Source: a virus. From it: 31,725 bases of DNA. The position numbers and the translations under genes were made by a program. Location: positions 1 through 31,725 of IMG/VR virus record IMGVR_UViG_3300032893_001063; one strand, written 5' to 3'. How positions within the stretch are numbered: the first letter of the stretch is position 1; every line of letters starts with the position of its first letter. Shown one piece after another: positions 1-31,725 of this stretch. The notes beneath the pieces were generated by a model, which saw only the letters and a program-made list of their open reading frames with translations, was not told the origin of the DNA and ran no database searches.

Positions 1-579
1 CAGTGGTGGTACATCGTCGACACTGGCGTGGGCAACGTCCGCTACCGGTACCTGCTGGACCTCGAGGGCGTGAAGATGCAGTCGGGGCAGTTCCTCGACT
101 ACGACACCCGCACGCGCACGCACACGGGCCTCGCTGAGGAGTGGATGGCGAGGAGCCACAAGCTCGGCTGCCCGATCCGGTACTGGGTGGCGGAGATCAA
201 TGCCGCGCAGCGGTTCCTGTTCCAGTACCAGCATGTGCGCGAATGGCAGGCGAAGTGGAACTGCCAGATCCTCCCTCACACCACCGGGCGGAACAAGAGC
301 GATCCCGAGCTCGGCGTGGGCCAGCTCGGCAAGCTGTACCGCAACGGCCTCGTCAGGCTGCCGGGCCTCCCACAGAACGTCGGCGGGAACGCCGCGAGAT
401 GGAAGTCGCTCCGGCTTGTCGACGAGGGGAAGAAGTGGAGGCCCGGTGTGAAGACGCGTGACGATCAAATCCTCGCGCAGTGGTTCGTCGAGTTCAACCT
501 GCCGAAGATGATGACCGGGCAGCAGGCGGTGCCGGCAGTGCGCGATGACATCCCGTCGTGGGTGCAGGCGTCGGCATGA
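1..579 (+). CDS. Terminase large subunit, C-terminal part (5' end outside window)
   Basis: The frame is open from the first base, so the N-terminal ATPase domain lies upstream and only about 192 residues are present. The tail of the protein reads like the RNase H-fold nuclease half of large terminases: a stretch with WVAEINAAQ and FQYQHVREW, then the C-terminal segment TRDDQILAQWFVEF, which resembles the conserved end of many actinophage terminases ('DD-x-L-x-x-W-F'). The enzyme would cut concatemeric DNA and drive it into the prohead through the portal encoded just downstream. The stop overlaps the next start (ATGA). An internal GTG at 28 is in frame but is not taken as a start. The family assignment rests on C-terminal similarity and on the position before the portal gene. 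Confidence 0.8.
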   Translation, partial: QWWYIVDTGVGNVRYRYLLDLEGVKMQSGQFLDYDTRTRTHTGLAEEWMARSHKLGCPIRYWVAEINAAQRFLFQYQHVREWQAKWNCQILPHTTGRNKSDPELGVGQLGKLYRNGLVRLPGLPQNVGGNAARWKSLRLVDEGKKWRPGVKTRDDQILAQWFVEFNLPKMMTGQQAVPAVRDDIPSWVQASA

Positions 580-764
580 ACCGTTTGCACTCCCGACGTT
601 CGCGCTACCGGCGCGATCAGTTGAACGGCTTGCGCGAGCAGGTGAAGGCAGAGCGGTCGCGGGCCGATCGGTGGATGGAGCAGACGCTCCTGATTGACCG
701 CGCCTTCCGTGAGCTCGTCAAGAAGTCGTACCCGATCTACCCGATCGAGAAGTGGGAACGATGA
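576..764 (+). CDS. Small basic hypothetical protein (62 aa)
   Basis: The start is the ATG at 576, which overlaps the terminase stop as ATGA; a GTG 18 bases upstream is in frame but less likely. The product is strongly basic (MNRLHSRRSRYRRDQLNG) and predicted mostly helical, with heptad-like charged residues. It ends by overlapping the portal start (ATGA at 761). I do not recognise a family. Wedged between terminase and portal, it could be a small DNA- or terminase-associated factor, but nothing in the sequence proves that. The tight overlaps on both sides are the main support that it is translated. Confidence 0.6.
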   Translation: MNRLHSRRSRYRRDQLNGLREQVKAERSRADRWMEQTLLIDRAFRELVKKSYPIYPIEKWER

Positions 765-2572
765 TTTCCGTCGCCGAGATCGTCGAGCTCTACACCGAGC
801 GCCAGCAGGCCCAGGGGCCGCTCATCGCCCAGATGCGCGAGCTGACGATGGCCTATGAGGGGTCCGTTGCCGTGCCCCTCCCCGAGCTGGACCGCAACGA
901 GAAGGTGGCGGTGGCCAACCTGATCGCCCAGGGGCTCGACCAGACCGCCATGCGCATCGCCTCCACGCTGCCCGACGTCTGGTTCCCGCCTACGCGCCCG
1001 GGCGTGGACCTGCAGGAGAAGAACGCCAGGATTAGCCGGCAGGCCGTGCTGGGTTGGTGGGACGCATCGGAGATGGACCTCAAGCTCGGCCGCCGGGCGC
1101 GCTGGCTGATCGGCTACGCCTGCTCCCCGGTGCAGCTCTGTTGGGACGACAAGCGTGGCTGCCCCCGCTGGAAGCTGCGCGACCCCGTGCAGTTGTTCCC
1201 CGCCCGCGGCGAGGACCCCGACTGCATGGTCCCCGACAACGCCATCTACGCCTTCAAGCGTAGCTTGTCGTGGCTGCGCACCCATTACCCCGACGAAACG
1301 CTCAAGCTCCAGAAGGGGAAAGATGCCCGACCGGACCACCTCTTTGAGCTCCTCGAATACAGTGACGCTGATGAGTGCGTCCTCGTTGTGGTCGGACGCG
1401 CACGCGACCCTTACGACCGTCAAGGTCAGTGGGGGACCCAGCCCTACATGGAACTCGAGCGTGCTCCGAACCGTGTGGGTACCCCTCTCACCTTCGTACC
1501 TGGCCGCCTTACGCTACACGGACGGCACGGGGCCTACGACGGGCTGATCGGGCTGTACCAGCAGCAGGCCAAGCTCATGGCGCTCGAGGTCATCGCCGTC
1601 ACCCGCGGCATCTTCCCCGACGAGTGGCTGGTCAGCCGGCCCAACGAGATGGCCCGCGTGGTGCAGATGGCCAACGGGCGCAAGGGCGTCATGGGCCAGG
1701 TCGAGGGCGGCGAGATCATGCCCATCACCGTGCAGCCGGGGTACAAGACCGAGGGGACCATCGACCGCATCGAGCGGTACATGCGCGTCGAGGGCGGCAT
1801 CCCCGCCGAGTTCGGTGGCGAGTCGACCACCAACGTCCGCACCGGGCGCCGCGGCGATTCGATCCTCTCGGCCACCGTCGACTTCCCCATCCAGGAGGCG
1901 CAGCGCGTCCTCGCCCGCTCCATGCAGCACGAAAACTCCGCCGCGATCAACATGGCCAAGGCGTACAGCCCCAACCGGGCGCGGACCTTCTACATCGGGC
2001 GCTCGAGCCAGCGCGTCGACTACGTGCCGTCCAAGAACCTCGTCTCTGACGTGAACATGGTCGTCTACCCCGCGTCGGGCTCCGACATCAACCAGCTCGT
2101 CGTGGGCCTCGGGCAGCGCCTCGGCCTCGGCGAGATGAGCCTCTACACCGCCATGCGGCTCGACCCGATGGTGGACGATCCTGACCATGAGAAGGACCTC
2201 GTCATCGCCGAGAAGCTCGAGGCTGCGCTGCTGAACGGCATCGCCCAACAGGTGCAGTCGGGGCAGCTTGGTGCCGCCGACGTGGCGCAGATCGTGGCCG
2301 CCGTGCGCGAGGACAGATCGACGCTCGAGGACGCCGTGCTCAAGGTGCAGAAGGCCAAGCAGACCGAGCAGGCCACCTCAGGGCCTCCGGGTACACCGGA
2401 AGGTCCCGTCGCTCCCGGCGCGCCGGAGGCGCAGCCAGGCCTCACCCCACCGGGCCAGGCTCCTCCGGCCGCCGGCACCATCGGGCCGCAACCCAATCAG
2501 CAGGGGTTGGCGCAGCTTCTTGGTGCGTTGAAGTCCGGGGCTCAGTCCCCCGTCCCGAGGACCGCAGCATGA
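761..2572 (+). CDS. Portal protein
   Basis: This 603-residue protein has the usual size and position of an actinophage portal, directly after terminase. The N-terminal region (residues about 30-120: a helix, then DQTAMRIASTLPDVWFPPTRP and an aromatic/charged helix) and the middle (GLYQQQAKLMALEVIAVTRG, then GGESTTNVRTGRRG) match the pattern of portal proteins of this type. The last ~90 residues are Pro/Gly/Gln-rich and probably disordered. It would form the dodecameric ring through which DNA enters and to which scaffold and tail adaptor bind. I chose the ATG at 761 (ATGA overlap) over the GTG at 752. Between about 1255 and 1515 the codon use shifts toward A/T-ending codons, unlike the flanks, which suggests mosaic exchange within the gene. 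Confidence 0.85.
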   Translation: MISVAEIVELYTERQQAQGPLIAQMRELTMAYEGSVAVPLPELDRNEKVAVANLIAQGLDQTAMRIASTLPDVWFPPTRPGVDLQEKNARISRQAVLGWWDASEMDLKLGRRARWLIGYACSPVQLCWDDKRGCPRWKLRDPVQLFPARGEDPDCMVPDNAIYAFKRSLSWLRTHYPDETLKLQKGKDARPDHLFELLEYSDADECVLVVVGRARDPYDRQGQWGTQPYMELERAPNRVGTPLTFVPGRLTLHGRHGAYDGLIGLYQQQAKLMALEVIAVTRGIFPDEWLVSRPNEMARVVQMANGRKGVMGQVEGGEIMPITVQPGYKTEGTIDRIERYMRVEGGIPAEFGGESTTNVRTGRRGDSILSATVDFPIQEAQRVLARSMQHENSAAINMAKAYSPNRARTFYIGRSSQRVDYVPSKNLVSDVNMVVYPASGSDINQLVVGLGQRLGLGEMSLYTAMRLDPMVDDPDHEKDLVIAEKLEAALLNGIAQQVQSGQLGAADVAQIVAAVREDRSTLEDAVLKVQKAKQTEQATSGPPGTPEGPVAPGAPEAQPGLTPPGQAPPAAGTIGPQPNQQGLAQLLGALKSGAQSPVPRTAA

Positions 2573-2781
2573 CTGATTGGGTTTCGCCTGGGCGAGAGAT
2601 GGTCGACCGAGCCTTTGCCGCGACTGACAAGGCGCGGGAGTTGATGGAGCGGCTCGAAGCTGGTGAGGACATCGGTACAGCGGCGCCGATGATGTACCTG
2701 ACCTACGCCGACGTGTGCCTGCGGCTGGCTGAGCTTGTCCCGAGGGCGTACCCGCAGTCTTGGGTCACGACCGATGGCTAG
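2569..2781 (+). CDS. Hypothetical protein (70 aa)
   Basis: The gene starts at an ATG that overlaps the portal stop (ATGA). The product is short, acidic to neutral and predicted helical, with the central segment AFAATDKARELMERLEAGED followed by a second helix containing YLTYADVCLRLAELVP. No family is recognised. Its stop lies one base from the stop of the convergent HNH gene, so it would have been directly upstream of the 149-residue protein gene before the HNH gene was inserted. A virion or assembly-accessory role is a guess from context only. Confidence 0.6.
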   Translation: MTDWVSPGREMVDRAFAATDKARELMERLEAGEDIGTAAPMMYLTYADVCLRLAELVPRAYPQSWVTTDG

Positions 2782-2782
2782 G

Positions 2783-3313
2783 TCAACCCTGTTTGAATCT
2801 GGCTACAGCTTCGCGTCGACAGGTCCTGCACTCTCGTCTTCCACGTGGGTCGATGTAGAGGTTGTCGCCGGACAGTGGGTGGTTACCCCGCAGGCAATGG
2901 GTTTGGAGCGCGTGGAGAGCCGACGGACTGGACGATCGCCGGTTGTTCTCCCACGGGCTCACCGGTTCCAGATGTTCGGGACAGACGCAAGCGCGGACCT
3001 GACAGAGGTGGTCGACGTGATAACCGTCGGGGATAGGTCCGACCCATCGTTCATAGGCCCACCGGTGAGCCATCACGCGACGCAGTTTCTGTCCCTGGGT
3101 TCGGGTGCCGATGGAGAATCGTCCGTAGCCGTTGTGAGACAAGAGCCCCTGCCAGATCCAGCAGTCTCCATCGATTGTGGTCTGGTTGAGGAACCGTTCT
3201 TCATCGGTCCAGGTCCGGAGTTCGGTGGACCCGGTTCTTCGCCATCGTTCGTAATGACGTTTGCACCATCCGTGACATCTGGCGGGGTCTGGGCATCCCT
3301 CGATCGAGCACAT
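2783..3313 (-). CDS. HNH homing-type endonuclease, minus strand
   Basis: This is the only coding region on the minus strand, 176 residues. It has an N-terminal zinc-finger-like cluster (C2, C7, C13, H14, C17, H20), then CWIWQG and a central HNH core at about residues 99-123 (YHVDHLC, CPEHLEPV, WENNRR), and a C-terminal Cys/His cluster (C140, H145, C162, C165). This layout is that of free-standing phage HNH endonucleases. One point is odd: in the usual 'CVNPxHLE' motif the Asn is replaced by Cys (C111), so the central N of H-N-H is missing and catalysis may be altered. The gene sits convergently in a short gap between two + strand structural genes, as expected of a selfish insertion. AT-rich TAGGAT/TACGAT sequence just before the start could serve as its own promoter, but this is unproven. 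Confidence 0.85.
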   Translation of the reverse strand: MCSIEGCPDPARCHGWCKRHYERWRRTGSTELRTWTDEERFLNQTTIDGDCWIWQGLLSHNGYGRFSIGTRTQGQKLRRVMAHRWAYERWVGPIPDGYHVDHLCQVRACVCPEHLEPVSPWENNRRSSSPSALHALQTHCLRGNHPLSGDNLYIDPRGRRECRTCRREAVARFKQG

Positions 3314-3330
3314 GCCACAGATCGTATCCT

Positions 3331-3336
3331 AAGGAG
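3331..3336 (+). promoter_or_regulatory. Shine-Dalgarno that decides a TTG start
   Basis: AAGGAG lies five bases before a TTG codon at 3342. No ATG or GTG in that frame fits the start of the conserved-looking MARGGARVG N-terminus, so the strong ribosome site supports TTG as the real start of the 149-residue protein. It stands just outside the 5' end of the opposing HNH gene. Confidence 0.7.
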
Positions 3337-3341
3337 CCACT

Positions 3342-3791
3342 TTGGCTAGGGGCGGCGCGAGGGTCGGCAAGCCGGCGACCCCGTACGCGAATAGAACGGA
3401 CCTGCCCGGCAAGGTGCTGCCGATCACCGCCGCACCCGGGCAGCAGTACGGCGCCGCCGGTGCGCAGATGGCGGCGCAACGGGTTGTGCCCATGGCGAGC
3501 CCGCCCTCGCCAGGGGCACCTGCCGGCGGCGGTCCTCCTCAGGCGGGGCCGCCGCCGGTACCACCTGGCGGTCTCGGCCATATCGCTCGCCCGTCAGAGC
3601 GCCCGGCCGAGCACGTCATGACGGGGGTGGCCTCCGGCCCCGGTGCTGGTCCGGAGGCCATCCCCGGCTACCAACCGCAGCAGGCCAACCAGGCGCCGAA
3701 GGTCTCCGACATGCTCGACCAGGTCGCGCAGCGTTCGGGGATGCAGGCCATCGGTCAGTTGGCTAGCCAAGCCAGGGCGCTCGGGCAGTGA
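3342..3791 (+). CDS. Pro/Gly/Ala-rich virion-associated protein (149 aa)
   Basis: The TTG start is supported by AAGGAG five bases upstream. The N-terminus (MARGGARVGKP, then YANRTDLPG) is a pattern I associate with a small protein found upstream of the giant structural genes in actinophages. Residues about 50-110 are low complexity, rich in Pro, Gly and Ala and probably disordered. The C-terminus (VSDMLDQVAQRSGMQAIGQL) is helical. Its GTGA overlap with the 1644-residue gene implies coupled expression. A structural or chaperone role for the next protein is an inference from position. No enzymatic motif is seen. Confidence 0.65.
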   Translation: MARGGARVGKPATPYANRTDLPGKVLPITAAPGQQYGAAGAQMAAQRVVPMASPPSPGAPAGGGPPQAGPPPVPPGGLGHIARPSERPAEHVMTGVASGPGAGPEAIPGYQPQQANQAPKVSDMLDQVAQRSGMQAIGQLASQARALGQ

Positions 3792-6700
3792 GTGACCCCA
3801 GCGTCAACATCGACAACCTGATCGCGTCGGTCAACGCGGCGTCGAACCTCGATCCTGCCGTGCATGTGGCGATCGCCTCCACCGCGCCCGACGCGGCGAC
3901 GGCGGCAACCAACGCTCAGGCGACGGCTGCCTATGCCCAGGCGACGACGCACGCCAACCAGTTGAAGACGATGTCGGTGGGAGCGCAACTGCAGGCGTGG
4001 AACGCCATGCCGTCGGACCAGCAGTCGCAGTTGCGCTCAGTGGGCTATGCCCCGCCGCCCCAGCCCCGTCACGGTGGCGGCGGCTTGCTCGGCGACATCG
4101 GTGGGGCCTTCTCCGAGGTGGGTTCTGCGCTCGGCACGGCCGCGCACGATGTGCTCAACGCCGCCGGGTCCTCGACGCGCCTGGTGCAGCACACCTATCG
4201 CACGCTCGATGTGCTGCACCTGCAGGCTGAGGGGCAGACGGCCGCGCAGCAGGAGGCGCAGCAGGGCGCCAAGACGGCGCTACACCCGACGTTCAATCCC
4301 GGTGGGCTCAAGCTGGCGTTCAGCCCCGGTGCGTGGGCGAACGCATGGGATTCCACGGAGCACGGCGAGCGCACCTACAACCCGGCCATCGTGCGTCAGT
4401 TGACCAACCAGTACGGCGACGGCACGGTGTCGACGGCCAAGGCCATCGCTTCGACCAACCTTGATCCCAAGAAGCTGCAGGCGCTGTCGAACTACCCGGT
4501 GTTGCAGCAGCAGTGGCAGTCCGATCCTGACCTGCAGGCGGCGGTCAAGTCATTGCTGGGCTCCAAGATCTCCTTCGGGCGCAGTCTCGTCGGCGAGAAG
4601 TTCACGCTCGACCATCCTGCGGCGGCTGCGGCGATCTCCGGTCCTGTGGATGCGGCCTTCGACTTCTTCGGTGACCCGCTCAACGTTCCGCTCGGGGTCG
4701 GCGCCGATGCGCTGCGTGCCCACTTCGCCATCTCGTCGGGTGCTGACGTGTACCGGTTGGCGGGGATCGACCCGACAACGCTCGAGGCCACCGGCAAGGC
4801 TGATCCGGCGGTGGCCCATGCGCTCAACCAGGCTGCCGGCTATATCGCCGACAAGGACCCGCAGGGCCTCTACAACCGCTTCACCATGCTCAAGGGGGCG
4901 CAGGCGTCGCTTGACAGCGCCATCCGTTCCGGTGCGGTGCACGACAAGGGCACGTTCGTGAAGTGGCTGGCCGAACAGGCTGACATGAGCGCCGTTGCCT
5001 CCGGCCAGGCGTTCAAGGTGCAGCGTGCCGGGCAGGAGATGCTGCACGCCACCCCGCTCTCCGATGCGGCGGCGCTGGCCAAGGCGAGATCGGCCGATGC
5101 GATCGACTTCCTGACCAACGTGCCGGGCCTCGGCAAGGCGTTCCACCCGGTGCAGTCGCTCACCAAGCTCATCCCCCAGGGCAACGCCATCTCGCCCACC
5201 TCCGATATCGCCGCCACGCAGTTCCGCGACATGATCGGCCTGGTGCTGCCCCGCGCCCAGGCTGACGCGCTGTCCAACCAGTGGCGTCTCGGCTCCGTGG
5301 CGGAGAAGCGTACGCTGTACTACTCGACGCTGCAGGAGATCTTCCAGACCACCGGATGGTACGACAATCCGAAGACGGCGGCGCGGGCCAGGGAGTTCCT
5401 GCAGCAGGTGATGGAAGACCCGTCGCATGAGGTCTACACCAGCGTCCCTGGGTTGTCGGACAAGCTGATGATCGACGGGAAGATCAAGGCGACCGGTGGC
5501 CTCGGCACGCAGGTGATGGGTTCGTGGCCGATGCCCGACCCGGCGACGCTGCTGGCGCAGAAGAACAAGATCACCCTCGGCGGCAAGGCGCTCAATCTCA
5601 TCAACAACGACGGTATCGACGCCTTCATGCAGGAGGGGTGGAAGCCGTTGCAGCTCCTGCGGCTCGGCTTCGCCCCGCGTGTGGCTGGTGAGGAAGCTTT
5701 CGGTGCCATGCTGCGTGACGGGTTCACCGGTCTGGCCCGCGCTCGGTTGGCTGCTTCTGCGGTTCAGGGCGAGATGGCGGATAGCGTAGCTCGTCAGAAG
5801 TTTATTGATGAATACAACGCCTTGGAACAAAAGGTGCTCATGGCTGAGAAGAACTCAGTTACTGAACCCTTTACGGCGGAACAACAGAGGCTTCTGGCTG
5901 GGGATGATTGGAAGCAGTTTTCAGAGGCTAGAGGATACACTCAGTCTCAGATCCGAGACTTTCAGAAGTTCATGGATATGCACAAAGGTGTTGATCTCGA
6001 TACCTTTGAAGGTTGGCGATCGGTACCCTTCCCTAAGGGAAGTCCGAATGAAGGTGAGGAAGCAGCTTCAATAGATCCGGGTTTACTTTATGATGCTAAG
6101 AGGATTAGAAGTGAGGACCGCATCCTGCCGTGGCACCCGTTGCACGGTGCGTTGGCGGCGCTGAGCGATCATCTGCCCGAGGGTACCGTGCGTGACATCG
6201 TATCGGGGCAGAACCCCGCCCGTGAGCTGTTCGCTCAGGTGGTCGGGGACTCGGCACGCAAGGCGTTCCGCAACGTCGAGGGTAGGCTGGCCGGCCAGGA
6301 GTACACCCAGGCGGCTCGCGAGCTCTACGACCAGTTCGGCCCGTCGCTCTTGGCCGACCAGATCACCGCGGTCCACGCCGGGCACGTCGACTATCTCGAC
6401 TCCGGGAACAACCAGCTCCGTGCGTCCAAGCGTGGTCTCGAGCGCCGGACGGCTGCGATCGTAGCCGATAGCGGTGCATACAAGGGCTACGCGCCGACGG
6501 ACCCGTTGTACCTGCAGGTCTACAAGCGCGACCTCGAGGAGATCGCCAACGATTACCTCGCCCGTAACGCCCTGCGCGGGTTCGGCAATCGTGACCAGCA
6601 GGTGGCCGACGTCGTTCAGGCCATCGAGAGCCCGCAGGCGCGTGGCATCCGTGAGGCGGCGTCGCGCTACTCGGTGCTGCGTGACGGCCGCACCGTCGGC

Positions 6701-8722
6701 GTGGACGCCACGCAAGACGAGGCCACCAGGGACTGGGCCAATTGGGTGGTCGATCACGTCAACGGGTACCTGACCGATACCTCCGGTCAGCCCATCGCCG
6801 ATCTAGCCGACGTACTGCGTACCGGGAAGGCGCCGACGGTCGACCAGTTGGCGGAGATCCCCAAGGACCGTCTGCCGGCTGCCGTGCACGGCCCCGAGAC
6901 GGTGGCGATTGCTCCGCCGTCGGCGTACCAGCAGCACCTGCAGCAGGGCTTCCACCAGTTGGTCGGGCGCCCGATGAACTGGATGGCCCGTCAGCCGATG
7001 TTCGTGCATAATTACGTGCTGGCCAAGCGGGACCTGCAGGGCCTGGCTGACACGTTGGGTGCTGGTGAGGGTACCGATGCGCTCATTCGTGACCGGGCCA
7101 TCGCCCAGGCGGTGAACCGCACGCTGCCGTTCATCCACGACCCGGCGGTGCGCTCGGCGCTCTCGACCAACATGCGCAACCTGATGCCGTTTGAGTTCGC
7201 GCAGGAGCAGTTCTACAAGCGTTGGGCTCGCACGATGGCGTACGCGCCCGATGCGTTCCGCAAGGCGGTGCTGCTCAATGCTGGCCTCGCCCATTCGGGG
7301 CTCACCCACACCGACTCCAACGGCAACGAGTATTTCGACTACCCGCTCATCTCCCAGTTGCAGGCCGAGGTGCTCAACCCTGTGCTCAACGGGTTGCTCG
7401 GGTACAACGCTATGATGCCGGTCAACTCGGGGTTTGCCGGTGAGGTGAAGAACGTGAGCCCGGGACTGTCGCACATCGGCCCGTCGTTCGGCCCGTTGAT
7501 CTCCATTCCCACCAAGTGGCTGGCCAACCGGTACCCCGAGCTGCAACCGGTGAACCAGGCCGTCGAGGGACAGGCCGGTGCCAACACGCCGTACCTCGAG
7601 CAGATGATCCCCGCCAGTCTCTACCGGTTTGGTGCGGCGTTCGACACGTCGTCAGCCACGTACGCCAGTGCTGAGGCATCGGCGATCCAAGCGTTGGAGG
7701 CATCGGGCCATGGGTTGCCCGACAACGCCACGCGTGGCGAGCAGCAGGCGTACCTCGACCGGTTGAAGAACTACACGCGCATCACGGTGTTGCTGCGTGG
7801 CGTGCTCGGGTTCGTCGGTCCGACGGCGCCGACGATCACTCCCGGGCGCCAAGACATCCCTAAGCGTCTCGGCACGCTGCTGCAGACCATGCCGATCCAG
7901 CAGGCGACGGCGGAGCTCGTCCGTGAGTACGGTCCCGAGGCCACGCCGTACACGGTGTTCAAGTCGACGACCCCGGGCAAGGCTGACCTGCCGGCGGCGC
8001 AGTCCACGCTGTCGATGCTGAACGACAACATCGGGTTCTTCTCCAAGTACCCGTTGGCCGGTGGATGGTTGCTGCCGAGCGTATCGGACTCGGGTAAGTT
8101 CTCCGACTCCGCGTACTTGGAGCAACTGGCGATGGGGATGCGTGAGCGGAAGACGCCGTCGAAGATGCTCGACGATGTGGTGTACGCCCGCGACGCGCCG
8201 TACTACTACCAGAACCTCGACACCTACGAGAAGTTGAAGCTGCAGTACACCAACAACTATACGCAGAAGCTCAAGGTGGAGAACGCCTGGGCTGACTGGC
8301 AGGCGCAGTACTTCAAGGCACACCCGGTGTTCGGCGATCAGGTGCAGAACTCGACGAGCGCTACCGATCGGGGCGACATCCTGGCGGAAATGCAGAAGGC
8401 GCTCGCTGATCCGTCATTGCCGGCGACCCCGACGTCGCAGGCCATCGGTGGCCTCGTCCAGAACTACGTCAACTTCCAGGCCATGCAGGCGAAGTACAAG
8501 GCGCTGCATACGACGGCGGGCTCACGTGCTCTGGCGAACCTGGAGAACGCCTTTGCGACGTGGGCCGATAATTATGTGAAGGCGAACCCGGAGGCGACCG
8601 TGTTCTACCAACGTATCGTGCGCCCTGACGTGGGCGGCCCGGCGGCGCAGGCCGACATTCTCGCCGGTGACCAGGCTGCGGCTGCTGCCGATCAGGTGGC
8701 CCCGATCACGGCGGCAAGCTGA
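3788..8722 (+). CDS. Giant minor virion protein, probable internal/ejection protein (1644 aa)
   Basis: The gene starts at a GTG overlapping the previous stop (GTGA). The N-terminal 70 residues are Ala/Thr/Gln-rich, followed by a Gly-rich hinge (GGGGLLGDIGGAF). The rest is long, mostly helical and without obvious transmembrane segments or a catalytic signature. Segments such as WKPLQLLRLGFAPRVAGEEAF (about residues 617-637) and NLMPFEFAQEQFYKRWARTM (about 1130-1150) are typical of the very large structural proteins near the portal in actinophages. In a short-tailed phage such a protein may be carried in the capsid and ejected with the DNA; a tape-measure role is unlikely because no tail-tube genes are present. 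Residues about 664-777 are encoded by an abruptly AT-richer segment. Four other large virion genes follow, three of them with stop-start overlap. Confidence 0.7.
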   Translation: MSDPSVNIDNLIASVNAASNLDPAVHVAIASTAPDAATAATNAQATAAYAQATTHANQLKTMSVGAQLQAWNAMPSDQQSQLRSVGYAPPPQPRHGGGGLLGDIGGAFSEVGSALGTAAHDVLNAAGSSTRLVQHTYRTLDVLHLQAEGQTAAQQEAQQGAKTALHPTFNPGGLKLAFSPGAWANAWDSTEHGERTYNPAIVRQLTNQYGDGTVSTAKAIASTNLDPKKLQALSNYPVLQQQWQSDPDLQAAVKSLLGSKISFGRSLVGEKFTLDHPAAAAAISGPVDAAFDFFGDPLNVPLGVGADALRAHFAISSGADVYRLAGIDPTTLEATGKADPAVAHALNQAAGYIADKDPQGLYNRFTMLKGAQASLDSAIRSGAVHDKGTFVKWLAEQADMSAVASGQAFKVQRAGQEMLHATPLSDAAALAKARSADAIDFLTNVPGLGKAFHPVQSLTKLIPQGNAISPTSDIAATQFRDMIGLVLPRAQADALSNQWRLGSVAEKRTLYYSTLQEIFQTTGWYDNPKTAARAREFLQQVMEDPSHEVYTSVPGLSDKLMIDGKIKATGGLGTQVMGSWPMPDPATLLAQKNKITLGGKALNLINNDGIDAFMQEGWKPLQLLRLGFAPRVAGEEAFGAMLRDGFTGLARARLAASAVQGEMADSVARQKFIDEYNALEQKVLMAEKNSVTEPFTAEQQRLLAGDDWKQFSEARGYTQSQIRDFQKFMDMHKGVDLDTFEGWRSVPFPKGSPNEGEEAASIDPGLLYDAKRIRSEDRILPWHPLHGALAALSDHLPEGTVRDIVSGQNPARELFAQVVGDSARKAFRNVEGRLAGQEYTQAARELYDQFGPSLLADQITAVHAGHVDYLDSGNNQLRASKRGLERRTAAIVADSGAYKGYAPTDPLYLQVYKRDLEEIANDYLARNALRGFGNRDQQVADVVQAIESPQARGIREAASRYSVLRDGRTVGVDATQDEATRDWANWVVDHVNGYLTDTSGQPIADLADVLRTGKAPTVDQLAEIPKDRLPAAVHGPETVAIAPPSAYQQHLQQGFHQLVGRPMNWMARQPMFVHNYVLAKRDLQGLADTLGAGEGTDALIRDRAIAQAVNRTLPFIHDPAVRSALSTNMRNLMPFEFAQEQFYKRWARTMAYAPDAFRKAVLLNAGLAHSGLTHTDSNGNEYFDYPLISQLQAEVLNPVLNGLLGYNAMMPVNSGFAGEVKNVSPGLSHIGPSFGPLISIPTKWLANRYPELQPVNQAVEGQAGANTPYLEQMIPASLYRFGAAFDTSSATYASAEASAIQALEASGHGLPDNATRGEQQAYLDRLKNYTRITVLLRGVLGFVGPTAPTITPGRQDIPKRLGTLLQTMPIQQATAELVREYGPEATPYTVFKSTTPGKADLPAAQSTLSMLNDNIGFFSKYPLAGGWLLPSVSDSGKFSDSAYLEQLAMGMRERKTPSKMLDDVVYARDAPYYYQNLDTYEKLKLQYTNNYTQKLKVENAWADWQAQYFKAHPVFGDQVQNSTSATDRGDILAEMQKALADPSLPATPTSQAIGGLVQNYVNFQAMQAKYKALHTTAGSRALANLENAFATWADNYVKANPEATVFYQRIVRPDVGGPAAQADILAGDQAAAAADQVAPITAAS
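5780..6118 (+). other. In-frame AT-rich segment with foreign codon use inside the giant virion gene
   Basis: From about 5780 to 6118 the reading frame stays open, but codons switch to A/T-ending forms (for example GAA, TTT, GAT, AGA, TTA) and base composition falls visibly, then returns sharply to the high-GC pattern at the ILPWHPLHG segment. The segment encodes about 113 residues, hydrophilic and helical (for example QQRLLAGDDWKQFSEARGY). It has no intein or nuclease motifs and no direct repeats that I could see at its edges. The likely explanation is recombination with a lower-GC relative or insertion of a foreign module into a tolerant part of the protein. Confidence 0.6.
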
Positions 8723-9789
8723 TGGGCCACAACGGTTCGCCACCGACTGCGACGACGGTACCGCCGGCACCGTCACCGTCACCGGGTAACTTCACCGATC
8801 CCAACGTTGCTGGCTCAGGGCCGACGACAACGAACCTGTCGACGTCGTTGTCGGGAGCGTTCGGCATCCCGACCTCTGATCTGTCCATCGGCATCATCGG
8901 CTTGACGGACCCGAGGACGGGGCAGCCGATGTCGTTGCAGGCGGCGATCCAGTTCTTCCAGTCGGCTCCGGCGTCGGTACGTGAACCATTGGTGGCACAG
9001 CTCAGGGCTGCGGGGTACTTCGCCGGGATCACGTCGGGCTCGGAGCTCGACCAGGAGACGACGGCGTACGCCCGGCTGTTGCGTGACTCGATCTGGTCGA
9101 ACCAGGACCCGAACGCCACGTTGTCTGACGCGACCCAGGCGCAGCAGGCCAACGCCGGTGCAGCCGCCGCGCCTCGTACGCTCGGGCTCGGGAAGTACCC
9201 GATCCATCTGACGGCGCCGGCTGACGTGCAGATGGCTGCGGACACGATCTTCCAGACGTTGCTCGGGCGCCGTGCGACGCCGCAGGAGCAGCAGGCGGTG
9301 ACTGCCGGTCTCCACGCGTTGGAGACGGCGCAGGGGCAGTCCGAGCTGCAGCAGTACGCGTCACAGGAGGCGGCGTACTACGGGTTGCAGCATGGTGGGA
9401 TTGCCGCCGATCAGTCGGCCCCCGGTGCAGCTATTCCTGTTGCGACGCCTGCTGCACCTGCTGCGCCGGCCGTGTCTAATGCGCCGGGGGGTGGCCTGAC
9501 GGGTGGTCCGGTGACTGGAGGGCCGATCGGCGTGGCTCCGCCTGCTGCAGCGACAACGACGTCGACGACGTTGCCGGCGAACACGCCAGCCAACCAGGTG
9601 CCGCCTGGCTCGATCCAGTTGGCTGACGGGACGTGGATCGTACCGCCGACGGCGATCGCCTCGACGAATGCTCCGACGGCGTCGGCGCAGGCGTACAGCT
9701 ATGCGATGCAGAACGATCAACCTGAGATCCAGGGACGTACCGTGGCCGCGGCGATGAACGCCATCGCCCAGTTCGTGGGGCAGAAATGA
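8722..9789 (+). CDS. Minor virion protein, low-complexity rich (355 aa)
   Basis: The ATG at 8722 overlaps the stop of the giant gene (TGATG). Residues 1-30 are Pro/Thr/Ser-rich. A helical part (about 70-115, AAIQFFQSAPASVREPLVAQ) follows, and then TIFQTLLGRRATPQEQQAVT at about 173-192, a small helical module with a conserved-looking LLGR-x-A-T/S-x-x-E sequence. After residue 225 comes a Pro/Ala/Gly/Thr linker, then a short ordered tail containing LADGTWIVPPTAI. No enzyme motif is visible. It is flanked by the 1644-residue protein and by a protein with a lysozyme-like domain, so I class it as an internal or portal-vertex virion protein by context. Family identity is unknown to me. Confidence 0.6.
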   Translation: MGHNGSPPTATTVPPAPSPSPGNFTDPNVAGSGPTTTNLSTSLSGAFGIPTSDLSIGIIGLTDPRTGQPMSLQAAIQFFQSAPASVREPLVAQLRAAGYFAGITSGSELDQETTAYARLLRDSIWSNQDPNATLSDATQAQQANAGAAAAPRTLGLGKYPIHLTAPADVQMAADTIFQTLLGRRATPQEQQAVTAGLHALETAQGQSELQQYASQEAAYYGLQHGGIAADQSAPGAAIPVATPAAPAAPAVSNAPGGGLTGGPVTGGPIGVAPPAAATTTSTTLPANTPANQVPPGSIQLADGTWIVPPTAIASTNAPTASAQAYSYAMQNDQPEIQGRTVAAAMNAIAQFVGQK

Positions 9790-11240
9790 GCACTGGTATC
9801 GGTATCCCGCCGACTCCGGCGGAGGCACAGCAGGCGAACGCTAACACGATTACCAACCCGGCGACGTTCGCGGCGGCGCTCTGTGACGCGCTTGGCGTCC
9901 CGGCGAATCAGGCGAACATTCAGGCAATCGTTGCGTGGCAGGCGTACGAAGGCCAGTGGACGGCGCGGGGTTCGTGGAATGCAGCGAACAACCATAACCC
10001 GTTGAATATCGAAGCCGGCGGCCAGACGCAGAACGCCGGGGGTGGCAACAACATTTCGATGTTCGCTTCGTGGCAGGATGGTGTCGATGCCACGGCGAAC
10101 TTCATTCAGCAGCATACGCCTCAGATTATTGATGCGATGCGTAACTCGACGACTGCCCAGGGCGTGGCGAATGCTATTGACAATTCTGGTTGGGCAGCCT
10201 CGTATGCTTCGGGTGCGATTGTCAAAGCGCTCGGTGGTGTCGGTCAGGGCAATGCTATCCCGGTAAGTGCTGCGGGTTCTGGTTCGGGCGTCGGTAATTC
10301 TGCTGGTGCTGGTGGTACAGGGATTGCTGCGCCTCCGTTCAGTCCTGAGGGCAACTACGAGGTCGGTTCTCAAGTCCAGACCTGGGTGATGCAGAACGCG
10401 CCGCAGGACGCGTGGATGCTCAGCAATCCGGAGCTTGCCAAGATCCTCGGGTATGCCGCGCAGTATTCGGTTACTGACACCAACGAGATCAATGGGTTGG
10501 TGTCGCAGACCAACTGGTACAAGACACATTCTGCGGATCAGCGTGCATGGGTACAGCTGTACGCCTCGGATCCGCAGGAAGCGCAGCGCGAGATACAGCA
10601 GTCGAAGGCGGATATCACTGCGGAGGCTGGTTCGATGGGTGTGGCACTCACGCCGGACCAGCTCAATACGCTGGCGATCAACAAGAAATATTACGCGTGG
10701 GACCCGACGGAAACGCAGTACGCCATCTCGTCGTACCTCCCGTCGAACAAGGCGCCAACCGCCGGCGGTGCGGCGGAGGTCAACTTCCAGTCGATGAAGG
10801 CCACGGCGACGCAGACGTGGGGCGTGCCGACGTCGGACGCCCAGATCGCCCAGTGGACGGCACAGATCGCGGCGGGGACGCAGACGGTTGACGGTGTCAC
10901 GGCGCTGCTCAAGCAGCAGGCCACGTCGCTCTACCCCACGCTTGCCGATCAGTTCAACCGCGGCTTCACATTCGCTGAGGCGACCGACCCGTACAAGCAG
11001 ATCGCCCAGCAGTACCTCGGTACGCCGGCCGACCAGATCAACTTCACCGATCCGAAGTGGATGGCTGCGGTGAACCAGGTCGATCCGAAGACCGGGCAGC
11101 GTACGGAGATGGGCCTCGACCAGTGGACGAATTACATCCGCAGCCAGCCGCAGTACGGGTACCAGAATACGAACCAGGCGAAGAATGAGATGGTCGGGTT
11201 GTCGAATGCAGCGGCAAAGACGCTTGGAGTCATCGCATGA
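9786..11240 (+). CDS. Virion-associated protein with N-terminal lysozyme-like domain (484 aa)
   Basis: The start is an ATG in ATGA overlap with the upstream gene. Residues about 25-155 carry the signature of a lysozyme-superfamily glucosaminidase/transglycosylase domain as found in phages: a helix with IVAWQAYEG containing a candidate catalytic E55, NHNPLNI at residues 69-75, ISMFASWQDGVDATANFI, and a closing helix with AIDNSGWA. The remaining ~300 residues resemble neighbouring virion proteins: helical, with TLADQFNRGFTFAEATDPYK and repeated Gln-rich stretches. I infer that the enzyme is carried in the virion and opens peptidoglycan locally during DNA entry, not a lysis endolysin, because of the long structural extension and location. 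There is no signal peptide. The catalytic assignment of E55 is by motif only. The first half uses more A/T-ending codons than the second. Confidence 0.72.
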   Translation: MSTGIGIPPTPAEAQQANANTITNPATFAAALCDALGVPANQANIQAIVAWQAYEGQWTARGSWNAANNHNPLNIEAGGQTQNAGGGNNISMFASWQDGVDATANFIQQHTPQIIDAMRNSTTAQGVANAIDNSGWAASYASGAIVKALGGVGQGNAIPVSAAGSGSGVGNSAGAGGTGIAAPPFSPEGNYEVGSQVQTWVMQNAPQDAWMLSNPELAKILGYAAQYSVTDTNEINGLVSQTNWYKTHSADQRAWVQLYASDPQEAQREIQQSKADITAEAGSMGVALTPDQLNTLAINKKYYAWDPTETQYAISSYLPSNKAPTAGGAAEVNFQSMKATATQTWGVPTSDAQIAQWTAQIAAGTQTVDGVTALLKQQATSLYPTLADQFNRGFTFAEATDPYKQIAQQYLGTPADQINFTDPKWMAAVNQVDPKTGQRTEMGLDQWTNYIRSQPQYGYQNTNQAKNEMVGLSNAAAKTLGVIA

Positions 11241-11506
11241 CAATCGAGCCACGTTTCAGGAAACTCGGCGGGGATTTGGCAATCCTTTGTTGGGACCGTT
11301 CAGGGCCATGGAAGGTGAGTGGTCATTGCGGTCAGCGACAGCATAAGGGATGCAAATACGAGTTCAAGCAGTTTACGTGTGCTTGTCCCTGTCATGCTGG
11401 TGCTCCAAAAGTGGCGAGATGTCCTGATTGTGAAGGTGATATTCATCAAGAGGCAGGTGTGTGGGTCCACACTTGGACTGATGGATGTATTGAGGTGATT
11501 GCATGA
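11237..11506 (+). CDS. Cys/His-rich putative zinc-binding mini-protein (89 aa)
   Basis: The ATG at 11237 and the stop both overlap neighbours by ATGA. Cysteines and histidines cluster: GHCGQRQHKGCKYEF, FTCACPCHAG, and a CPDC knuckle followed by IHQEAG and WVHTWTDG. This suggests two small zinc-binding units. The base composition is clearly lower in GC than both neighbouring structural genes, so it looks like a recently acquired small gene slipped between two virion genes without disturbing coupling. Similar small zinc proteins are common in actinophages and their hosts. The function is unknown; a regulatory or protein-binding role is possible. Confidence 0.6.
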   Translation: MTIEPRFRKLGGDLAILCWDRSGPWKVSGHCGQRQHKGCKYEFKQFTCACPCHAGAPKVARCPDCEGDIHQEAGVWVHTWTDGCIEVIA

Positions 11507-12753
11507 CTGACACGCTCACGCAAACTCCGACGCAGACGACGGCACCGGTACCTCCACCGCCGGGGACACCGACGACGCCAACCGTCGGGAGCATTGATCC
11601 CGGAATCACGCCGGGGCAGCAGATCCCAGCGTGGGGGACAGCATCTATCGGGGGCCTCAACCCTGGCGGAGCGATGAAGTCTGGTACCGCTCCCACCGGG
11701 CGCATCGTCAACCCGCAGACGGGTCGCCCAGCCTATACCGGTCCCGAGGGGCAGCCGGGTTACGGCGCACCGCAGCCGGGCCAGAACCTCACCGCGTACA
11801 CGATGCCCGACGGTACGCAGGTGTGGTACGACCCCAACGCTGCGCCGGACCAGGGCAATCTCGCTGCGCTGCAGGCGTACCAGGGCACCGGTCCCAACGG
11901 TCCGACGGCGCAGGCCGACGCCATGCAGACGGCGCTGTCGCTGCTCGCTGGCTACGGAGTCACAGGCGCGGACGCCACGACGCTCGCCAACTGGATGTGG
12001 CAGCAGCACGTCCAGGGCTACTCCGACACCTCGATCGCCCAGTTGCTGCTCACGCAGCCGATCATCCAGCAGTACTTCCCCGAGATCGCGGCGCGCCAGA
12101 AGGCCGGGCTCCCGCCAATCAGCCCCGGCGACATCGTGAGCTACAAGAACCAGGTGGCGCAGTACGCCAGCCAGTACGGCATCCCCAAGGAGTTCACCGA
12201 TCAGTTCACCAGCCAGTGGATCGTCAATGACGTGTCGATGGCCGAGGTCGGCCAGCGGATGCAGGACTACGCCCAGGCGGCGTTCCAGTCCAACCCGGCG
12301 GTGCTGAACCAACTGCAGACGCTGTACGGCGTCACGCCCGGCGAGCTCACCGCCTTCTTCGCCGACCCAGCGACGGCGCTGCCGATCATCCAGAAGCGCT
12401 TCCAGGCGTCACAGATCGCCGGTCAGGGGCAGATCGCCGGCTACGGGCAGCTCACCCAGCAGCAGGCCGAGACGCTCGCCAATCAAGGTGTGACGCAGGC
12501 CCAGGCGCAGTCGGGCTTCCAGCAGCTTGGGCTCGAGCAGCAGTTGTTCAACACACTGCCGGGGCAGGCGGGGCAGACGCCGATCACCCAGGAGCAGCAG
12601 TTGGGCGCCCAGTTCCTCGGCAACGCGGCTGACGTCCGTATGATCCAGTTGGAGGCGCTGCGCCGGCAGGCGGCGTTCCAGGGTGGAGGGAACTATGCCG
12701 GTGGACAGAAGGGCCTGACGGGTCTCGGCAGTGAACAAGGAGCGCAGGCATGA
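11503..12753 (+). CDS. Gln-rich minor virion protein (416 aa)
   Basis: The start overlaps the previous stop (ATGA). Residues 1-60 are a Pro/Thr linker-like region. The core (about 120-300) is helical with IAQLLLTQPIIQQYFPEIAA, YASQYGIPKEFTDQF and VTPGELTAFFADPATALPII. The C-terminal third is extremely Gln-rich (LTQQQAETLANQGVTQAQAQ), ending in a Gly/Gln tail. The style matches the second half of the 484-residue lysozyme-like protein, so both may belong to the same portal-vertex or ejection assembly. No enzymatic motif is seen. It is probably structural; the exact role is unknown. Confidence 0.6.
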   Translation: MTDTLTQTPTQTTAPVPPPPGTPTTPTVGSIDPGITPGQQIPAWGTASIGGLNPGGAMKSGTAPTGRIVNPQTGRPAYTGPEGQPGYGAPQPGQNLTAYTMPDGTQVWYDPNAAPDQGNLAALQAYQGTGPNGPTAQADAMQTALSLLAGYGVTGADATTLANWMWQQHVQGYSDTSIAQLLLTQPIIQQYFPEIAARQKAGLPPISPGDIVSYKNQVAQYASQYGIPKEFTDQFTSQWIVNDVSMAEVGQRMQDYAQAAFQSNPAVLNQLQTLYGVTPGELTAFFADPATALPIIQKRFQASQIAGQGQIAGYGQLTQQQAETLANQGVTQAQAQSGFQQLGLEQQLFNTLPGQAGQTPITQEQQLGAQFLGNAADVRMIQLEALRRQAAFQGGGNYAGGQKGLTGLGSEQGAQA

Positions 12754-12926
12754 GTGACGTGCCGAAGAAGGGCGGCCTCAAGTTGGAACGGTGGCTTGCT
12801 GAGCGCCAGTTCATGTGGGAGCGCGAGGGAGTGTGGCGTGTCTGGAAGGACTGTTCGTTGGAGGAGCAGTATGAGATCCGCCTGCAGGTCCTTCGTGGTG
12901 GGGTGGAGGTGCTTGATGGCGAATAG
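12750..12926 (+). CDS. Small hypothetical protein (58 aa)
   Basis: The ATG at 12750 overlaps the stop of the Gln-rich protein (ATGA). The product begins MSDVPKKGGLKLERWLAERQ and ends with VLRGGVEVLDGE. It is rich in Trp and charged residues (four Trp in the first 32 residues), suggesting a compact helical fold. Its last 11 bases overlap the next gene. No family is recognised. Support comes from the junction at its start and the absence of any better frame in this interval. Confidence 0.55.
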   Translation: MSDVPKKGGLKLERWLAERQFMWEREGVWRVWKDCSLEEQYEIRLQVLRGGVEVLDGE

Positions 12927-13095
12927 ACGGTCGTCGGTCAAGCCGGTGACGCCGGCCAACAAGGCGATGTCCCGCAAGCACCTCCGTGAGTCGGTGGCGT
13001 TCAACGAGTCCCACGCGGCGGAGCACAAGAAGGCGGCGGCGCAGGACCGCAAGAAGCTGGCGCAGCTCCGCAAGGGTGGCCGCGCTTCTGGGTGA
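12916..13095 (+). CDS. Small Lys/Arg-rich protein (59 aa)
   Basis: GGAGGT at 12905-12910 lies five bases before the ATG at 12916, a good ribosome site inside the end of the previous gene. The product is highly basic (MANRRSSVKPVTPANKAMSR at the start, LRKGGRASG at the end) with a His/Ala/Lys helix (ESHAAEHKKAAAQDRKKLAQ). It could bind nucleic acid or the acidic scaffold, but this is inference. Its stop codon falls inside the left arm of the 12-bp inverted repeat that begins the structured intergenic region. Confidence 0.6.
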   Translation: MANRRSSVKPVTPANKAMSRKHLRESVAFNESHAAEHKKAAAQDRKKLAQLRKGGRASG

Positions 13096-13276
13096 GGTAG
13101 CCGCCGGGGAGTCGAACCCCGAGACGGGTGTCCAACGAGCCCGACCGTTTTCGCGTCTCGCCCGGGACTTATAACGCTGGTCTTTCGAGAGAAGTGGCCG
13201 TCACTACGGACGCACGATGACGGCTGCGTCTACTTCCCGCTGGGGTGGCCGCACCCAGCGTTCAGCTACCTCACCC
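13090..13276. ncRNA. Candidate structured RNA, ~187 nt, closed by a perfect 12-bp stem
   Basis: The ends form a perfect inverted repeat (GGGTGAGGTAGC at 13090-13101 with GCTACCTCACCC at 13265-13276). Nested inside are: a 5-bp stem with 7-nt loop (13105-13109/13117-13121), whose minus-strand loop UUCGACU fits the tRNA T-loop consensus; AGACG/CGTCT (13122-13126/13154-13158); GAAGT/ACTTC (13191-13195/13232-13236) enclosing GCCGTCA/TGACGGC (13197-13203/13218-13224); and CGCTGGG/CCCAGCG (13238-13244/13254-13260). A helix GACGCA/TGCGTC (13209-13214/13225-13230) could replace the GCCGTCA helix. Together this is a multi-branched fold between virion-protein and scaffold genes. The strand is unresolved: the T-loop favours minus, the operon context favours plus. 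I could not fit a complete tRNA or tmRNA. Confidence 0.45.
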
Positions 13277-13279
13277 GAC

Positions 13280-13307
13280 AGCGTACTCCGTAGGGGTGCT
13301 TGACGCT
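13280..13307 (+). other. Hairpin following the structured RNA candidate
   Basis: AGCGT at 13280-13284 pairs with ACGCT at 13303-13307. Inside it ACTCC (13285-13289) pairs with GGGGT (13293-13297) around a 3-nt loop, with a 5-nt bulge on the right. The inner stem needs a G-U pair in the + strand RNA, where the minus strand would have an A-C mismatch, so this hairpin favours + strand transcription. It has no T-run and is not a classical terminator. Confidence 0.4.
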
Positions 13308-13359
13308 CCTGTTTGGATGTGGTTCACTTCCGCCAGCAGGTCTGTCCCGTTATTGCGTC

Positions 13360-13426
13360 CTCGTCCCTGACGAGTGTGAGCGGCGGGCGCGGTCCTTGGC
13401 TCGCTCACCCTCGAGTGTCATCGAGG
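13360..13426. other. Three tandem hairpins upstream of the scaffold gene
   Basis: Three perfect inverted repeats follow one another almost without gap: CTCGTC/GACGAG (13360-13365/13369-13374, 3-nt loop), GTGAGCG/CGCTCAC (13376-13382/13402-13408, 19-nt loop) and CCTCGA/TCGAGG (13409-13414/13421-13426, 6-nt loop). A 10-base palindrome CGCGTACGCG follows at 13463-13472. None has a U-run, so they are not standard terminators. They may form part of the capsid-operon leader, as an RNA processing or stability element, or a protein-binding site. The rest of 13277-13490 holds no gene I can support and no convincing -35/-10 pair. Confidence 0.45.
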
Positions 13427-13478
13427 CGGCAAGGCCACAACGATCCGTGCGCGGCCCTCCGTCGCGTACGCGGCGAAC

Positions 13479-13483
13479 AGGAG
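13479..13483 (+). promoter_or_regulatory. Ribosome binding site for GTG-started scaffold gene
   Basis: AGGAG stands seven bases before the GTG at 13491. It fixes the start of the scaffold gene, the first gene after the long untranslated gap. It is not coupled to an upstream reading frame, unlike most genes here. Confidence 0.65.
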
Positions 13484-13490
13484 CGACAGC

Positions 13491-13940
13491 GTGCCAGACG
13501 AAGATGACGACGACCTCGAGCAACCGCAGAAGGCCGGCCTCCGTGAGCGGATGAAGGCTCTGGAGGAGAAGGCCAAGCAGTACGAGGAAGCCCAGGCCAG
13601 GGCCGAGAGGCTCGAATGGGAGCTCGCCGTGCGGGACTCCGGGGTCGACATGACCCCGACGAAGCGCAAGGCGCTCATGGCCGTGCACGAAGGCGACCGC
13701 GACCCGGAGTCCATCCGGCGCACTGCCATCGAGCTGGGGTTCATCCAGGAATCTTCGGGCGAACCGGCAGTACCGGAACTGGCGACGCTGGACAGGATCA
13801 ACCAAGCGTCCGCAGGTGCCGCCCCCGGTGGGCAGGTCCCGAACCAATGGGCTGAACGCGACCAGCGGTTGCAGCAGGCCAAGTCCGAGGCCGAGTTCGA
13901 TTCCATCCTCCGGGAGTACGGGACCACCATGGCAAAATAA
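13491..13940 (+). CDS. Capsid scaffolding protein
   Basis: This 149-residue protein is acidic at the N-terminus (MPDEDDDDLEQ) and has a strong charged coiled-coil at residues about 15-45 (LRERMKALEEKAKQYEEAQA). It has a flexible Gly/Pro middle and a C-terminal helix containing AKSEAEFDSILREYG (130-144). This layout, the short length and the position immediately before the major capsid gene are typical of phage scaffolds, whose C-terminal helix usually contacts the capsid shell. It would nucleate prohead assembly and be lost before packaging. The GTG start is supported by AGGAG seven bases upstream. A related AK-x-EA-x-FD motif occurs in the 90-residue protein at 16347. Confidence 0.8.
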   Translation: MPDEDDDDLEQPQKAGLRERMKALEEKAKQYEEAQARAERLEWELAVRDSGVDMTPTKRKALMAVHEGDRDPESIRRTAIELGFIQESSGEPAVPELATLDRINQASAGAAPGGQVPNQWAERDQRLQQAKSEAEFDSILREYGTTMAK

Positions 13941-13952
13941 GGAGAGCCAGCA

Positions 13953-14930
13953 ATGGCCGCAGGCCCGTACACCGGTGGACCGACGACCGTCGCGTCCAGC
14001 CTGGACTATGACCAGACTGCGTGGGAGCTCAAGGCGTACTTCGCACTGCGCTACGAGCTGTACTTCGACGCCGTCGCCGACGTGAAGACGACCGACCAGT
14101 CCTACGTGGGCTCGGCCGTGACCTTCACCATCCAGTCGGACCTGGCGGCCGCCTCCACGGCGCTCAACGAGTCGATCGACGTCACCCCCGCGGCGCTGGC
14201 TGACAGCCAGGTCACCCTCACCCTCGCTGAGTACGGCAACGCCGTGCAGATCTCGGCCCTCGAGCTCGGGACGTCGTTCATCCCGCTCGACCCGGTGATG
14301 GCGAACGTGGTCGGCTATAACGCCGGCCTCTCGCTCGACACCGTAGCCCGCGACGTGCTCAAGGCCGGCACCAACGTCCGGTACTCCACCGGCACCGGTG
14401 TGGCCCCGACGTCGCGCAACACGGTGACGCCGCCCAACACCATCGGGGCAGCCGACGTGCGCCGCACGCTCGCCGACCTGCGTGACGCCAACGTCCCCAC
14501 CATCGGCGGGATGTACGTGGCGTTCATCCATCCCGACGTGGCCTACGACCTGCGGGGGACCACCGGCTCCGCCGCCTGGCGTGACCCGCACACCTACTCC
14601 CAGCCCGGAGAGATCTGGAATGGCGAGGTCGGCGTGTTCGAGGGTTCACGCTTCATCGAGACGCCGCGTGCGCCGATCTTCACCGACGCCGGCTCCTCGA
14701 CGACCCTCACCGACGTCTACCGCACCATCTGGGTCGGGCGTCAGGCACTGGCCAAGACGTGGTCGACGGCCTATGGCAACGGCCCCATGCCTCGCATCTT
14801 CCCCACGCCGATCATTGATATGCTCAGGAGATTCCCTGGAATGGCATGGTATTGGCTCGGAGCATATGGAATATTTAGGTCCGCTTGTGTAAGGGCTTAC
14901 GAATCCGCTTCGTCCATTGGTGCGAACTAG
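13953..14930 (+). CDS. Major capsid protein, N4-gp56-like family
   Basis: This 325-residue protein has AAGGAG overlapping the scaffold stop, eight bases before the ATG. Recognisable features are LKAYFALRYELYFDAV near residues 24-39, TPAALADSQVTLTLAEYGNA (about 78-97), LSLDTVARDVLKAGTNV (about 125-141), the MYVAFIHPDVAYDLRG strand (about 189-204), GEIWNGEVGVFEGSRFIE (about 218-235), and a C-terminus with LRRFPGMAWYWLGAYGIFR and ESASSIG. This order is characteristic of the N4-gp56 group of HK97-fold capsid proteins as I know it. It builds the icosahedral shell with the scaffold. The last ~115 bases are much AT-richer than the rest although the protein sequence stays conserved. This recoded tail abuts an HNH endonuclease gene. 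Confidence 0.88.
   Translation: MAAGPYTGGPTTVASSLDYDQTAWELKAYFALRYELYFDAVADVKTTDQSYVGSAVTFTIQSDLAAASTALNESIDVTPAALADSQVTLTLAEYGNAVQISALELGTSFIPLDPVMANVVGYNAGLSLDTVARDVLKAGTNVRYSTGTGVAPTSRNTVTPPNTIGAADVRRTLADLRDANVPTIGGMYVAFIHPDVAYDLRGTTGSAAWRDPHTYSQPGEIWNGEVGVFEGSRFIETPRAPIFTDAGSSTTLTDVYRTIWVGRQALAKTWSTAYGNGPMPRIFPTPIIDMLRRFPGMAWYWLGAYGIFRSACVRAYESASSIGAN
14812..14930 (+). other. Recoded, AT-rich 3' end of the capsid gene beside an HNH gene
   Basis: The final ~39 codons of the capsid gene abruptly switch to A/T-rich codons (for example ATT, GAT, AGG, AGA, GGA, ATA, TTT), while the encoded residues keep the expected family C-terminus. An imperfect palindrome with arms GTAAG/CTTAC lies at 14889-14900. 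The endonuclease gene begins 25 bases after the stop. The pattern fits a co-conversion tract or an altered homing target site that arrived with the endonuclease. Confidence 0.5.
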
Positions 14931-14954
14931 CCAGGCTGGTGCTAACATGGTACC

Positions 14955-15707
14955 GTGCCAGAGAACTTCAAGCATGGGACCAATCGTGGCTACGGCGTCT
15001 ACAAGTGCCGGTGCGACGACTGCAGGGTCGCGCACTCCGAGGCCGCCCGCATCGACCGAGAACGGAACAACGCTCGTGTCACCGCTGCGCAACGGCGGCG
15101 GTGGCGCGAGGACCCCAAGTACCGGCAGTACCAAGCAGAGTGGCGTGCGGAGAACCGTGAGCAGGTTCTGGCCTGGAAGCGGGAGTACTACGTCCGTCAT
15201 CGCGAGCAACTGCTGGAGCAGGACAAGGTCCGTTACCAGAGGCAGCGCCAGCGCTACATCGACAACGCCAAGCGGTGGAGAGAAGCCAATCCAGAGCGCT
15301 CTCGGGAGATCGCTAGAGGAGTCCGAGAACGTCACCGTGAGGAGTACAACCTCCGTGCGGCGGAGCGGGCCAGAGAGCGTTACGCATCGGATCCCGACAA
15401 GTACAAGGTTGCCTTCAAGCGGTGGCGGCTGGAGAACCCAGAGGCGGCTCGTCTCACGAACCAGCGCAATCGTCACAAGCGGCGAGGGGCTGAGTTCACT
15501 GCCGAAGCCATCGAGTGGATTGCTTCTCTGGTCGACCCGTTGTGCACGTACTGTGGAGAGCGGGCCGACACGATCGACCACATCATCCCCGTATCCAAGG
15601 GCGGCACGGGTGAGGTCGACAACCTCACACCAGCATGCCGTTCCTGCAACTCCAAGAAGCACACCATGACTCTGGAGGCGTTCATGCAGAAGATGGGGAT
15701 GAACTGA
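14955..15707 (+). CDS. HNH homing-type endonuclease downstream of the capsid gene
   Basis: This 250-residue protein starts at GTG. The N-terminus has a small zinc-like motif (KCRCDDCRVAH). Residues about 35-185 form a very long Arg/Glu-rich helical stretch with imperfect repeats around 'R-x-x-NPE-x-x-RE', likely a DNA-binding linker. The C-terminal HNH core is clear: CTYCG (C197, C200), DHIIP (D208, H209), N223, and CRSCN (C228, C231, N232), a classic zinc-stabilised bba-metal nuclease in which Asn replaces the last His. It sits immediately behind the capsid gene, a favoured homing site, and its stop overlaps the next ATG (ATGA). No strong ribosome site precedes it. The recoded capsid end just upstream supports mobility. 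Confidence 0.88.
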   Translation: MPENFKHGTNRGYGVYKCRCDDCRVAHSEAARIDRERNNARVTAAQRRRWREDPKYRQYQAEWRAENREQVLAWKREYYVRHREQLLEQDKVRYQRQRQRYIDNAKRWREANPERSREIARGVRERHREEYNLRAAERARERYASDPDKYKVAFKRWRLENPEAARLTNQRNRHKRRGAEFTAEAIEWIASLVDPLCTYCGERADTIDHIIPVSKGGTGEVDNLTPACRSCNSKKHTMTLEAFMQKMGMN

Positions 15708-16066
15708 TGACGGTAGCCATCACCCAGACGATCACCGGGCCGTCGACGGTGAACGCCAAGCCGGGGGAGTCCACCGTCTCCTTGGCATTCACCGGTCTGA
15801 CGGCGTCGACGAACTACATCGTCACTATCGGTCAGCCCGGTGGGATGTTTACCCCGACGACGTCGACGACCCGAGTCGCGATCGTGGATGGTGCCCAAGG
15901 ACCGTCGTACACGCTCGAAGGGAAGTCCGACGGTGCCGGGGCCATGACGGTGAAGTGGGTGCCGCCCAGTCCCGGCACCTGGACGGTGAAGTGCTACCCC
16001 GTACTTACGACCATGACCGACGCTGCCTCGGGCATCGCCGGCAACTCGATTGTGGTGAGCCACTGA
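15707..16066 (+). CDS. Small Thr/Gly-rich beta protein, possible capsid decoration (119 aa)
   Basis: I take the ATG at 15707, overlapping the HNH stop, over a longer in-frame start inside the HNH gene. The sequence alternates strands with Thr, Val, Gly and Pro (ITGPSTVNAKPGESTVSLAF, ASTNYIVTIG, SPGTWTVKCYPVLTT), which suggests a single Ig-like beta-sandwich. Directly after the capsid gene (before HNH invasion), such a protein may decorate the capsid or be a small head or tail component. The family was not identified, and the functional call rests on fold impression and position. Confidence 0.5.
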   Translation: MTVAITQTITGPSTVNAKPGESTVSLAFTGLTASTNYIVTIGQPGGMFTPTTSTTRVAIVDGAQGPSYTLEGKSDGAGAMTVKWVPPSPGTWTVKCYPVLTTMTDAASGIAGNSIVVSH

Positions 16067-16350
16067 TGGCCATGTCCTGTGCGCACTGCCGGTCTGCAGA
16101 CGTCACGCCGCTGTTCTCGACGTGGCAGTGCGCCAACTGCGGTCGGCACACGACCGACGACGGCCACAAGGTGCTGCCCGACAGCCTCTGCTTCGACCCG
16201 AGCCACAACCCCACGCTCGAGTCCTGGGGCTGGCCGTACGACGACACGGAGACCTCGACCGAGCGTGGCCGGACGATCTGTGCCGAGCAGTGGGGTGTGC
16301 CGTTCGGAGCCGGCGGCGATGCCGTCAGCGAGGAGGAGACCGCAGCATGA
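16066..16350 (+). CDS. Zinc-ribbon-like protein (94 aa)
   Basis: The ATG overlaps the previous stop (TGATG). The N-terminus has two CxxC knuckles (CAHC at residues 5-8 and CANC at 22-25) about 13 residues apart, a compact zinc ribbon. The rest is acidic, with WGWPYDDTE, a single later Cys, and a Gly/Glu-rich tail. It lies in a run of small coupled genes after the capsid gene. Such ribbons often bind nucleic acid or proteins. The role is unknown. Confidence 0.55.
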   Translation: MAMSCAHCRSADVTPLFSTWQCANCGRHTTDDGHKVLPDSLCFDPSHNPTLESWGWPYDDTETSTERGRTICAEQWGVPFGAGGDAVSEEETAA

Positions 16351-16619
16351 GCCTGGTCCGCGTGACGGGTGCGCTGCCTGTCGATGGTGCGACGGCGGAG
16401 GATTACCGAGCCGTCGTCGCTTCGCAGCGGGTGGTCGTTCCCGAGGACACGATCGACGCCGCGCTCCGCAACGCCAAGACCGAAGCGGACTTCGACGCCA
16501 TCTACGAGTACTCGGGGCGTCCGTGCTCGGGCTGGGAGGCGCAGGCCCGCGCCCAGCGGGAAGCCGAGGAGTGGACGAGGCAACTGCTCGAGAACTACGT
16601 CGACGAGGAGGACGAATGA
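16347..16619 (+). CDS. Acidic small protein with scaffold-like motif (90 aa)
   Basis: The start and end both overlap neighbours (ATGA). The product is acidic, ending NYVDEEDE. Residues 43-55 (AKTEADFDAIYEY) closely resemble the C-terminal helix of the scaffold (AKSEAEFDSILREY). That helix in scaffolds usually docks on capsid protein, so this small protein may compete for or share the same binding surface. This is an inference from a short motif only. No other family is recognised. Confidence 0.55.
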   Translation: MSLVRVTGALPVDGATAEDYRAVVASQRVVVPEDTIDAALRNAKTEADFDAIYEYSGRPCSGWEAQARAQREAEEWTRQLLENYVDEEDE

Positions 16620-16882
16620 GCTACTGGGACGAGACACTGACGCCAGCTCCCCCCTGCGGGGTGGGCGAGGGGATGGGCGACAGCCCGTACCCCTTCAACG
16701 ACATCGCCGATGTCCACCCGACGCCGCCGAGCGGGTCGAAGGACGGTATGGGCGACAGCCCGTTCACCGCTGGCAACTGGAACACCGAGCCGCACAACGC
16801 TCCGGAGCGCCACGACAACATGGACTTCGACATGCACCGCGGTTCCGGGATCGAGGGGCAGCCCAAGCCCGGGTCGTTCTAG
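16616..16882 (+). CDS. Low-complexity Gly/Pro/Asp protein with internal repeat (88 aa)
   Basis: The ATG overlaps the previous stop (ATGA). A short unit is repeated: GVGEGMGDSPYPF (about residues 15-27) and GSKDGMGDSPFTA (about 40-52), sharing GMGDSP. The rest is hydrophilic and likely disordered (NTEPHNAPERHDNMDFDMHR). No family is recognised. The two copies suggest a binding peptide used twice, but the partner is unknown. It lies in the coupled block of small genes behind the capsid gene. Confidence 0.5.
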   Translation: MSYWDETLTPAPPCGVGEGMGDSPYPFNDIADVHPTPPSGSKDGMGDSPFTAGNWNTEPHNAPERHDNMDFDMHRGSGIEGQPKPGSF

Positions 16883-17104
16883 ATGGCCAAGCTCTCTGCC
16901 GCTGACCGCAAGAAAGTCCCTGCCTCCAAGACGGGGTTGCCCGGCAAGCGCACCAAGTCTGGGGGCGCGGTCAGCGGCAGTTACCCAATGCCCGACCGAG
17001 CTCACGCCGCGAATGCGAAGGCCCGCGTCGCGCAGTACGGGACGCCGGCCGAGAAGAAGGCAGTGAACGCGCGAGCCAACAAGATCCTCGGGAAGGGCAA
17101 GTAG
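16883..17104 (+). CDS. Small basic phage protein, 'YPMPDRAHAANA' type (73 aa)
   Basis: The ATG directly follows the previous stop with no ribosome site, so re-initiation is likely. The sequence MAKLSAADRKKVPASKTGLP, then YPMPDRAHAANAKARVAQYG and PAEKKAVNARANKIL, matches a short basic protein that recurs in many phages and their relatives. Its function is not established to my knowledge. It is strongly Lys/Arg/Ala-rich and helical at the C-terminus. It is paired with another widespread mini-protein (17104), so the two may act together. Confidence 0.65.
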   Translation: MAKLSAADRKKVPASKTGLPGKRTKSGGAVSGSYPMPDRAHAANAKARVAQYGTPAEKKAVNARANKILGKGK

Positions 17105-17238
17105 TGCCGCTCGTCAAGGGGTCGTCCAAGGCTGCTGTCTCGGCGAACATCAAGACCGAGATGGCGGCCGGCAAACCGCAGAAGCAAGCCGTGGCCATCG
17201 CCCTGTCCAAAGCAGGCAAGTCGAGAAAGAAGAAGTGA
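17104..17238 (+). CDS. Widespread 44-aa mini-protein ('PLVKGSSK...GKPQKQAVAIAL' type)
   Basis: A GTG at 17104 overlaps the previous stop (TAGTG). The product reads PLVKGSSKAAVSANIKTEMA, then AGKPQKQAVAIALSKAGKS and ends in Arg/Lys. This mini-protein is recurrent in phages and usually annotated as hypothetical. It is too small and basic for an enzyme; a nucleic-acid or protein-binding role is plausible. It is short enough to be missed by length-filtered gene callers, but the strong family pattern and overlaps on both sides support it. Confidence 0.75.
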   Translation: MPLVKGSSKAAVSANIKTEMAAGKPQKQAVAIALSKAGKSRKKK

Positions 17239-17465
17239 TGGACCGTTTCGGTGACACCGTCGGGCCGGCCGACAACAGCACGCAGAACTTCGCCGTCTCC
17301 ACGCTCGAGCAGGAGACGATGGCTGGCGGGTGGACACGCCTCAATATGCCCGTCGGCGGCAAGACGCCGGAGCGGGCCATCACCGCCGGGATGCGTGGCG
17401 AGTCGCAGATGGATGACGACGTGGACGCCGGGCCGGGGAGCCAGTCGACCTACAGCGAGCGATGA
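17238..17465 (+). CDS. Hypothetical protein (75 aa)
   Basis: The ATG at 17238 overlaps the upstream stop (TGATG). The product is acidic and hydrophilic (MDRFGDTVGPADNSTQNFAV, ending QSTYSER) with a central GGWTRLNMPVGGKTPERAI. No membrane segment or catalytic motif is seen. The family was not recognised. Context suggests a minor structural or assembly factor, unproven. Confidence 0.5.
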   Translation: MDRFGDTVGPADNSTQNFAVSTLEQETMAGGWTRLNMPVGGKTPERAITAGMRGESQMDDDVDAGPGSQSTYSER

Positions 17466-17466
17466 C

Positions 17467-17811
17467 ATGCCCCGCGAGATCGTCCAGTCCCTGAACGTCC
17501 TCGCCGGCTCGTCCACCGTCATCTACGGATCGGCGCAGGCGGCGGCGATCTACGCCGGGCTCAGCAAGCCGTACCCGGAGGTGGTGTTCAGCCTCAACGT
17601 CAAGGCCGGCAACACACTGCCCAATCTGAGGGAGATGGCCGGCGTGGCCAACCAGCTCGCCGGCACCACCGGCCTTGAGGTGCAGGACGCGCTCGACCGT
17701 CTGGCGACCGCGTCATTGAGCGGTGGCGCCGGCAACCAGCCTGGTGGTCAAACGTGGGCGTCCATCCTCGGGACGTGGGCGCAGCAGACCAAGACCTGGG
17801 CGAACATCTGA
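17467..17811 (+). CDS. Hypothetical structural-region protein (114 aa)
   Basis: I chose the ATG at 17467, one base after the upstream stop, over a longer in-frame start inside the previous gene. The product has a mixed fold: IVQSLNVLAGSSTVIYGSAQ, then AAIYAGLSKPYPEVVFSLNV, and a helical C-terminal half (REMAGVANQLAGTTGLEVQD) ending in WASILGTWAQQTKTWANI, a Trp-rich tail. No known domain is recognised. It lies between post-capsid small genes and the fibre block. Confidence 0.5.
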   Translation: MPREIVQSLNVLAGSSTVIYGSAQAAAIYAGLSKPYPEVVFSLNVKAGNTLPNLREMAGVANQLAGTTGLEVQDALDRLATASLSGGAGNQPGGQTWASILGTWAQQTKTWANI

Positions 17812-18278
17812 TGCCCAATTGCGCGTTTACCCCGCCGGTCGATCAAGCCATGGCGTGGACTGTCGATTACTTCGGTAACACGCCGCCTGACGCCGATCCC
17901 CTGGCCATCCGGTTGATGGGCTACTTCGCGCAGGGCCGTCGCGCCTCGAACGTCTACGTCATGGAGGACGGGACGGTGACGACGGCGCAGCCGCCGAATT
18001 GGAATCCTACCGATCCGACGGGGCCGTACGCCACGGTGTGGAACTACGCCGGCTCGACGCGTGGCGTGCCGTTCAATGAGAGTTTCACCCATCCGCCGAA
18101 CCTGCAGGTCCGTCATGTGTACTGGGGCGGCCACACGAACTACGTATACCCTGAGGATGAGGCGTTGCTGCGTGCTGCAGGGTACGACTTCCCTGATCTT
18201 GTGTGCGAGGGGGCATATCCGTACCCGTCGAGCGAGACGGTCCCGTGGACGGACCTGTTCCCGGGGGGACCGGGATGA
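17811..18278 (+). CDS. Hypothetical protein near the tail-fibre block (155 aa)
   Basis: The ATG at 17811 overlaps the upstream stop (TGATG). The sequence is aromatic-rich with MAWTVDYFGNTPPDADPLAI, VYVMEDGTVTTAQPPNW and GGHTNYVYPEDEALLRAAGY. The last pattern (Y-P-E-D-E-A-x-L-x-A-A-G-Y) recurs in actinophage proteins encoded near tail genes as I know them. It is probably a virion or fibre-associated protein. The ATGA overlap with the next fibre gene supports linked expression. Confidence 0.55.
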   Translation: MPNCAFTPPVDQAMAWTVDYFGNTPPDADPLAIRLMGYFAQGRRASNVYVMEDGTVTTAQPPNWNPTDPTGPYATVWNYAGSTRGVPFNESFTHPPNLQVRHVYWGGHTNYVYPEDEALLRAAGYDFPDLVCEGAYPYPSSETVPWTDLFPGGPG

Positions 18279-18814
18279 CGTCGAACTACGTGCCGCAGAC
18301 CTGGCACGATCTCCCGCTTACGGATACCCCGATCTCCGCTACTCGGCTCACAGCCATTGAGACCGGCATCGAGACGCATGTGCATTCGGGTGACCCGGCC
18401 GGAGGTGACTTGACGGGAGCGTTCCCCAACCCGTCTCTTATCGCGACCGGTCCGGGGGCGACAGTAGTCGGGTCCGCGTCGTTGATCCCGGTGGTTACCA
18501 TCGACGCGAAGGGGCGTGTCACCGCGTTGTCCACGGCGCCGGCTCGGTTTGTGCCGACCGCAGTAAAGACCGCCGGCTATACCGCAGCTGCTAATGACCT
18601 CGTACTGTGTGATACCACGGGAGGTACGTTCGCGGTGGCGTCCCCCGCCGGTCCCACCGATGGGGAGATCTTCGCCGTCAAGTGGTACGCGGGCGTGGCA
18701 GCCCCGACGGTGACCGGGACTATTGACGGCGCCAGTGGCGCCACGCTGTTGTCGCTTGGCTCGGCCCTCACCATGGTGTACGTCGCTGCTCTCTCGACAT
18801 GGGTCATTTACTGA
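18275..18814 (+). CDS. Tail fibre protein (179 aa)
   Basis: The N-terminus YVPQTWHDLPLTDTPISATR is the common 'W-x-D-L-P...TPISA-x-R' anchor of phage fibre proteins. GDLTGAFPNPSLIATG (about residues 44-59) is the familiar GDLTG-x-Y/F-PNP-x-L fibre repeat, here one copy. The C-terminal half alternates short strands rich in Thr, Ala and Gly (TAGYTAAANDLVLCDTTGGT), resembling fibre-tip domains. It would form a trimeric fibre or fibre adaptor. The next gene, a tailspike, starts two bases after its stop. The start is the ATG overlapping the previous stop. Confidence 0.7.
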   Translation: MTSNYVPQTWHDLPLTDTPISATRLTAIETGIETHVHSGDPAGGDLTGAFPNPSLIATGPGATVVGSASLIPVVTIDAKGRVTALSTAPARFVPTAVKTAGYTAAANDLVLCDTTGGTFAVASPAGPTDGEIFAVKWYAGVAAPTVTGTIDGASGATLLSLGSALTMVYVAALSTWVIY

Positions 18815-18815
18815 G

Positions 18816-20291
18816 ATGAGCTATACTGCCATCGGGACACGCACTCATTCGTCGCCCGTCACCGCCAAGCAGTACGGGGCGGTGGGCGACGGCTCCAGCC
18901 ATCCGCTGTCGGGCTACTTCACCACGCTCGGCGCGGCGCAGGCCGCCTACCCCAACGCCGGGGTGACGGGCCTTACGCAGGAAATCGACGGCGCCGCCAT
19001 TCAGCAGTTGTTGCACGACCAGACGGCACCGCTGATCGAACCGGGAACCTACCTCACGTCCTTCGGGCTGGTGTCCACGCAGACGGGGCTCATCTCCGGC
19101 TACGGCGCCACCATCCGGGCCGTGGCCGCCGGCATCTCCTACATGCTCGACCTGCAGGGCTACGCCGGGGACGCGGCCGGCCTCACCGTGGACGGCGGCG
19201 TGTACTCGCATAGCGTGAACCCCACCATCAAGGTGAACGGCGACCTCGGACTGAATGGCGCCTCCTACGGTTTCCGGATCTCTAATTGCTCACGAGCGCG
19301 CTTCGCCGATCTCGTCGCGCTCAACTGCGCGTCCTACGGGTACTACGCCGATAGCCCTTCGCTCAATGCCAACTTTTGCTCGTTCGATGGATGCCAGGCG
19401 CGCGCCTGCGGCATTCTCGACGTGTGGTCGCTCGCCATTTCTGGCGGCGCCTCAGGTACATTCACCATTACGGTGCAGGACCGCTTTGGCGGCAGTCACA
19501 CGACAGGCAACATCACCATCGGGACCACCACCATCGGCGCTGCCCAGGCGTACAACATCAGCAACCTGCCCAACAACGGTGCATCTAACGCGGCATTGAC
19601 GATGGAAGGGATCATCGGCACCGCCATCCACAACCCGGGCGCCTCGCCGGCCACCTACGGCTTCGGGTCCAAGACCGCCGAGTCCTCCATCGTGGACTCC
19701 ACGTCGTACTCGGGGGCGCTGGCCACCGGGCGCGGCACGGTGATCGCCGCGGGCGGCACCTACTACCTCATCTGCCAGGGCGACCTGCTCGGCCCCGGCC
19801 CGCTGGCCGGTGGCAACTTCGTCGTCAGCGCCACCAACCCCTCGGGCGGCGGCACGGTCACGCTCAACCACGTGCAGGCGGGCGTGAAGGGCGGCGGCAT
19901 CGGGTGCGGCAGCACCAACAACAACAACTTCTACCTCTGGAACAAGCCGGTGATGCGCTCCAACTACGGCGACGGGGCGCTTCTCGCCGGAATGACCACA
20001 TGGATTCTCAACAACGGCGACTACGAGAATTGCTTCGGGTCTGCTGTCCGCATCGAAGGAACGACGGGAGGCACCACAGCGCTCTCGCACATAGTGGAGC
20101 GCGGTGACTTCGAATCGTGCTGGGCGCCGTTCATCCTGGAGAAGTCATCGGGTGGCCCGCATGCCGGTTGCACCAAGAACACATTTAGCGGGGACCCGAC
20201 GCACACGCTCAACGACGCGGTGATCGGCGGCGGGGCCTCCACGGTCGGCTACTACGTGGACGGGACGCAGATTACCCTGGCAGCAGGTTAG
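18816..20291 (+). CDS. Tailspike with right-handed beta-helix, probable polysaccharide depolymerase (491 aa)
   Basis: I chose the ATG at 18816, after the upstream stop, over a longer in-frame opening inside the fibre gene. The N-terminal segment VTAKQYGAVGDGSSHPLSGY with DGAAIQQLLHD is the entry motif of pectate-lyase-like beta-helix tailspikes ('K-x-x-GA-x-GDG...D-x-x-AIQ'). Repeated coil-like stretches follow (LTVDGGVYSHS, YGFRISNCSRARFADL, NNNNFYLWNKPVMRSN, WILNNGDYENCFGSAVRIEG), with an inserted beta region at about 205-360. Such trimers bind and often cut capsule, O-antigen-like or teichoic glycans. Catalytic residues cannot be read from the sequence. Confidence 0.75.
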   Translation: MSYTAIGTRTHSSPVTAKQYGAVGDGSSHPLSGYFTTLGAAQAAYPNAGVTGLTQEIDGAAIQQLLHDQTAPLIEPGTYLTSFGLVSTQTGLISGYGATIRAVAAGISYMLDLQGYAGDAAGLTVDGGVYSHSVNPTIKVNGDLGLNGASYGFRISNCSRARFADLVALNCASYGYYADSPSLNANFCSFDGCQARACGILDVWSLAISGGASGTFTITVQDRFGGSHTTGNITIGTTTIGAAQAYNISNLPNNGASNAALTMEGIIGTAIHNPGASPATYGFGSKTAESSIVDSTSYSGALATGRGTVIAAGGTYYLICQGDLLGPGPLAGGNFVVSATNPSGGGTVTLNHVQAGVKGGGIGCGSTNNNNFYLWNKPVMRSNYGDGALLAGMTTWILNNGDYENCFGSAVRIEGTTGGTTALSHIVERGDFESCWAPFILEKSSGGPHAGCTKNTFSGDPTHTLNDAVIGGGASTVGYYVDGTQITLAAG

Positions 20292-20298
20292 GGAATAG

Positions 20299-20457
20299 AT
20301 GGCGACCAACACGACCCATTCGGTAGGGTTGACGGCCATTATTCCTCTTACCGGGTTGACTGCTGGCTCGACGACCTTTACTGCGAAGTACAAGTCATCG
20401 GGTGGGAGTACGGCTACATTCCTGAATCGGTACATCACGGTGGAGGGACTTCCCTAA
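20299..20457 (+). CDS. 52-aa remnant or orphan receptor-binding-domain tip
   Basis: The ATG at 20299 opens a short frame reading MATNTTHSVGLTAIIPLTGL, then TAGSTTFTAKYKSSGGSTAT and ending NRYITVEGLP. This is the typical last ~50 residues of a jelly-roll fibre-tip domain ('L-T-G-L-x-A-G-S-x-T-F-T-x-x-Y-K...N-R-x-I-x-V-x-x-L-P'), without the upstream strands that would complete the fold. It ends exactly where the next fibre gene starts (TAA then ATG). It could be a decayed fibre gene or a separate strand-donor peptide that completes a neighbouring protein. Composition is AT-richer than the tailspike. Confidence 0.5.
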   Translation: MATNTTHSVGLTAIIPLTGLTAGSTTFTAKYKSSGGSTATFLNRYITVEGLP

Positions 20458-21138
20458 ATGGCAACTTCTACGACTCGCTTCGCCCTCTCGAAGCCGGCGT
20501 CGGGCGACAACGTTTCGGCGTTCCAGGGGACGATCGGTACGACGCTCGATACCGTCGATGCTGACATGATCGGCCTGCAGGGCGCGTACGCAGGCGGCAC
20601 CACGTACCACCAGGGCGACGTGGTCACGTCGGGCGGCGTCTATTACATGTCGACGACGACGCAGACCGGCACCGCGCCTCCAGGAGCGACGTGGCTGCCG
20701 TGGAACACGGGCACCGGCCACTACGCCACGTACACGTTCTCGTATTCGCTTGCTAACACTTCCCAGGTGAACCCGACCGGCGCCGTGTGGACGAGTGTTT
20801 CCGATACCGACAATTACGGGACGACCTTATCGGCAAGTGGGAAGTTTACCATTCCCGCTGGGCTTGGTGGATTGTATGTCGTCACGGGTGGAGCTTTCTA
20901 TCCGGCAGCCTCGTATACTACGGTATCGTCTCTGCTCACGGACCTTTCAACAGCTTCTGCTGCCAATGCCGGTATGCAGTTGCAGGCGACGTTTGCGAAT
21001 GCGGTCCAGATCCACAACGCTTCATGGACGGGTGCCATGGCGGCAGCAGCTACGGTCGGGCTTACCCTTCTCCAAACATCCGGTTCGTCGCGGACGGTAA
21101 CCGGGTTCCTCAGCATCGCGAGGATCGGGGTGTCGTGA
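20458..21138 (+). CDS. Fibre protein with carbohydrate-binding and C1q-like tip domains (226 aa)
   Basis: The N-terminus (TTRFALSKPASGDNVSAFQG) is a short fibre anchor. Residues about 43-81 (AYAGGTTYHQGDVVTSGGVY, then TAPPGATWLPW) match the small carbohydrate-binding module (chitinase-type, Y-x-x-GD-V-V...Y...W) common in phage fibres. From about 90 to the end the pattern YTFSYSLANTSQ, FTIPAGLGGLYVVTGGAFY and VTGFLSIARIGVS looks like a C1q/TNF-like jelly roll. Together this is a host-glycan-binding tip. From about 20740 the composition drops in GC compared with the N-terminal part, suggesting domain swapping. The ATG follows the stop of the 52-residue gene immediately. Confidence 0.72.
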   Translation: MATSTTRFALSKPASGDNVSAFQGTIGTTLDTVDADMIGLQGAYAGGTTYHQGDVVTSGGVYYMSTTTQTGTAPPGATWLPWNTGTGHYATYTFSYSLANTSQVNPTGAVWTSVSDTDNYGTTLSASGKFTIPAGLGGLYVVTGGAFYPAASYTTVSSLLTDLSTASAANAGMQLQATFANAVQIHNASWTGAMAAAATVGLTLLQTSGSSRTVTGFLSIARIGVS

Positions 21139-21464
21139 ACCATCGCGAACGTCATCCGAACTACATCGACGGGTGTTGGGCCTGCAAGGCCCTCACCGTG
21201 TCGGTGGCCTCGCGCTCCGAGGAGGTGCGCGGCATCCAGCGCCGTGACGATCAGCTCTCGGTGGACCTCGACGCCTACAAGCGCCTCCGTCGTGACGGCC
21301 TGCAGCCGAAGACCATCGACGGGTCCGGCGAGCTCGAGAAGCGTGTGGAATCCCAGACTGACATCCACCTCGGGCGCTACGTTCCCAAGCACGAGCGCAG
21401 CCGGGTGGAGGAAGCCATGCAGATTTCGAGGGACTTAGGCTACATAACAGAAGCAGGCCGATAA
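21135..21464 (+). CDS. CxxC-containing conserved-type phage protein (109 aa)
   Basis: A GTG at 21135 overlaps the fibre stop (GTGA), giving MNHRERHPNYIDGCWACKAL. The 'H-P...G-C-x-x-C-K' opening, a charged middle (DLDAYKRLRRDGLQPKTIDG) and a C-terminal helical part with DIHLGRYVPKHERSR form a protein type that I have seen among actinophage tail genes with no known function. A single CxxC may bind metal or be redox-active. The stop overlaps the glycosyltransferase start (TAATG), so the two are probably co-translated. Confidence 0.6.
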   Translation: MNHRERHPNYIDGCWACKALTVSVASRSEEVRGIQRRDDQLSVDLDAYKRLRRDGLQPKTIDGSGELEKRVESQTDIHLGRYVPKHERSRVEEAMQISRDLGYITEAGR

Positions 21465-23497
21465 TGGCCAAAGAGATGACGATGTTGTGGGTGCACGGCG
21501 GCGCGATAGGGTATGGCCGCTACGGGCAGGAGCTTGCGAAGCAACTTCGCAAGATGGGTGTGGATCTCTATGACCGCATCCAAGAGGAAGAAGATGAACC
21601 CGTCCCTGCTCCGCGTGACCTACGCAGTCCTCGGTATGTTCTTGAAGAAGAAGGCGAAGGACGTCGGTTCAAGCGTACGAATGTCGCATGTTGGATCTCT
21701 ACACCTGGTCATGCGCGTGGCTGGTGGGATGGGCAGCATGTAGGGATCGGGACAATGTGGGAAAGTACCAAACTTCCCGAGTCGTTCCGGGAGAGCCTCC
21801 ACAACTTTGCCACCGTCATCGTCCCGAGCGACCAGAACGTGGAGCTGTTCAGCCGTTACCACCACAATGTGCGCAAGGTGCCCCTCGGCATCGACACCGA
21901 CGTGTGGCGCTACCGCAGGCGCGAGTTACCCACCACCGAATTCCGCTTCCTGATCGGCGGCAGTGGCGCGCGCAAGGGCACGGACCTGGCGGTTAAAGCA
22001 TTCCGCAAAGTCTTTCCGAAAGGTTCGTGGGGCGCGGATCAACCAGAGCCCGTCCTCATTCTCAAGAGCCCCAAACCCGAGGATTTCTACGGGGAACGCA
22101 TCCGTCGTGTTCCGGGCCGGATCTCCCCCGAAGATGAGGTATCCCTCTACGCCAGCGCCCATTGCTACCTCCAGCCGTCGCGGGGTGAGGGCTTCGGTCT
22201 ACAGCCGCTGCAGGCCATCGCGCAAGGATGCCCGACGATCCTGACCGACGCCCACGGTCACGCGGATTTCGCCTACCTCGGCTACGGGCTGCAGACGACG
22301 ATGAAGCCGGCGGCCTACTTCATCTACGGCGACGCCGGGGAGTGGTGGGAGCCCAGCCTCGACGACCTGTGCGACCACATGCGCTACGTCTACGACAACT
22401 ACGACCGGGCTACAGCCTTCGCCGACGAAGCCTCAGGCATCGCCCACCGGACGTGGGGGTGGGAGCACACGGCGCGGCGGTTCATCGACGCCTTCGACGG
22501 CCAGTTGGAGCTCCCCTACTCGGGCGACGGCGAATGGGTCACGCCCGATTCCAAGCTGTTCAAGGTCCGGGTGACGCGGGAGTGGAAGGCCGACATCGCC
22601 GGCAAGGTCTACATCTTCCAGCCCGGGGTCGACTACTACGAGCCGGCCGACACCAAGCGGATCATGTACGAGGCCGACCTGCTCGACCCCTCCTGCCTCG
22701 ACGAGGTCGACACCGGGCTCACCGAGAAGCAGGTGGCCACCCTCGGGGCGTGGCGGGCCGAGCACTCGTTCTGTCCCACCTGCGGGCAGCAGCTCGGCTC
22801 GGGCGTACGCAGGGCCGACCTCATCTTCCGGGAGCTCGAGGAGGCATCCACCCCCATGCCACGCCCACGGGTGACGCTGTGCTCCATGTTCCGTGACGCT
22901 GGGCCGTACATGATCCGGTATTTCCAGCAGACGGCTGCACTCCAGGAGTTCATGGACGTGCGCCTGGTGCTGGCCGAGGGTGACTCGACAGACGATACGT
23001 ACGCCATGCTGCGAGCTCGGGATGTGGAGCTCGTCAAGGTCGACCACGGCGGTGACCGGTACGGCTCGGTCGACCACCCTCAGCGGTGGCAGAACATCGC
23101 CTCCGTTGTGCGCCCGTTGTTGGAAGCGGTGGGCGACCCGGGCGACGCCTTCATCTGGGTGGAGTCCGACCTCGTCTGGGAGGCCGGGGCGCTGGCCAAG
23201 CTGGTGCTCGACCTCGAGGAGGTCCCGGCGGTGGCGCCCATGCTGATGGCCAACAACCACACCCGCTTCTACGACGTGTGGGGGTACCGCAAGGACGGCA
23301 AGCGGTTCGAGGCCGGAGCGCCGTACTTCCCCGACATGCCGGCCACAGGACTGGTGCCGATCGACTCCTGCGGCTCCTGCTTCGTGCTCCGCCCTGACGT
23401 GTTCAAGCGCGCGGTGGCCGAGTGGGACGGCATCTGGCCCTTCCACACCTCCGACGGGCTGTGGCTCGACACCGAGGCTGAGGTGGTGCATCCGTGA
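21464..23497 (+). CDS. Two-domain glycosyltransferase (GT4-like plus GT2-like), 677 aa
   Basis: The N-terminal ~360 residues look like a GT-B fold family-4 transferase: MLWVHGGAIGYGRYGQELAK, VIVPSDQNVELF, VPLGIDTDVWRY, FLIGGSGARKGTDLAVKAFR, and the donor site SRGEGFGLQPLQAIAQGCPT, where the EX7E motif has Gln at its second position (E242, Q250). A linker carries a CPTC knuckle (C437, C440). Residues ~466-650 resemble a GT-A fold family-2 enzyme: VTLCSMFRDAGPYM, AEGDSTDDTYAML, and ESD (567-569) as the possible metal-binding triad. Substrates are unknown. Position among fibre genes suggests modification of virion proteins or host surface sugars. Residues ~30-75 are encoded by an AT-richer, Glu/Arg-rich stretch. 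Confidence 0.8.
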   Translation: MAKEMTMLWVHGGAIGYGRYGQELAKQLRKMGVDLYDRIQEEEDEPVPAPRDLRSPRYVLEEEGEGRRFKRTNVACWISTPGHARGWWDGQHVGIGTMWESTKLPESFRESLHNFATVIVPSDQNVELFSRYHHNVRKVPLGIDTDVWRYRRRELPTTEFRFLIGGSGARKGTDLAVKAFRKVFPKGSWGADQPEPVLILKSPKPEDFYGERIRRVPGRISPEDEVSLYASAHCYLQPSRGEGFGLQPLQAIAQGCPTILTDAHGHADFAYLGYGLQTTMKPAAYFIYGDAGEWWEPSLDDLCDHMRYVYDNYDRATAFADEASGIAHRTWGWEHTARRFIDAFDGQLELPYSGDGEWVTPDSKLFKVRVTREWKADIAGKVYIFQPGVDYYEPADTKRIMYEADLLDPSCLDEVDTGLTEKQVATLGAWRAEHSFCPTCGQQLGSGVRRADLIFRELEEASTPMPRPRVTLCSMFRDAGPYMIRYFQQTAALQEFMDVRLVLAEGDSTDDTYAMLRARDVELVKVDHGGDRYGSVDHPQRWQNIASVVRPLLEAVGDPGDAFIWVESDLVWEAGALAKLVLDLEEVPAVAPMLMANNHTRFYDVWGYRKDGKRFEAGAPYFPDMPATGLVPIDSCGSCFVLRPDVFKRAVAEWDGIWPFHTSDGLWLDTEAEVVHP

Positions 23498-23847
23498 CCG
23501 AACGCCTGTTCCATTTTACCTGTGACCACGGATACCGCGTACTTGGAAAACGGGGGCTCCTAGAACCGCAGATCACGCACCCGTTCCTCCATTGTCGTGT
23601 GATTTGGCTGACCACTGAGCCGTCACCCGATCCTGAGATGACCGGACTAAGCCACCATTACACGAAGTGTGACCGGATGGCCTATCGCTATATCGTCAGC
23701 GGTCCCGCTCTTGAATTGTGCGAGCCATGGCTTGGTTCGCCTCAGCGCGATAAGGCACCCGAGGGCGCCCTTGCTGATCTGGAATCCTACGGTGACCCCG
23801 AACATTGGTGGATCACCGAAGGGCCAACTCCAGCGAGGCTGGGATGA
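23494..23847 (+). CDS. Small protein, possible ADP-ribosyltransferase-like fold (117 aa)
   Basis: A GTG overlaps the glycosyltransferase stop (GTGA), and its own stop overlaps the next ATG. The start RLFHFTCDHGYRVLGKRGLL resembles the opening strand-helix of compact ADP-ribosyltransferase-fold families (an aromatic-H-x-T, then a helix and G-L-L). VIWLTTEPSPDPEMTGLS and CDRMAYRYIV follow, a pattern I associate with small uncharacterised actinobacterial and phage proteins. H7 and the Thr after it would be the NAD-contact candidates. No third catalytic residue can be assigned. The composition is lower in GC than both neighbours. Other folds remain possible. Confidence 0.45.
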   Translation: MTERLFHFTCDHGYRVLGKRGLLEPQITHPFLHCRVIWLTTEPSPDPEMTGLSHHYTKCDRMAYRYIVSGPALELCEPWLGSPQRDKAPEGALADLESYGDPEHWWITEGPTPARLG

Positions 23848-24995
23848 CCACGTTGCGTAACCTCATCCATCACAAGATGGCCGACCACCATCGCGGCGAC
23901 ATCCCCGGCCGGTACTGGTACCCGCTGTCGATGGCCACGTACGGCGTCGAAGAGGTACTGGCAGTGGTCGATTGCCTGACCGAGTTCCGCACCACCATGG
24001 GCCGGGAGACGGAGGCCTTCGAAGCAGCCTTCGCGCACAGAGTGGGCGCCGACCACGCGGTGATGGTCAATTCCGGCTCGAGCGCAGATCTGCTGGTGGC
24101 ACTTTCGGTAGGTGGCATCACCCGGACAGTGGCGGTCCCGGCGGTGACGTGGCCGACGCACGCCTGGTCGTGGCTGATGGCCGGCCATGAGGTGGTGCTG
24201 GTCGACGTCGACCCCGGCACCCTCAACGTCGACCCCAACGCCCTGGACAAGCTGCAGGCCGAGGAGGACATCAACACCCTGTCGATCGTCCACCTGATGG
24301 GCAACCCCTCCTACACCGGCGACGGCGCCCTCGACCTCTACGAGGACTGCTGCCAGGCGCTCGGCGCTGACGTGGGGACCACCGGCATCGCCGCAACGTG
24401 GTCCTTCTACTTCTCCCACCACATGACCACGCTCGAGGGTGGCTGCATCACCACGAACGACGGCTCCCTAGCCGAGCACCTCCGCCTGCTGCGGGCGCAC
24501 GGGTGGGCACGCAACATGCACCACCCGCCACCGGTGCCCAAGGACCTCGATCCCCGCTACGCCTTCCTCGACTGGGGGCTGAACGTGCGCCCCACCGAGC
24601 TCGCGGCGGCCTTCGGGTTGGTGCAGCTCGGCCGGCTCGAGGAACTCAACTCCAACCGCCGGGCCAACTACGAACGCTTCGCCGACTGCCTTGGCAAGAC
24701 CCGCGCCGTGCGGCTGCCGGAGACGCAAGGGCAGACGTCGCCCTTCGCTATCGCCCTCATGGCCCGGGGGCGGGACAGGATCTGCGCCCACCTCGAGGAG
24801 CACGGGGTGGAGACGCGGCGCATCGCGGCCGGGAACCTGGCCCGGCACCCGGCCGCGCGGCGCCACCACCTGTACCACGGTGCCCTGCCTGGGGCTGATG
24901 AGGTGCACGATCACGGGTTCGTCGTCGGACTGCACCCGGTCATCGACCCTCAAGCTATGAGCACCATCGCTGAGCTCATCAAAGAGGCGGCGTAG
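23844..24995 (+). CDS. DegT/DnrJ-fold sugar enzyme with His in place of catalytic Lys (383 aa)
   Basis: I chose the ATG at 23844 (ATGA overlap) over an earlier in-frame start. The family pattern is clear: YPLSMATYGVEEV, FRTTMGRETEAFEAAFAHRV, VMVNSGSSADLL (phosphate-binding loop), AVPAVTWPTHAW, VDVDPGTLNV, EDCCQALGA, and SFYFSHHMTTLEGGCI. In ordinary sugar aminotransferases the last motif is 'F-x-x-x-K-x-x-T-x-x-E-GG'; here the Lys is replaced by H192. This change is known from PMP-dependent 3-dehydratases (RfbH/E1 and ColD types), which remove a sugar C3 hydroxyl. The Cys cluster of the iron-sulphur E1 group is not seen, so a ColD-like chemistry is more likely. It may make a deoxysugar nucleotide for the adjacent transferase. 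Confidence 0.78.
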   Translation: MTTLRNLIHHKMADHHRGDIPGRYWYPLSMATYGVEEVLAVVDCLTEFRTTMGRETEAFEAAFAHRVGADHAVMVNSGSSADLLVALSVGGITRTVAVPAVTWPTHAWSWLMAGHEVVLVDVDPGTLNVDPNALDKLQAEEDINTLSIVHLMGNPSYTGDGALDLYEDCCQALGADVGTTGIAATWSFYFSHHMTTLEGGCITTNDGSLAEHLRLLRAHGWARNMHHPPPVPKDLDPRYAFLDWGLNVRPTELAAAFGLVQLGRLEELNSNRRANYERFADCLGKTRAVRLPETQGQTSPFAIALMARGRDRICAHLEEHGVETRRIAAGNLARHPAARRHHLYHGALPGADEVHDHGFVVGLHPVIDPQAMSTIAELIKEAA

Positions 24996-27557
24996 ATGAG
25001 CACATTTGCAGGCATGTATGGACCCGAGCCTTGTCTCGATAGCGACGGCCGCCTGCTCAAGTCGACGCTGGCCTACGTGTACGTGCATGGCACCACCACC
25101 CCGACCACGCTCTACACCGACCGGACCAAGGCCCAGACGACGCCCAACCCCACCGTCTCCGACCCTCTCGGCAACCTGACGTTCTTCGCCGTGCCCGGCG
25201 AGTACGACGTCCTGGTCAACACCACTACGCTCTCGGTGACGGTGGAGCGCGACCCGCTCGACTTCTTCGACGACGGCACCGTGGTCGGGCTGGCCGGCAA
25301 CTCGGAGCTGATCGTGCAGTTGGCCGACGGCACCAACATCGTCTCCGACTTCCTGCTGTCGTATTCGCCCATCATCGGCGACAACGTCAAGGTGGTCGGC
25401 ACCACCGTGGTCGGCAAGACCGCCGGCAGTGGCTCCCAGATCATCCCTCTCAACGCTTCGGTGACCACGCCGACGCTGGCCGCGACCACGGCCTATACCC
25501 TGCCGGGGCTGAGCCTGTCGGCCTCGCCGGGCACCAACGCCTCGGTCACCACGCCCACGCTGGCCATCGGGACCACCTACACCGTGGCCCTGCCGGTGAT
25601 CGCCGCGGCCATCACCAAACTCCAGACCAGCCCGGCCGCGATCTCGTCGGGCACGTCCTGCACGCTGGTGCTCCCCAACCCGGTGACCGTGGGCTCGCGC
25701 CTCATCGCCTGCTTCACCGACCCGGTGGGCGCCAATCCGGTGCTGGCGGGGTGGACCGTCGACGCCTCCTCCGGCTACAAGAACGGCGCCTACGTCCTCA
25801 GCCACGTCACCCAGGCGGGCGATGGCCAGTCCTACACCTTCACCATGGGCGGGTCGGACTCCGGCGGGATCATGTATGAGTACAGCGGCACCACCGGGGT
25901 GGCCGGCGCCAGCACCTCATACGCCACGGGCTCGACCGCCAACGGCCCGACGGCACCCACGGTGACCCCGTCCACGGCCAAGTCGCTGTCGATCCTGGCC
26001 TTCGGTGTGTCGTCGACCACGGCCTCGTCCCTGACCTACACGGCCGGCCAGACGTTCACCAATGACCTCGCCCTCGGTGGGCTCCTCCCCACCGGTGGTG
26101 GTGAACTGGCGACTGCCCATCTCATCCTGGCGGCGGCCTCGGGGGTCACCACCACGATCGGCTACACCGCCGGGGGCGCGGGGGCCAAGTCCTCGGACCT
26201 CGTCATCGCCGTCTACAACGGGTCCTCGGCCGCGCCCGGTTCGGCTGCCACCATGCAGGTGACCGGTCCAGCCGTGGCCACGGTGGGCCAGGCACTGTCG
26301 TTCACGGTGTCGGCCATCGACTCCAACAACAACGTCGCCACCGGCTACACGGGCACCGTCCACTTCACCTCGAGCGATGCCGCCGCCACCCTGCCGGCCA
26401 ACACCACGTTGGTCAACGGGACGGGCACCTTCACCGTCACATTCAACACTGCCGGTACCCAGACGCTGACGGCCACCGACACGGTGACGGGCACCATCAC
26501 CGGGACCTCGGGGAACTGCGTGGTGTCGTCTGCTGCGAACGCCGGCAACCGGTTCCGGCTGTCCTCGGGAGTGCTGCGCACCGGGGCGTCGGCTGCTGCC
26601 ACCTTCGCGACGTGGTGCTCCACCTACCTCTCGACCGCGGACAAGGCCAACCTGCCGAACGGCCAGGTGTTCTTCCACGCCGAGAACGCCCAGGACTCCG
26701 GCGGCTCGGTCTACACGGCCATGGGCAACATCGTGTACCTCGGCGACTCGCCCGGCGGCAACTACCTCGACGGGCGTAGCGTGCCCGGGTTCGTGCTCGG
26801 GCTGGGCCTGGCGTGGACTGACATGACCATCCAGCAGGTGGCGGCCGGCGCCCTCGACAACCTGCTGCTCACCAGTGGAGGGTCGTTCACCAACCCCAAG
26901 ACCGGGCTCACGGTGAGCGGTGCCATCCCCACACTCAAGGCCATCGGGTTCTCGCCGCTGGTGATCCGCCTCGGATGGGAGGCGGGGCCGCTCGCCTCCT
27001 ACTACACCTGGAACAACTCCGGTGCCAACGCCTTCATCGCCGCCTTCCAGCACGTCTCCACCCTGCTCAAGAACAACATCCCCGGGGTGCTGATCGACTA
27101 CAACGGGTTCAGCTTCAACAGCTTCGGCCCGGCGACTGCCGGCTACACCATCGCTCAGACGATCCAGGCCAACGAGACGTGGTACCCCGGCGACGCGTAC
27201 GTGGACGTGATCTCGGTCGACGCCTACGACCGTGGCACCTGCGGGCCGCCCAATGCCGCCGACCAGTTGTTCCTGCTCCAGGCGTGCCAGCAGATGGCGT
27301 CGAACCACGCGAAGTACTGGGGCTGCGGAGAGTTCGGGTGGCAGGAGGACAACGCCACGTCGTTCGCCAACGACAAGCAGTTCATCGATTCCAATCCTGC
27401 TGACGGCAAGGGCACCGGAGCCGGCGGTCATGGCGGCGTGCCGCTCTACATGAACATGTTCCAGGACACCCCCGGCGGCAACTCCTGTCTGCAGTACAAC
27501 TTCCAGTACCTCCCCAACATCCTGGCTGCGTACCAGACGAGGATGGCATCCGCATGA
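24996..27557 (+). CDS. Modular tailspike with GH26-like glycosidase domain (853 aa)
   Basis: The ATG directly follows the previous stop. Residues ~15-90 (AYVYVHGTTTPTTLYTDRTK, DPLGNLTFFAVPGEYDVLV) are the common N-terminal attachment module of actinophage fibres. Residues ~145-190 hold a short internal repeat (NASVTTPTLAATTAYTLP, NASVTTPTLAIGTTYTVALP). A lectin-like beta domain follows (~205-410), then an Ig-like domain (~415-510). The C-terminal ~320 residues resemble a GH26-type TIM barrel: IRLGWEAG with candidate acid E662, YPGDAYVDVISVDAYDRG, and GCGEFGWQ with candidate nucleophile E779. It probably cuts a mannan- or glucan-like surface polymer during adsorption. Composition is uniformly GC-rich. 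Confidence 0.75.
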   Translation: MSTFAGMYGPEPCLDSDGRLLKSTLAYVYVHGTTTPTTLYTDRTKAQTTPNPTVSDPLGNLTFFAVPGEYDVLVNTTTLSVTVERDPLDFFDDGTVVGLAGNSELIVQLADGTNIVSDFLLSYSPIIGDNVKVVGTTVVGKTAGSGSQIIPLNASVTTPTLAATTAYTLPGLSLSASPGTNASVTTPTLAIGTTYTVALPVIAAAITKLQTSPAAISSGTSCTLVLPNPVTVGSRLIACFTDPVGANPVLAGWTVDASSGYKNGAYVLSHVTQAGDGQSYTFTMGGSDSGGIMYEYSGTTGVAGASTSYATGSTANGPTAPTVTPSTAKSLSILAFGVSSTTASSLTYTAGQTFTNDLALGGLLPTGGGELATAHLILAAASGVTTTIGYTAGGAGAKSSDLVIAVYNGSSAAPGSAATMQVTGPAVATVGQALSFTVSAIDSNNNVATGYTGTVHFTSSDAAATLPANTTLVNGTGTFTVTFNTAGTQTLTATDTVTGTITGTSGNCVVSSAANAGNRFRLSSGVLRTGASAAATFATWCSTYLSTADKANLPNGQVFFHAENAQDSGGSVYTAMGNIVYLGDSPGGNYLDGRSVPGFVLGLGLAWTDMTIQQVAAGALDNLLLTSGGSFTNPKTGLTVSGAIPTLKAIGFSPLVIRLGWEAGPLASYYTWNNSGANAFIAAFQHVSTLLKNNIPGVLIDYNGFSFNSFGPATAGYTIAQTIQANETWYPGDAYVDVISVDAYDRGTCGPPNAADQLFLLQACQQMASNHAKYWGCGEFGWQEDNATSFANDKQFIDSNPADGKGTGAGGHGGVPLYMNMFQDTPGGNSCLQYNFQYLPNILAAYQTRMASA

Positions 27558-27775
27558 GCGCACGCGAGCGCGACGAGTGGCTGGCCCGTGAAGCGTACGC
27601 GGCCAAGTTGCGCAGCCTCGGCTTCCACGCCCGGGCCAAGCATGACAAGGTCACGCATATCGACGCCCGTGACACCGGGGCGGAGTCGGCCGTCATCACC
27701 GAGCACGCTGACGGTTCCCAGTCTGTCAACATCACCCCGCCGAGCCTCAATCTCAATCTCGAAGTGAAGGAGTAA
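27554..27775 (+). CDS. Small hypothetical protein (73 aa)
   Basis: The ATG overlaps the tailspike stop (ATGA). It has a charged helical N-terminus (SARERDEWLAREAYAAKLRS), then beta-like segments KVTHIDARDTGAESAVITEH and a C-terminus of SVNITPPSLNLNLEVKE. No family is recognised. The tail of the gene carries the AAGGAG that serves the next gene. It may be a chaperone or adaptor for the fibre proteins, but that is only contextual. Confidence 0.5.
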   Translation: MSARERDEWLAREAYAAKLRSLGFHARAKHDKVTHIDARDTGAESAVITEHADGSQSVNITPPSLNLNLEVKE

Positions 27776-27779
27776 TCCG

Positions 27780-28274
27780 ATGGCGACGAAGAACGGGGCG
27801 TGGACGACACCTCTTGCCCTCACTCTCACGGCAGGGACCAACGCTCCCGACTGGAACCTGACCGGGTCTACCGGCGTCTACATCGGGCTGGCCTCAGCCC
27901 TTGCCGACGAGGCGAACTTCGACCAGACCACGACCGCCTACACCACCTACACCGGCGGGACGTGGGGCATCACCGAACTGTCCACCTCCGGCGGCTACAC
28001 CGCGGCCGGCATCGCCCTACCGACACCATCGTGGGCCACGGCTGGGGCGAGCACGGGGCAGTTGATCTACACAGCCGGGGCCGCGGTGTGGACGAGCTCG
28101 GGGGGCGGCTTCACGCTCAACCCCGGCGGCATGTTCGTGTACTCCAACAACGCCACCACCAAGTACATGATGTTCCAGCTCGTCTTCACCGGCGGCCCCT
28201 ACACCGCGTCGGGTGGTGGGACTTTCACCGTCACCCCGCCTGCCGCGGGCATGGTCACCCTCACGGTCAAGTAG
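27780..28274 (+). CDS. Beta-rich structural protein (164 aa)
   Basis: AAGGAG at 27767-27772 lies seven bases before the ATG. The protein is Thr/Gly/Ala-rich with alternating strands: LALTLTAGTNAPDWNLTGST, VYIGLASALADEANFDQTTT, GGYTAAGIALPTPSW, and FTVTPPAAGMVTLTVK. This looks like a small phage tail or decoration protein with a single beta-sandwich. The next gene starts one base after its stop. No catalytic residues are apparent. The exact role is not known. Confidence 0.6.
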   Translation: MATKNGAWTTPLALTLTAGTNAPDWNLTGSTGVYIGLASALADEANFDQTTTAYTTYTGGTWGITELSTSGGYTAAGIALPTPSWATAGASTGQLIYTAGAAVWTSSGGGFTLNPGGMFVYSNNATTKYMMFQLVFTGGPYTASGGGTFTVTPPAAGMVTLTVK

Positions 28275-29201
28275 ATGCCGGTCTTCACCCCTTCTCCGTC
28301 GGGCATCACGCTCAGCGATCTCGTCGAGGAGACGCGCCGGCACCTGCTGTCGGGGCAGGGGGAGATGCTGAACCAGCTCACGAACTCGATCGGTACGACC
28401 GACACCACGTTCACCGTCAACTACTCGCTCGGAGCCATCAACCAGCTCGGCGCCCTGCTCGCCATCGACCTCGAGGAAATCCTGGTCCTGGCCACCGACG
28501 GCAACCTGACGGTGACCTCCTGCATCCGGGCGGTCAACGGCTCGACCGCCGCCGTCCACGCCGAGGACGCCATCGTCACGGTGCGCCCGAAATTCTCCAA
28601 CTTCCGCATCGCCCGCGCCATCAACGAGGACATCGCCGATCTGTCGTCGCCGGCCAACGGCATGTTCCAGGTCATCCCCGTCGACCTCACCTACAACGCT
28701 GCGGTCCAGGGCTACGACATCACCGACGCTACGGCGATCATCAAGGTGCTCGAGGCCCGCTACAAGGTCCCGGGGCCGTCGAACAATTGGCCCTACATCC
28801 GCGAGTACAGCCTGCAGCGCAACATGCCGACCTCAACGTGGCCGTCGGGGTTCGTCTTCGACACCTACCAGCGGGCCTACCCGGGACTGCCCATCCACCT
28901 GCAGTACGCCGCGCCCTACGGCACGCTCACCTACCTCACCGACGACATCACCGAGGTGGCCGGGCTGCAGGCCACGGCTTCGGACATCCCCCCGCTCGGC
29001 GCGGCCATCCGCCTGACCGGTGCCCGGGAGATCAAGCGCAACTTCACCGAGGCCGGCGTCGAGCCTCGCCGGGCCGAGGAGGTCCCGCCCGGGTCGGTGG
29101 CGCGCTCGCCGCTGGTGCTCATGCAACTGCGCACCGAGCGCATCCACGCCGAGGCCGCCGCCCTGCTGTCCCAGTACCCGGTGCTGATCCCCTCGCGATG
29201 A
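28275..29201 (+). CDS. Probable head-tail adaptor / tail tubular A-like protein (308 aa)
   Basis: The ATG at 28275 follows the preceding stop. The opening ITLSDLVEETRRHLLSGQGE, then TDTTFTVNYSLGAI, LLAIDLEEILVLA and RAVNGSTAAVHAEDAIVTVR, is the helix-plus-beta-hairpin style of phage adaptor proteins that dock beneath the portal. Helical SNFRIARAINEDIADLSSPA follows, and a beta-rich second half (LPIHLQYAAPYGTLTYLTDD) ends in a basic helix. It is next to a 641-residue beta-propeller-like protein, matching the adaptor-nozzle pair of short-tailed phages. The homology is inferred from layout and local pattern, not from a search. Confidence 0.55.
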   Translation: MPVFTPSPSGITLSDLVEETRRHLLSGQGEMLNQLTNSIGTTDTTFTVNYSLGAINQLGALLAIDLEEILVLATDGNLTVTSCIRAVNGSTAAVHAEDAIVTVRPKFSNFRIARAINEDIADLSSPANGMFQVIPVDLTYNAAVQGYDITDATAIIKVLEARYKVPGPSNNWPYIREYSLQRNMPTSTWPSGFVFDTYQRAYPGLPIHLQYAAPYGTLTYLTDDITEVAGLQATASDIPPLGAAIRLTGAREIKRNFTEAGVEPRRAEEVPPGSVARSPLVLMQLRTERIHAEAAALLSQYPVLIPSR

Positions 29202-31123
29202 CCTCGACGTACGGGATCGAGTGGTTCTACGGGATCGACCCTGATCCGTTCTATTCAGGGACCGCTGGCGTTACCTCGCTGGTCCCCGAGCCCTTCGACG
29301 TGGCCATCGGCGGGCGCCCGTACCTCGTCGACTTCGAGTTCACCCCGTTCCGCCGTGAGGCGTACCGGCACAAGTCCATCGATATCACCCGTACCCAGGC
29401 CGACACCCTCGGTGTCCCGGGCGAGCACACCCTCAACCCCGACGGACTGTGGCGGCGCTCACAGCAGTCGTGGGGCCACGGCGCAGGCCAGCCCTACCTG
29501 GACCGGTCGACGTCGGACGAGGAGCGGTTCCGCTACTCCAAGGGCGTCGATGTGTGGTCGCCGTACCAGTTCCAGTTGCTCAACAACACCGGGCGCGTCC
29601 TCACCTCAGCCAATACCAACCTCAAGCTGGCGGTGACCGGCACGTACTTCTGGGTGCTCGACGGCACCACGCTCGGCTACACCACCGCTCCGCTGGCGAG
29701 CTTCACGCCGACCACGGCCGTGGTCGGCACCGGCTATGACCTGGCGTCCGACGGCTACAACGTGTGGGCGGTCACCTCGAGCGGGGTGTGGACCGGCTCG
29801 GACGGCACGCCGACGCCGTCGCACTACATCACCACGACGCTGCACTCCACCGCCACGGTCGCCTACGTGCTCGGGCGGCTCATCGTCACCAACGACAACC
29901 TGTTCTACAACGTTCTCACCAATTCGCTGCCCGCCGCGCTCTACACCCACCCCAACGCCAACTTCGTGTGGGTCGGGCACGCAGCCGGGACGGGCTTCAT
30001 CTTCTCGGCAGGCAACGCCGGAGCCCAGGGGATCATCTACAAGACGGCGGTGCAGCCTGACGGTACGTCCCTCGACATCCCGTCGGTGGCCGGCCAGCTC
30101 CCCAAGGGCGAGACGATCTCGGCCATCTCCGGCTACCTCGGCCTCATCCTGATTGGGACCAACCGCGGCGTGCGGGTGGCCACGGCCGACTCCTCGGGCA
30201 ACCTCACCCTCGGCTCGCTTATCACCCCGGCGCCGGCGGTGGCCACCAACCTGCCGCCGAACATGCCCTACCCCGTGCGCTGCTTCGAGGCGCAGGACCG
30301 CTTCGCCTGGTACGGCTACTCGAACCTCGACTCAATCTCGACGGGGCTCGGACGCCTGGACCTGTCCACGCTGGGCTCGCTGACCAACGCCCCCGATACG
30401 CCGGCGTGGGCCACCGACCTCATGTACTCCGCCCAGGGCGAGGTGACCTCAGTGGCCTCCTGGTACGACTCCACCTACGGCGTGTGGTGCCGGGTGTTCG
30501 CCGTGTCCGGCATCGGCATCATCGCCGAGGACCCGTCCACTCCGGTGGCCTCGGGCACGCTCCAGACCGGGCTCATCACCTACGACATCTCCGACCTCAA
30601 GTACGCCGTGTTCATCGACATGCTGCCGGGCGCCAACACTGGGACGGTCACGGCGTACCTGTCGGTCGACCAGCTCGACTTCGTCAAGTGCGGGCTCACC
30701 AACACGGTGCACACCTCGTCGCTGGTGGAGGTGCCGACCCCGCAGACCGACGCCAACACGCTCGAGATGCAGTTCGTGCTGACCTCCACCGGCTCGGTGG
30801 CCAACGGCGGGTCAGCCAACATCCACCGCACGACGCTGCGCTCGATGGTCGCCACCCGTTCCTCGACGCAGTTCCTGATCCCGCTGCGCCTGTCGCCGGC
30901 CGAGATGACCCGCGGCGACATGCCGGTGTTCTTCGACCCCGACCAGGAGCGCGCCTACCTCGAGAGCCTGCGGCTCAACCGCACCATCACCACGTTCCAG
31001 GAGAACAACTCGACCTACGCGGTGACCGTCGACAACCTGGACTGGACCCCCGACCGCATCACCAACCCGCTGGCGCAACGCAACGCCGGCGTCTTGGTAG
31101 TGACGCTCACGACCATCAGCTAA
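29198..31123 (+). CDS. Probable tail nozzle / tail tubular B-like protein (641 aa)
   Basis: The ATG at 29198 overlaps the previous stop (ATGA); the reading frame is open far upstream, but that part overlaps real genes. The central region has repeated blade-like units of the form 'strand-WVLDG/VWAVTSSGVWTGSD/FIFSAGNAGAQGIIY/LIGTNRGVRVATAD', typical of a beta-propeller, as in nozzle proteins of short tails. The N-terminal section (PEPFDVAIGGRPYLVDFEFT) and the C-terminal Ig-like section (YTVTVDNLDW-type, VVTLTTIS) flank it. It would form the distal tube through which DNA leaves. An alternative is a propeller-type receptor-binding protein. No enzymatic residues are visible. Confidence 0.55.
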   Translation: MTSTYGIEWFYGIDPDPFYSGTAGVTSLVPEPFDVAIGGRPYLVDFEFTPFRREAYRHKSIDITRTQADTLGVPGEHTLNPDGLWRRSQQSWGHGAGQPYLDRSTSDEERFRYSKGVDVWSPYQFQLLNNTGRVLTSANTNLKLAVTGTYFWVLDGTTLGYTTAPLASFTPTTAVVGTGYDLASDGYNVWAVTSSGVWTGSDGTPTPSHYITTTLHSTATVAYVLGRLIVTNDNLFYNVLTNSLPAALYTHPNANFVWVGHAAGTGFIFSAGNAGAQGIIYKTAVQPDGTSLDIPSVAGQLPKGETISAISGYLGLILIGTNRGVRVATADSSGNLTLGSLITPAPAVATNLPPNMPYPVRCFEAQDRFAWYGYSNLDSISTGLGRLDLSTLGSLTNAPDTPAWATDLMYSAQGEVTSVASWYDSTYGVWCRVFAVSGIGIIAEDPSTPVASGTLQTGLITYDISDLKYAVFIDMLPGANTGTVTAYLSVDQLDFVKCGLTNTVHTSSLVEVPTPQTDANTLEMQFVLTSTGSVANGGSANIHRTTLRSMVATRSSTQFLIPLRLSPAEMTRGDMPVFFDPDQERAYLESLRLNRTITTFQENNSTYAVTVDNLDWTPDRITNPLAQRNAGVLVVTLTTIS

Positions 31124-31132
31124 GGAGCACGC

Positions 31133-31725
31133 ATGGCTTTCGACAGAAGGCAGTACGCCGGGGGGGCGGTGAAGACGACCCTGGCCGGTGGTCTGGCGTC
31201 GAACGGCACGTCGATCTCGATCACCTCCGCCACCGGGTGGCCGGCCGGCTCCGGCAACTTCACCATCGTCATCAACCGTGGCACCGCCACCGAGGAGAAG
31301 GTGCTGTGCGCCTCGCTGTCGGGCACCACGCTCACCGTGGCCGCCTCCGGGCGCGGCTACGACGGCACGGCGGCCTCGGCCCACCTGACCTCGGAGCCGG
31401 TGGAGCTCGTCGCCTCCTCTGTCGACTTCGACGAGGCCAACAACACCGCCTCCCAGACCCTCGGGCGCATCACCACCAAGGGTGACCTCCTGGTCGGCAC
31501 CAGCATGTCCACGACCGGCGTGCTCGCGCTCGGCACCACGGGCCAGGTGCTGACCGTCGACACGACACAGGCCACCGGCACGAAGTGGGCAGCCAATGCC
31601 GCGGTCCCGCTGACCACAGTCACCGCCAAGGGCGACCTCATCCTCGGCACGGCCTCGAGCACGGTCACCAACCTGCCCATCGGGACCACCGGCCAGTTCC
31701 TCACCGTCTCGGGAGGCACCGCAGT
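31133..31725 (+). CDS. Tail fibre protein, N-terminal part (runs off the window)
   Basis: AAGGAG at 31122-31127 lies five bases before the ATG at 31133, after the nozzle-like gene. About 197 residues are visible with no stop. The N-terminal domain (TTLAGGLASNGTSISITSAT, then GNFTIVINRGTATEEKVLC, SGRGYDGTAASAH) is the common fibre module with the 'V-x-x-R-G-x-x-G-T-x-A-x-x-H' pattern. Two 'T-x-KGDL-x-x-GT...GTTGQ-x-LTV' repeats follow, spaced ~50 residues, as in many actinophage fibres. The C-terminal receptor-binding tip lies outside the window. It probably forms a trimer attached to the short tail. Confidence 0.78.
   Translation, partial: MAFDRRQYAGGAVKTTLAGGLASNGTSISITSATGWPAGSGNFTIVINRGTATEEKVLCASLSGTTLTVAASGRGYDGTAASAHLTSEPVELVASSVDFDEANNTASQTLGRITTKGDLLVGTSMSTTGVLALGTTGQVLTVDTTQATGTKWAANAAVPLTTVTAKGDLILGTASSTVTNLPIGTTGQFLTVSGGTA
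31469..31712 (+). repeat. Tandem fibre repeat, two copies about 150 bases apart
   Basis: Two coding repeats in the last gene encode TTKGDLLVGTSMSTTGVLAL-GTTGQVLTV and TAKGDLILGTASSTVTNLPI-GTTGQFLTV. The unit is about 50 residues (from about 31469 and 31619); more copies may follow beyond the window edge. Such repeats lengthen fibre shafts and are prone to recombination. Confidence 0.7.

Follow-up and report, generated by a model that had tools for sequence, protein, structure and literature searches.

The window, i.e., the whole stretch of DNA analyzed here, is a 31,725-base virus record from IMG/VR. Its major capsid protein (MCP) gene is preceded by a scaffold-type gene assigned from its homologue in phage Dennebes, which carries the annotation scaffolding protein. 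A gap of 395 nt (13096–13490) separates these genes from the small gene before them. By capsid, the best isolate relatives are the Beephvirinae, podoviruses of Streptomyces that are 37–40% identical and have a gene layout in common with the window, including a 4,935-base gene of the same length as that at 3788–8722. A capsid search of IMG/VR returned at least 80 loci with relatives. Among the matches listed, the closest are L002 (capsid 97% identical), L003 (84%), and L004, L052 and L053 (66–70%), beyond which many others are 54–60% identical. The features of the gap and its surroundings are collected in Table 1.

Some features of the record lie outside the gap. A small ORF (MSDVPKKGGLKLERW...) occupies 12750–12925, between a virion gene and the MANRRSS gene, and is missing at the same junction in L002. 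On the plus strand, no other part of the record gives as strong a folding signal as 3369–3597 (z −5.9, GC ~0.77), inside or adjoining ORF 3342–3791. A gene of the virion block contains, at 9275–9468, an inverted repeat whose arms of 23 nt are 87% complementary and lie 148 nt apart.

Table 1. Features of the gap, the adjoining genes, and the array RNA of the Beephvirinae
Feature	Position	Strand	Remark
12-bp inverted repeat, left arm	13090..13101	+	Holds the TGA stop (13093–13095) of the preceding small gene
T-arm-like hairpin CGGGG-UUCGACU-CCCCG	13105..13121	−	No tRNA around it
Spacer internal helix GGCCGUCA/UGACGGCU	13196..13225	+	Folding only, without comparative support
Spacer internal hairpin CGCUGGG...CCCAGCG	13238..13260	+	Folding only
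12-bp inverted repeat, right arm	13265..13276	+	From sequence
Promoter-like TTGACG-17 nt-TTCACT	13300..13328	+	Upstream of scaffold/capsid operon; weak −10
Scaffold/capsid operon leader RNA	~13335..13490	+	Start inferred from promoter
Leader hairpin CCUCGA/UCGAGG	13409..13426	+	Possible middle hairpin; from sequence only
Leader terminal hairpin CGUGCGCGGC-CCUCC-GUCGCGUACG	13446..13470	+	Anti-Shine-Dalgarno loop at 13456–13460
Shine-Dalgarno AGGAG of scaffold gene	13479..13483	+	Complementary to the CCUCC loop
Scaffold-type gene	13491..13940	+	149 aa, GTG start; translated from the leader; homologue-based
MCP gene	13953..14930	+	phrog_1357, PF13252
~245-nt array RNA copies	L034:4306–4550, L035:1522–1766, L039:1379–1622, L043:801–1043, L044:801–1045, L047:7322–7565, L049:2764–3007		
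~245-nt array RNA copies	L046, L050	−	

An earlier note on this DNA proposed that positions 13090–13276 (187 nt) form an undescribed structured RNA. The features on which it drew are real. The perfect 12-bp inverted repeat is present and extends to a 19-nt repeat (84%) at 13083–13101/13265–13283, further perfect helices lie inside it, and the minus-strand T-loop match beside an acceptor-like stem is the sole T-arm-like match in the window. The note also placed the element in the only sizeable intergenic gap; the element occupies only the upstream half of this gap, and downstream of it are a promoter-like TTGACG (13300) and then the scaffold leader.

The element does not, however, stand clearly beyond chance. 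Across the window, two perfect 12-bp repeats with a spacing of 100–250 are observed versus 0.62 expected from dinucleotide shuffles, and the chance of such a T-arm in the window as a whole is 0.045. Within the 395-nt gap, the repeat has a probability of 0.006 and the T-arm one of 0.001, but both features were picked post hoc. The folding energy of the exact element frame against the rest of the window gives z-scores of −2.4 (plus strand) and −2.2 (minus strand), and equally extreme values occur at nine and thirteen other places on the respective strands; relative to its own shuffles, the plus-strand fold reaches z −3.5. The repeat and helices could be chance features of a functionless, GC-rich, non-coding spacer, as the expected number of repeats and the equally stable places elsewhere suggest. 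Against this are the low probabilities within the gap, post hoc as they are, and the self-complementarity of the corresponding slots in L002 and L003, and the reading is considered possible but unlikely.

The flanks of the slot in L002 match the window at 96–97%, yet the sequence between them differs and has two hairpins, one of 8 bp and a GC one of 12 bp that ends in a U-rich tail. L003 carries a third, unrelated and strongly self-complementary stretch. In most of the more distant relatives, the promoter directly follows the stop codon and there is no slot. In the Beephvirinae, the same position, after the virion block and ahead of the scaffold/capsid genes, is filled by 14–22 tRNA genes on the plus strand (e.g., in Kumquat, FlowerPower, Immanuel3 and Abafar); the element of the window, by contrast, is no tRNA. 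Since L002, L003, the distant relatives and the Beephvirinae all differ here, the content of the slot is one that is exchanged between lineages. For the same reason, i.e., unrelated sequence at the homologous position of the closest relatives, there is no covariation to show for the element. Searches for the element itself gave only short chance matches by blast against phages and plasmids, and no match to its exact core pattern or inverted-repeat pair in the viral contigs of IMG/VR; the collections searched may omit records very near the window, so that a close relative bearing the element could exist unseen. With unrelated sequence in its closest relatives and no relative found anywhere searched, the 187-nt unit does not hold up as a conserved RNA.

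A structured RNA does exist among the tRNA arrays of the Beephvirinae. Approximately 245 nt long and located at varying tRNA junctions, it has 73 consensus pairs, 18 of which are changed on both sides among nine sequences, and it has no Rfam match. Model searches found no copy in Immanuel3, Manuel or the window; Abafar retains 30 nt of the 3′ end and gives a weak match to the model (E 1.5e-4). Homology of the window element to this RNA was considered, but none was found with its covariance model, R2, in either the element or the window as a whole.

The element might, by analogy, be a discrete non-coding RNA of one lineage, with a multi-branched plus-strand fold closed by the 12-bp helix, sitting in a slot for RNA cargo. 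The slot is syntenic with the Beephvirinae tRNA arrays and their 245-nt RNA, the plus-strand fold is more stable than its own shuffles, only the plus strand retains its G-U pairs, and coding signal is absent. Opposed to this are the lack of a homologue, the absence of the element from L002, a folding energy that is modest relative to the rest of the window, and the failure of the 245-nt RNA model to match; together they make such an RNA improbable.

The earlier note could not fit the element to a tRNA or a tmRNA, and further searches confirm that it is neither. ARAGORN is negative, a scan with all Rfam models gives no tRNA or tmRNA match at E ≤ 10, and no family of Rfam 15 exceeds its gathering threshold in the 187 nt. 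In the test against tRNA (RF00005), the T-arm is found, but the acceptor, D and anticodon arms are not; in that against tmRNA, there is no match to the tRNA-like domain and relaxed ARAGORN identified no tag. The models that relaxed ARAGORN did produce are spurious and overlap one another. The note's further suggestion of a tRNA mimic has the single T-arm as its sole basis, with no acceptor/anticodon arrangement and no tRNA or tmRNA model match, and is not supported. A remnant tRNA or tmRNA gene on the minus strand, left from a Beephvirinae-like array, would fit the perfect T-arm adjoining an acceptor-like helix and the occupation of the slot by such arrays. It is largely refuted by the searches above, by the plus-strand orientation of the arrays, and by the absence of tRNA genes from 111 IMG/VR relatives. 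Least credible of all is a small MITE-like mobile element inserted at the stop codon, in keeping with the perfect terminal inverted repeat and with a similarity to L002 that breaks off abruptly near the element ends, but at odds with the lack of a second copy in the window or of the repeat pair in viral contigs, with the presence of other sequence rather than an empty site in L002, and with a target duplication not being seen.

Coding signal is likewise lacking in the element, which has a non-coding codon score. Readthrough of the stop codon was considered, as 65 codons are open after the TGA, and rejected given this score and the absence of homologues. Like intrinsic terminators, the element is rich in GC, can pair with itself and follows the final gene of an operon, and the L002 hairpin at this place has a U-rich tail. 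Unlike them, it is multi-branched, has no U-tract and yields no terminator call. Positions 13083–13290 are most likely a self-complementary, non-coding spacer of one lineage, extending from the end of the virion-protein operon to the capsid promoter. Judged by its position and by the hairpins of L002, the spacer would most likely act, if at all, as a 3′-UTR/terminator-like or insulating structure. If this is right, an inverted repeat that catches the eye may only adjoin the RNA that matters, without being conserved itself.

The earlier note also raised a role for the RNA in capsid expression. This is not supported for the 187-nt unit, but a candidate of that kind exists further downstream in the gap, in the form of the scaffold-gene leader at ~13335–13490, for which Rfam 15 gives no family above the gathering threshold. 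L002, L003 and L004 share, in the corresponding position, the TTGAC of the promoter-like sequence before it, although a scanner run on the window did not list this promoter. In leaders of related phages, a hairpin whose loop is of the CCUCC type recurs a short way ahead of the Shine-Dalgarno sequence, and the leader of the window carries the same motif, with a 10-bp stem, a CCUCC loop and CUCC/GGAG pairing (p 0.003).

In the test applied to the leaders, the loop must complement the Shine-Dalgarno sequence of the gene's own start, the strict rule being a Watson-Crick 4-mer in the loop; the start codons of some leaders were hand-corrected. Over 56 non-redundant leaders, the mean stem around the anti-Shine-Dalgarno loop is 5.4 bp versus 1.3 bp in shuffles. 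The combined Fisher p is ~3e-24, a value not to be taken literally, as the combination treats leaders as independent once close duplicates are removed. Individually, 30 of the 56 reach p ≤ 0.05 and 26 miss the threshold by the strict rule; L004 and L053 have no clear hairpin in this test. The pattern of one subtype matches 30 distinct sequences, each of which directly precedes a scaffold start; the loci searched contain no match at other positions.

For one subtype, 13 aligned leaders have three hairpins and, in addition, the loop/Shine-Dalgarno pairing, with 94.1% of cells paired as opposed to 33–56% in slid controls. Their alignment contains 17 pairs with double changes, and none of 500 shuffles is as good; these pair counts exclude a misregistered MAFFT alignment of the short type-1 hairpins. 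Loop and Shine-Dalgarno sequence also change together, as CUCC/GGAG, CCUCG/CGAGG (L003), CCCU/AGGG (L029), CUCG/CGAG (L128), UUCC/GGAA (L087) and CCUAG/CUAGG (Beephvirinae). CCUCC-like loops as such could be favored for other reasons. A covariance model, R1, locates the leader in relatives, where the scaffold gene begins, with E-values, rough as they are, of 1e-39 to 0.07 (for instance, 1e-15 to 1e-12 for L084–L098, and 2e-4 to 0.07 for L125, L129, L103 and L109). Its best match in the window is the leader itself, at 13325–13493 and in exact register, albeit weakly (E 0.11, filters off). Because this match is weak, the case for the window leader rests on its place, its terminal hairpin, and L002 and L003. 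At the level of sequence, the comparison shows a leader that is conserved in place, with stems that covary and a loop that complements the Shine-Dalgarno sequence through compensating changes.

The favored reading of the gap at 13096–13490, given a probability of roughly 0.62, is accordingly that of an unconserved lineage spacer followed by a conserved scaffold/capsid leader with a pseudoknot that hides the Shine-Dalgarno sequence. The last hairpin of the leader would present a loop complementary to the scaffold Shine-Dalgarno sequence, and pairing of the two as a pseudoknot would conceal the scaffold ribosome-binding site. Scaffold translation would then depend on whether the fold is open, and capsid translation downstream is probably coupled to that of the scaffold. 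A natural guess is that the fold may be opened by the scaffold protein itself, as a form of autogenous control. The leader thus probably serves in translational control of scaffold and capsid, and in the timing of capsid parts, with repression as the presumed mode.

Pseudoknots that sequester the Shine-Dalgarno sequence are known from translational riboswitches and autogenous leaders, where, as predicted for the window, the gene that follows has its Shine-Dalgarno sequence paired to the loop of a hairpin. Unlike these, leaders of the window's group precede a phage scaffold/capsid operon and have no Rfam match. The scaffolding protein of phage P22 is under autogenous control. Control of scaffold synthesis after transcription would be the point of likeness for the window gene.

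A bolder and more tentative proposal is that the leader represents a new class of regulatory RNA, in which the upstream hairpins might sense a small molecule, a host factor or the scaffold protein and open or close the pseudoknot accordingly. The timing of scaffold and capsid synthesis would then be set in this manner throughout a large, mostly uncultured group of phages related to Streptomyces podoviruses. No paper describing the leader was found in literature searches. If the favored reading is right, a large group of phages sets its scaffold-to-capsid supply by an RNA switch that acts in cis and has no Rfam entry, and the existence of cultured relatives, the Beephvirinae on Streptomyces, makes the switch directly testable. 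In L034–L039, the Beephvirinae leader takes the form of a strong hairpin (e.g., AGCCACGG-UUCCCUAG-CCGUGGCU followed by UUU) in the ~80 nt before the scaffold gene begins, which might also serve as an attenuator.
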